Source: Gloeopeniophorella convolvens
Taxonomy: Eukaryota > Basidiomycota > Agaricomycetes > Russulales
Direction: 5' to 3'
DNA: 64,000 bases
Assembly: GCA_022496205.1 (NCBI GenBank)
Contig: WTXD01000012.1
Span: forward strand, 124,001 to 188,000
Shown: in pieces, positions 1 to 64,000 of the stretch
Position numbering within the stretch: position 1 is the first letter of the stretch
Layout: the number at the start of each line of letters is the position of its first letter
The notes under the pieces: generated by a model
Told to the model about the DNA's origin: nothing
Databases searched by the model: none
What the model saw: only the letters and a program-made list of their open reading frames with translations
Position numbers and translations under genes: made by a program

Positions 1-1248
1 CGAGAAGCAACGTGTGGCCATCGCACGTACCCTGCTGAAGAATCCCCCCATTCTGCTGCTTGATGAGGCTACCAGGTTTGCGCTCATATCCCAAGTGGCC
101 TATCTATGAGTGAATAACGCCTCTATCGCAGCGCTCTGGACACTTCCACGGAACGCGACATCCAGAAGGCTCTACAGAACCTTGTCCAGGGGCGCTCTTC
201 GCTATCTATTGCCCACCGCCTGTCGGTACGTCTTGTTTTCGTCTCTTTCCGCGTCTAGAACCTGGCGCCCTGACCCACATTTCATTCCAATCTTAGACTA
301 TTGCTAGTGCAGACTTGTGAGCCATTCCTGTCTAACTTCTTTGACGTGTACTTAGTGCGACCGTAGGATTCTCGTTCTCAAGGATGGCCAGGTCGCGGAG
401 CAAGGAACGCACAAGCAGCTTCTCGAACTCAACGGCATTTTCGCGGCCATGTGGGCGGAGCAGGTTTCTGCGACAGAGGAACAGCCAGCCTACAGTGCGC
501 CCGTCGAAGCAGTCAGCGGTTACCAGATCGACGATGCGGCTCCCGCCCCGATGAGCCCGTGACTGCGGAGCTTGATGCCGCGCCCACACAAGACACGGCA
601 GAACCACCCGTGGAAGCTTTAGAGGCGCCCGTAGACACCGCGCCCGCCAGGACATTACCCCAGAAGACTCCGCCCCCCAGGCAAAGCCCTCACCCGACGC
701 AGTGGCCACTGTTTCCCAAGTCGACGATGCCCCTGTTGCCTTCCCTTCGTCTGATGTAGACGATGCCCCCGCCACCGATCATGTTCAGCCTGAGGTTGCC
801 CCTTTGCCTTCCCACCGTCCGACTCTGCGCCCGTTGCATTCCCTGGTGGTGTGTCTGACGAGGCGGCCTCCCAGAAGGCTCCTTCGGGAACGCAAAGTCC
901 TGGCATCACATTCGCGCCAGAAGTGAGCACACCCGAGCGCACCGGCACCCCCGACCCCGACGCGGAGCCGAAGCGCAAGCGCATCTCGTCGCAGAACTTC
1001 CAGCGACTCGCACGACGTATCTCCGTGACGACGCGACGCGCCGGTTCGGCAACGGGCATCCCGATTCTCCAGAACTGCGCCGCGACTCATCGTCCGCATC
1101 AGCGTCGGCAGCGGGCTCCGTGCAGGCCTCGGCAGACGATGCGGCGCCCAAGGCGTCGACCGAGTCGCCTGCTCCGAGCGTGCAGAGCGAGCCGGATGAT
1201 AAGACGAAGAAAAAGAAGGACAAGAAGAAGAGGCGGACCCTCATCTGA
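1..1248 (+). CDS. ABC half-transporter (ABCB/HMT1-ATM1-like), 3' part
   Basis: The window opens inside the nucleotide-binding domain of an ABC exporter. Visible in order are the end of the signature region (EKQRVAIARTLLKNPP), Walker B (ILLLDEATS), the D-loop (ALDTSTERD) and the H-loop (SIAHRLST), followed by ADLILVLKDGQVAEQGTH. Exons are 1-75, 132-225, 297-316 and 367 onward. The arrangement fits the fungal half-transporters of the ABCB6/HMT1/ATM1 type, which export glutathione or metal conjugates from the vacuole or mitochondrion; which one cannot be settled without the N-terminus. After the domain comes an Ala/Pro/Asp-rich low-complexity tail of about 230 residues ending in a Lys/Arg-rich stretch (KKKKDKKKRRTLI) at the TGA at 1246. 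That tail stays coding-like only if about four single bases are added (near 555, 645, 800 and 1035), mostly in C-runs. The 5' end lies outside the window. Confidence 0.85.
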
Positions 1249-1858
1249 GTGGGCGTGCTGCCCTGTTCTTGTGGACGCGGGAGCTTCTGATTCCCCAGCA
1301 ACCCTATCTCACACATCTACCTCGTATTGCACATTCCACATATTTTCTCGTCCCCTACGTTCCCCGTTCTGTTTTCCGACCACACTCAACCTACTCCGTG
1401 ATGACCTCTCTCCATGCTATCATTGCTTTCTCCCCTCCCGTACCTGCTTGCTTTGCTTTCAATTTGACGACCGGATCTATGACCACCTCTCTAATGACCG
1501 ATATCCCTGCACTTCTGAGTTGTTGTACAGCATCCTATTACACGCTGCTTTAACACCTTCCATGCCATGGTTCTGCGCAGAAGCGCTTCAGCCAAACGGG
1601 GTAGTCCGGTGACCAGGGCCTAGAAGTGCCGAAGCATCGGACGGTGTTTGAAGCGGAGTCTGGAAATCGGGGGCGGAGTATATAGCCTTCGCTGACGCGC
1701 GGTTGTTCCGGACCACGGTCGCACGACCCCTCGTCTCTCACCCCACCCGTCCCGTTCCCGTTTTCCGTCCCCCTTTTCCCAGTCTTTTTCCGTCTGTCTC
1801 GGTTGCAGTTCCGGTCAGGTCTCAGTTTCGTTGTATTATCGCAGTCCGTCAGTCCGTC

Positions 1859-2876
1859 ATGTCTACGAAGATTTATGTTGGGTCAGTCCGTGCGCGCCTG
1901 TTGATTTGCTCATGTTCCGCCGCGCGCTTCCTTCGTTGTTGCCGTCGTCATCACTCCCTGCTGACGACGACGACTGACGGGGGAAGCGCGTTGACTGATA
2001 GCGCTTGCTTTGTAATTTGTGTAGCAATCTGAGCTGGAATACCACGGATGACACGTTGCGCGATGTCAGTCTGATCGTTATGTTTTTGTCCGCGTTCGTC
2101 GTCCTGATGTTCCCGTGTCCTGGACGCTCGTTCCGGTGTTTTCGTTGTCAGGCCTTCTCGCAGTTCGGCCAGGTCCTTGACGTACGCCTTCCCGCCCGTT
2201 GCGGTTTAAGTGCCTCAGCTTGACCTTGCGCTCCCTCTCGGCTCGCCGTAACCTGCGCTCCTTTTTTACAGTCCATTGTGATGCGTGATCGCGAGACGCA
2301 GCGCTCGCGCGGTTTCGGCTTTGTCACGTACGGCACGTCCGAGGAGGCAAATTTGGCGATCAACTCGATGAACGAGCAGGAGCTCGATGGGCGCAGAATC
2401 CGTGTCAACATTGCCAACGCTCGTCCCTCCGGTGGCGGAAGTGGTGGTCTGTCTCGTTTCTTTCTATGACCATCCGGTTTACTTATAATTTCTAGGCTAT
2501 GGTGGTGGCCAGGGTGGCTACAGTGGTGGTGGCAGTGGTGGAGGCTACGGAGGAGGTAGTTTTAGTGGCGGTCAGCCGGCCACCCCAGTCACATCGACTA
2601 GCCATATGCTTACCCATACAGCAGGTGGCCAGGGCGGCTACGGCGGTTCCTCCGGCGGCTACCAGCAAGGCTACGCTGCCGGCCAGCCTGCTGGTGGCTA
2701 TGCTGGCCAGGGCTACGGTGGCCAGGGCGGCTTCAGCGGCCAGAGCGGCTACAGCAACCAGGGCTACCCCGCCCAGGGTGGTGAGTGGGCTATCGTGCAA
2801 GCGCGCGCGAGCTGTCAACTAAAATGCTACATACGTTACAGGCTTCCAGGGCGGCTACAGCGGCAGTGGCTACTGA
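1859..2876 (+). CDS. Glycine-rich RNA-binding protein, single RRM
   Basis: This is a small RRM protein of the GRP/CIRBP type that binds RNA and is usually nuclear or nucleocytoplasmic. Exons are 1859-1881, 2025-2064, 2152-2181, 2272-2446, 2496-2780 and 2842-2876, about 195 residues in all. RNP2 is KIYVGNLS, formed across the first intron. RNP1 is RSRGFGFVTY in exon 4. The RRM ends at RIRVNIANARPS and is followed by a Gly/Tyr/Gln tail of GGYGG, GGQGGY and GYAGQG repeats ending in SGSGY. A 51-nt stretch inside exon 5 (about 2570-2620) begins with GT, ends with AG, is in frame and interrupts the Gly-rich repeat with a dissimilar sequence, so it is probably a further, possibly optional, intron. 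Short introns clustered in the 5' RRM are typical of this family. The product class is secure; the biological target is not visible. Confidence 0.92.
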
Positions 2877-4347
2877 TCTCGCAATCGCGTTGTACGTGCC
2901 GTCTACAGCCCAGCAGGGCAACGCAGCTCGGATATTAACTGCGTTTCTGCAGGAACCAACTGCGCGGTACAGATACTCCGCGCCTCTATGTTTTCGTTTT
3001 CTTCACTCTTCTCGTTTTCTTTATTCTTCTCTGAGGCACCCGTATCCCCTTCCCCCGCCCGACGCGCTCATCCACACCACACATCTCCTTACCCCTCCCT
3101 GTCGTTTCCCGCAGCACTCGTCGTTGTGTCGTTCGTCCTTGGCTCAGATCCGGCCTGTACTACTACGATTTGCTCCCTCTTCTCCCCGCCGTTTCTTGCT
3201 CCGCCTCCGTGCGTGGGTGGGTGTGTCTTTATCCGCGATCCGATCGTCTGCTCTCCGTCCTACCCCTTGTATTTTTTTCTCTACCTGAAAAGTGCTTTGT
3301 GCGCATCGTCGTTTATCGCGTAGTGTGATGGTTCAAGTGCCCGACGTGCAAGCGTGATCAACACCACTGAGAGCCGAAAAGACTCTAAACTCAACATCCC
3401 GTTGGTCGACGCGAGACCTAGTTTGTGCGTTGGCGGACAACTCGATATGTGTACTTGTCACTCGTCGGAATGGCCTCGTCTCACAGAGTGACAGTGTCGA
3501 ATGCTGCACAAATCCTCATGTGAGTTTTAGATGGGTCATCAAATCTATGAATGAAGGTCTGACTGGGTCATGACTGGATCGAGGGCAGCCGGTCGAGGGT
3601 GACAGGCATTGAGGGCAGTCAGTCGGAGGCAGCCTATAGATTTGGATTAGAGTCAGCCAACTGCCCAGTCGAGGGCAGCAGAGGGTCCGCATTTATCACA
3701 TACCAGAACGACTGTCTTCTGGGATCGTGATAACGTCAGCAACGGAGACTAGGTCCGCATGGGAGCACCTTTAGGGGAACTGTCACCTCAGTGAGTGTGA
3801 ATATTCCGTGACTCAAGACTGGATGGTGTCGCCCGTCGAGGTAAGGAGGGATGAATCCGTTTGTCTACACAGTCGTGTGTCAAACGGTAAGGAACAAAGA
3901 GTGTACGCTATGACTGATCTATGTCCGATATCCTTATCTTATCACTGTCCGACGATCATGATTCCAACAGTGAGTAGTTGGTATGAAGCGTGAGGGTGCG
4001 ATCGCGAGCTTTGGGCTCCTGAGGGTGCAAAGGATTCACTCTGCCTGTGCAGACCATTAGGGTTATGTACGATGTAAGTTTGGATCTGAAGTAGTACGTT
4101 ATGGACCGAGTCGTATTATGGTATGTAAGATACATATTCAGCAGCGCGCGAGGATGGATACACGGATATCTACTAGTCAGCGCATGGAGCGCGTGGGTTT
4201 TATGAGTTATGTATGTATGAACGAGCGACGCAGGCATGGACAGACCAACAGCCCCAATTAATCAATAAGTTTCCCTGCAACTTCCTGAAATATACCGTAT
4301 ACCACAGGATACACCATTTACATTGGCGGTGGGGCGCGGCGCGGCGC
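2877..4347. other. Convergent intergenic region with short degenerate repeats
   Basis: This is the tail-to-tail space between the RNA-binding protein gene (+) and the F-box gene (-). Its first 450 bases are pyrimidine-rich and probably 3' UTR. At 3570-3690 a loose repeat of the motif GTCGAGGGCAG and its variants occurs about five times. No coding frame longer than about 95 codons looks real, and no RNA gene was recognised. Confidence 0.6.
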
Positions 4348-6307
4348 TCAGAGCACGACGCAGCCCCACACCACCGCGCCGACGAGCACGGCGCAGAAGA
4401 ACAACAGCCGTGCCTCCTCGCCGGCGGGCGAGCGCTCGAGCAGCAGCGCGGGCAGCGCCGCGCGGCGCGTGCCGGGCGCGCCCGCGGGGCGCATCTCGAG
4501 CGTCGCGCGGCGCACCGTCTCGCCGGGCCAGAGCACGTGCGCGCGGCGCTCGACGACGTGCAGCGCGAGCGGCAGCCCGTGCGCGTCCGCCGCGAGCGTG
4601 AACTTTGCGCGCGCGCGCGCGAGCCACGGGGGCGACAGCGGCCGGCCGGCGCTGCGCGCGAGGAAGACGAGCTCGAACGAGGCGAGGCGCGGCGAGGCGC
4701 GCACGAGGCGGACGCCGCAGGCGCGGAGGGGCTCTTCGCCCGCCGCGGGGACGATGCGCAGGGCGAGCGTGCGCAGCTGGCACAGGGGGCGGATGCAGCG
4801 CGCGAACGTCTCCTGTGGGGGAGGCGTGAGCGGGCGATGACGAGGAAGTAGTAGTAGTCGGTGGGGGCACGCACGATGGTGAACGACGGGTGGCACGCGA
4901 CGGCAAAGTCGAGGTGCTGCAGCAGCGGGCAGGCGGCCACGACGGCGCGCAGCACCGCGCCGTTGTCGTACCCCTGCTCGAGGCGGAACGCGATCGTGAG
5001 CGACGTGAGCGCGGGCAACGCCGCGAGCGCCGCGCTGACGCTGAGCGGGGTGCTCTCGCGGAGAGGCAGCGCATCGGGGACGCGGAGTGTCTTGAGGCTG
5101 GCGCGCGCGGGCAGCGCCTGCGCCTGTGCGAGCGAGCCGCTGAACGTCGTGACCTTGGCGAGCGCGTGCGGCTCGAGCTCGGCGAGCACACCGGGCGCGG
5201 CGACGCTCGGGGCATGGCTCTGGAGGTGCAGCGCCTCGATGCCGCGGTGCGCAGCGAGGAAGGTGCGGAAGGGCTTGCCGAGCGCAGGGTTAAGCCCGAC
5301 GTGCCAGTCGAGGACGACATCGCCGACGAGAAGGGTGCGCAGGCGGGGCCAGCGGCCGCGCACGAGCCCGTGGGCGTCGACGGGGGCGTGCGGGGAGTGG
5401 CCGTCAATGGCGAGGTGCTCGAGACGCGGGCAGCGCTTGGTGAGCATGTCCCAGAGGCGGTCGTAGCCCGGGACTGCCTCATCTGCGGAGTGGGCGATGA
5501 CGTCAGCGGGCGGAGGAGCGGCGGGACCCGGGCGGAGACGAGCGGGAACGCACCACGGGAGACGCCGTCGTTCTGCCAGTAGAACCCGCTCTTGAACGTG
5601 AGCGAGAAGCCCTGTAGGTCGCTAAAGTCGAACAGCTGCCAGCCAAGCCGCCCAGCGCGCCGTGGTTAGCTTCGATGCATCGTGTCTGAGAATAGAGACG
5701 GAGCGCGCGCACATGGCTGTTCGGTGGGGGTAAGATGGACCCGAGCGTCGTTGCAATCACCTTGAGCCGTGGGCAGCTAGGGTAGGGCGCAACGAAAACT
5801 TCCCTGTGAGCAGAGCGCGCGCACGAGTGGGGGAGGGTGGGGGCGACGTACAACATCCGTAGCGCGAACCACATGTCGTCGTACGGCGGCAGCTCCTCGC
5901 CGTTCCACGCAAAGCTGCCCAGCACCTCGAGCCGCGGTGCGGCGCGGCGTACCGCGCCCGCAACGGCGTACCCGTCCGGCAGCGCTGCGCGACCCCAGCG
6001 CGGGGCCAGGCGAGGCCCGTCGGGGTGCACTGCGAGGGTGCGGACGTGCCGCGCGCGCTCGGGGCGGGCGTGCAGCATCTCGAGCGTGCGGACGCACTGC
6101 GCGGGCCCGCGCAGCGTCAGGTGCCGGTAGAGGGCGGGCGTGAGCGCATCAGCGATACGGGAGGACTGTCATGTGAATTGGATGTGAGTCGGGTTAGGGC
6201 CGAACAAAGTGGGAGGTGCGCACGGTGAGGTAGAGGTGGAGGACCTCCGCAGAACAGGGGAGATAGCTCGCAACCTCGAGGAGAATGTCTGCTGGGACTG
6301 CGTCCAT
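4348..6307 (-). CDS. F-box protein with C-terminal hydrophobic tail
   Basis: The protein starts at the ATG at 6307 with a short F-box-like segment (VPADILLEVASYLP, then LHLYLTSSRIADAL, ALYRHLTLRGP), as in the many basidiomycete F-box proteins that act as substrate adaptors of SCF ubiquitin ligases. Exons are 6307-6224, 6165-5852, 5803-5713, 5635-5554, 5482-4842 and 4812-4348, about 558 residues; all phases agree. The middle is leucine-rich-repeat-like (CPRLEHLAIDGHS, WPRLRTLLVGD, ACPLLQHLDF), the usual substrate-binding part. The C-terminus is unusual: the last 19 residues (LLFFCAVLVGAVVWGCVVL) form one hydrophobic stretch ending exactly at the stop, which would suit a tail anchor. The last exon is extremely GC-rich. 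Substrate unknown. The F-box assignment rests on the N-terminal motif and the LRR architecture. Confidence 0.78.
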
Positions 6308-6876
6308 CGTGGTGGCGGGAGGGAAGAACCAAGAAAAAGCGGCCGGCGCTGGAGAGGGTGTTGAGAATACGGAGAATGGGGAAGAACAGACCAATGGTTC
6401 ATGATCGGGCTCATCTCCGGTTGGGCGCTAGCGTGGGTCTGCGTACATAAGCAAACATTCACTGAGCTCGGTCGCAGTCACTTGCCCTCTTCGCTGGGGC
6501 GACCACGCAACGGCCACGTACCATTGGCCAAGAGCGCTCCGGCAGACACGGCCGTTATCAGCACGCACAACATCAGATCTTCTGCAACATCAACTGATCA
6601 TCATCATCGACATCACCCATGCGCATCTTTGCTATCGCATCTCTAGCATGTACACCCATCATCACAAGACTACAATAATACAGACAATTTTTGATCGCGC
6701 TTTCTAGATCGTCATGCGGCGGCCGCACGGATATCAATACCTGCATCCCGGCAATGTGTCCACGCGCAAGTCCAAGTGCGTGTGCATGTGCATGTTTGCG
6801 AAGCGGTGTGTGGGTGTATGTGTGGCAGATCAAGCGTGGGCGTGACAGAAGAAGCAGCAAGAGGGAGTGACAGTCA
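6308..6876. other. Intergenic: F-box promoter and PRMT1 3' region
   Basis: This spans the upstream side of the F-box gene and the downstream side of the arginine methyltransferase gene, both on the minus strand. I see no coding frame, RNA gene or clear TATA box in it. Confidence 0.5.
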
Positions 6877-8413
<1,537 letters not shown>

Positions 8414-8767
8414 GTTTTCTGCGCGGTGCGTAGTATCAAGGGAGTCCAACAAAGGGGAGGATGAAGAAGACGTTTACAACAAAAAGACGCGGCGGCGAAA
8501 AAAAGCAGCGCGCGCGATCGCGATAGTTAGCAGCCTATCACGTGCTCTGGCTGATGTAATCGTCCCCGGACGCGCGTCTGGCTGCGGTGGCGCTGCGCAG
8601 TGCGGAGCAGCTGGGTCAGGTTCGCCACCGCCCTCCGCAGCGCTCTCGCCCCAACCAACCGCTTCTGGGTTTTTCCGCGGCCGGTCTGCGCGTATATATA
8701 CCCCCTCCATACCTGCTATGATCGTTGATCCACCACCGACACACCGAACGCGAACGAGAGCGACGAC
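8414..8767. promoter_or_regulatory. Divergent promoter between PRMT1 and BRI3-like genes
   Basis: Only 354 bases separate the two divergently transcribed ATGs, so the genes probably share regulatory DNA. A clear TATA element (TATATATA, 8693-8700) lies 68 bases upstream of the plus-strand ATG. No equivalent is obvious for the minus-strand gene. Confidence 0.6.
8693..8700 (+). promoter_or_regulatory. TATA box of the BRI3-like gene
   Basis: TATATATA sits 68 bases upstream of the ATG at 8768, followed by a C-rich stretch. Position and sequence fit a core promoter. Confidence 0.55.
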
Positions 8768-9401
8768 ATGGTACGCATTGTCCGCGCTTAACAGCACCGA
8801 TCGAGTGTCTGCTCATGCGCTTTGCTAGGCCCGCCGCGACGAGAACGATCCTTGCACCTGTACCATCAGACAGCCCGCCACGTACGACTCTGCGATCATC
8901 GCAGGCTCTTCGAGCCCACATGGTGCGCACAAGTCCTGCACTTTCCACTAGTGCTAACACACTCCCGGAACCACAGCCCGTCGCCCCTGAAGGGTGCCCC
9001 ATCGCCACCTGCGGACGCGCAGCCGAAAGGCGCCCCGCTGATGCTTGCGGGTCCGCCGCAGCCCACCTACGGCGCGACCACGACAGCGGACGACTTGGGT
9101 GCTACTGCAGTGTATTACTATCAGGACCCGCACACTGGGCACCGCGTCGCGTCGCTGCTCCCGCCGGACCACCCGCAGATGATCTGCCTCCAGGCCGGCA
9201 CACACGTCCCTGCCTCACATTACGGAATCCTGGGTACGTCGCCCCTTGTCTTGGCTCAAGAGGTATGCTTATTTGGTTTTGTGGGTAGGCGTGTTGGCCG
9301 CAATCGTGTGGTTCCCCCTGGGTATCGGGCTGTGCTTGCTGGACCGGCGCGTGCAGTGCAAGCGCTGCGGTGCGTCGCTCGAGGATGGCCTTTGTAGCTA
9401 G
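8768..9401 (+). CDS. Small BRI3/LITAF-like membrane protein
   Basis: The secure part is the last two exons. A Pro/Tyr-rich N-terminal region (GPPQPTYGA, AVYYYQDPHTGHRVASLLPP) leads to MICLQAGTHVPASHYGILGVLAAIVWFPLGIGLCLLDRR in two pieces joined across the intron at about 9235-9288. It ends in CKRCGASLEDGLCS and the TAG at 9399. A hydrophobic loop flanked by cysteines, with a CxxC just after it, is the pattern of brain protein I3 and LITAF-type proteins that dip into the membrane of endosomes or lysosomes. The 5' end is uncertain. The ATG at 8768 is followed at once by a good donor (GTACGC), so the first coding exon may be just the start codon, with small exons between 8825 and 8980 that I could not join in phase with confidence. 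Confidence 0.6.
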
Positions 9402-12400
9402 CCACAACGCTCCGCCCGCTCAGCCCTGTCTCGCATTTACCCCTCCACCGCTCCCTTCTCCCTTCTTGGAAATGTCTGGCTCTGACCACGGTAACGACAT
9501 GCTTTGAGTTATAATGATATTCCCCGCACACAACCCGCCTCCAGATGCACGCTATATACATGTAACGTACTGTATTCTCTTATCGATCTTGCGGGGTGCA
9601 TCTTGACAGTCCTTATGGCACGGCCGCCGTCACTCGAGACGAGTGCTGTAACGCAGTACAGACCATACGCAAGGAAGCACGCCGCGTGCTAGGCACATCG
9701 TCAGCTGCACCCACTTGCCAGTGCGCTCCACAGCAACCAACGGCAACTAACCTTACTTTTATGTTACGTCGGGCCCGTGGCGGCGCAGGTAAGGTTAGGT
9801 CCATATGGCAGCAGCACCGCGCAGGTGCCAAGGTCAATGCCAATGACTATGGGTTGCCGGCAGCGCGCGGGCTGAGCTCGCCGGATGGGCTTACGGCGAG
9901 AAGATCCAGGGCACGCACTGACACGCAGCGCACCCTGGTCACATCTTCTCTTGCGCGAGGGTTCTTGGATGTTCTAAGGGGCCGGCTTAGCTCGTGGCCG
10001 CAAGCCTCAGGCACACCGCGGCGGAATCTGACTCCCGACATGCACGGATTAGAGGCAGAATAATATTTTATTCCTGCGAAGCCGCGGCTGCGTGCCGGCG
10101 TACTGGAGCGCAGCGTACGAAGTCGTGCACGTAAGGAGGCCAACGCGAGATGAGTGTGAGAGCGCGACCGGATGGATCCTAAATGTCCCCCCAACGTACC
10201 GGTACGGCCAGCCATTACTGCACTTGGCGCGCCAGGCTTGGGCAGATCTGGCGCCAGCATCTCCTACTTACGTCTCCTTACGCGGTCCACGCTCCACGCA
10301 CGCTGTCCGTGCATCCATTCAATCATTCAATGTTCATTTTGCGCGCGTCCTGCGGCGAGGCTCTACTTATTCAGTGGGCAAGCCGCAGGCATTAAAGGGC
10401 CTACGGCATGCACACGCGAGACGACACACCGCCAGACGAAGCGCACGATCTCATCTCGCCTATCTCGCCTCGCCTGCGCACGCCCTGCGCGAGTGCTGCG
10501 TACCACACGCTCGGAAGCTTGCTCGCCTGCACTGAATGGATGTCGCTAGATCGCGCGCGCCGGGAAGTTCATTCCGGGGACCCATCACGCGTCACGATGG
10601 CTGGCGCCTCGCTAAGCAAGGCAAGGTGAGTATTCTATTGAATGGTAAGCAGAAGCCCAGCTGGACGCACGTTGGAATAGGGGGTGAGACGGCGGAGAGA
10701 GAGAGAAGTCGGGAACGCGAGACTGTGTTTGCACCGTAGCTAGTCCGGGAAGCGCCAAACTTTTCCTCCTCCTAAGTACACCACGCTCGGCAGCAACGCC
10801 CCTTCCAACGTCCGCGCCGCGTTGTGCCTCGGCGATGGTGGGCAAAGAACGGGGGGTGGCCGGGGATTGGGGCCATCTTGCGCCCTCCTGCGCGTTACGT
10901 GTGCGCAGGCGCAGACGAGGCGGCAGGGACGGCCAATCGGGTGCTATGCATGGGCGTTTCACGTTATGCAGTCATCCTTGCAGTTGCCGGTAGCAGGGTC
11001 GTGGCCGACGCCCCACTGGCTGGGGGACACGACAAGCCGCCGCGTATGTAAGGCCTTCGATGCAGATGAAACCAGCTGTGCAAGCGCGAAGCCCTCGGGG
11101 CGCCGGTTCGGGTTAGCTCAGGCCAGCCCGAACTTCGAAGGCGACTTTTATGCAGGAACACAGGGAGGGTCTGGCCACCGGACGAAAACTGTGCGAAGCG
11201 ATATGAGGCAGAGCGAGGAAGATGTCACTGGATGGGCGGGTCGAGGCAGGCGAGCCCGAGACAAGCGACAGCACATCCTGTCATATCATGTCATGTCAAT
11301 CGATTTCGATGCGCCACTGCGACACGCCGGCAGACGCGACGCGCAAGTTTGATTAGCCCCGTCCAATTGCCGCACGGCGCAACCTTGCTCGCCAGATAAT
11401 TGCGCGCACAAGTGCGTCCCTGGCTCGGCCGCGACGTCCGTGGGTGACAGAGGACTAGACCGTACGCGGGACACGAGCGCCGCAGGCACCGACGAGCCCC
11501 GCACGCTGTGGCGCCTGCCTAAGTAGCTCTGGCATGTTCGGAGCCCGTTTCGCGCTTCCGGCGCCCGTCGTTATTCGCCCTGGGATGCTTTGCCGTTGCC
11601 TCTTTGGGTCGCTGATGGAGCGGAGGCCCAGACCCGCGAATGAAGTTGGGTTCAGCTAGCTCGCGGTGGTCCCCGGCCTCAGCTTCGCCCGTGTCCATCG
11701 CAGTCGTGGGCTAGATCGCGTGCCTTGGTGCGGGCGGGGCGAAGGTGGCTGGACCACCCCCAGGAACCGCACGCGGGGGCCTGGCAGAGTGCGGACGTCT
11801 GATGTTGGGTAGGCAGGGAGGCAGGCAGACGCGACGGCGCAGATCAGCTCGCGACGGGCTGTGCGGCGCGATGATCGCAGGCGGGGTATGGCACGAAAAA
11901 AAAATCTGTGTTGGGCGCGCTCGGGCGACGAGATCAGCGAGCTCACGTACAACAGAAACACGGCGGTCGGAGGGCGGCTAAATAGGTGAGCCTGGTGGGA
12001 TGATGGCGGTGATGTGTGGTGGTGGGCGGGGAGCGAGATGGGTCGGCGCGGGGGGCGGGGGAGCAACGTGGCGTGGTGTGCAGATAAGATGGATTGATGG
12101 GACGCGGAGAAACCGTGGAATAGGCTGTGAGCTGGCCGCGAAGCGTGCCGAGGAGGATCGGGAGATTAGCGTTGGCGATGGTGACAGCTCGCACGTGGAC
12201 GAGGACGCCGAGTCGGGAGAGGAGAGCGTGCGCGCCTGCCGGTCTCCGGGCGTGCCTCGGAAACACGGTGGTGGGCGGGTGTGCACCCGCACCCACCCGC
12301 ATTCGCAGGTGTTCGCTCGGGGTGGCGCTCAACCGGGTGCGGTGGAAACGGTGGGGGAAAGAGGCGGACAAGGAGGGTGGGAGGGTCCGTTGTGCCGAAA

Positions 12401-12856
12401 CGAGAACAAGAGGTCGCCGGCCACGTGGGAGATGCCTCGCCTCGGCGCTGCCGCCGCTGGGAGCGGCTGCGCATCAGGCTCCGGGTCATCGCCGTGCACC
12501 GTGCTCGTCTTGTGGTCCAGTCACTGTCCCCGCTCCAGCCCCTGCGTCGTGTACCCATGCAATCCCTCTCCAGGCTCTCCCACATTCCCTCTTCGCTCGC
12601 TCGCTCCAGAAAACTCGACTCGTCCCTGCCACGCAGCAACCCATCAGATCCCCCATCGTCGCACGCCCCCGACACAACACTGCATCTCCATCGCGCCCCC
12701 CTGGCTCAAATAGATCAGCAACGGTTCACTGCCACCCCTCCCGACATCCTCTCTTCTACTGGATCCCCCTCTGCTTCTTCTCTTGCCCTCGCTCTCGCCC
12801 CCGCCGACGCCGCCCCCGCCCTCTCTATCCCCTCGTGCGCACCCTCAAACCCCACG
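9402..12856. other. 3.4-kb stretch without recognisable gene
   Basis: Open frames here reach 100-310 codons, but they are explained by high GC content. They are Arg/Pro/Ala/Ser-rich, overlap on both strands and show no domain, splice pattern or codon preference. The last 300 bases before 12857 are pyrimidine-rich (CCCTCTC, TCTTCTC), a common look for fungal promoters and 5' UTRs, and belong to the next gene. A G-rich tract lies at about 12020-12065. Confidence 0.55.
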
Positions 12857-15800
12857 ATGCCGCGCCGTGCCTCGTACACGAGCGAGGATGGCCTGTTCCC
12901 GAGCGGCAGCTCGCAGAGCTCTGCCCACCGCCGCCTATCCCAGTATGTGCCTCCTCTGTTCAGCGTCCGGTCTCTTTCTTTGCCTTTTATGGGACATTCC
13001 ATTCGTCGCACCTGCCTCGTTTTCTTCTTGCTTCGCCGAGTCTGCACGAGTAAACCGGCTCAGGGCGCCCCGAGAGCAGCGATAAGGATCGCTCGGACGA
13101 CCCCATGGGAGCCTATTAGTAGGCCCTACAAGGCCCTATGATGACGGCGGCCCTGTGCCAGTGATGGCCGGCCCCCTTCGCCTCGCGTCTGCTGGCCTCG
13201 AAATCAAAATATCGGCGGGGCTTGTCTGTGTGACTGGCCTGCCTCATGGCCGACCCAACGCTCGTCTTCGAGCGATCATGTGAGGTCAGCCCCCGCCGGA
13301 CCTTTTTCTTTTCCCATCTGGGCTCCGTTGCCCATTATCGCTGTGCATCACTCGCCACGAGTCTGTCAATTCTTCTCCGCGCCGCTTCCTTCCCTGGTTC
13401 ACCTGTTCCGGCTCGAAATAGCGCCCGCCCGCACCCTCTGCCGGCCCATCCAGATCCTCGGTAGCTTCGTGCTTGTTTCTGCTTCCGGCGCGTTTGCTCG
13501 CCCAAGTCGCGGTGCGGTGCGGTGCGGCTGAAACGTTGATCGCTTTCCCCTTCCGTCCCGTTTTTTTTGTTGACTCGCGTCAAATTCATACATCATCGGC
13601 CCTTTCGCTATATCTTTTCCTCTATCACCCACGACAACTTTGAATGCTAACCGTCCTTCTCGTGCCTACGTCAGGACCCGCGTCAGCCCGACGGCACCCT
13701 ATCCACCATCCAAGCCCACGCGGCGCCCTCAGCACGCCCACTCCCAGTCCTCCTCTTCTTTAGCCTCCAACCGTCGTGGTTCTCTCCCCACCCTCCATCT
13801 ACACACCCCTCCCCAGGCAACCACTCCCACACTCTCCATCTCTCCCCCTGCCATGCAAGAAAAGTCCGAGAACACAAACGATGACGACTATTACGCCCAC
13901 TCCAGCCTCGCCACGTTCTCCTTTGGCGCTGCCTCCGCCCCTCGCCAATCTTACGACACTGACATGTCCAGCCCCCTCTCCGCGCAGGCCACGAGCGAAA
14001 GCGGTCATTCTCTCGGCACGGGCAGCACCGATCGCACGCCCCGTCCCTCCATCTCCCACGCCCGCGGCTCCGACGGGGACGAGGATGAGGACGCGACCCG
14101 CCGCAGCCGCGCTAAAATGCGCGCCATCGACGACGGCGGCCGCAGACCGTCCCTCCCTACCAACCTCTACACTTCCAATCGTCCCGGCGCGCAGCCACCC
14201 TCGGACGACGTCGCCGGTCCCTCTCCTCGCCCCTACACCGATGCCCCCGGAAGTGATTCAGACCCGACCACGTCCGGCAACGTTTCAGAAGCCGACATCG
14301 ACCCTGGGAACGAGTCTGGCTTTGTCGACACGGACGTCGAGTTTGATGGGATTGTCCCCGACGACGCGTCCCAGCACACCTTTGGCCTCGAGAAGGTCCG
14401 CTCCCCCTACTTCTCCGACTCCGAGGCCGAATCTGACTGCGAGCCGGGCACACAACAGTACGCGGACTATTACATCGTTGATCCCAATGAGCGACGCCAG
14501 GAGGCCGGCTCGCCCGTTATCTTTGCGAGCACCAACAGCGAGGACGACGACTCGGATGTCTCCGAAACTGGCTCGCGAGGGCTCGCCGCCATACGTCGCA
14601 ACAGTATTGCCATCCGCGCCGCATCGATTCGAGACCGCGGGTTCGACGCCAGCGGCGATGCTGGAGTCCGCGGGCGCGAGCGCGAGGACAGCACGGTGAC
14701 GGTGCGGCGGCCGAGCCACAGCACTCTTGAAGAAGTTCGTGTGGCAGCGGCGGCCATCCAAGAGGAGGGACAGCCTCCGTTGCCGCGACCCGACTGGAGC
14801 ATGTTCCCAAACAACGCAGGTCCGCCGCCGGCACAGGAGACAGGCGAGGACGTGTATTCGGGCATGGACTTGGGGTATATTTTGGACGTCAGCGCGGGCG
14901 CGGGCGCAGACTCCCGGCGTTCATCGCACTCATTCATCGCGCCGCAAGCGTTGCCATTGCCGCCGTCCAAGGACAAGACCAAGTCGAAGGACAAGGAGAA
15001 GCGCAAGAAGGACAAGGGCAAGACCAAGGAGCACATGGACCTCGTCGTGCAGGACCTCGTCGGCGCAAGCTCGAGCGGCGTGCCGAACCTGTTCGACGTC
15101 GCGCCGTGGGCAACGGCAGACGATGCTGCCAAAGTGGACCTACGCCGCCCGAGCACGGTCACACTCGACGATTCGTTTGCGGGCGGGCTCCGCCGGGACG
15201 ACCCCGAATACGCAGTGCGCCGCACGGCGTGGTCGTTCATTCGTGGGCCCGCCCCGCACATCGTGCCCCCGCGCGAGACTGGCGGCGTCCCCAAGGTGTG
15301 GGACGTCTGGCGCTCCACGCAGATCGGCCAGATTCGCATCGAGCGCGCCGTCCTGCCGTCCTGTACGTACCATATCCTCCTTGTTACGCCGTTGGCGCGT
15401 GCTAATGCGGGATTTCCCCTTTCTCTCCCACCTTCCCTCTTGCCCTCTCTCCGTGTCCCTCGCACTCCTCAGCTGACCCGACCAAGCCGGACCAGCAGCG
15501 CCTCAATGTCGTGCATGACGTTGACCGCGAGTCTGGGAATACATTCGGTGGCCCTACAACAATCGTGCACCGCCACTCGCGCGCGATGGCCTTCTCGCTC
15601 TACCGCTACTACGGCCTGCGCTACCGCCGCCCACAACTTGGCACGCGTAGCAGCACAACGACTGCGGGATCGCGCGGCACACGCGGCGGCGCGCCCGGCG
15701 GCGCGGCGATGGCAGCACAGTGCTGCTCCCGCCGTCGAACGCGATCTTGCTAGCGACAAAGCGCGTCCAGGAGCAGTTACAACGACAAAGAGCACGTCAA

Positions 15801-17262
15801 AACTCGACGCGCACGGCTGCTGCCGGAAGAAGGCAGCGAGCGGCGCGAGGGCGGCCGGCGCGAGGGCAGGCGCGAGCACGCGCACGCTCGCCGTGCCCTG
15901 CCCGAGCGGCAGCCTGCGGTGCCGCGGCATATCATCGACCCGAGTCGGCTCGACGAGCTCGACAGCCCTGTCGCGACGACAAGCGCGAGCAACTCGTCGC
16001 ACACCGTCACATCCTCGTTCGACCTCTCCGGCACGACCGCGACCGTCTCGTCCGGGTCGGCCGGGCACAGCATCTCGTCCATCACGACCCCCTCGACCTC
16101 GTCCGTCTCCTCGTCCATTTCCCTCTCCGAGCGGCAGCTCTCCCCGCCCGACGAGGCGGAAGAAGACAGCGACGGCGAATTCGGCAACCCTGTCCAGCGC
16201 AGGACGCACGCCGAGGCGTTTGATACGCTCGACAGCTACGCGATCGACAAAATCAAGAACGAGCGCACACACCGCTGCCCGCGCGGCGCTCGCCCGGCTG
16301 GCTCCAGCGCATCATCAGCCCGGCTGGCGGCGGCAGCGGCGCGGCGCGCAGCGCTCGCTCTCTAGCCTCGCGCCGATCAGCCACCGTGGATGACGCTCGC
16401 CCCACGCTCGATGCAGGAGGAGCAGGATCGCGTGATCCAGGGACTCAGCTCGTCCTTCAAAGATGTCGGGCTGCTCCCGTCGGACGGCCCAAGGGCGGCG
16501 CCGGCATCGGCCGCAAGGGCAAGAGCAAGAACAAGGACGTGCTCACGCACGTGCCGACGAGTCGCTCTACATGCTTCTCCCGCTCTGGCCGCACGAAACC
16601 GACCCCGCCCACACCGTGCAGAGCCCCGAGCCGTCCCCGCGCGAGCTCAACCGCGAGCAGAACCTCTACCTCCTCGTGTATTACGTCGCGTTTGAGGAGC
16701 GCGGGGAGAGCAAGGACGCGCCCGGGAGCGGTGGGGCCACTCCCGCGAAGAAGCGCTCGCGCTCGCGCCCGCGCAAGGGCGAACGCGAGCGGCAGCACAC
16801 TCCGCAGCAGTCCGCGCCGCCGCTCTTCGACGCCCAGCGCGGGTTCAAGGTCGTCGGGCGGCTCGTCGCGCACTCGGACCTGAATGGCTCGGGCATCCGG
16901 CTGCCCGTGCGCGGACTCGCGGTGACAGGCTCGCTCGCGGAGGCGGAGCGCAGCATCCCGCCCGCGTCGCTGCGCGACGTGCACTCGGACGACTTCGTCA
17001 TCGGCATGTGCATCGACCGCTCGGGCAGGTCTATCGAGTTCGTCCCCGAGGGCCTCGAGAAGCTCGGCCTGTGCGTGCCCCGCGCGCAGCCGCTGCCCGC
17101 CGTCCCGCTGCACACGCACCCTGGCATGCAGACCGCGGACCCGTCGACGAGGAGGTCGAGCCGCAGCCGCTGACGGCCATCGGCCGCGCGGCCGTCGAGA
17201 TCGCGTGGCTCGGCTGCATGGCGCTCACGACATACTACGGCCCGGACTCGTCGCACGCTTAG
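12857..17262 (+). CDS. Long unrecognised Ser/Asp-rich protein, frame interrupted
   Basis: I do not recognise a family. Exon 1 (12857-12942, start MPRRASYTSEDG) joins in phase across a long 732-nt intron to 13675. That exon is open to 15362 and a further intron leads to 15473. The first 570 residues are mostly disordered: Ser/Pro/Asp-rich, with acidic runs (GDEDEDATRR) and a Lys cluster (KDKTKSKDKEKRKKDKGKTKE). A conserved-looking core follows (PKVWDVWRSTQIGQIRIERAVLPS, then FGGPTTIVHRHSRAMAF, SLYRYYGLRYRR). The C-terminal part is ordered again (ESLYMLLPLWPHETDP, NLYLLVYYVAFEE, FKVVGRLVAHSDLNGSGI), ending in AAVEIAWLGCMALTTYYGP at the TAG near 17262. From about 15720 the coding-like sequence moves between all three frames at least five times, always in very GC-rich sequence, and once more near 17141. 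Missing bases in the assembly are the likeliest cause; real decay is the alternative. Confidence 0.6.
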
Positions 17263-19439
17263 ATCCCGCCTCCGCCCCCCGCCACCCCTGCCTCCCATGC
17301 AATTGTCCACTTTCTCTTATCATTCTCTCTCCATTCTCCTCTCTATATTCTTTTTTGCAATTCCCGCTGCTGGAACCTCGTGTGTCCCTATTCTATCTCC
17401 GTCCTGTCCCACTGCACGACACAACTCGATATACCCGCCCTCCGGAATGTACGCAATATCATAGCTCGAGGATCCGTATGACCGCCATGCCATGCTCCCC
17501 TGTATACATCTATATATGTGCCCCGACATCGCCCGGCGCCCTCGGCCCCCCTGTGTATTTTTTCGGATTGTTGTCACCCCGTGTTGCCTTAGCTATGTAG
17601 GACCTGGATTATTTTATCAATAGGGTTCGGTGTTCTGCTCTGCCGCCGCACCGCCGCGTGCTGGTGTGCGAAGAATACAGAAGATGGAAGACGACCGACT
17701 GATCAACACGCTGGAGCTCCGTCCGGCCCCCGTGCTGTGAGTGCTACCCTTAGATTCCGCTATGATTATCTCGTGTCCGTTCGCGTCACGTTTGCGCTCG
17801 CTTCGGCTCTGTCGTTGAGGGGGGGAAATGTGACGCGGCCCCACAGGGGCTGCGTGTCAATGTGCGTGCATAGTTGGGACCCTGCGCCTGCGTGCAGGGC
17901 CTGCGCGGATTAATGGGGCAAAGCAAACAGATCGGGGGGTGTGGGGTGCCAGGCCGCGTTTTCGCCACTCGTACGACGGGCAGCCAGGCGTTACTACTTG
18001 TTCAATAATTTGGCGCCTCATCTCGCCGCGGCGAGGGGCGCACTGCGGCGGCGTGCGCACAATCAATTTCTTGCGGTGGCTCTTTGCTTATCCCCCGGGA
18101 CACCGTGGGTCCGGGGCGGCGAAGCTCTCTGGGGCTCGTGATGGTGATCTGCTGGTTGCCCTTCCTTTCGCCTACTATGCCGCATCCGTGCACTGTCCTA
18201 GGATGGGCGTCCTAGGGCACGCGACTGGCTAGGCTAAGCGTCTCTGTTCGCTCCGGTTCGTTGATCCACTGCCAGATCTCCCCCACCACAAGCGGCCACT
18301 GCGTGCAGGCTGCACGGCTTTTGGCTGTTTTTGCCTCTGGAATACTACTTCTCGAACATTCAGCCGGAGGTATGCTTCTCAACCACTGTCCCGGAATGTG
18401 AAGAGGCAGGCCTGCTGCCGGCCGTGTGCCTGACATGATGCTCGCGTTTCAACTTTGTCAACCTTCGACCTCGCCACGGTGACGGACGCCATTCTGCCTT
18501 CCCCTTCACCGCTGGATTTTCCCCCACTCAACAGGCTTGGCCCTCGTGTAATACTCAAAGGTCCGACGACACAGGCAACGGGACCTGAACCGGAGCCATC
18601 ATGATGCCTGCCTGGGGCTCGGCGCCCTCGACCAGCCTTCTTCCCCTCCTCCCTTCTTTCCTTCGATCCGTGTCTCGGCCTATCGCCATCCTTCCTCCGG
18701 CCATAGCGGCCGCCTTCCTCCCACGACAAGCATGGACAGGCAAGCAAAGCGACGCCGTGGCCCCCGGTTCTCCCACACTGCACCCTGTCTCCAGCTCCCC
18801 CAAAAATCAGCACGCCCGATCACTGGCGCATGGACCTACATATCCCTTGCGCCACGTTATCGAGGGCTCCAACCCACTCCAATACCCAATCTCTCGCTTG
18901 GAAGATAGACAACCTACGTGCATGTGCGCAGCTGGCATCTCACGCAGCGAATCGGTGCGGCAGCATCTGCGGTCCTCGTGCGAGCGGGCAGCTTCGAGAC
19001 CTCACATCCAGCTTCCATCACTCCCTGCCCAGCTCCAGCGTCGTCCAGTACACAGATGAATCTCCCAGCGTGCAGACAGCAGCTCGCCCCGTATCGCTCT
19101 GTGCGGAATTCGCGTCCCGCCCGCCTGGCCCCAAGCAACGACCAATAGGGGACTCAGAAAATAGAACAGTTGGGCTGTCCTGGCCCTCGAGCGCAGCTTT
19201 ATCAACGGCACCGCGCCAGAAGCGCGAGCTGACGCCGGGCTTCCCAGCTGCCTGCCAGCCAGCCAGCACCCGTGCATTCAAATTTTCGTACGATCTAGAC
19301 CATAGCAGCCCCAGCACTGCTACACGAATGTGCCCCCGTGGTGTCCACCCTCGGACTCGGAGACATGGAGCGATGCGACCCAGCCGCGATTCTAGGGTGC
19401 TTGAGCCTCGGTTGGCGACCGTGGCGCGCCATCGACCAG

Positions 19440-19500
19440 CCCCGCGCGGGCGGGGCGGGGCGGCCGCGGGGCGGGGCGGGTGGAGCGGGGCGCGTTGGTG
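19440..19500 (+). repeat. G-rich tract with quadruplex potential
   Basis: The plus strand carries at least six runs of three or more G within about 60 bases (GGGCGGGGCGGGG repeats around a GGCCGC). By the usual pattern of four G3+ runs with short loops it could form a G-quadruplex. No gene is nearby. Confidence 0.5.
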
Positions 19501-22199
19501 CGCGAGGCGGTGCACTGCTTCCATGTGATGCCACGGTCCCCCCGTCGCCCGTAGCCCCCGCCAGGGCTGGGCGCTGAGATCTAGGGCGGCGGGGCCCCGC
19601 TCGGGCGGACCATGGCCCTCGATGCGCGCGCCCCTTGGCGCAGGTGCCACGGGGGCGCGTGCGCGTGTGTGCGGGCATGACAAATACATGGGCGTGGACA
19701 GGCGCCGCGCGGCCTCGCGCCCCACCCTGCGCGCTCGTTCGATGGACTCGTCAATGGTGCCGGGCTGCGGGGTCGAGTTCGCGCCCGCCCGCGGCCCATC
19801 GCAACCAGGGGCGTGTGCATACGTGAAAGGAAGGATGCAACGTGCCCGCTCGGAAGGTCGGGCGTGTTCTGGTCTGTGTCGTGTGTGTTCTATCCACTTG
19901 CCCAACTGGTGTAACGCCTCGGCGCACCGGGATGCTGCGCGGCAATGGCGATACATACAGAAGTACCTAGCAAGTAAGGATCACGTCTCAATTATGTACG
20001 GCACACGTGGCCGCGCCTGAACAGGCTTCTATCTTCCAGAAGTGGATTAAGCTCTGTGCCCCATAAAGATGCGGCGGTCAGAGGGGCCCCTCGACCTACT
20101 AATTACGCTTTTCGGTGGTGTGCACAACGTTCAGTGCGCATTCACGCGCGTGGGGTGATCTGGTCATCTCTTCCCATCTCGCCTGAGAGCAAGGGCTGCT
20201 CGGGTGCTCACAAAACACGGGCTCCGATGCGATCCAGTAATATGTACTGGCCCCGCATGATTCCATGCGTACACCTGCCGTTCTCAATCTTCCCTGTACT
20301 GCGGGCCATAGATGGGAGCCACAGGCACCCACACCATACACCGCCTCGATCGCGGATGCATCCTCGCTCGTACAACACACCACTACGGCGTACTCACGGC
20401 GGCGCGTCCCTTAGATGTGGCGGCAGCCTTTGCGAATCCAGCCTCCTGCGATTTACGGCAGCACCGTCGCGGGCGCGGTGAGCCAATGGCAGGGCCGGGC
20501 CTGGTCAACGAACTCGCCCTGCCTCGAGCGCGCAAGCGCAAGAAATTATTCTCCAACCAGTCGACCGCCCATTCGCTCAAGCTCTGAACTCGGTAGGATG
20601 CTGCCTAGACCGTTCGATTCTGAGAAGACGTCCGTCCAGCTGGCGCGCGTCGGTCCGTGCACCGACGACGGTCGCAGTTGCGTGATGTGCGGTATTGAGT
20701 GCGTACTTAATTGTTCTGTGAAGAAATCTAGGAGGGGAGCGGTGTGGGAGGTATCGCGATGATATCGCAGAAGGGCCACTCGTACAGGTAAGCGAGTGGT
20801 CGTATATGGTCGTCTTTGTTCGTTTTCGTGTGAGGTTGCTATGCGTCGTGGGCGGACGGAGCGCTTGCAGAAACCAAATTCGTGATTGGATTGATTGTTC
20901 AAGAGCAACGAGGACGGCGCAGTTGATCTGATTGAAGTAGGAAGGCCCGACATCCTCGCGCACATCCATACAGTCAGCCAGCCGTGCGTGCACGAGCGGC
21001 GCAACGAGGACTAGTGGCCAGTGATCAGGCAGTGATTGAGCACCTTACCTGCGCGTGGATTGTATCTGAGATATTTTTGTCGTTCTCGTGTTCTGAGTCG
21101 CTTAAAACACGCTCAAGGACAATTGGATCTCACCCTCAGCAAACACATTTCCGAAACGACGTTCGAAATGATAGCCGAGCCGTCTAAACGCGATATCGAG
21201 GCGCTCAAGAACACTTAATCTAGTGGCTTAACCGAGGGCACGACGCCGTACGAACGCTGCGCCATATCCGAGAGTATCGGATGGCTGGCGGGAAGATTCT
21301 CCCAAGATCGTGCCCAGGTGCGAAGCTGCCATATTTTGGTGAGCCAAGGCCCAAAGGTGCCAAGTGATGGTCAAAAGGGGAGTGAGCCCTGTGAAAACGA
21401 GTCTCCCTGGAGATACTGAGGTGGCTAGGCGAGGGAATGTAACGACATTCTAAATGGAGGGCTTCTCTGCAGCACGAAACCGGAAGCAGGAGCCGATGCT
21501 GCGTGGCATGCATGGAATTGAGCAGGAGGCAGCTGCCAGACCCCAACATGCTGTCACACACCGATTCGTCTCCAGACCAGAACCAAGAGCGCCAGTTCAA
21601 GAGTAGCCATTTGCAACGGGAGACATCTTCCCTCCGAGACAGGGAAATTGCCGCCGAGTTCTCCGCTTTGGTAGTACGTGAGCAAGACGCTGGATGTTGG
21701 CCAGGCTCGACAAGACAACTCTCCCGCTGCAAGGCACTGATCCTTTTCTATTTGAGGCGCTGATATTTGCGACACTAACTACCGAAGGCACTGATAGTGC
21801 CCATGGTTTCGCCGCTGGTCGCAAGGGGACCGAGCAAAAATCGCAGACAGAGCAGGTTGACTGCGCGCACTCTACTGTCCTTTATCTCTGCGAGTACGTT
21901 GTTAGCGACGGCCCTGAAGTTCTCTAGATACTGATATTCATCGCCGGACACGGAGTCGGCGGTGACAGTGCAGCCGGAAAGATCAGCCGATGTCGTTGCG
22001 CGTGCCGCGGGACCTGAGCGATGCCGTCAATGGCACTAACAGACGAGATAAATATGTGCAGTGCATGCTGGCAAGCCTTCGAGGAGCTCCGACGATAATG
22101 GCGAGGGCCAGGTAGGAGAGGACTTTAAGGAAAGCGGAGAGTCATGCGGCCGCGGCGGGCGGGAAGATGTCGGGCCGTCGGCGGCGCGGAGGCTGTGAG

Positions 22200-22236
22200 T
22201 GCCACGTCAGCGTAAAAACAGGCGAGCGACGTGGCA
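22200..22236. promoter_or_regulatory. UPRE-like inverted repeat upstream of the bZIP gene
   Basis: TGCCACGTC (22200-22208) and GACGTGGCA (22228-22236) are perfect 9-nt inverted arms separated by 19 bases. The left arm continues to CCACGTCA, the reverse complement of TGACGTGG, which is the core of the metazoan XBP1 unfolded-protein response element. The right arm has CGACGTGG, one base off. The site lies 119-155 bases upstream of the bZIP start codon. A bZIP dimer binding each arm would fit. Binding by this particular factor is inference. Confidence 0.5.
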
Positions 22237-22354
22237 TCCCTTTTCTTCACTTACGACCACGTACGTCCTGCGCACTCCGCAGTCTTCCCCCCCTCTACAA
22301 GACCCTCTCCCTCCTTTCATTCCTCCCAACGCCACGTACGATCTCTCTACATCC

Positions 22355-23550
22355 ATGGCTGCCTCAGACGCTTCCTTCGTAGACCCCTCCAATCTCGCTC
22401 TTCCCTCTCCATCACGCACCCCCGAGTCATCTACATCATCTCTCCCACCATCTTCCTCCTCCAAGCCTCCTGCCAAGTCTCGCCCCGCACCTACTACTGG
22501 CGATGACAACACTGCACCTCGGAAGCGGGCACGGTCCGACTTGACCCAGGAGGAGCGCAGAGAGGCTCGTGCACACCGCAACCGCATCGCTGCCCAGAAC
22601 AGCCGCGACAAGCGCAAGGCGCAGTTCTCCGCTCTCGAAGCTCGCATTGGTGAGCTCGAGGCCGAGAACCGTGCTCTCCGTGTAGGCATGGCCCACCCCC
22701 ACCCTTCCACCGACAACGCCGAACAGCGCGCAGCAAACGCTGCCCGCGAAGCGGAGAATTCTGCGCTGCGTGAGCGCGTGCGGGTTCTCGAGACCGGGTG
22801 GGAAGCTATCGTCCGCGCCCTCCAGACGCACGGCGTCGCCGCGGGTCTACCGTCTCTCCTCGTCCCACCACCTGCAGAGACGAACGCCCCATCACCATCA
22901 TCAGCGGCCTCATCACCGTCGCCCCCTCCGAGTACGACCACCTTCCCTGTACTCGTTCCGCCTACCCCCACCTTCCCTCTCGACCCCACTGCCTTCCCCC
23001 TCTCACCGGCGCCTTCCTACTCCAGCGCCGTATCCAGCATGTCAAGCCCCAGCGTCTTTGACCTTACGCATGAGTCCACTTGCCACTCAGCACGGGTGGT
23101 GAGCTCCGTCCCTCCGACGGCGTCCCTGCAGCGGGTGGACCCACGCAAACAGACGAAGACCTTGGTGCGCTCTTTGGCACTGCTGGTACGGACGAGGTCG
23201 TCGACGAGGCGGCGATGGATGATCTCTTCCGTGAGATCCTCGCGCCGTCCCCCGCGCCCTCCTCCACGACGCCGTCACTAATGGGCGGGGAGGGCGAGAT
23301 TCCGGGGCTAGACCTTGATCAGGGCTGGGCTGGCGCAGGCACGGACGCGGCGGCGGCGACGAAGGAAGCGGAGCGAGAGATGCAGAGGCTGCTGGACCTG
23401 ATGCCGGTCGACGGTACCGCACTCGGGCTGACGATAGACGGCGCGTCGCTACTGCCCATTGACAACGACTGTGGCAGCGGCGCGGCCGCGCTCGAGCTGG
23501 ACCTCGGCGCGTGGGAGACCTCCCTTGGCCTCGCGCAACCGGTGTTCTGA
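22355..23550 (+). CDS. HAC1/XBP1-like bZIP factor with candidate Ire1 intron
   Basis: This is a nuclear basic-leucine-zipper transcription factor. Residues 65-90 form the basic region (HRNRIAAQNSRDKRKAQ), close to the NRxAAQxSRxKxK pattern of HacA/XBP1. A zipper from about 93 on (FSALEARIGELEAENRALR) is continued by a second heptad stretch, then a Ser/Pro-rich segment. The start ATG at 22355 opens the frame that contains the bZIP. Unspliced, that frame ends at 23281 after 308 residues with an Arg/Ser-rich tail. The acidic frame that follows (QTDEDLGALFGTAGTDE, EAAMDDLFREIL) runs to the TGA at 23548. Removing 23091-23128 joins the two in phase to give 385 residues, as when HAC1/XBP1 mRNA is cut by Ire1. 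No ordinary GT-AG pair in the region gives this frame change. A missing base in the assembly is the main alternative. An upstream ORF and a UPRE-like repeat precede the gene. Confidence 0.82.
23079..23103 (+). promoter_or_regulatory. 5' Ire1-type stem-loop candidate
   Basis: Bases 23079-23087 pair with 23095-23103 over nine positions (six Watson-Crick, three G-U), leaving a 7-nt loop CAGCACG. Cleavage after the third base (CAG|C, between 23090 and 23091) falls one base into a codon. The loop fits the CNG|C part of the Ire1 consensus but has C instead of G at +3. Confidence 0.55.
23121..23137 (+). promoter_or_regulatory. 3' Ire1-type stem-loop candidate
   Basis: Five pairs (23121-23125 with 23133-23137; three Watson-Crick, two G-U) close a 7-nt loop CTGCAGC. 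This matches the Ire1 consensus CNG|CNGN in full. Cleavage between 23128 and 23129 leaves a 3' exon that continues the acidic frame in the right phase. Confidence 0.55.
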
Positions 23551-24731
23551 AGACACACAGACAACACACTTCTTCTCAGGTTCTCAGCGGTGGACGGTTC
23601 ATTGATCTCTGTATACACATTCTCCCTCTGACTGTCTCACTCATCGTCTCTCATCTCGTCTTGTCTCGTTTCATCTCTTCTCGGCCTATCTATACGTCTC
23701 GGTTTCCTTCCCTCTCATACCCGCATACGCTTACGTCGTCCGTCGCAGCGTTCGCCTTACGGTACACACACTTCTCCGTGCCTCCCTCTTCATTCTGTCT
23801 TCCTTACTACCTACCCGCCCCTTCGTCGGTCGCGTGGGTGCCACGCCTAGTGCGGGTCCCAGTGCGCGCGCGGACGCCGGCTACCTCTGCCCACCCTGCT
23901 GTTCCTGCTGCGCCGTGCGACTCTCCCCTCTGGGGTTGAGAGACGCGCGTACGTTTGCGGTGAGCGCGGGGAGGTGCGGTGGTCGGTTGAAGTGCGTCGT
24001 TCTGGTGGTCCTCCGGGTGTGCGCCCTACGCCGTCTGGCGAGATGGGTGTTCACATTACCTACCTACGTACTATCAGGGTAGGGGTTTGGTTGTCAGATG
24101 GCTCGGGTGGCTTGTGGGTTCGTTGTTTGTGTGTTGTGTGGTGACAATGCGATGAGACTTTGTGGGCATCATGTTGGTGACTTGGCTGATGTGTGATGCA
24201 TGATGCTCTAGGATGCCACTGATTTCGGTAATAAGTTCGAATTAGGCGCGCGCACGTTACGATGATCCTTCTAGACGAGTAAGGATATATGAAGGTGTTC
24301 ATAGCGCAAGTCCGTTCGCGTTCGCGGTGCCGCCGATGTGGAGTGGGACGGAGGCCTCGAAGACTCCGCGCATATAGTCGCCGTAGGGCTCGGCATCAGC
24401 GTAAATGAGTCGGCATCCAGAGACCGCGACGATGACTGATGAATCACCGGTGCCCCCATAGACCAAGGGTCTTCTAATTGTGCTCTAGGCGTACGTGGCG
24501 TCCCCATGGAGCTCTTTCTTATGAAATGTCCATGTCAACGCGGAGTGGCTTGGCACCGACGTCCGACTTAGTGCACCAGAGAACGATCGTGAACAGCACA
24601 CACAACGGCCAACTCGATTTCACAAGGACAACAACAGCAGACCGAGACAACAGATACTGCACTTGCAGCAGCAGCACACAAACACGCCCTTCGCACTCGA
24701 ATAAATGAGGCTATAAGTCACCCCGCGGCGC
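23551..24731. other. bZIP 3' region and intergenic space
   Basis: The first 300 bases are pyrimidine-rich and probably the bZIP 3' UTR. The only coding-like signal in the rest is the minus-strand exon-like segment at 24299-24483, listed separately. Confidence 0.5.
24299..24483 (-). pseudogene. Orphan exon-like segment
   Basis: After an acceptor-like CGCCTAG, about 60 codons read RRPLVYGGTGDSSVIVAVSG, then CRLIYADAEPYGDYMRGVFE and ASVPLHIGGTANANGLAL before a TGA (24299-24301). The composition is that of a folded protein C-terminus and unlike the surrounding noise frames. I found no upstream exon in the 250 bases before the CHZ1 gene, so this may be the last exon of a broken or displaced gene. 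The family is not recognised; a beta-barrel protein of the dirigent/allene-oxide-cyclase kind is only a guess. Confidence 0.3.
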
Positions 24732-25225
24732 CTAGTGCATCTCCTCGTCCTCATCCTCGGCGTTCAGACCCGCGCGCTGCAGCGCCTCGGCTGAGGCATA
24801 GTCGATCTTCGCGCCGCGCGCGGAGCGACGCGCTCCGGGCGGGAGGATCGCGCTCGCGTCGATGCGCTGTGCGTGGGATGGCAATTAGCGCGCTTGCAGC
24901 GCCACAGCGAAGGTCGGCGCGGAGACGCACCTCGGCACCCTCGGCGTCCTCTTCCTCATCTTCGTCGTCATCGTCATCCTCGTCCATCTCCTCATCTTCG
25001 TCCTCCTCTTCGTCGTCGTCCTCTTCCTCTATCTCCTCATCGTACTCCTCGGGAGCGGCAGACTCTGCCGCGGCGCTCTTGCCCTTACCCTTGCCTTTGG
25101 AGGGGCTCGGCGGGCGCGCGGCCGTCGCGCTGGTGCCGTTTCTAGGGATGCCACCGTCAGCGCCGCTGAGAATACGGGGGCATGGAAGTGCGGGCTTACG
25201 CGGGGGTCGTCGCGTCGGTGGACAT
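24732..25225 (-). CDS. CHZ1-type histone H2A.Z-H2B chaperone
   Basis: This is a small nuclear chaperone of 123 residues that in yeast escorts H2A.Z-H2B dimers for SWR1. Three exons (25225-25200, 25141-24931, 24866-24732) join in phase. An N-terminal Lys/Ala segment (SPSKGKGKGKSAAAESAAPEE) leads into an acidic run of about 40 Asp/Glu residues. The CHZ motif follows at residues 80-102 (RIDASAILPPGARR, then SARGAKIDYA), close to the family pattern of an I-D-x-S-x-I-I start followed by R-x-x-RGxKIDY. A short acidic end, EDEDEEMH, closes the protein. Acidic tract plus CHZ motif in so short a protein is diagnostic. Exon 3 begins exactly at the motif. Confidence 0.85.
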
Positions 25226-25642
25226 TTTGCGAGTTCTCGGTGCTAGGCGCGTGAGTGCGGACAAGTGCCGAGTGGTGGTGGTTGCAGACGGATGCGGATG
25301 AACTGAAAGACGCGAGCGAGCCGCGACGGCGCTGTGTCAGACGTTCGCACGGTAACGCGCGCACGTGCTGCGCGACGCGCACTTCCCACGCTCACGCTTG
25401 CTACCTACCCAAACGAGCCGCCGCAACTCTCCGAGACGACTCGATTTCCCTGCGTGCGTGCGACGTGCGTGCGCCCGCGAGCCTAAACCATGCATGCTTG
25501 TGTGACAGCATAGAAGGTCTTCTAGAAGGCCGCGAGCTGGGGGTTAAGCGGGCTCCGTGTCGCTGGTGCCTTCGGCGGTTCTGGGGCTTTGCTCGCTGCC
25601 GTCTACAGCCGGACCTCTTCGATTAACTTTGCCATTTTGCTC

Positions 25643-25945
25643 TCATGGGGAGTAATTGACTAGGAGTAATTGACTAGTGGCGTTTACCACTGGCGCTCGG
25701 GGGGCGGCGGTGCTCTGCGCTCGGGCATTCTGACCCTCAGTATTTCTGTCGTTTAATGTGGGATCAAGAAGGTCCACAGGGAGGCACAACTCTTCGGCCA
25801 TGGGTTCTTCCCTAATTAAAAGCAACTTCTTAGGGGTATCAGAAATATGTCGGTCCAGGCGTGGGGTTACCAACTGCGCCGATTGGAGAGTTTCGCCAAG
25901 GAGGGTTCTTGATTGCTCAGCTTGAACATTGGCAGTCGTCGACAT
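25643..25945 (-). CDS. Possible small ORF, unrecognised
   Basis: A 100-codon frame runs from an ATG to a TGA without introns. It contains polar and charged stretches (HISDTPKKLLLIREEP, LCLPVDLLDPTLNDRNTEG) with codon use less GC-biased than the neighbours (TTA, AAT and ATT are frequent), which might mean a foreign or transposon origin. The 3' end includes a 14-bp tandem duplication. No family is recognised and it may not be a gene. Confidence 0.22.
   Translation of the reverse strand: MSTTANVQAEQSRTLLGETLQSAQLVTPRLDRHISDTPKKLLLIREEPMAEELCLPVDLLDPTLNDRNTEGQNARAQSTAAPRAPVVNATSQLLLVNYSP
25649..25676. repeat. 14-bp tandem duplication
   Basis: GAGTAATTGACTAG occurs twice in a row. It looks like a recent slippage or target-site-type duplication, and it is too isolated to name an element. 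Confidence 0.6.
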
Positions 25946-27779
25946 CAGTCATACAGCACTGCCTTTGTTGGGCATCTCGGGCTTGCAGGGTTTGTGTTAC
26001 AGATGTTCTATGGACCCGGATTCGGCGGGAGCACGATGGCCATCCAGTGATGCTCACTCCGGCTTGTCGAAGGGTCTGCGAATGCGCTAGTAGGACCCTA
26101 TCACAGCTACGCGATGGCGTGACCGGGTGATACGAGCGGAGCTATCGCTAGTTATCGCCAAAGATAGCAGAAGCAGCCCTCTGATGAGCCAGGTGCTGTA
26201 ATCTATTGCGACCGGCGCACCTCGCCCGCATCGCTTCGTTATCTTGTTGCAGAGACAGTGTACCCGCGAGAAGTGCGAACATCGCCTAGGCTAGGATGCG
26301 TATGTTGGTGAAGGGTCTAAGTGCTGGTGACAGGCATCAGTAGCCAGTGTCGAAGACTCAGAGTGCAAGACAGCGACGACGTTCTGAAACATATGCTGCA
26401 GTCATGGCAGTTCAAAGGGCCTGCGGGGGTGAATGCACTGAGACAGATGCTGATGCTGCTCAGATGTTACGTTTGAGAAGCCGGCCTGTAAGTAACAGTT
26501 CGTGTTACCAGAGTCTAGACGGCTGGAGCCAGTCGCACCCGGTGCTTCCATGCACCCGAGTGTACGATACTGCAGGGTCTTTTTCACGGAAGCTGGCTTG
26601 GTGTGCACGGCGTGAGTCAGGTCGGGGCCGCTCAGAACTGGGTCGTCCAGAGTTCTGCAGCACAGAAGCTCACGCGGTGCCTGGCGGACCCGGCCGTGCC
26701 ACGTCCGTCAATTGCAGGTGACGGTACTCGACGGCGCCGGAGGCCCCGGCGCGACTAGCGACGAGATGGGGTAAGTCGCGGGCTGGCGGAGCACCGACGC
26801 GCCACGTACGGGCTGATTGGGACGATGACGACGAGCTGCGTTCGGCGTCGGGGATATACGCCGCGGATAGAGGGGGAGAAGGCGCCGTCGGTGCGTCGGG
26901 AGGTCGCATCTCCGGAAGCAGGTCCATAAGAAGCCGGCGGCCGCCTGCCCGGTTCGCAGGCGTGACAGGGCATGTGAATCATGCCAGCATGTAGAACACG
27001 CTAATTGGCATGTCCGGCGGTCCTCGACAATGAACGTCGAGCGGCGCAGACGGCGATTTCAACTGCGATTCCCCGGGGGGTCGTAATTGCATCATAATAA
27101 GTCATGTCGGTGGCCGTCGTCGTCGCGGCAGGCGCAGGGAAAACATGGCCCAATGCGCCCAGAACATAAGCGTCACACTTGGCCAGAGTGGGGAAGCTTC
27201 GTTGATGAGAAGCAGTGACGAGAATGGTAGCATGACGGTCCATAAGGAAGAATGCATTCTTATTGCTCGGAGGGCTGAGCGCTGAGGCTGAGCGAGCTGG
27301 AACGGTGCAAGTGCGCGTGCAAGAGTTCTAGCTCGGCGTGACGGAGTGCGCTGCGGCAATGTGGCGTTACGGTTTACCGGATTCGGGGCCCCGGAGGAAT
27401 GCAGGCGGCAGCAGCGCGCATGGACGCGCTCTCGCCACATGGGTCCGCGGTCTGTCCCGTGTTTCAAAAACAAGAGCGCTGCAATTAGGTGGGATATGTC
27501 GTAGGTATGTAGGAAAAGACAGAAGGAGCGCCACAAAGAATGCGAGCTGGCAGGTGCGTCAGGATACTGTTAAGGTTCAGGGCGTGACAAAGAGCGTGAC
27601 ATGCAGGAAGAGGGTTTGAGTGTCACGGCTAGCGTCACGGTGACGGGCGTTGTCTCGCTGCGCGGTTAGTTCAGCTTAGCTCTTGCACCCACGCGCTCTA
27701 CTTTCCGTCCCTCTTCTCCTCCCTCGACGTGCCCGTCGCACTCTCCTCGACGTCGTCGTCCTCGCGGACACCCTTTGCC

Positions 27780-29831
27780 ATGGTCAAGCTCTCGCTCCCC
27801 GGCTGGGACAAGGACAAGTCCCAGCCGCAGGCCGGTACCTCATTCACGCCCAAGTTAAAATCATCTACTTCGTCGACCTCGTCCATGTTTCGTCGCCTCA
27901 AGTCGCCCGACGTCGCGTCCTCTTCGCAGCAGACCATTCATCCCCTCATGACTCTTCGCCTCTCTTCCCCCTCCTTTCTCGATTCGGTCATTCATGATGG
28001 CTCATCGGACAACCCACTCTATGTCATCGATACCGACGACAATATAACCAAGGTCCGCAGATCAGATCCCAAGGGCTTCGTCAATGTCTCCCGCGTCCGT
28101 TGGCCTACGGAGCTGAATCCAAAGGCTGCTTCCCGCAAGAGCAAGGACCTGTCTGGTGTCGAGGTCGTCTTTGGCAAGGGTCAATGGAAACCGGCGGATG
28201 AATTCCTGGGATACTCATATGGCTCGTTATCAAGGTGCGTACTCTCTCGTTTCATGTGTATGGCTATACTCAGGTCGTCCTCGCAGCTACCGCAAATTCT
28301 ATATCCCCCACCACCAACACAGTCTAAGATGGAAGCGCTCTGGGACCAATTACGTCGTACGTTGATAATGCCCTCCATCTACTATCCCACGCTCATCGCC
28401 CTCTTGCAGTGTACGACGGAGACAGTGAAAGGTCCCGTCGCCGTCTTAGAGCTGGCTCTGCAACGGATACCCCCACAACTGAAAATCATAGATCCTCTTT
28501 TCCGTGTGGGCACAAGCAAACCGCAACGGATGCACAATGGGCTCCCACTCAGCCTCTTGGACTTCCTGCTTGTAACTGCCATGCTTCTGGTAACGCCGAG
28601 TGATGAGTGGATGAACGTGACGCGGGCGGGACCATCAGAGTCCTTCACGGATCTGAACCATTCAATCTCCACTTCGTCCGGTTTCGAGGGGCTGCAGCCT
28701 TCGGAGACTCGGCCATCTTCTAGCTCGCTGTCATCCGAGACCCCTGACCCTGTCGTACTGGAGCAGAATACGGAAGCTACTCCGGCGATCGAGAATTGGC
28801 GGTCACATATACCGCGCAATAGAGACGACGATCAGTCGCGTTACGCCGAGAGTGTCAATGGTCCGGCAAGCCCTACTGCATCACGCACAACCAGCCGTAC
28901 CTCTTTCCATACAGATACTCAGTCGACAACGAACCACGCAGCACACCCGTCTGTGCAAGGGATGTACTCTGTGCAGTCGAGCTCGTCGCTTTCCCTCGCA
29001 TCGCACGCTTTTTCGGCGACACAGAACTCAAATCGAAGAACGCGCGAGCTGCCGACGCCACCTGTGCAATCTTCCTCTCACGGTTACACCTACGGCCGCG
29101 GACCATCCTCAGCCTCATCTCATGTATCACATGCCTCGTACGCGGGGTACCCGCGACCCTCGCACGACGAGCCACCTCCCATTCCTCCTCTCCCTGCTTC
29201 ATCGTCAGCATCCGCTCCACCACGCACAAGTCGACCTTCTGCTCCTACTCCGATCATAGTACCCTCGCGCCATACCACCGCATCGCCTACCTTCAGTGTA
29301 CATGCCCGCTCGCTACCTATTCCTCCGACCCCATCAACATCAAAACCACCGATACCCTCGTTACCCCCTCTATCCATGCCTAGCACATCAATCGCCTCTA
29401 CACCTTCATCACCTATTCCCGGACCTGCGTCCTCAGTCCCACATGTCCCCTCCCTACCACGCTCACAGTCCTTCTCTCACCTCCAGCAACGCGCAGCGCA
29501 GCAACAGCATGAATACCATTCTCCTGTCAAGGCGCCGCCGAACTATGCTGCCAGCGCCCACGATCCGACACCTCTACCCTCCGTGCCGCGCCCTGGTCCT
29601 GGCCCGGCCACAAATCATCAGCCGCTCAGCATCCGCACGACGGACGTCGGGCCCGCCCCTGGATTGCCCAGTGCAGCCGACGCGCGCGTCGGCACGGGTG
29701 CAGTCGTACTTACGCCCGATGACACGGAAGCAGAGCTGTACGACTTCCCGCCACCCGCATACAGCGCGATCGATATGGCGCGCTCGCCGCTGCGTCTACA
29801 CGCGGTGAACGGTGACGAGGGAATGCAATGA
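27780..29831 (+). CDS. DUF6593-like protein with long Ser/Pro-rich tail
   Basis: Exons 27780-28234, 28287-28356 and 28410-29831 join in phase to 648 residues. The second acceptor is chosen at CAG|CTACCGC because it alone keeps the frame. The ordered N-terminal part (about 75-270) contains PLYVIDTDDNITKVRR, VSRVRWPTELNPK, YRKFYIPHHQHSLRWKR and ETVKGPVAVLELALQ. That order (PLY.I, a charged strand, W, then R.F..P......W, then G.VAV) resembles the DUF6593 domain of basidiomycete proteins, whose function is unknown. A Leu-rich segment (LSLLDFLLVTAMLLV) ends the domain. The remaining 380 residues are disordered, very rich in Ser, Pro and His, with poly-Pro-like PPIPPLPASSS and PPIPSLPPLS stretches that could bind SH3 or WW domains. 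No signal peptide. The family call is inference from pattern only. Confidence 0.72.
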   Translation: MVKLSLPGWDKDKSQPQAGTSFTPKLKSSTSSTSSMFRRLKSPDVASSSQQTIHPLMTLRLSSPSFLDSVIHDGSSDNPLYVIDTDDNITKVRRSDPKGFVNVSRVRWPTELNPKAASRKSKDLSGVEVVFGKGQWKPADEFLGYSYGSLSRCVLSRFMCMAILRSSSQLPQILYPPPPTQSKMEALWDQLRRTLIMPSIYYPTLIALLQCTTETVKGPVAVLELALQRIPPQLKIIDPLFRVGTSKPQRMHNGLPLSLLDFLLVTAMLLVTPSDEWMNVTRAGPSESFTDLNHSISTSSGFEGLQPSETRPSSSSLSSETPDPVVLEQNTEATPAIENWRSHIPRNRDDDQSRYAESVNGPASPTASRTTSRTSFHTDTQSTTNHAAHPSVQGMYSVQSSSSLSLASHAFSATQNSNRRTRELPTPPVQSSSHGYTYGRGPSSASSHVSHASYAGYPRPSHDEPPPIPPLPASSSASAPPRTSRPSAPTPIIVPSRHTTASPTFSVHARSLPIPPTPSTSKPPIPSLPPLSMPSTSIASTPSSPIPGPASSVPHVPSLPRSQSFSHLQQRAAQQQHEYHSPVKAPPNYAASAHDPTPLPSVPRPGPGPATNHQPLSIRTTDVGPAPGLPSAADARVGTGAVVLTPDDTEAELYDFPPPAYSAIDMARSPLRLHAVNGDEGMQ

Positions 29832-31062
29832 CCTCGTCTGCCTTGGCTTCGCCCTTTCGCTCTTCCTCCTTTCCCGTTGTCCCCGGCACGGGCACTTGCT
29901 TAATTGTACCTGTCTCTTGTCGTCGCTGTTGCATCTCAGGCTTTCTATCTCCTTCGCTCTTGCGCCCTTCCTGTTCGCTGTCCCTATAATTTTCCTTTTC
30001 ATTGCTTAAGACCTAGTCCCTGGTGGGCGTAGACTCGGAGGAGCAGGGGGCACGGGACTGCGGTTGGATTCTTTCATGTGCACACTGTTTATTGTTTACA
30101 CTGCTGTCGGGACTGGCTGACTGACTACTATTGCCACTAATACCTTTTCGTTCGTTGTTGCTAAAGCTGAGCTGGCGCCGACGCCCACATACAACGTACC
30201 GCTTCTATCTTTGCACTCTGTTGACGCACTACTTCTGTATTTCCGTTCCGCTCGGTCGTTCCACTCCCTACCTCATCCCCTTCGTTTTCTTCCGCTCGCT
30301 CCTCCTGTTCCTCCCAATCTCTCCGGTCCCTCTTTATCGCTCATTCACTCTGTGCCCCGGAGCTGCTGTAGAATCAGAAGTAATGTAATTCAAAGGATTT
30401 AGTCGCGATGAAAGGAGCGCTCGCAGCTGCGGCGTGTGATGTGGGCGCAAGTCACGCGGCGTGAGAGGGCCGCTGGCCTGCGCATTGTCGGAGGCGAGAC
30501 GCCTTCATTTTGAGTTCTGGAGTTGGCTGCTGGTGAGGCGCGACTATTTTAAACTCATGGCGCTCGTACTCGGCCACTAGCCGTGATTCAGCGGCATCCT
30601 CACAACTCTTCGCTAGACAAACTCGACGTCTCGGCGCGAGGAGGCGGCGCGCTACCATGGGCTACCACCGGGCTGCCGCCGCTTTGCGCCAGATGCTTGC
30701 TAGATGCCGTACTTGCCCGCGCCACCGGTCCCGGTCATCTGGCAGTGCGCGGCAGCGACATCCCGCGTTTGTGTTTCATCTCCTTCGTGTTTCCAGGCTC
30801 GGGAGATCCAGCTAGGCTCACGAAGCACGGTGCCATCAAGGAGGCGCTCGGGTGCCGTGCTTGCCCCATTATCTCTTCTCGCGCGCTGAAGCGTCTTGCA
30901 TCATGCTGTGCGCGACGTCATCCTGGCGGTGGCCGAAGCCCGCGGGCCCTAGGGAACGACTTTGGGCGCGTTTCAGGGAGCCTTTGGTTGGCGCTGATCG
31001 GCGTCAGGGTTCAACTGGTCGCTGGTGACACGCACGTGGTCGACCAAGAGAGGTACGTTGTG

Positions 31063-31320
31063 TCAGGGGTGAAAGGCACGCATCTCACCGGGCTTGCAGG
31101 TGAGCTCGAAGGAGCTCTCGAGAAGAAATTGCGTCTTTGATGAAATGATCTTCACTCTTGGCGGCCCTGCCCGTAATAAGGGAGACCTTAACCTTGAATT
31201 AGGGTCTGATAGTACTCGAGTACTGGCCTGAACAAGTTCTTCGACTTCAGCTTTGCAGTCAGTGAGCGGCATCAACGATACCGTGTGCGTGGAGATAGAG
31301 TGAGTTTTAACTATCTTGCT
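31063..31320 (-). pseudogene. Exon-like fragment
   Basis: About 80 codons in one minus-strand frame read as a real protein piece (VSLMPLTDCKAEVEELVQAS, then TRVLSDPNSRLRS and KIISSKTQFLLESSFELTC) and end at a stop at 31063. No partner exon or start was found. It could be the last exon of a decayed gene; the family is not recognised. Confidence 0.25.
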
Positions 31321-31540
31321 GAAAGTATGGCAGTCCCCGCCACATGTTACCGCCCTCACGTCACCACCATCGAACTGGGTACGCATACGAGCGGCGATAA
31401 TAGCTGCATCGCTTTGGCACCGCTACCTTCTCCGATGCCATGTGAGTTTGTTGCGCAGACTAACTCCTACTTCCCAGTCCCGGACATCATCACGCGTGCA
31501 AGACATCGTGCAAGCGCTCCTGTGCCTGACTTGACCAGTG

Positions 31541-31717
31541 CCTGACTTGAAGCTTGAGTCCGCGACAATCATTCCTCAGACGTTCCCGCCATTCCTGAGC
31601 GCACCAGATCACTTAGACGCTGGGATTGAATGTGGCGAGCTCACATCGAAGGTGCCTGCTGAGCTTGACCCATCTTTGTTCCTTAGATACAATGAGGTGA
31701 CAAAGGTGATAGACTAG
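31541..31717 (+). pseudogene. Exon-like fragment
   Basis: Following an acceptor-like TTGACCAG, 58 codons run to a TAG (PDLKLESATIIPQTFPPFLS, then GIECGELTSKVPAELDPS and LFLRYNEVTKVID). The composition is protein-like and unlike the surrounding sequence. No upstream exon was found, so it is probably a gene relic. Confidence 0.25.
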
Positions 31718-32503
31718 TTCATCGCTGATGACTTATCTCGTGGAGCTTCGCGACACGCCCCGTCTTCATTGGTATATCTACGTCTATCTACATTTGCAAC
31801 CATCACTGCGTCAGAAAAATATCTCCCCTGCCCAGTCAAGATAACGAAATCAAAGTCAGCCCTCACAGCCCGCGGTCTTTCTACCGGGCGGTCCACTGGT
31901 CCAGCCTCTTCGCAGCGATCAGTTTAGGTACGCCAATCACTATCACTTGCTTATGATTGACTTTTACAACGGTTTGGACTCCTCTAAACCCTTACGGGAA
32001 GCCATTCATTTACGTCAGGCTGGCAAGGAGGTCGGGAAGAGCCCGACACGTCGTTATGTTCGTTGGACTTTCGCTTCGGCAGGCCACATCCTTTGGCCAG
32101 AAATTCGACAACCTCCCCGGCCAACGGAAGGCGCACTTCGACGACGGATGACGAAATAGCCACTGTCAGGTAGCCGATGCTTGACCCTGCCAACGCACGT
32201 TCGGAGCAACGGATCCCAATGGAAGGCCTCCGCATCATGTGTTCGTCCCCCCGAAAGCGACAGCAGCCCCAGAGTACGCGGCATACTTACGAGCATTCCG
32301 TACACGTCTTCGTCCTGATCATATCGCTGGAGAACCGTTATAAGAATTTGACATGGTGCCAACATCATCTAAACACGAAGATAGAGATGTACAAGTAATT
32401 AAGTACTGAGGCCGAGGCGGCAGGTGTAATGTGGTCCCTCTGAGTTCCGGGTCCACCACTGAACAATGCTATCCCATGAAAAATAGCATACAGACTAGAA
32501 TCT

Positions 32504-33198
32504 AGAAGATACTCGCGAAGAGTACGGTGGGCAAAAAATTCACGACAGTCCAAGAGTAGTCTGAATCGAGTTGCGCGTCACGAAGACACGCGCCGCGAAG
32601 TGCACTCAAGGACGCCTACAGGTACACAGCTGCCCTACGGGCTCCTCGTACGCCGCAGGCCCGGCCCAGGGGCGTGCACGCCCTCGCTCCTTCATGGAGG
32701 TGTCGCCAGCCAGGCCCAGTAAATCGCAACGCAAGGAACGCAAGACGCAGGTGCAAGAACGCAGGAACGCAAAATCGCACACGGCACCAAGAGGTTACTT
32801 CATGTAACCAAAGGTGCCGTGCCGCCCGTAAGGGCGATTGCGGCGCGATAGAGCCCGACACGCATGGGCAGCTGGCACGGCGCCCGGTCCTCGCAGCAAT
32901 CCCAAGCTCGCGCGCCCCACCCTCTGGCCGCCCAGGGGACGGACCGTCGTCGGGCATGCGGAGCGCGTGTGCGCATTTCTGGTGTGCTGCACCACGCGTG
33001 AGCGCAGCGCCCTGCTAGGGCCGATCGGGGAGGACGGGACTCAGACCCTAGCCCGCTCACGAGAGAGGCGCTGGGAGGCGCCGGTATGGAGAGAGCGTCG
33101 CGGCTTTCGGACTGTCGTGGTTGAGAAGAGAAAACCCGCTGGCCGGTGTTGGCTTCTTATGTCGGCCACGTGCGCGACGCGTGGCGCGTGGCACGTGT
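32504..33198 (+). repeat. Dispersed repeat, copy 1 (parts A1 and B1)
   Basis: Part A1 (about 32504-32633) begins with ATACTCGCGAAGAGT and contains GAATCGAGTTGC and GCCGCGAAGTGCACT. Part B1 (about 33110-33198) contains CTGTCGTGGTTGAGAAGAG, GCCGGTGTTGGCTT and TGTCGGCCACGTGCGCGAC. Both parts recur in the same order about 0.8 and 0.45 kb downstream. Some 480 bases separate A1 from B1, against about 90 in copy 2. Confidence 0.65.
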
Positions 33199-33342
33199 TT
33201 GGCGGGCGTTGGTGACTTGGACTCGTCTCCACTGCAGCTCCTCTTGTGTGTCTTTGTTGAGGTAGATCCCGCCAGTATATATACATAGCTTTGAGACACG
33301 TGAAGAAGGCCATGTACAATTCAAGAACAGAGCGGGTGAACT

Positions 33343-33638
33343 ACAGAAATACTCGCGAAGAGTGTGGGTGAGCCCAAAAAATCACGACAGCCCAAGAGTA
33401 GTTTGAATCGAGTTGCACGCAAAAAAGCGTGTGCCGCGAAGTGCACTTAAGGACACATAAGTACCTGCTGGGTTGTAGCCACGCTCAGCAGAGCACCCCT
33501 GACGCCGGAATCCCGATACGGGGATCTAAGGATCGACATAATATGTCGCACCCACTGTCGTGGTTGAGAAGAGATATTCGTTAGCCGGTGTTGGCTTGCA
33601 ACGTGTCGGCCACGTGCGCGACATGCCGTGTGGCACGC
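33343..33638 (+). repeat. Dispersed repeat, copy 2 (parts A2 and B2)
   Basis: Parts A2 (about 33343-33463) and B2 (about 33552-33638) match copy 1 with roughly one difference in every six to eight bases and small indels, by eye. The shorter spacing shows that copy 1 gained, or copy 2 lost, about 390 bases. There is no coding capacity, so this may be a non-autonomous element or a satellite-like duplication. Confidence 0.65.
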
Positions 33639-33942
33639 ATCCTATGTTCGCGGCCCGTCGCGCCGCGCGTCGGGCTCACTGCTTCAACTGACAGCGCTCG
33701 ACCAAGGCGACGCCAGCGGCGGCAGGGCGCCGGTCATTGTGGGTGTTGAGAAGCCGCCGGTGAAACCGGCAAAAGTTGATTATATGGCCGCGTGCGTAAA
33801 CAAGTACGATAGTGCGGCAGCAACAAACGCGATACGGTCGCGTACTGTATCTCGCAACGACAAACGATGCAGATGTTCACATAATGAAACCTCGGAACAG
33901 ATTCGGTGACACGAGACGACAAGTATTGCAGCCGGGAATAAT

Positions 33943-35729
33943 CTAAGAGGATACTTTGAATAAGGAAGACTCGGTCAGAGGTGCAGAATGTCCTCCGTGA
34001 GCCCATGAGCGAGGTGTCAAGCCCTTATAGGCACGGAGGATATCGCGCGCAGAGACAAGGCTGCGAATCATACCCCGCAAGCTGTAGGCTCTCCGGTGTC
34101 CTTGTCAATCCCCATCGGTAGTACATAGTCATCCGGCGTGTGCTCAGCTAGTCGAAGAATCGTCTTCTCCGCCCATTCCGTAATGGCGTATGTCAAGCTC
34201 TTGTATGTTGCGGAGCCTTTGGGATACATCCCATTCTTGACCGTCTGATCGAATTGCTGGAAGAATTTGAGAGAGATGTTTGTGATCTCGAGTCCTCCAA
34301 TCAAATCCACGTAACTAACGCGTCGAGAAGTTGCTCTGCAGCGCTAAACGTTGAGAAGAACTGCGGCTTGGATCGACTTGAGCGGATACTTCGAACTAGG
34401 GGAAAACGACCTTACATGACCACTGAACATTTCTTCCTCCAGGAAGAAGCCCAGTAGCACCGGTTGATCTCCGGCGTTAATAGGGAGGAGCTGCTTGAAG
34501 GCGTCGTCGATGACCTTCAAGCTGGAGAGCGCGCGATCGGAACATGGCTGGAACGTCTTTGAGTCGCAGCCCAGTGTCGGGTCAAAGTTCAGAACGGAGA
34601 CAGTGAGAGGCGCGACGCCATAGCCAGATCGCCCGCCTGTCGAGACGTCGGTGACGGTGGTTTCAGCCATAAACTCCTCATCTTCGTTCCAGAACGTCTG
34701 GCCCCAAAATATGCGCATCAGCACATCTCTAGCCGAAAATGTCCGGGGGTGTTACTTGCCTGCATGTAGTCAAGAATAAGAGCCGCTCGGCTCTGATAGT
34801 CGGCCGTGCTCTCCACACGACCAATCTTGCGGGAAAGCTGGGCGCCAGCGTACAGCGCGCGGTACTGCAATGATGCCGTCCAGTACGAACCGCCCCACAC
34901 GGGTGGCCACCATAGATCCCAGCTAATAATCAAAACGTGAACAGATTACTCATAAAGAGTTATCGAATCGATCGCCTACGAGCTCTCGTTCCAGTCTAAG
35001 GAGACCCATTGGAGATCGAGGTCAATGGCGGGCCAGAGGACGTCGGCCACCCATGTGCCATTATTCTGCTTCGACTCCAGCAGCCATTCAGCGTACTTGA
35101 CCAGCATTGCTGCGCGAAATGGCGGACCGTCTGTAGGGGATCATATGAGACTTGTGTGAGACAAAGGGAATAGCCAATGATAAGGAGCAGTACCGGCTGC
35201 GGGGGAGCCGACGCGAGCGGAGGGATCCAGGAGCTTGCCGATATGTTTGTCGAAAGCGACCTCCTCAAGGCCACCTGTGAATATATTCCCGGAGATGCTG
35301 GGGACATGCTGGGATCGTAGAAGGGCGTGGACGGCATCGTCAATGAATGGCCGCAGATACTGGGATTCGTCGCCGAAGGTGGCTAGTTCGTTGAGCCACG
35401 AATTGTACATGAGACAGTTATCGCGGATATAGAATGTTTCCCACTCGGGATGCTCGGGTACGGGTATGACGAGGAGAACGACACCCGGCTGGATGAGAAG
35501 CGTCAGTGCCACACCGATGGTATACATGGGAGAAAAATATAATTACATCGGATCCAGTCTCTGGCCCGGAGAGTTGATTGAAGATAACGTCGTTTGTAAC
35601 CGGGATGAGATGACCAAAGTATTCATCGAGAGAGATGCTGGAAGCTGTCGAAGAAGATACTGGAACCGCAGCAACAGCAGACAGGTAAGCTGCAGCAGAG
35701 GACAGCGAGAAGGGGAGCTGAGGCAGCAT
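33943..35729 (-). CDS. Secreted GH15 glucoamylase-fold protein, 3' copy, catalytic Glu lost
   Basis: A signal peptide (MLPQLPFSLSSAAAYLSAV) precedes a GH15 (alpha/alpha)6 domain. Family landmarks are FYIRDNCLMYNSWLNEL, TWVADVLWPAIDLDLQWVSL, DWNESSWDLW, LNFDPTLGCDSKTFQPCSDR and SAAEQLLDALVTWD. Aspergillus glucoamylase has its general acid in DLWEE; here the motif is DLWWPPVWGGSYWT. The general base lies in SEQYDK; here it is PMGIDK, with Met at the Glu position. Starch hydrolysis is therefore doubtful. One intron uses a GC donor (CAG|GCAAGT). Two missing G bases (in short runs at about 34307 and 34073-34076, seen as C on +) must be added; then the C-terminus (GMIRSLVSARDILRAYKG, SWAHGG) aligns with the neighbour's and ends at 33943. 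Unaltered, the frame stops early. Confidence 0.8.
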
Positions 35730-36765
35730 GGTGCGCAGAGAGATGCCTCTGAGCCATCATCGATGGGTCGCTGTTGTTTCGCCTTTTATGCTATCGCGAC
35801 GCCCTTATCCACCCAGGGCTTTAGCAGGTACATTTCCGCTTTGGACCCAGAGGGAGGGCTACGAGGATTTGGACCTTGCGAGCTGTGATAGGAATAGCTC
35901 GTCGGAATTCGTGGTAGTACCTGCAAGGGATAAGGCTATTGCCAGAGCAGCACGAGCATGTGGTGGCTCGTCGTCACAACCCTGTCCAGGCGAGCTCGCC
36001 TGGCGCCGGGTACATACTCCGAGCTACCTGCCAGAACGTTGGCGCGTGCCGTCAACCAGCATCAAGAGACTCATGGGCGTTTCGGACAGGCCGCGCGCTA
36101 GGTGGGTACCATGTTCCGCTTCCACTCGAAGGAAGCGCCCTTGGCACGTCCAAGGCGACGCAATAAGGTGCCCAGAAACGCGATATACACTGCGAGATCC
36201 GGGTGAGCAACATTCCGGAGGAGATCAGGAAGCCTTGAACGTGGTTCGAGGAAGGATGAGATCTTGAGATTCCGTCAAAGTGTTGAATCCGTACTTCGAT
36301 ATAACCGACTCTCACGTGCAGCATCTCAGAAAACGGGCACTAGCGGACAACTTGGACGTCAATTCTCGTCTTTTGGCGGTTCCCGATCCGTGCGATGATC
36401 TCCGTTCGAGTCAGCACGATTTGGCGGCAGTCACAGCCCGTCTACGTACCCACAACCCAGTTGGATCCGTGAAAAGCTTAACAGTACGCTCGTTTACTAT
36501 AACTTTCGTTTCCGGCGCGTGCATGTGGACAAACACGCGCGCAGTCCAATTTCCTCCGTGTTAACTTCATCCATACTAGTGTTGAGCGGCGCGCACCACG
36601 AGCGCGCAAAGTTGAACGTGCCCGACCCCTTCGGCGGGTGACGGGAATTAGTACCGGCGCCACAGCATGGTGCCCTACAGTGCCATCCCTAACCGACCCA
36701 TCCAAAGTAAGAGATTCAAAAACCATGCATAATACAAAGGAGGAACAAACAGTAGAGGAGACCCA
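35730..36765. other. Spacer between the two GH15 genes
   Basis: This holds the promoter of the 3' GH15 gene on its left and the downstream region of the 5' copy on its right. No coding frame was recognised, and it is the expected arrangement for a tandem duplication. Confidence 0.5.
35784..35790 (-). promoter_or_regulatory. TATA-like element of the 3' GH15 gene
   Basis: CATAAAA on the minus strand, followed by GG, lies about 55 bases upstream of the ATG at 35729. That is a reasonable core-promoter position. Confidence 0.45.
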
Positions 36766-38606
36766 TCAGAATGCGTCAAAGCGAGTCTGGAATCCAGCGG
36801 CGGCATCATCGCGCCATAAAGACCCTTCCACGCCCTGAGACTCGGACGCGTTCCCCGCCCTTCCAGCGACTCTCCGGCCACCATTGGCCCACGACGGCGG
36901 AACAAACCCGCCATACGCGTGATCGACGTCGAGCGCAGCGATGGTGTTGCGCAGCACCCCTCGCGGGCCCCCGGGCTCTCCGGTGTCCTTGTCGATCCAC
37001 ATCAGGGGAACGTAGTCCGCGGGCGTGTATCGTGCGAGCAGGACGAGCGTCATCTCGGCATGTTCCGTGATGGCGCGCGTCAGGCGCGCGTACGCCGCCG
37101 AGCCCTTCGGGTACGTGCCCGTGCGGATGCCCTTGTCGAACTGCTGGAAAAACTTGAGGGAGAGGTCTGTCACGGCGAGCTCGCCGAGTAGGTCCCAGGT
37201 GATGAGCGCGTCGAAGAGCTGTTCCGCGGCGTTGTAGGTCGAGAAGTGCTGCGGCTGCGGAGTGTCAGCAAGTGCTTCGATGTAGAAGCGGCGCGACCTT
37301 ACGTGTCCTCCGAATAGCTGCTCCTCTAAGTAGAACCCGAGGAGCGGCGGCTGACCTGCAGGCGCGCGCTGGTTGATGGGGAAGAGCTCCCAGAAAGCGT
37401 CGTTGACGACTTGCAAGCTAGAAAGCGCACGGTCGGAGCACGGCTGGAATGTCACGGAGTCACAGCCCAAAGATGGATCAAAGTTGAGGATAGAAACCGT
37501 GAGTGGAGCCACGCCGAGCCCGGAGCGCCCGCCGGTCGAGACGTCGGTGACTGTAGTTTCGGTCATGAATCCCTCTTCCTCATTCCAGAATGTCTGATGG
37601 ACGAAGTGGTCATCATGAGTAGGTGCAGCTCACGGGAGAAGTTGACGTACCTGAAGATAGTCGAGGATAACTGACGCACGATTCTCGTATTCAGCAGCGT
37701 TCTCTCCGCGACCGATGCTGTGGGCAATGCGGGCGCCGGTGTGCAGCGCACGATGTTGGAGTGACGCAGTCCAGAATGAGCCACCCCAAACGGGTGGCCA
37801 CCAGAGGTCCCACCTGGTGAAGAGCATGAGTCTGCGTAGAGCACTATGAGCTATTTCATCACATACGAGCTCTCGTTCCAGTGTAAGGAGATCCATTGGA
37901 GATCAAGCTCGATGGAAGGCCAGAGGACATCGGCCACCCATGTGCCGTTGCCTTGCTCCGCTTCTAATAACCAGTCAGCATATTTGGTCAGCGTCGCTGC
38001 GCGGAAGGGCGGGCCATCTATCAGGCGTCTCAGAGCTGAGCGAGAAAGGTATTACAGCGGCAGAGACGAACCGGCGGCTGGAGATCCGGGACGGGCTGCT
38101 AAGTTCAGGATTCTTCCAAGGTGAACGTCGAAAGCGGCCTCCTCCAAGCCACCAGTGAAGATGTTGCCTGCGATGCTGGTAACATGCTGGGTCCTGACGA
38201 GCGCATGCACCGCGTCGTCGATGAATTGGCGCAGATGAGGTGACTTGTCGTCGTGGGCAACAAGTTCGTTGAGCCATGAGTTGTAGACGAGACAGCCATC
38301 GCGGACCCAGTACACGTTCCACTCTGGGTGATCGGGATCAGGGAGGAGAGTCAAAATTACACCGGGCTGATCATGGGTCGTCAATCACTACCCGTCCACA
38401 AAGCGATCAGCCAAGTGGAATGCACGCACATCTGCCCCGGCTTCTGGTCCTGTCAGTTGGCGAAGGAGCACATCATTTAAGACCGGGATGAGGTGTTCCA
38501 GATAGCTTCGGACGGCACTGGTATGTTTCGTCGGTTCAAAAGGCGAGAAGGCGGTGGCCACCACCCAGTTCGCAGCAGCGATGGTAAGGAGATGCAAGAG
38601 GTACAT
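36766..38606 (-). CDS. Secreted GH15 glucoamylase-fold protein, 5' copy, catalytic Glu lost
   Basis: This is the paralogue of the preceding gene, on the same strand, with the same intron positions where I could follow them and an intact frame. The signal peptide is MYLLHLLTIAAANWVVATAF. Landmarks include VYWVRDGCLVYNSWLNELV, TWVADVLWPSIELDLQWISL, LNFDPSLGCDSVTFQPCSDR and NAAEQLFDALITWDLLGEL. The DLWEE general-acid motif is DLWWPPVWGGSFWT, and the general-base segment is LMWIDKDTGEP, again with Met at the Glu position. The same substitutions in both copies rule out a sequencing artefact and suggest a conserved non-hydrolytic role such as carbohydrate binding. The intron corresponding to the GC-AG one of the neighbour has an ordinary GT donor here. 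The C-terminus extends past the domain (AYGGFVPPSWANGG) to the TGA at 36766. Confidence 0.85.
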
Positions 38607-40374
38607 GCTGATGTCTGGGATGCCTCATTCAGCGTCCATGTTCCGTATTTATGCCCTTGCGTTGCTCCTTCTCGCGCCAAGGCCTCCGCTTTGCGATCAA
38701 TGATAGCTAGTGAAACAGCCAGAACCTTGTGAACTTGAGATTGGTGGAGCAGGACTCTAACACGGGTAAAGTCAAGAGCACATCGCTTCAGAGATAGCGT
38801 TCTGGTCTGACGCCGAGTGTCATGGCACCTCGCGGTGAGTCGATTGATGGGCGTTGTGACGCATATCGATGCAGGGTTTGTAGGAGGATTTCACGAGGAA
38901 GCCTGATGGACCAACCAGGAAACGGGAGCAGCAGATACCAGTAACCTGGTGTGGAGATACGTGTCTCTTGCCCATCAGGCCGCTGACGCATTGGAAGCCC
39001 CAACAAAGTAGTTGGTACCCCAACATGTCGACTCAAGTCACATGCAGAGTTACATAGTGTCACTGCAGCCGCACGGCGACGGAGACGGAATGAGACAGAT
39101 TGGCGCGGACCAGGGGTTCCCGTAGAGCGTTACTGAAATGGGGCTGACCGGGTGATCGGAGGGGATACCACAGAGAGCTACGAGGAAAGGAGCACACGGT
39201 CGGGAGAAATGGTGCAGATGCGCGGTGGCGGCCGAGTCGGATAATGCCGTTGTCCGATTATGGTGTACGCCGTAGATGATTGTAGATAGGGTGTGAGTGG
39301 GGTTGGCGCCGCAGTCGCTGTAACAGCAACACCATGTGTTTCTCTGCGGAAAACTCCTGAGGTGGCGCAGAAGAGGCCGCTATGAGTGAAAATCCAACTT
39401 GTACCGCGCGCAGTGAATGGGAAATCACGAGATAACTTCAGAAAGCGTGCCTTCCAACAGGAGCCAACCGACGGGAAGCTGTCAAGAAGGCAAAGCGGGG
39501 TCTGCGTAGAGACATGCTCCGGAGCTTGATCACCGCAATCGCGGGTTTGAGTATGTCGGCGGAGGACGTGATGTCGGGGCGCGCCCCAAGCTGCAGCAGG
39601 ATACCTGAGGTCGCCAGGCACGTAGCTGATGCAACTCCATACCCTGGTGTCAGACATACTCCATGGCAGCAGCAATGCAACTCACCTACAGCACCCGAGC
39701 CTGTAGTCAAGTTGCTTGCCTTCTGGTGCTAGCCGTCGATGGGCTAATTGGCCGTAGCCCCCAGGCAAAAGGCCGGGCACTGGCACACCGCATGTAGACA
39801 CAGAGGTGGGTGTCCGTACAGCACGGGTCCGCGCGCGAGTGGCGAGAATCATGCTCCTAGTGCGCGCTCGCAGACGTTGCGTAACTGCTCCCGCCTTCCA
39901 GCCATCTTTGATATTTGGGAGTTTCTAGGGTCGAGGCCATCCTCCATTGTGACGTGGGCCGTGGTGTACGGACCAAAATCAGAAGAGGTTCTGCGCGAAA
40001 AGCGAGTTGTTGGTTGCTCCGCTGTCGTGTCGTTGTGGTCAAGAAGGAAGTGGCGCGGGCCGCGCGAGGCGCCCGCGATGGGAGCGCATCGATGGATGTT
40101 CCGTTATCTTATCACGTCAACCCCGCAAAGACGTAATGACGGAGCAGGGCGGAGGACGACCCCGGCGCACGCCCCTCCGACACCTGACTCGTTCGACGCT
40201 CTCCTCGACGACCATCCCTGAGGCACATTTGCCACCCACCCTCAGGTCGAGTCACAAGCCTTTCACAACTGCGCGAGACGCCCATTTACTCGTGGAAACC
40301 CTTCTCTTTGCTCTCCTACCGGTGCACTTGCCAACCACTCTCCTCGTGCTCCTCCCAAAATCCGATACTTGAAA
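38607..40374. other. Divergent intergenic region
   Basis: This 1.8-kb space separates the start of the 5' GH15 gene (-) from the aminotransferase (+). A TATA-like CATAAATA (minus strand, about 38650) lies some 45 bases before the GH15 ATG. The right 250 bases are CT-rich and would suit the aminotransferase promoter. No coding frame was recognised. Confidence 0.5.
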
Positions 40375-42173
40375 ATGTCGCTGGGACAAAAGCTCCTACG
40401 AACTGCCTCCCGCAGCGCGCGCACGACACCGCCGTACGCACCTGCGCGCCCTACTCCTGACGCGCTCGGCCTAACACAATGCGCCCCCGCAGGACACGCA
40501 CGATGGCGACTGCGCCGCCGCTCGTCGACTTTGCACAGCGCCACGTGACGAAGGGCCTGAACCGCATCACGGAGGACGTGTTTGCGAAGGGAGAGGGCTC
40601 GTGGGTGACGATGCAGAGCGGGCGGCGCCTGCTCGACTTTACGTGCGGCATCGGCGTCACGAACCTCGGTGCGTTGCGCGCGCCACCATCCGCCGCCCGG
40701 CGTTCCGCTGACACGGTCCTCGCGCAGGACACTGCCACCCGAAGGTGAGCAAGGCGGCGGCAGACCAGTGCCTCAGCCTCGTGCACGGTCAGGTACGTCC
40801 CCGCCGCCGATCCCGAGCGCGCCCGGGCCGACGGCGCGCGCACAGTGCAGCATCGCGTACCACGAGCCGTACCTGCGCCTGATCGAGCGCCTGCTGCCGC
40901 TGATGCCGCACGCGTCGCTCGACTCGTTCTTCCTCTGGAACTCGGGCTCCGAGGCGGTCGAGGCGGCGCTCAAGATGGCGCGCAGCATCACGCGCCGCCC
41001 GAACGTCGTTGCGATGCAGGGCGCGTACCACGGGCGCACGTTCGGCGCGATGGCGGTCACGAAGAGCAAGACGATCTATAGCGACGGCGTCGCGCCGCTC
41101 ATGGTGCGCCCGCGTGTGCCCTCGTTGCTCTGAGATTGTGTGGCTGATGCCCGCGGGTGTAGCCCGGCGTGTTCACCGCACCGTTCCCGTACTGGCACCA
41201 CTATAACGCCGTGCCAGGCGCGGATGATGCGGAGCTCTCGCGCGCAGCGTTGTACCAGCTCGAGCTGCTGCTTGCGCAGCAGACTGCGCCGACGGACACG
41301 GCGGCGGTGCTCGTCGAGCCCGTGCTCGGCGAGGGCGGGTACGTGCCCGCACCGCCGGTGTTCTTGCAGGGCCTACGCGAGATCTGCGACAAGCACGGGC
41401 TACTGCTCATCATCGACGAAGTGCAGAGCGGGTTCGGACGCACGGGGCGCATGTTCAATGTCGAGTACAGCGGCGTGCGGCCGGATATCTTGATCATGGC
41501 CAAGGTGCGTGTTGCACTTGTTTGCATGGTGTGTGGAGTTTGACGGATGCTTTCCAGGGCCTTGCTAATGGGTTCCCGCTGAGCGCTGTGGTCAGCAGGA
41601 AGGAGCTGACGGATAAGCTGAAGCCGGGGTCGATGGTAAGAGCGCGTGTATGTGGTGCGACTGCCAACTCTGAGCTTTGGCTGCAGGGAGGAACGTACGC
41701 CGGAAACGCCGTATCGTGCGCGGCAGCTGTCGCAGTCGTAGACGCGTTCAAGGAGGAGAACATTCTGGAGAATGTCAACGCGCGGTGTGCACTGAATCCC
41801 ACATCCACGCGATATCTTCTGATATAATACCGCACACAGGTCTGCCGAGCTCTTCAAGGCTCTCAGAGCGCTGCAGAACGACAGCGGTGCCGGAAAGTTC
41901 ATCCTCGACGTGCGCGGCCAGGGATTGATGGTCGCGGTCGAGTTCGCGTCGCCGTCGCACTCTACGCGCGACCCGGCGGCCGTGAAGGACGCGCCGGCGG
42001 GCTTGGCAGCGAAGGTGTCGAAGCGCTGTTTGGAGAAGGGCATGTTCCTGCTCACGACGTCCGTGTACGAGACGGTGCGGTTCATCCCGCCCCTGAACAT
42101 CTCGGAAGAGGATCTGGCGAAGGGAATCAAGATCTTCACGGAGGCTGTGGAGGAGGTCGTGAAGGAGGCGTGA
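40375..42173 (+). CDS. Mitochondrial class III aminotransferase, GABA aminotransferase-like
   Basis: This is a PLP-dependent fold-type I transaminase. The first exon (40375-40433) encodes a basic, Ser/Arg-rich presequence ([20 protein letters not shown]) that looks mitochondrial. Exon 2 starts at 40493 and carries an in-frame Met (40503) that could start a cytosolic form. The core has [73 protein letters not shown] and [18 protein letters not shown]. The PLP lysine sits at the exon junction [14 protein letters not shown], and [17 protein letters not shown] follows. This pattern is closest to bacterial-type GabT, which converts 4-aminobutyrate and 2-oxoglutarate to succinic semialdehyde and glutamate. 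Ornithine or another omega-amino acid cannot be excluded. The frame is intact to the TGA at 42171. Confidence 0.9.
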
Positions 42174-42637
42174 ACACCAGAGGATATTCGATTGCTGCAA
42201 TACATGTACCAAAATGCCTCCGATGTACCCAGACATGTCTACTATGGTGTCGATGGTGTGAACGTTGTTAATTGGCTCGACTCGAGGATAATTGGATGGC
42301 CCCTGCGTCACCGCCCCGAGCCCGCTATTCAGCGGACGGGGTCGATCGCGATCGGGTGTCGATCTCACGTGCATCAGAGTTGTGCACAATGAAACAGCGA
42401 CTCGCTCTCTACAAACCTACATCAGCCCCGGTCTCCTGTTGCAGAGAAAAGGGCAGCATTTGCAGTGGTACCTGCTGTGCGAGGGAGCGAAGGACGGAGA
42501 GAGCGAGTCGCATTGGCCGGGTCTGGAGCTGGAGGCTGGCTGAAAGCGGGATAGACGAGGATAGACGCCGTGTGTTCTGTCTGGCCACACACTCGCGGCG
42601 TGTCTCTCATGGTCCCGGCTTCCCTCCGCCCTCCACC
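42174..42637. other. Short intergenic region
   Basis: Downstream of the aminotransferase and upstream of the RING protein. I see no coding frame or RNA gene. Confidence 0.5.
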
Positions 42638-45047
42638 ATGACCCCTTTACTCCCCTCGCTCGCAATCGCCGCCCTTGCATTATTCACGCCAGCATTCGCA
42701 TACATCCCCGCCATTCCCACCAACGACACCAGCACAGCGATCGCAGACGGCCTCAATGTCACCGACACCTCCCGCGTCTATCTCCAATGGTACAACATCG
42801 TCGGGTGAGCCTTATTTTTCTGCCTTGGCGGGCACGGCGGTGGCTTCGCCTGTCCGCGGTGTGCCCTTGTGGCCCGTGCGTGCCCATATCGCAGCGTGGC
42901 ATACCATTGTCAGCGCAGCGCACGATGGGGCGGCCGCCGCGGGTGGGAGTCTGGGGTCTTGGAGCACGCACAAGATTAGAACAGGCCTTGTCTGCGCTTG
43001 CTCGCTCGTCCGCCCGCCCTTATCCCCCCTGCCTTTGTCCCCTATGCTGCTCGCTGTTCGCGCGGCGCTCGAGGCTGAGAGGGTCCACTTCCGTGTTGTT
43101 CCGCCGGTCCGGGCGTCCCTGCACCACTAGCCGTGCTGCGCGCCGGCATCATGCCGCCTCCACTATCATGCCGTGCTGACCACTGCTCCACACAGATCGC
43201 CCGGCGAGGACTCGCAGACGATATCGTACCAACTCGTCGGGCCAAACAGCGACGGCATCAGCAAGGTGCGCCCCCGCTGCGCGCGCTGCAGGGTCTGCGT
43301 GTCTGCGCCGCGGCTTATGCGTGGATAGGGCGCGCTTGTGCGCTTCTCGGAGGAGAATGCGACGCAGCTTGCTAACGACACCAGTGCGTAATCTCGCTCT
43401 GTGCATGCGTCCCGGGTGCTGCGATGCTGACATGCATGTGTGCTGCGCGCCACGCAGCCGCCACGCCCTGGATAGCGCTCGTCTCGTGTGACGGGAACGC
43501 GACGCATGCCTCGCAGGAGTTCGACATCTTCACACTCGCTAATGACAGAGGCGCCGTCGGAGCGGTGAGTGCATTTTTTCCGCATGCCATACTGGACCTG
43601 TTGGACTGAGCGTGCTGGGGTGGCAGCTGTTGTACTCGGAGTGGTCCCAGGCGTGCATCATCAATGCCGAGTATCTCGATCCCGATAGCTTCGACCCTCT
43701 CATGGACATCTTCTCCACACAATCCCTCATATCGGCCCGGGTCATCCTTGGTCAATTCGAGGCCGTCAATGTCAGCACGTACGGGTTTTACAACCCCGCC
43801 CTCCTCAATGCCTCGCAGTCTGCCATCAACGACACGCTCCAGGCGGGCTACCCGACCGCGCCGGGATACATGTGGGCAACGCTCGCGGCGTACAACGCCA
43901 CGGCTCCCCTGAACGTCAACGGCGTCGACGCCAGCGACGGCAACCAGAACAACGGCGGTAGCGGCAGCTCTAAAACGACACTAGCGATGTGAGTCGCCGC
44001 GCGAGTGTGTCCGCCGAGCGTGCTTCGCTCATACGTAGCCCAGGGTCATTCTCTACGCTATCACAGGCTGCATTGCCGGCCTCTTCGCAGTCGTCATCAT
44101 TACCGGTGTGCGTACTTCCCCGTGCTTCTCTTCTGCTGACTCAGCGCGCTGACACACCCCAGGTCATCCGCGCGGTGCGACACCCCGAGCGCTACCGCCT
44201 CGCAGGCGGCTCGGGCGACGGCGGCGGGCAGGGCCGCGGCGGCGTGCTCACGCGCGCGATCCTCGATACGTTCCCGCTCATCAAGTTTGGCGCGCGCCGC
44301 GAGGAGGCCGCGGCCAGCGTGCCCCGCGACGCGAAGGACCTCGAGGCGCAGAGCGGCAGCGGCAGCGACGCGGAAATGCCGCCGCTCGAGATGCGCGATA
44401 TCGCCCGCGGGTCGGGTGACGATGACGACGCGGCGGGGCCGAAGGCCGCGGGCGCGAGCGCGGGCACGAGCCGAAGCCACGAGCACGCGGCGGAGCAGCC
44501 GGAGGGCGAAGGCGACGCGCAGCACGTGCATGCGCACGACGTGCCGCCCGCGCGCCCGCGCGCAGGCCCATCATCGTCGGCACCAGGGGCAGAGGACCCG
44601 TTGCCCGAGGCGATCGGGCGCGAGACGTGCCCGATCTGCATCGTCGACTTTGACGACGGCGACGACGTGCGCGTGCTGCCGTGCGAGGGCAAGCACGTCT
44701 TCCACCAGGCGTGCGTCGACCCGTGGCTGCTCGAGCTGTCGAGCTCGTGCCCGATCTGCCGGCACGACTTCCAGGCGCTCGAGACGCTGCTCGCGGGCGG
44801 CGAGCCCGGGCCCGTGGAGCGCCGCGCATCGCAGCCGCCGCGCTTCTCGCGGTACCTGCGCTTTGCGCGGCGCCGGCATATGAGGCGGGGGATGGAGGTC
44901 GACCCGACGGACCCGCCTGCGCCGCTTGCGCCTGGCCAGGGGATGGCGATGGGCGATGGTGCGGCGCGGTTGTCGCGGGCATACGACAATACCGGGGCTC
45001 GGGCGTCGCGGGCGTACGAGACTAGCATGCTCTCGCCTATGGTTTAG
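42638..45047 (+). CDS. Transmembrane RING-H2 E3 ubiquitin ligase, PA-TM-RING-like
   Basis: The protein is arranged as signal peptide, lumenal domain, one membrane span and a cytosolic RING-H2. The signal peptide is [18 protein letters not shown]. The lumenal part has many N-glycosylation sites (NDT, NVT, NAT, NVS, NAS) and a segment resembling a protease-associated domain ([34 protein letters not shown]). The membrane span is [22 protein letters not shown] long acidic and Gly/Ala-rich linker leads to the [18 protein letters not shown], then [15 protein letters not shown] and CPICRHDF, with all eight zinc ligands in C3H2C3 order. Such ligases ubiquitinate membrane proteins at the Golgi, endosome or vacuole. 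The first intron is long (42805-43195, 391 nt) compared with the usual 50-60 nt. The frame is intact to the TAG at 45045. Confidence 0.88.
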
Positions 45048-47514
45048 GAGGCCGGTTTGTATAGCATGGTGTGTTGTTACCAGTCTGGCGGACTGCTCGG
45101 GACCTAGTGATTGTATACGAATCTAAGTGTGTTGGTTATTAGATCTGTATGTACTCTATGAATACGGCTGTCAGGAGGACTCGAATGCACGCATGAAGCG
45201 GGAAGAGAGCGTATGTTGGGACTCGGCGCACGTGCTCACGCGCACGCGTCGTGGCCGAAAGCTACTTGCTTGGCATCTATCCATGAGCATCGAGAAACAG
45301 TATATCCGACTTTTCTACAGATGGCGCGTAGTAGAGAGCGAAAGACCGCTAATAGTAGGCGACAGCCTCGTCGGCCCCGAGGTTGATATGCACCAAGATG
45401 ACATTGGAGCTTTTTTGTGGAAGACGAGGGGTTGGAATTGACACTGTCTTTTCTGTAACTCATGTCAGTCCATGTAAACGTGATGAATCAAAGACCAGTC
45501 GTGGGCGACACTGCAAAGTATTGGGAGCATGAATTAGAAGTCGAGACATGTTGAGCTCGCTGATCAGGCTGAGTGAGGAATTGAACGCCGCGTGGCGTGA
45601 GCTGACGTGAGCCGCCGGCGCCTGCAGGCATTTATGTACTCTACTCGCCTCCATGGCATTGGATGTCATGGCACCACTGCCACCGGACGGCAACAGCCTC
45701 GAGTTGGCACCAGCTTGAGACCGCGCTGCCGTTGATGTCGTCGTAGTAAGGTCACTCGGGGTAACAGTTGAAGGTGCTCTTGTCATCGATCGGACACACG
45801 CGCGTACTAACATTCTTAATAAGAATATAGTCTTTGTCACTGCTGCGCCTCACCGGTCACCAGCTGGTGTGAGCCGTATGGCCACCGAGAATGGGTGGAG
45901 AACGCGGCCTCTTCTCGCGTCCGGCCCCCCATTTGCACTTCTGGCCTAGCCCTACTGAGAGGGGGTGATAGTATATGAGGTCGCACCTACGCAACACACT
46001 GGCGGTAAACCAAGTTGGTCTCGCCTCTCTTTGAGTAGGGGGGAGGGATGAAAGTTAATTGGGAGGAGTATAGAACAAAGTAAGCTCACCCTTCCACTTT
46101 CATCTCCACCTGCGTCCGGTAAATTGTTTGCGTCTTTTGCGGGTGGCGCCCAGTGCTGGTTCTCCGCAGTGAATGTTTCTTGATGGCTGACCTGGCCATG
46201 CGCCTTGTCAGAACTCTACGCGATCGAGGGGTATCCCAAATGACGATGGTGTACCTCGGGGCCTTGGGGACAAAAGAGCGCTATACCCGGCGACAGCACA
46301 AAGCGAGCAAGATCGTGAGGCTATATATCCCAACGATGACGCCGCGTGTGGAAATACTCACCAGGATGTTTCCCTCTGGAGACTGGCCAACTCGAAAGAC
46401 TGTTATCTTACATCTGCCTCGACTGACTGGGACCTTCATCCCCCACCTTACCGATGGACGCCTTGGAGCCGGTATTTCGTGGCCCTCAGTTCGATGCTAT
46501 TCGACTCTAATTCGCATCGATCTCACCGTTCATTCCACCCTCTGTTGGAAGGGCAGATTACAACCAAGGTGCGAGATGGAAATCTTCAAACTTGAGGCGG
46601 GTGCGTGATGACAGTATAGCTAGTTATCATATTAAACGGCTGCTATGTGCTTTTCTCACAAGTCAATCGAATATATCTCCGCCGTCGTTTGAAGGCTCAG
46701 GTTGACCGGCTGAAGCTCCACCCAGACGCCCGTCGACTAACTGAAGATAATGACCTGCCATCGGAGATGGGGGTCGACGCCAACTTGGTCTTATCCGGCC
46801 TACTCCTTTACCCCACGTCAAAATCGTCTACGTTCTGCAGTAATCGACGCGGTCAGGAGTCGCCGACGGCTCGTCGGCCAACATCGTGACTGATTGCTTC
46901 TTTGGCGTCGGCATTCACCCTCGGACGGTATTTTAAGCACAGCACGTCGGTAGAATCCAAGGTCGGTCCGCTTTCATAATGCTACCATTGTCATGCGTCA
47001 GCTCATTTGCCCGTAGGATGGATGCGGACGATCCGTCGAAGTCTTCGACTAGCTCCTCTAGGCCATTCTCGTAACACTTTGTCTAGAAACTATCTCTCAC
47101 AGCATTTACATAGGATCGGAGAATTCACTACATGCAAGCTGATACGTATCGAACAGGTCCTCCTTGACACCTTGCCGACGTTTGGTGTCATTCCAACTTT
47201 GCTTCTGGATGGTGGAGCTGACCAGAGCCCAGTCAAATGATGTGTTTCGGTGCTCTAGGCTCTCACCTGACAAAACTTGCCTCCCGTAACAGCCCAAGCC
47301 AGCACAACGTGAGCGTGTGAAGGGTGCGGTGTCGGCGGAGACATGTGTCCTCATCACGCAGGACTCGCAACCCACTTTACGTTCCCGATGATTACAGACA
47401 ACAACAATCTGACCCCCGACATGTATAAAAGACCCAAGGTTGGAGGCCGTGTCTGGCATTCCTCAGTCGCAGGATTCCACTCGCTCAGCTCTCAGCTACA
47501 TCATCTCAACCGTC
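45048..47514. other. 2.5-kb intergenic region
   Basis: A 152-codon plus-strand frame (46153-46608) and a shorter one (46647-46889) contain Leu/Arg-rich stretches such as DWPTRKTVILHLPRLTG and LKAQVDRLKLHPDARRLTED. They match no family I know and lack a consistent splice structure, so they may be relics of an F-box/LRR-type gene. A minus-strand frame at 45460-45840 is Ser/Thr-rich and equally unconvincing. The right end is the promoter of the Kre9-like gene. Confidence 0.4.
47424..47430 (+). promoter_or_regulatory. TATA box of the Kre9/Knh1-like gene
   Basis: TATAAAA lies 91 bases upstream of the ATG at 47515 and is the clearest TATA box in the window. It suggests a strongly or conditionally expressed gene. 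Confidence 0.65.
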
Positions 47515-48027
47515 ATGAAGTCTTTCGCCTCTCTCCTCTTCGCAGCGTCCATGGCTGCGTTCGGGTCCGCCGCCTCTGTTGGCGTTCGCGCCTCCAAGGA
47601 CGTCATCGATCCGCACATCACTTCGCCCTCTGCGGGTTCTGTCTGGGTTGTTGGCACCACGCAGACTGTCACCTGGGACACCACCGGCACGTCGCCTTCC
47701 GACACGCCCGGTAAGATTGAGCTAGGTTTCATCGTGCCTGGACAAATCGGGGAAAACCTCGGCATCGGTAGGGCCGCCCTCTCGTGTTAGTGACGCTGGT
47801 CGCTGACTATGCGCCTGTGTCATTCTAGCCAGCCCACTTGCGACGAACATCGACCTCACTACGGGCAGCCAGCAGGTCACTGTCCCTGACGTTCCCCCGG
47901 GCACTACCTATATCGTCGTCCGTAAGTACCTGACACCTGCACCTCGATGACACTCCGTCTAACATTGTGTGTGCTACCAGTGTTCGGGGACTCCGGCAAT
48001 GCGTCCGAGGAGTTCACTATTGCTTGA
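47515..48027 (+). CDS. Small secreted Kre9/Knh1 N-terminal-like protein
   Basis: Three exons (47515-47767, 47829-47921, 47981-48027) join in phase to 130 residues. A signal peptide (MKSFASLLFAASMAAFGSAA) is followed by one Ig-like beta domain with the signature of the yeast cell-wall synthesis protein Kre9/Knh1 N-terminal family: ITSPSAGSVWVVGTTQTVTW, then KIELGFIVPG, VPDVPPGTTYIVVLFGDSGN and SEEFTIA. In fungi this domain often occurs alone or before a Ser/Thr-rich GPI-anchored tail. Here there is no such tail and no anchor signal, so the protein is probably released or held loosely in the wall. Cysteines are absent from the domain. The TATA box and the small size fit a small secreted protein of changing expression. 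Confidence 0.85.
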
Positions 48028-48668
48028 GCTGTAGGCAGACATAGCGTGTATCCGAGCCCCCCAAAAGGGCAATAACAAGTGGGAATGTTTTGGTTATGAG
48101 GAGCACGTGTGATCATTGCCCGGACTCTGTCGCGCAAAATCGGCTGTCATGCACTACATACGTAGTAAGAGCGTACAGGTTCTTGACTTAGCAACTCCTA
48201 TTCTCGTGAATATCGTTCGAGGGCGTTGTGGGTCATTCAGGTGTCATTGGTTCAGTCTGAGTGTATTCGAGCGTTGAGATGAAATAAGTCAAGCGAATGT
48301 CTGTTGATCTTTGTGATTATAGCGCAATATGTTTCCGCCGGAAGGGGGAGGGGAGGCCAGCATCTCCTCGAATACAGAAGCTTGAGTGTTACGTGAAAGC
48401 CTAGGGCGGAAGAAGTCACTTCAGCCTTCTGTGAACAAACGGCAACTTGGCAAGCATGGTCCTGAATCCGGGTTATATATGATTTCCCGATGCCGTCGAG
48501 TCGCAGAAAGAGCGCTATGTACGTAACTGGTGCTCGTGCAAGAGTGTCCAAGAGTTTGTGTTCCCGTTGAAATTGCGTATATTTGAAAGTCCCCGAAGAG
48601 AGGGAAGGCACGAGATCAGCACGCTCAACAAAACGTCAGTCACAAGAAAGTATCAGAGTTTGTATAGT
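48028..48668. other. Convergent intergenic region
   Basis: This is the tail-to-tail space between the Kre9-like gene (+) and acetoacetyl-CoA synthetase (-). It is AT-richer than its surroundings, and I see no gene. Confidence 0.5.
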
Positions 48669-51350
48669 CTACAGCTTGGCACGTCCTCTTCCCTTGGAAT
48701 GGGAAAGCTTCTCGACGTCCTGGTATTGATAGTAGTGCTCCAATGCCTCTGGGTTGGCCACCGTAGCGCTCGGCACGACCCGTATCCCCGATATGATCTG
48801 CTTGACCGCGATCTCGATCTTCTTTCCGTTGACCGTGTACTTAGGCCGCATCAGTTGACACACCCTGGCCATGAGCTAGAATGTTGAGTAACTTACAGGA
48901 ATCTCTGGAACTTCGAAAATGTATGCCGGCACGTGCCGAGCACTCAGTGCGTCCTTAATTGCAGTGCGTATGGCTCTCTCGAAGGCCCGACCGAGTTTGT
49001 GGCCTGCACGCATCTTCATGAACAAAAATACACGTTCATCCTTGTCTTGAGGGCGACGCTGCCCTACACAGATCGCGTCGTCGATGCGTGACGCGAATTC
49101 CGAGCGTTCGAGCACGCCATAGATCTCGCCCGAGCCGAAGCGTATGCCCGAAGGATTCAGCACGCCATCACTGACGTTGCATGAGTCGATCACTGCAGAA
49201 CAAAGAACAGAAGCACACACCTTCGGCCAAAAATTAAATATCCTTTCGTGCGTGGATTCATGGCGATGAAGTCCCCATGTCGCCATACACCAGGATACAC
49301 ATCGTAGTAAGCCTTAAGGAACTTGGACCCACGCGCATCGTCACCCCAGAAACACACGGGCAGAGACGGATGTGGCCGAGTGCAAACCAGCTCACCCGGC
49401 ACACCGGTGGCAGAGATGTCCTTTCCTTCTTCGTCGAAAATTTCGACGGCCATCCCAAGGACTTTGCATCCAGTCTCCCCGGCGTATGTAGGTAGCGTGG
49501 GACTCGCAGAGACGACTGCGGTTCTTAGATCAGACAAGTTGACGAATCTAGGAAATGGACACCTACAGGCAGCACAGATGTCTGTGCCCCCAGAGCCGGA
49601 CGTGACGGCAGCACGATCATTGAACGCGTGCTGTGCCCATTCGAATTGTGGGGCGGTGAGGACTGCACCGGTGGACGCGATTATACGGAGAGCCTCGAAC
49701 CCGCCGATATCCCCTAGGGTTTCCTCATCAGATAGAAAGCACGGACAGTTTGAATAACCAAAGTACTGCGGGGAAGGATGCCGCGTCCCTGAACCTCGGA
49801 CAAAAAGCGAGGACTTGTGCCAAAGATGGAAACGCTGCGAGATGCATTAGCTGCAGCGGCATCAGGAAAGGGCCAAACGAACTTCTGCTCGTTTATGAAC
49901 TTGAGGAATTCCTTAACATCCGGGAAGAACGGCGAACCGTCATAAAGGATGATGCGGGCTCCCGAGGCTAGACCGGTAAGCATGTAAGGCCACATCATCC
50001 AAGCTGTCTGAGGTGCATATTGGATACGTTCTCGAACGTAATGAAGTTGGAAAACAGACCGTGGTGTATTGGAAGTAGGTGTCATCAATGCCAATATCCA
50101 CGTGCAGCGCTTGTTCTTTCTTCGTTTGCATGAGTACGCCCTGAGATGCTGTGAGTCCGGCGAGTTCCCGGGAAGCGCGAGACTCACTTACCGCTCCCGA
50201 GTGCACAATACACTTGGGCGGACCCGTCGTCCCGGACGAGTAAAGGATAAAGAGTGGGTGATCAAATGGGAGTTGCTCGAAGGTTAATGGCCGGCCATCA
50301 TCGTTTGCCAGAAAAGCCGACAATGGCGTACTGAATAGAGTTCAATATACGACTCGTGCAGCATGACTATATCAACCCAGACCGACCTAAAAGCGATACG
50401 CTTCACAGCATCTTGAGAAACTTCTCGCCCGGTCTTGGCACTGGGAATGAGGATAACGTGGCCAAGTCCCTTAGACGATAGATCGTCCACGACCTCCGTG
50501 AGTTTTGGGATGAGGTTCACGTCCTTCCCCGCGTATACGACCTCTGTTTCAGAGAATATGAACTTTGGCTGTACTTGTCGATAGCGATCTAGGATGCCCT
50601 AGCATCGCAGTTGAATATGGTTCTGAGTCGATGCGCTGCCAAGCACTGTACCTTGACACCCATGTCTGTGGCAGTGCTTGTGAAGATCCCCCCAAGACTC
50701 GCCGTGGCTAAAGCGATGATAACGGCTATCGCTCTATTGGAGATGATCGCTAGGACGCATATGATAGATCAGGCTGCGGAACCGAAACATTGTGCAGTGT
50801 GTTGAAGCGCACCTGCAACTCTATCCCCGGCCTTGAGATCATGCGCCTTCAACGCCGACGCCAACTCGCGCACTTTTTCTCGCAATTCCCGATATGAGAG
50901 AGAATTGACACGGCCAAGCTCGCCACTCTCGGTTATCGCAAGGCCATCATCCTTGCGCCATAGCATGTTTTCAGCATAGTTCAGGCGAGCACCAGGGAAC
51001 CACCGCGGGACCTCCTTGATGTAGCCTTGTTCGAATATCTGTCCAGATTGAGTATGTATGGCGCTACGAGTGAAAACAGGCGGACCTTGCTAGGCGGAAC
51101 CGAGGATATGATACCCAGGAACTCCCATAGATCAAGCCAGAACGTATAGTCAGTTATAGAGTATTCGTGTAGGTCATGGAAATCCTCTGGGCACCATAAA
51201 ATGAGTAGGGCTCCGGGAAATTAGAGAATACGCACTGAGATGAAGCCCATGCTTGCGATTGATTAGCAGCCTGAGCGCCTCTACTCGTGTGCGGTGTGGC
51301 GCTGGGTGCTTCCAGAGGAGCCGAGAGTTCGCGAAGGCATCGACTGTCAT
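48669..51350 (-). CDS. Acetoacetyl-CoA synthetase
   Basis: This ANL-superfamily enzyme joins acetoacetate to CoA using ATP, feeding cytosolic sterol and lipid synthesis. Many short introns split it. The N-terminus reads MTVDAFANSRLLWKHPAP, then LHLKDFHDLHEYSITDYTFW. The ACS N-terminal motif (EVPRWFPGARLNYAENML) is followed by the P-loop (LFILYSSGTTGPPKCIVHSG), MMWPYMLTGLASGARIILYD, RIIASTGAVLTAPQFEWA, TSGSGGTDICAA and GELVCTRPHPSLPVCFWGD. The hinge DGVLNPSGIRFGSGEIY and the C-terminal VPEIPYTVNGKKIEIAVKQI, with the catalytic lysine region, complete it. The aspartate-rich CoA-site region and the NP.G.RFG hinge fit AACS better than acetyl-CoA synthetase. The ATG at 51350 gives a family-like N-terminus; an upstream extension has no ATG. 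The frame is intact. Confidence 0.92.
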
Positions 51351-52248
51351 GTTCGGTGGCGAGATAGTCACCAACCTATCGAGACCGGTCGAGGGATGGC
51401 AGGGTCGTGCGGGGCGGTTGAGGGATAGTGCAGGTCTTGGTGCGTCCGAATCCTTCTTGCCTGCTCACACGCACATGCCGAGAGTTTCCCAGAATTGCCG
51501 TGCGTGTGGTAGGCGCTGGAACCCCATACATAAGCAAACCAAAACCCCACCTGACGCGGACGCACGGATGCCTGGCGGGTGCTTGACGGCGCTCCGTCTC
51601 CTACGACACGCGCCGTAATAAAACTCCGGGGGCTCCTCGAAGCAGTTGGGGCTCCGGGACTTAGTGATGGATTGAGAGCCAGCTGGATCTCGAAGGACAC
51701 TCACAGAATTTGCAGTATTCAAACCAGACAGCGAGATGATGTGGGGTCCAACTTAAGTAGTAGTGGTATAGCCCGATTCGCGAGCCTGACGGCGGCCCGA
51801 GCGAACGACCCTGCCTGCCATTGGTCATTGTCTCCTAAAGCAGACCTTAGTCGTTCCGTTATAAGCATTGGTCAGGCTGCGCGCGTGATACATGCGCACG
51901 TGCCAACGTGCCCTATGCTACAAATGCAGCGGGCCCTTGCAAGCTGCCGCTGCGGCCGCGATCCACCGCCATTACTAAGTCACTTAGCTAGGTCCGATGC
52001 AGCCCGTCGCCAGGTGCAATGTGTCTCTCAGATTGAGGGTTAGCTTACCACCAGCGATCTCCTTGAAACCCAACGTCGGCAGTGTGCAGAGTATCTAATT
52101 CATATGCGGGTTTCTCTGTTCAAACAAAGCGTGCATTGACATCATCAAAGCCTCATCAGACCTCTTCACTACGCTGATCGTACAGAATCGATACAAGGAC
52201 ACTATCTCGAAAGAAACCGCGATACTCTAAAGCCAAACCTCGGCCACT
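51351..52248. other. Intergenic region
   Basis: This lies between the 3' end of the decarboxylase gene and the start of acetoacetyl-CoA synthetase, both minus. It should hold the synthetase promoter. No TATA box or coding frame stands out. Confidence 0.5.
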
Positions 52249-55200
52249 TCAACGAGTGTTCAACTTCTCCTTGGCAACCTCGCTCCAGAGCTCCTTGATA
52301 GAGCGGGGAGCCTTGGCCGAAGTGTAGTCCGTGATGATGCGCCCATCGCTGACGAAGTCTTCCGTATTGAGCTCCATGTAATCCACGTAGATAGCCTTGC
52401 TGGAGAGTTGCATAGTTCCCGAGGCCAGCTTCTCCGTCTCGTTAATTGACGCGAGACCGGGTCCGTGAGCGACCGCTTCACGAGGGTCGCGGTACACGGT
52501 CACGTTGAACGTTGCATTATAAATGAAAAATGACGGCGGGTTCTCTTCATTGAAAGGCTGCATCGCCACCTCTTGTCGATCGATCATGAGGAGCGCGCCT
52601 CGCTCCAACTCTTCCTTGGGGAGTTTCTTGTCCAGATTGAGTTCTACTTTGTCGGCAGACAGCTGGGCGTTGGGCGCACGGAGGAGCATGTGGTCGATGT
52701 GCTGCTGTTCGGTGGTTCCGTATAAATAGAACGGAGCGAAAAGAGGATACTCTGGATCGCGCCATCTAGAGTCGAGAGGTCGCTGCTTGATGACCCGAAT
52801 GTCGGAGAGTACGACGTTGAAGGGTTCAACCGGCCTAGGAAGGTTACTATCAGTCCAGAGAAGCTGAAACCTGTTGGCCAACACACCCTCCTATGATAAC
52901 TCCCTTCAACGTCTGGTGGCGCAGGATATCAGAGAGCAGCACTTGTCCCTCCGTATTGATGGAGAATACGCTGTCTGGGAATCGGTTGCGGTACATAAGG
53001 TACTCTTTCCACTCTCTCGCGTCCGCGAAGGTGGCGCTTACGATCAGTTGGAGGCGCCCATTCGCTTTCCGGAATAGGGGACGGTAGGTGAGAAAGAGCT
53101 GGTCAGTTCCTTGCATGGTGAAACAGTGGGTTTGTGGTGCCAGGGTATTGCGCCAGACGACGTTCTGGGATGCGTTATGAGAAGCGTCGCTCACGCTTAT
53201 CATATATGGCGCAGATACGCACTTTTATTTCATCCTGGAGTATTTCTTGGAATGCAGACGCAATTCTTGGCAAGTAGTTGCCAGCAGACTGGAATGGCGA
53301 CATGACGACATTCCTGAGGACGAATAAGTCCTGCTTAGATTCGGTTTCCAGACCGAGGCGTCTAAAATGCGAAAATCAGACAGAGACGGTGGATGGATAA
53401 TAGACACAGACCGCTTATAGTTCTCGACGCATTTTCCATAATCTTTGATGCCGAAGACGGAGGCAGATAAGAATAGAGGAAGCATGATGGGCTCTTCATT
53501 GGGTGCCGTCACAGAAAGGCGATCAAAGATACGGTTATTGAGGTAGTTAGCCTCTTCGACGTCTTCGTTGACTTGACCATTGATGCGGAAATTACAGGCG
53601 AAGGTGTTGATGTTCAGGTCGGAGCCGATGGCACACAGTTCTTTCATGGCCGTCGGGTTCCGAATGACGTCCAAGTTCTCTCTGCCGAGAATATTTTCGC
53701 GAATGAACCTCTTCTCTTCTTCGAGTTTCTCCGGGTCGTCATCGTTGATGAGTGGGTTGAAAGGGACGACAACGAAAGGGGTCGTAGCATCGGACATGGC
53801 TGCCCAATGAGCAAACATCTAGTTGGTGTGTTGTCAGTCAAACTTGATAAGACGGAGTGACTCGGTGAGCAACTCACCCTTCGGCAGGTAAACGAAGCCT
53901 GGCCAAGGAGCGCACCATGGCCCTCCTTGTGCAGGCCAATGACCTGGTGGTGCAGATGAGTCGCCATCGCGGGCGCACCGGCTTTGCTGGCGAATCATTC
54001 TAGATCAGAACTGGCAGGAGACCTCTCCGACCATGTGACACTCACCTGCCCTCGACACCATAACTGCCAATGCTCTCGAAAGCGTCGTGCAGATAAGGGG
54101 CTGACCATGTCAAGAGGAACCGCATCCGGCCATCGCGGTAGCATAAGCCTCCAGCGGGGTATGGGATGTAGCCAGACTTATGCGGGTCGATGGTAATTGA
54201 ATCCGCATGGCGCAATGCGCGGATTTGTAAGACAGTCGATTCGCGCAGGGCGATGGTGGGGACGAAAACCACGTCGGGTGGATCGGCAGGAAGCTTGTAG
54301 GGTGATGACGGGTTAGGACGGATCATGCTTGCGAAATAGCCGCCCCAAGCGGCATCAACATGGACGACGAACGACAGACCCTGAGTTTGAAACTCATCGC
54401 GGAGGGCAAGGATGTCAACAAGGGAGTCGACGGCACCCTCCTCAGTGGTACCGAGCATGGCCACAACGGCATAAACGGCTTGCTTTCTTTCCAGCCTGTC
54501 TTGGAGTGCTTTGCGGAGTTCGACGATGTCGAGGCGTGCATCATTGTCCACTAGCAAGCGTTAAGCCAAGACACCGGATATGACATGATCCCGGCACTTA
54601 CCAGGAACATTTACGCAATTATCGCTGCCGATACCGAGGATTGCTGGTCGTATAGACAGCTCAGGAATGATATGCAGACACGGTGGTCAATAATTCCTAC
54701 CGGCAGATTTCGGCCACGAATAGTGCTTAGTGTTTGAAAGCAGATACTGAGGGGGTTCCTCGATTTGGAACTTGCTGACCAGGACGTCTTTGCTGGTACT
54801 TTGGATGATGAATTTATCCAGAGTGGCAGTCAAGAACGTGGCTGAAATCCCATATTGCTCATGTAGCCGGTCACCCAGGCTCAAGATCTCGTCAACTCGC
54901 AAGTTCAGGAGGTCCCAAGCGGAGAGGTCCCTGAACAGTACACTCTTGTCGGGCGCGGCGCATGGGTGAACCTCGAAACTATCCGCGACGAAGGCCAACG
55001 GTTCTCCGTCTTCCATCGCAGCGCGCAGCGCGAGGGGATAGAACTTCAAATTCCGGGCTACATAGCAGACACAATCAGCACGCGTTCAGCGAATTTCGTA
55101 CAGCTGCATTTACCTGCCCTGTTTCGCGTAATGTCGCAAGAAGTGTGCGTAAGTTGTGAGGAATTTTACATATAAATGTGGGCGTCTATACCACATTGAT

Positions 55201-55919
55201 TGAAGGTTTGCAAGGGTCCCATCTGACGGAAGATGCCCCCAACTTGTCGGCTTGGTCGATGTACCCTCGTCGTCCTTTACATCGTATCCAAGCATTTCGC
55301 AAAGCTCCTTGCCGACACTTAGCTCTACCATCGTTGTGATGGGACTGGCCTCGAATGTAACCTGCGGTAGACGATGGCCAGGGGCAGGTGTTTAGTGGGG
55401 CACCGAAAGTAGTTTCGTAGCAGCATACATTGTTGGGATTGAACAGAATAGTTGAGACCATACCGGCGACGGCGGGAAGCGTTGTTTCCATGTTCATATG
55501 CCCAGCATACCTCGCTTAAATATTCGAAGGTGGACTGCGTCAGAGCGTTCAACAGGGGTGCATATCAGGAAACTTACGCGAAAAGAAAGGCACAGAGTAA
55601 CGATTAAAAGCGTCCAGGACTTCCTTAAACCTCTCCTTGAGGAAATTTCTATTATCTTGGAATATCTGAGACTGTTGCATTTCGGGAGTAATGAACACCT
55701 GCAACGACACCTTTGGTCAGGGAGACCCGTCTGGTCAAAGGTTGGTTTACTTACAGGGTCCCCATGTTTCAAGGCATATTCACGGCGAACTTCCGTCTGA
55801 GAGTTGAGTGTCCGTTCGAAAAGATCTTCCAAGACAGAGAAATTCTCTGCTTGTGGTCCTAGGAACCATGCCGAGACTGCCTCGTGAAGGTTGTCAAGGA
55901 GAGGTGTTTGAAGAGGCAT
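52249..55919 (-). CDS. Group II PLP decarboxylase with long C-terminal domain (ncAAAD-like)
   Basis: The first half is a PLP-dependent group II decarboxylase. It starts at MPLQTPLLDNLHEAVSAWFL (ATG at 55919) and includes TTMVELSVGKELCEMLGYD, SWGHLPSDGTLANLQSMW, TTEEGAVDSLVDILALRDEF, FVVHVDAAWGGYF and the PLP-lysine motif TIDPHKSGYIPYPAGG. The second half, about 450 residues, continues past the usual end of the fold: APAMATHLHHQVIGLHKEGH, TTPFVVVPFNPLINDDDPE, ATFNVTVYRDPREAV, and KAPRSIKELWSEVAKEKLNT to the TGA at 52249. This layout matches the noncanonical aromatic amino acid decarboxylases described from Ceriporiopsis and Psilocybe, which decarboxylate Trp, Phe or Tyr and carry a C-terminal regulatory domain. 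Substrate is inferred. Introns are numerous and the conserved blocks are intact. Tryptamine or phenethylamine formation is the likely chemistry. A glutamate or aspartate substrate is less likely. Confidence 0.85.
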
Positions 55920-57218
55920 GGCAGGAATGCAGACGCGGGACAAGATGAGCTCCTGGGCGGATGTCTGGACACTCGCTTGATCTTTATACTCGGTGCACGC
56001 GCTCGCGCTCTGGCCGTGAAGATGTCCTGCATGTTCCCGTCATCATGGCACCCACCCCACATGATTGAGAATGAAGCATGGACGAACTCTGACGTAGAGC
56101 AGAAGCCATGCTCACAGAAGGGCGCACCGCGGTGAATGTTTGGAAAGTACTCCGATAAGGGGCGGTAAAGTCTCCGTAGGAGTGCCATAGGGCGATACAG
56201 TGCACCTTCGCAGCGTTGCAATCGTGGGCACCGGATGGAGGCAAGCTTCGTAATCTATACCGATCGTCAAGTAGGCAGTTATCGAGTAGGCATGCGTGCA
56301 AATCGTAGGATCTATCGGCGAGCGCCCACAAACGCGAAGCAGGGGTACAACACGGTGTAGAAGGCCAAGTCATTTGAGCAGTCAATATACACGGGCATTG
56401 ACAACAATAGGATACACTTACATAGGCCCTGTCCTGCAACAGATTCGTGATACTGCTTGCCTATAAATAGTAGCGAAACCATCCGATCTCGCCCTCATCC
56501 TTTGCTAGACAGGATCTTAGTTTCAAGAAGTAGCTTCGATTGCCAGTCTCAAGTTCCGGGACACATACTGAATCCTTGGATACAGAGAAGCTCCTGATGA
56601 TTCTCAGAATCCGCATGGAATGGCAGCGAGAAGTATATGAACAACCTGATCCCCATGCACCGTGGATCAAATGGGGCTTATATTGCAGAAAAAGCCTGAG
56701 CAGTGGAGGCGCGTGATTAATGCAGGAGCGCACCATACGATAGATGAAAAGCCATGTCAACAACCTCTCATTTGATTGGTTTAGAGGACCGTCCCAGACC
56801 ATTCCGCGAGACGAGGCGAGTTTGAGGCCATCCTTCTAGCCTAATTTCCCTAACCCTGTCCGACGGAGGGTCGAGGCTGGTGCAAGTGTGACGAGAGACT
56901 GGAGAAAGTAACAGGCTTTGCAAAAGGTTTCTGAAGGCTTGATCCTCAAGGTAGTGCACACGCCGAACAGGACAAAAATCTTGAGAGGACAAGGGAGAGC
57001 CTCGAGAGTGGCAGACAAAGAGAGCGAAGTCGGAGGCTGCAGCGCCGGGCGGGTAATACGCTTGCCACGTGGTTCACGTGCTCTGAAAGGAACGAGCAGT
57101 GTCGCGCCGGCGTGTACTAAGTGCATACCTTGAACAGCTCCAACACACCACCGCGACCGCCACGCGGCTTTTGCCCTTCTCTTTCTGACCATCATTGCAT
57201 CCGTGCCTCTATTACACT
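55920..57218. other. Divergent promoter region
   Basis: This 1.3-kb space separates the decarboxylase (-) from Sey1 (+). On the decarboxylase side, about 70 bases upstream of its ATG, the minus-strand sequence contains TATAAAGATC (near 55980), a TATA-like site. No gene was recognised. Confidence 0.5.
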
Positions 57219-60200
57219 ATGTCGGCGGCAGGCATCCCAACTTCCAATGGCACACTCCCCACGAACGCTGCGTCACCACCGAAACCCTCCAGTAACGGAC
57301 ATGCGCTGTCGAACGGCACCTCTGACCGGATGCAAATTATCAATGACAAGAAGGAGTTCACGTATGACTACCTACGAGGGCACCTTTATCGAGTGCTGAG
57401 CGTTGTCACCTAGGCCTGAACTGAACGGCCAAATCTCTGCATGGGATCTGCACGACGTAGGTTTCGACTACAACCTTGTCGCGGTATTCGGCTCCCAGTC
57501 GACAGGGAAAAGTGCGTATCTCGAGTGATTTTCCGAGCCATGTGTCAACCATGCATTGCTCAGGTACTTTGCTGAACCGGTTGTTCGGTACCAACTTTGA
57601 TGTCATGGACGAAACGCAACGGCAACAAACGACGAAGGGTAAGTAACAACATCCTTAATACATCACTCGTTACCTTCCGAAGGTTGCATTGGAGGAGCTG
57701 TGTGTAAGCGCGCCTCTGGACATGGTCACACAGACCCCGCTCGGAGACATGCTGCGAGCCGTGGAGCGTTTCTCCGAGCGTCCTAAATACTATCTCCAGG
57801 GTGCCTTGGTCATGCAGGCTTACCTTCCCTTAGGTATCTGGATGTGTAGGGGCCGCGATATGAACGTCTTGGTTATGGATGTGGAAGGTACGGATGGGCG
57901 TGAACGTGGGGAGGATCAGGTGCGCTCCTCGAATACTTTTATCCAACTGCGTCTGACCCTACGTCTCAGGACTTTGAACGCAAATCTGCTCTGTTCTCAC
58001 TCGCATCATCGGAGGTCCTTATTGTCAATCTATGGGAGCACCAAGTCGGTCTGTATCAAGGTGCCAATATGGGCCTTCTCAAGACCGTCTTCGAAGTCAA
58101 TCTTGGATTGTTCGGAAAGAAGACGCAAGAGAGGTGAGTGGTCTCCACTTCTGCTGGTGTCATCTCATGCATAAAATCTCACAGCGTGAACCAACGCACA
58201 CTCCTTCTATTTGTCATCCGCGACCACATCGGAACTACACCCTTGGCCAACCTTCAGGCGACGCTGACCGCCGACTTGCAGCGCATCTGGGACAGCCTCT
58301 CGAAGCCAGCTGAATTGCAAGACCGGCAGTTAAGCGACTATTTTGACCTTGCCTTCACGGCCTTGCCGCACAAGATCCTTGCTGCCGACAAGTTCGAGGC
58401 AGACGTCAAGTCACTGCGCGGCCGCTTCACAGACAAATCAAGAGACGACTTCATCTTCAAGCCCGCCTATCACAAGCGCATCCCTGCTGATGGTGTTGCG
58501 TTCTATATGGAAGGTATTTGGGTACGTATGCTCCACCCCAAGGCGCCGATAGGTGCTGACGCCGTTACGCAACGTGTAGGAACAAGTGCAAACAAACAAG
58601 GACCTCGACCTGCCCACTCAGCAGGAGCTCCTTGCCCAATTCCGTTGTGATGAGATTTCGGCAGGCGCACTCGCCGAGTTCAGTGAGCAGGCCAAGTCTC
58701 AGAAGCGTCCGATTGAGGTGGGCAAGGTTGTCGACGGGCTTGGCGAGATGATGCGCAACTGGCGCACGCAGGCGCTCGGTGCGTGACTGGTTTACTCAGC
58801 TGCGCGTGCGCGATCGTGGCTAACAACATCATTGTCACAGCACGGTACGATCGCGACGCGTCGCGGTATCACCAAGGCGTGTACAAGCGCAAGCGTGTGG
58901 ATCTCGTCAGCACGCTCGACTCAACACTATCGCCGTTGTTCGTCGGACAGCTGAAGAATGTGCACAAAGCTGCGCTCGTTTCATTCAAAGCGGAAATCGT
59001 CGCCGGCCTCAAGGTGGAAGGGTACAACTTCGCGGATGTTGTCAGCAAGGCGCGTGCTGGGGCGGAGTCGCGCTTTTCACAAGGCGCGAAGGAAGCCGTT
59101 GTTGTCGAGGGCGATGCCATATGGGAGTGGGAGGAGGAACAGCGGCTGTTGCATGAGGAAATCCAGTCTGTCGCGGACCAGCTGAGGAAGGATGAGACAA
59201 AGAAGATGGTCAACGCAATAGAGGTATGTGCCATCCGGAGGAAGTGTCCGGTGATCATGTTAACGATCCGTCCAGCGTAACTTCAAGAAGCAGATCTCGG
59301 AGCCAGTCGATTTGCAGCTGAGCAAACCCACACCCGAGATGTGGGATAATGTCCTGCGGACATACAAAGAGACGCTCGGGAAGTCCGAGGTGTCTTACCT
59401 GACCAAGGCCAAGAGTAATTATCTCACGGGTACCCTTTTTCCGCATCCACTAACTGCCGCCCCAATAGGCTTCGACTGCACGGAGGAAGAGAACGACGAG
59501 GCGCTCGGGACGCTACGGCAGCGGGCGTGGGCCGCGCTGCGCGTCAAGGTCGACGAGCAGACGGCCGACAGTGCACTGCTGACGAAGCTACGCGGCTACT
59601 TCGAGGAGCGCTTCCGGTACGACGAGAGTGGTGTGCCGCGTGTCTGGAAGCCCGACGATGATATCGATGGCGCGTTCACGAAAGCGAAGGACGTGACCCT
59701 CACTCTGCTTCCCCTGTACGCGAAGATCGCACCGCAAGACTCCGCATTCGCCTACAGCCCGCCCGAGGACAGCGAGGACGGCGTGCCGGGCCTCGCAGTG
59801 CTGTCCGAGACGAAGACCATCGAGCTCGCCGCGCGCTTCCGGCGCGAGGCGGACGCGCACTACGTCGAGGCGAAGCGCAGCACCGTCGCGAGCATCGCGC
59901 AGATCCCGTACTGGGTGTACGGCGTGCTCGTCGTTCTCGGATGGAACGAGGCAATGCTGGTCCTCTTCAATCCACTGTACTTCACCATGCTTCTCGTCCT
60001 CGCGGCCGGCGCGTGAGTCCCTGCTTTAGCCCTGTTCCGCTCCGGTAATAGCGGTCGCTGATGAGATGTATGATCTGCGCAGGTGGATCATCGTGCAGCT
60101 CAACCTTGTCGGCCCGCTCATGCATGTTGGCGGCTCTGTCGCGCGCGAGGTGAGCACGCCGGCCTTGGCTGACTGCAGCTGATTCTGATCGATGCTGATG

Positions 60201-60345
60201 CCGGGCTCAGGTTCAACGCCAGGTGGAAACCCGCTTGCGGGAGCAGTTCGCGGAGCCCATCCGCGCGCAGGCAAACGAGGCACGCGCCGCCTTCGAGAAA
60301 GACGAGGCCTCAGAGGCACGGCGACAGGTGCCTGAGCCTCTGTGA
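57219..60345 (+). CDS. SEY1: Sey1/RHD3-type dynamin-like GTPase
   Basis: This is the fungal counterpart of atlastin, which fuses tubules of the endoplasmic reticulum. A 48-residue polar N-terminus precedes the GTPase domain: P-loop GSQSTGKS (74-81), switch I RQQTTKG, G3 [13 protein letters not shown] and G4 [10 protein letters not shown] long helical bundle follows ([53 protein letters not shown]). Two membrane segments form the ER hairpin ([18 protein letters not shown] and [18 protein letters not shown]). The C-terminal amphipathic tail ([20 protein letters not shown]) reaches the TGA at 60343. All expected motifs are present and the frame is intact. One intron (about 57640-57833) is unusually long and contains an open frame of no evident meaning. 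The gene converges on Rvs161 with 263 bases between stops. Confidence 0.95.
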
Positions 60346-60608
60346 GGACACACTCATGTCTAGTATTCTGGTATCAGACGATAGAGCACGCTGTGTAGCT
60401 AGCTTACGCGGCGTGCACGTGTAATTATGGACCGTATAATATCCAGCATTGCCTTCTCCCTTTATCCTTTACTCTCACAATTCAAGCAGAAAAGTTACAA
60501 CAACACAAATGTATCCGCCCTTGACAACCCGGAGAGCGACAGTTAACATACACGTCGTGCGACCCCAGTCCGCTTCCCTGCACCGCCACAAAAGGAAGGA
60601 GGTCGAGT

Positions 60609-61832
60609 CTAGGCGGCGCCGCAGATCGAGAGCTCACGCATCTCCTGCAGGACACCCTCAACCTGCGCATCGAGCTGGCCCGCGGCGTAGTCGTCGCGGA
60701 CGCTGTCGTCGAAGTAGCGTTGCACGCCGGAGAGCTTCTCGTAGCCCTCCTCAGCAAACTTGCACTGCATGCGGATCATCGCCTCGAAGCTCGGGTCAAA
60801 GTATGGAACGCGCTGCTCGAGCAAAACCGGGATCTCCCGCACGAGTTGGTCGTTCAGGAGATCGAAGACCTCCTTTGCCTCATCGAGCTCCTGTTGTGCC
60901 TACACGTGTGCGCGCAAATCGCGTCAGCACTCGGAAGCGCGTGGCATAATGGGGAAGGTAAAGGAGAACGCACCTTGGGCAGCTTCGTCGGGTCCTCACT
61001 CGGTTTCTCAGCCATCTTGCGCACCTTGCTACGCGCCGCGTCATAGTCAAGGAGCTGCATCGCGTGCGTGCGCACACCGGCCGATTAGCATACCGCGAAG
61101 TGGGATCGGGGCCACGCGGCCGAAACGCGACGCACCTTCTTGTTACGCTTAGAGATGTGCTCGTTGATAATGGGGAAGTACGCGTTCATCTTGCCGAGTG
61201 GGTCGAGGATCGTCGTGCGATATGGGGTGTCCTGTGCGCGCAACGCTGATCAGCGCACATCGCGGGGGCGCAGGGGGGCCACGCACGAGTTCGCGGCCGA
61301 TGCCGTTGTCGAGCTCTTCAACGGAGCGCCGGTACGCGTGCGCAGCCATCGCGCTGTCTGATGTCCGGTCGGAGGCGCCGTAGAAGGTGTCGATCGTCTC
61401 CGCGAGGCGGAGCTGCGCGGAGGACATGGCTGCATCCCTGTCAACTGCTGGCGCGGCACAAGACACCACCTTTGCTCACCACGCATAGAGTCCAGGTACG
61501 ACTTTCCGTCCTTCAGAAGGGTGCCGCATTCTTTCTCGAATCTGTAGAGGAGTAGTACTGAGCACGTATGCCGCGTGACCCGAGAGCGTAAGGGACGCAC
61601 GTCTTGTACTTCGCCTCCTCCGATGCGAAGTCCTGGTCTACCGTACGCTCTATCTGGCCCGTCTTTTGCAGGAGCTGTGGAGTAAAAACGTCAGTGCGGG
61701 GAAGCGAGTGGTCCGCAGGAGGTTCTGGCGTACAGTGGTCCCTGCTCGGTTCATAGACTTCTTGAATCTACAAGGCGTCAGCCATAGTCCCCGCAAGGTG
61801 GTGTATGACGATACATACCCCGCCCAAGACAT
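60609..61832 (-). CDS. RVS161: Rvs161-type N-BAR domain protein
   Basis: Yeast Rvs161 dimerises with Rvs167 and bends membranes in endocytosis. The start MSWAGFKKSMNRAGTT is formed across the first intron and is the amphipathic N-BAR helix typical of the family. Next come LLQKTGQIERTVDQDFASEE, YRFEKECGTLLKDGKSYLDS, QLRLAETIDTFYGASDRTSD, DPLGKMNAYFPIINEHISKR, LLDYDAARSKVRKMAEKPSE, DEAKEVFDLLNDQLVREIPV and YFDPSFEAMIRMQCKFAEEG, in family order. The length of about 260 residues matches Rvs161, and there is no SH3 domain, which separates it from Rvs167. The ATG is at 61832 and the stop TAG at 60609-60611. Introns are short and the frame is intact. Confidence 0.93.
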
Positions 61833-62658
61833 TTTGATCTACGGTGCTGGTAACAAACTGGAGACGGAACAAGAAAGGGAGACAAACGCGAACGGTGCCA
61901 GGAGACGCGGAAAGCTGCGGTGCCAGGCTGCCAGATTAGGTCATCACTTCGGCCTTTCCCGGCCCGAAGCTCTGAAATCTGAGACTTCGGGGGACTTCGG
62001 TCGTCGCCTCCGTTCCGAGTTGACCACCATCTTCCGTCCACAGGGAAGTCTCTCTCGACGCCGCAATCCCCATTATCGAACCATAACCATCTCATGGAAG
62101 TCAACGTACTTCAAAGCCAAGGAATTAGTACCGCATCTTTTCTCTCTTCTCTCGCTTTCCGTAAGATTAAAATATCAAAACACCGGCTTTGGGCGCCCAT
62201 TCCGTCACGAGGCAGACAGTCTAGAGCGACTCTAATCGTAATGCATATTGATACTTACCGTACACCCGAGTCGGAAAAGTCGCCCTAGCCTCGTTCAACG
62301 AGGCTATCATGATGATTTACTCTTCGCCATTCTCTTGCAGACCATGGGGTCTATTCTATCCACAAGAACCCTCTCTCGCGATAGGAATTTGTTTCTTTCA
62401 TACTCTTGGCCGCGGCTCCCCCTAGCGCTCAGGTTCAGGGCGCCTCACTTTCACCGCTTACGTCTCGGGAACATCAATTGAACTGAAGGCCGTTTGGCGC
62501 TATGACAGATCTCTGTCAAGTTTATTCCGCCCCTGGGGGATACGCGCTCCCAGTATAAATACGACGCGGCATGGCCGGGGCCCACCGTCTGTCATGCCGG
62601 CTGCCCCAGACTCACCATAGCTACTCATTCCACACTCACTTCAAGCCCGCTCGTAAAG
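61833..62658. other. Divergent promoter region
   Basis: Lies between Rvs161 (-) and the polytopic membrane protein (+). A TATAAAT at 62554-62560 serves the plus-strand gene. I see no coding frame. Confidence 0.55.
62554..62560 (+). promoter_or_regulatory. TATA box of the membrane-protein gene
   Basis: TATAAAT lies 105 bases upstream of the ATG at 62659, a normal distance for a fungal promoter. Confidence 0.55.
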
Positions 62659-63981
62659 ATGCACCCCGAAACCGCCCCTCCTTCCTTCTTGCTGATCATT
62701 CCGCTCGTTTCTTTCATTCTGATCGCACCGCAAGTTTCTTCGCTCCGCAAGTCTCATTGGGACACTCATGGCCCGCAGGGCACACGTCGGCTCCTGGCAC
62801 TCTGGTTTACCGTTTTCATCGCCCTCTTGTCTATTCTGTCTGGGGCCCTAGGGTTGGTGGCAAGCCGAGCATGGCACACAGGAGACACGTCGCGCGCCTC
62901 ACATGCTAATGTCGGAGGAAAAATTATTCTCGTGATTATACGATCCGGACGTGAGTGGTTAGCGTTGTCCTCGGCAGGCACTGAGCTAACCAGGCGTTTC
63001 AGTCTCGGCCTGCACGATGTTTATCCTGAATCTTAAGGCCCTTGTGGGGCCCACAATGATACCATCTACGAATATGGCCAACTCTGACAGTATTCGGACT
63101 CTGACTGCAGTATTGGCTCCCGCACTGACCGGAAGTACGTGTCTTTAATTGCTTGCGTCTTCCTCGTTGCTTACTATGTCGCCAGTCATTGTCATTTCTA
63201 TCGTACTTGCCGCCCTTCAAGAAGGCTACCCCACGGCGCGCTTGCCAGCATTCTGCTGGCTTGTTTACTTGATACCCTTGTGCTTAATTACCATCCTCCT
63301 CTATCTATCTATCCGGCGCTTCAAGGAGCATTCATTCATTGCTCGCATGTGGCTTGTCCTCACAATCGGACAGGCATGTGGGATCATCTCTGCTGCCTGC
63401 TCTCTCGTTGGAAAGGGGGATTTCCAGACCCCTGCCTCACTCTTCGACGCGATCTGGGCTACATGCGTTTTGCTCGCGCTCCACAGTGCGCTCATTCTAT
63501 TTCCACGGGGCTAGGCCCAAATGCTGACCAACATGATCCAGTCTACTCCGGTCTGCCAACGCGTAATTCCCTAAGCCCGCTCCTTACGATACGCACTCCG
63601 CCGCGTCGGCAGAGCGGACACGTATCCATATATTCTACCCGGCCCAGTAACGCTGGGTCATTGCAAACGCTCGAGCCTGCCACCACTGCATCTGCGGAAG
63701 ATTTCTGCACGCTGCGGGACCCCTTTGCCTCGCCATCTTCACCCTTTACGGAAAAGCCGTTGCCGGTTCTTGATGCCGCATGCATTGAGCAGACGCGCAA
63801 GAAAACGCTCGCTACGGCACTCGCGTCAACCCCCGGCTCGTCGGCCGGAGATCTGGTTATGTCGCAAAAGCTCCTCGAGTCGCTAGAAGGCGACTTCGGT
63901 ACCCCACCACCGTCGCCGCCGGCTCACGCGGTGTTGCGTACGCCGCGGTGCGCTAGCTATAACGGTGCCTTTGGAGCATGA
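62659..63981 (+). CDS. Polytopic membrane protein (about seven spans), unrecognised
   Basis: Two short introns join three exons. Hydrophobic segments in order are FLLIIPLVSFILIAP, LLALWFTVFIALLSILSGA, KIILVIIRSGL plus SACTMFILNL, IIVISIVLAAL, FCWLVYLIPLCLITILLYL, MWLVLTIGQACGIISAACSL and IWATCVLLALHSALILF, so six to seven spans. The frame as written ends in a TAG at 63511 right after the last span (FPRG). Adding one G to the GGGG run at 63507-63510 opens 156 more codons in a cytosol-like, Ser/Pro/Thr-rich tail (SPLLTIRTPPRRQSGHVSIY, then SQKLLESLEGDFGTPPPSPP) up to the TGA at 63979. A seven-span core with a polar tail resembles fungal receptor-like proteins, but no family motif is seen. The TAG product may equally be the real end. 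Confidence 0.65.
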
Positions 63982-64000
63982 GAGTGATTGTTGCATAGAA

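What the first reader, a model, noticed from the sequence alone, without database searches (positions are those of the whole stretch)
23079..23137. Candidate Ire1-type unconventional intron of 38 nt in a HAC1/XBP1-like bZIP gene
The bZIP frame must change frame to reach a long acidic C-terminal frame. Two stem-loops bracket bases 23091-23128. The 5' one has nine pairs and loop CAG|CACG; the 3' one has five pairs and loop CTG|CAGC. Cutting both after the third loop base removes 38 nt (2 mod 3) and joins the frames in phase. No GT-AG pair in the region does so. HAC1, hacA, XBP1, HXL1 and CIB1 mRNAs are spliced this way, and the basic region NRIAAQNSRDKRK is of that class. Weak points: the 5' loop lacks G at +3, and single-base omissions occur elsewhere in this assembly.
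Basis: partly seen in the sequence, partly recalled or inferred. Interest (0 to 1): 0.88.

Follow-up and report, generated by a model that had tools for sequence, protein, structure and literature searches.

The report
Candidate Ire1-spliced HAC1-type fungal gene
A fungal gene that looks like the master switch of the ER stress response appears to need a small piece of its messenger RNA cut out by a stress sensor rather than by the normal splicing machinery; this is an expected kind of system with a slightly unusual cut site, and no RNA data were available to prove it.

Summary
The sequence facts mostly hold. A bZIP frame (22355-23281) must change frame to reach an acidic frame (to 23550), and removing 23091-23128 (38 nt) joins them into 385 aa. 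The claim that no GT-AG pair can do this is wrong: 142 in-phase pairs of 38-400 nt exist. Those of ordinary length (up to 113 nt here) have a poor donor or acceptor or contradict codon usage; two longer ones (200 and 362 nt) are not excluded. Independent evidence supports a HAC1/Cib1-type gene: two Cib1-type UPR elements (TGCCACGTCG/A) lie within 37 bp upstream, a BiP promoter has one, and Ire1 and a Trl1-type ligase are encoded. The 3' loop CUG|CAGC fits the Ire1 motif exactly. Weak points: the 5' loop CAG|CACG lacks G at +3; the 3' hairpin is predicted to form rarely; folding energy is ordinary; there were no relatives and no RNA reads. This Ire1 has the S. pombe/human-like interface residues linked to relaxed cleavage, which may accommodate the odd 5' loop. 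Verdict: probably a real Ire1 intron, a new member of a known kind; the exact ends are likely but unproven.

The parts
22200..22209 (+). UPR-element-like site TGCCACGTCA
   Evidence: same 10-mer in a BiP promoter; core equals the U. maydis Cib1 UPRE core TGCCACGT (PMC4836707 passage)
22227..22236 (-). UPR-element-like site TGCCACGTCG, identical to the U. maydis pit1/2 UPRE
   Evidence: 265 TGCCACGTCR sites in 36.7 Mb
22355..23090 (+). Proposed exon 1: N-terminus, bZIP domain, Pro/Ser-rich linker
   Evidence: ORF; Pfam bZIP_1 and bZIP_2, E 1e-8
22550..22684 (+). bZIP domain, residues 66-110
23079..23103 (+). 5' stem-loop, 9 pairs, loop CAG|CACG, cut proposed after 23090
   Evidence: pair probabilities 0.31-0.81
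23091..23128 (+). Proposed 38-nt Ire1 intron; contains a small stable hairpin 23106-23120
   Evidence: joins the two frames; intron hairpin probability above 0.98
23121..23137 (+). 3' stem-loop, 5 pairs, loop CTG|CAGC, cut proposed after 23128
   Evidence: loop fits CNG|(C/A)NGN (PMC8104961, PMC6037481 passages); stem weak
23074..23083 (+). 5' half of exon-exon helix pairing with 23131-23140
23131..23140 (+). 3' half of exon-exon helix pairing with 23074-23083
23129..23550 (+). Proposed exon 2: acidic C-terminal frame, stop 23548-23550
   Evidence: 26 D/E versus 4 K/R; codon usage favours this frame over the bZIP frame from about 23165 on
23091..23281 (+). Tail read if unspliced: basic, 18 K/R versus 1 D/E

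Best explanation
This is the fungus's HAC1/XBP1/Cib1-type unfolded-protein-response gene. The unspliced mRNA encodes a 308-aa bZIP protein with a short basic tail. Under ER stress, Ire1 cuts the mRNA after 23090 and after 23128, the Trl1-type tRNA ligase joins the exons, and the mRNA then encodes a 385-aa bZIP factor with an acidic, probably activating, C-terminus. That factor likely acts on TGCCACGTCR-type elements, including its own promoter and that of BiP. Shown here: frames, phase, loops, promoter elements, Ire1 and ligase genes. Inferred: cleavage, ligation, stress dependence, exact ends, activation, autoregulation.
For: Removing 23091-23128 joins the frames. The 23090/23128 pair is the only in-phase CNG 7-nt-loop pair with both stems >=5 in 22700-23420, seen in about 0.2-1.3% of shuffles depending on the criterion. 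The 3' loop CUG|CAGC is cleaved by both S. cerevisiae and S. pombe Ire1 in vitro (passage of PMC6037481). Within 23073-23281, the stretch where a direct switch is possible, codon usage puts it at about 23073-23165, where the hairpins lie. The tail switches from 18 basic/1 acidic to 4 basic/26 acidic. Ire1 RNase domain and Trl1-type ligase are present, with the residues at yeast Ire1 positions N1057, K1058, H1060 and H1061 kept. Two Cib1-type UPR elements lie 119-155 bp upstream of the ATG; U. maydis cib1 itself carries this element (PMC4836707 passage). A BiP promoter has the same 10-mer at -109. None of the 40 in-phase GT-AG pairs of 38-150 nt has both donor and acceptor scores above zero and agreement with codon usage.
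Against: The 5' loop lacks G at +3, required in CNG|(C/A)NGN and in CNG|NNGN. The 3' hairpin is predicted to form rarely (0.000-0.036). Local folding energy is ordinary (z -0.57). Codon scores do not prefer the 38-nt model: 23041-23090 scores +2.3 against -1.1, and several long GT-AG introns that drop the linker score 9-17 bits better. Two of these have acceptable splice sites: 22770-23131 (362 nt, +4.8 bits) and 22932-23131 (200 nt, +2.6 bits). No Rfam match. No relatives or RNA reads could be examined. The PDI-like promoter has no CCACGT core; the upstream side of a second BiP-like copy has one core in the 1301 bases fetched but no TGCCACGT, its start codon not located.
Confidence: 0.66

Rival explanations
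1. A conventional spliceosomal intron joins the frames constitutively: a long one that removes the Pro/Ser-rich linker (22770-23131, 362 nt, GTGAGC...CTGCAG; or 22932-23131, 200 nt, GTACGA...CTGCAG), or 23041-23090 (50 nt, GTCAAG...CTCAG).
For: All are in phase. The long ones have splice scores of +4.8 and +2.6 bits, inside the range of the 36 model introns (-3.2 to +6.9), and better total codon scores than the 38-nt model (+13.7, +9.3). 23041-23090 has typical length, a good acceptor, a CTTAC branch-like site and a codon score of +2.3 against -1.1.
Against: The 36 model introns are 46-113 nt long (candidates up to 200 nt were allowed). The long candidates have few stop triplets (0.011-0.015 per nt against 0.041 in model introns), and with amino-acid content set aside codon choice in the linker leans to the bZIP frame (z +1.78 against -1.63 for the acidic frame), though that score is weak and misleads in the N-terminus. 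The gain in total codon score comes from dropping a Pro/Ser-rich stretch, and the Pro/Ser-rich N-terminus also scores below zero. 23041-23090 has a donor of -6.6 bits, below 36 of 36. All would leave the hairpin pair and the exact 3' Ire1 loop as coincidence.
Confidence: 0.14
2. An Ire1 intron is present in this gene but with other ends, for example 41 nt (23091-23131, cut CAG|CGGG), or with a different 5' site.
For: 23131 has a strict CNG|CNGN loop and the 41-nt version is also in phase; the proposed 5' loop is off consensus.
Against: The 23131 hairpin has 3 pairs and +4.1 kcal/mol; no other 5' hairpin with a CNG 7-nt loop and stem >=5 lies in 22700-23420 upstream of it.
Confidence: 0.12
3. 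Assembly error: one base is missing between 23073 and 23281 and the gene has a single open frame.
Against: At 38 junctions between matched exons of conserved genes no frameshift was seen: 36 fit GT-AG introns, one fits a GC-AG intron read by eye, one spans unmatched exons. Only one copy of the locus was found in the assembly, so no second allele could be compared.
Confidence: 0.07
4. Programmed -1 ribosomal frameshifting joins the frames.
For: The shift direction would fit a -1 slip.
Against: No X XXY YYZ slippery heptamer in 23040-23281 in any frame.
Confidence: 0.01

Closest known systems
U. maydis Cib1 (Hac1-like regulator)
   Same: Regulator made from an mRNA with an intron removed by Ire1 (PMC6918084 passage); its own promoter carries the pit1/2 UPR element TGCCACGTCG (PMC4836707 passage)
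C. neoformans HXL1
   Same: bZIP gene with an Ire1 intron (56 nt) downstream of the bZIP; unspliced and spliced mRNAs both have long reading frames (PMC3154848 and PMC6116095 passages)
   Different: 56 nt rather than 38; HXL1 also has a conventional 55-nt intron, none is needed for the reading proposed here
Metazoan XBP1
   Same: Twin 7-nt-loop hairpins, short intron of length 2 mod 3 (26 nt), unspliced form translated; 3' loop CUG|CAGC (recalled for XBP1)
   Different: XBP1 5' loop CCGCAGC fits the consensus; here CAGCACG does not
S. cerevisiae HAC1
   Same: Ire1 plus Trl1/Rlg1-type ligase
   Different: 252-nt intron with translational block (PMC6116095 passage); here 38 nt

Membership tests
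HAC1/XBP1/Cib1-type UPR genes | bZIP domain in the first exon | tested here: met
   Pfam bZIP_1 and bZIP_2, E 1e-8
HAC1/XBP1/Cib1-type UPR genes | Orthology by sequence to known HAC1/Cib1/HXL1 | not testable with these tools
   Homologue search timed out or was off; no relatives in viral or prokaryote contigs
HAC1/XBP1/Cib1-type UPR genes | Excision changes the reading frame to an activation-type tail | tested here: met
   (sequence level only)
HAC1/XBP1/Cib1-type UPR genes | UPR element in own promoter and in BiP promoter | tested here: met
   motif presence only; the second BiP-like copy has no TGCCACGT in the piece fetched
Ire1-type intron | 3' site CNG|(C/A)NGN in a 7-nt hairpin loop | tested here: inconclusive
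   Loop CUG|CAGC met; hairpin predicted rarely formed
Ire1-type intron | 5' site CNG|(C/A)NGN in a 7-nt hairpin loop | tested here: not met
   CAG|CACG lacks G at +3; nine-pair stem, but a tenth pair closes the loop to 5 nt in the minimum-energy hairpin
Ire1-type intron | Ire1 RNase and tRNA ligase encoded in the genome | tested here: met
Ire1-type intron | Stress-dependent, Ire1-dependent removal in RNA | not testable with these tools
   no RNA data
Spliceosomal intron | In-phase GT-AG pair with typical donor, acceptor and length that agrees with codon usage | tested here: inconclusive
   Of 142 pairs of 38-400 nt, ten have donor and acceptor scores both at or above 0; two of those ten (362 and 200 nt) do not contradict codon usage, but both are longer than all 36 model introns

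The most novel reading that the evidence does not exclude
This lineage's Ire1 splices its HAC1-type mRNA at an asymmetric pair of sites: a canonical CUG|CAGC at the 3' end and a relaxed CAG|CACG at the 5' end, where the strong stem and a C-3:G+4 pair replace the usual G at +3. The relaxed site would go with the Asp992/Lys1059-type dimer interface of its Ire1, and exon-exon pairing (23074-23083 with 23131-23140) would hold the exons for ligation.
Probability: 0.33. Interest if true: 0.6.

Novelty: new member of a known kind. Interest (0 to 1): 0.45.

Why it matters
If true, it gives a HAC1-type gene with a testable intron and UPR element in a fungus where ordinary gene prediction would truncate or mis-splice it. 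The Pycnoporus cinnabarinus genome paper reports no clear Hac1/XBP1 orthologue although Ire1 and Trl1 were present (PMC4101180 passage). The off-consensus 5' loop would test how far natural Ire1 enzymes of the S. pombe/human-like interface class relax the published loop motif while still splicing.

Tried and rejected
Relatives in viral and prokaryote contigs: 12 and 175 stretches matched a pattern, none encoded a relative. Rfam: only two sub-threshold sR53 hits. PDB sequence search of the bZIP frame: weak CREB, FOS, C/EBP, JUN and ATF-2 matches plus ribosomal S11 chance matches (E 0.016 or worse), not informative for class. Second allele of the locus: none found. Slippery site: none. Local folding energy as evidence: rejected. 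The Hooks and Griffiths-Jones paper on HAC1/XBP1 introns is not held. Searches of the held library for HAC1 introns in basidiomycetes and mushrooms listed none that, by title or start of abstract, describes an Agaricomycete one; of the papers cited I saw passages, and one section of PMC8104961, no whole paper.

Dropped rows: the intron model used 35 of 42 rows (left out: five rows of contig C181 that repeat C168, C370, one C1 row), 16 of 26 rows, and 2 of 2 each. GT-AG candidates were found at 36 of 38 junctions; the chosen one is uncertain at a few, and six of the 36 have a negative total score. An earlier pass with a narrower search left several CCT junctions without a candidate. The donor comparison is not independent of the procedure that chose the 36.

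Full report
What is there. A frame opens with ATG at 22355 and ends at 23281 (308 aa). It holds a bZIP domain (Pfam bZIP_1 and bZIP_2, E 1e-8). A second frame, 23074-23550, is acidic. Removing 23091-23128 joins them into 385 aa (the 387 printed there counts the stop and one residue beyond it). One copy of the locus was found in the assembly.

Where the frame must change. With codon usage from matched exons of chaperonin, proteasome, Ire1 and ligase genes (5,309 codons), the acidic frame outscores the bZIP frame from about 23165 on, and direct switch points between about 23073 and 23165 score about equally. The hairpins fall inside this stretch. The spliced tail has 26 acidic and 4 basic residues; the unspliced tail has 1 acidic and 18 basic. 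A caution: in the Pro/Ser-rich linker (windows starting 22865, 22895 and 22985) total codon usage favours the acidic frame over the bZIP frame, and the N-terminus of the bZIP frame also scores below zero. With amino-acid content set aside, the linker leans to the bZIP frame (z +1.78 against -1.63), but the same score is misleading in the N-terminus (z -0.71 for the bZIP frame, +2.99 for the third frame). Codon usage is therefore weak evidence in the low-complexity parts.

The hairpins. In 22700-23420 only five CNG 7-nt-loop hairpins have three or more pairs, and the pair at 23090 and 23128 is the only in-phase pair with both stems of at least five pairs. Shuffles give such a pair in 65 of 5000, with one strict loop in 17 of 5000, and with one stem of nine in 8 of 5000; other real segments of the window give 8, 1 and 0 of 406. 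This is suggestive and was judged after the fact. The 3' loop CUG|CAGC matches the published motif, and that loop is cleaved by both S. cerevisiae and S. pombe Ire1 in vitro (passage of PMC6037481). The 5' loop CAG|CACG lacks the G at +3.

Against the hairpins. The region's folding energy is ordinary (z -0.57). The minimum-energy fold pairs exon bases 23074-23083 with 23131-23140. The 3' hairpin has pair probabilities of 0.000-0.036 and the 5' hairpin 0.31-0.81. After removal of the 38 nt the exons can still form the ten-pair helix, which recalls the exon zipper proposed for XBP1 (I saw only the title of that paper in a reference list). The XBP1 5' stem-loop quoted in PMC9472280 is itself only -0.8 kcal/mol by the same program, so a weak 3' stem is not disqualifying.

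Spliceosomal rivals. I built a donor and acceptor model from 36 introns of this genome, 46-113 nt long. Among the 40 short pairs, the one in the right place, 23041-23090, has a good acceptor and a CTTAC branch-like site, but its donor scores -6.6 bits, below 36 of 36; the best by splice score, 23231-23322 (+2.0 bits), disagrees with codon usage (17.9 bits below the 38-nt model). Among longer pairs, 22770-23131 (362 nt, +4.8 bits) and 22932-23131 (200 nt, +2.6 bits) have acceptable sites and better total codon scores than the 38-nt model. They are longer than every model intron, and have few stop triplets (0.011 and 0.015 per nt against 0.041 in model introns), which fits coding linker better than intron. 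I rank them below the Ire1 reading but they are not excluded.

Assembly error. A single missing base would also explain the frames. In the conserved genes used, 36 of 38 exon junctions fit GT-AG introns in frame, one fits a GC-AG intron that I read by eye, and one spans unmatched exons. No frameshift was seen at these junctions.

Is it a HAC1-type gene? U. maydis Cib1 binds promoter regions whose predicted UPREs share TGCCACGT followed by CG or GT; the pit1/2 element is TGCCACGTCG, and the cib1 promoter carries it too (passages of PMC4836707). This gene has TGCCACGTCA at 22200-22209 and TGCCACGTCG at 22227-22236 on the minus strand. TGCCACGTCR occurs 265 times in the genome (the reversed control pattern 207 times), about once per 138 kb; among the 100 places listed of 265 this is the only pair within 100 bp. 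Of five other promoters examined (500 bp each), a BiP gene (HDEL end) has four CCACGT cores including TGACGTGGCA at -109; ERO1 and calnexin have one core each, at -129 and -119; a PDI-like gene has none; a cytosolic HSP70 has one core but none of the three seven-base forms counted. A second BiP-like copy (C342) has one core and no TGCCACGT in the 1301 bases fetched on its upstream side; its start codon was not located. Of 250 other half-overlapping window tiles of 500 bp, none has three GCCACGT; this gene and the C301 BiP each have three. I first noticed the motif by eye in this promoter and then found it to match the published element. Of the four other bZIP-domain matches in the genome, three have clearly different basic regions (L003 and L005; L002); the fourth, L004, I could not judge.

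The enzymes. The genome encodes an Ire1 RNase domain and a Trl1-type ligase. The RNase region aligns with yeast and human IRE1 (E about 1e-32) and keeps the residues at yeast positions 1056-1058, 1060 and 1061; the residue at 1039 is Lys instead of Arg. It has Asp at the 992 position and Lys at the 1059 position, the S. pombe-like pattern shared by 175 of 230 Ire1 proteins, human included (PMC8104961 passage). Yeast Ire1 changed to a pattern of that type (K992D,Y1059R) accepts looser loops; on HAC1-derived loops it still needs CNG|NNGN, on one S. pombe substrate only G and C around the cut (PMC8104961 section 8). That makes the off-consensus 5' loop plausible but does not show that it is cut.

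Verdict. Most likely a HAC1/Cib1-type UPR gene with a short Ire1 intron, new as an instance and not as a kind. The exact ends, and the reality of 5' cleavage, need RNA.

Noticed in passing
G000 contigs C168 and C181: The same chaperonin gene appears with identical match scores on two contigs, suggesting a duplicated or redundant stretch of the assembly.
   Followed up: no
G000 C301:27216-29349 and C342:29350-31003: Two BiP-like HSP70 genes, both ending in HDEL; no start was found for the C342 copy in the piece fetched.
   Followed up: partly
G000 C372:618470-618620: A chaperonin gene seems to contain a GC-AG intron (GCAAGG...CACAG).
   Followed up: partly
window 34155-38318, minus strand: Two similar sets of coding stretches side by side, one tested and matching glycoside hydrolase family 15; a likely tandem duplication.
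   Followed up: no
window 58186-60013, plus strand: Sey1-type gene (Sey1_3HB, E 2e-60; the 59270-60013 stretch was tested), another ER gene in the same window.
   Followed up: no
window 23106-23120: A small, very stable hairpin (probability above 0.98) lies inside the proposed intron.
   Followed up: partly
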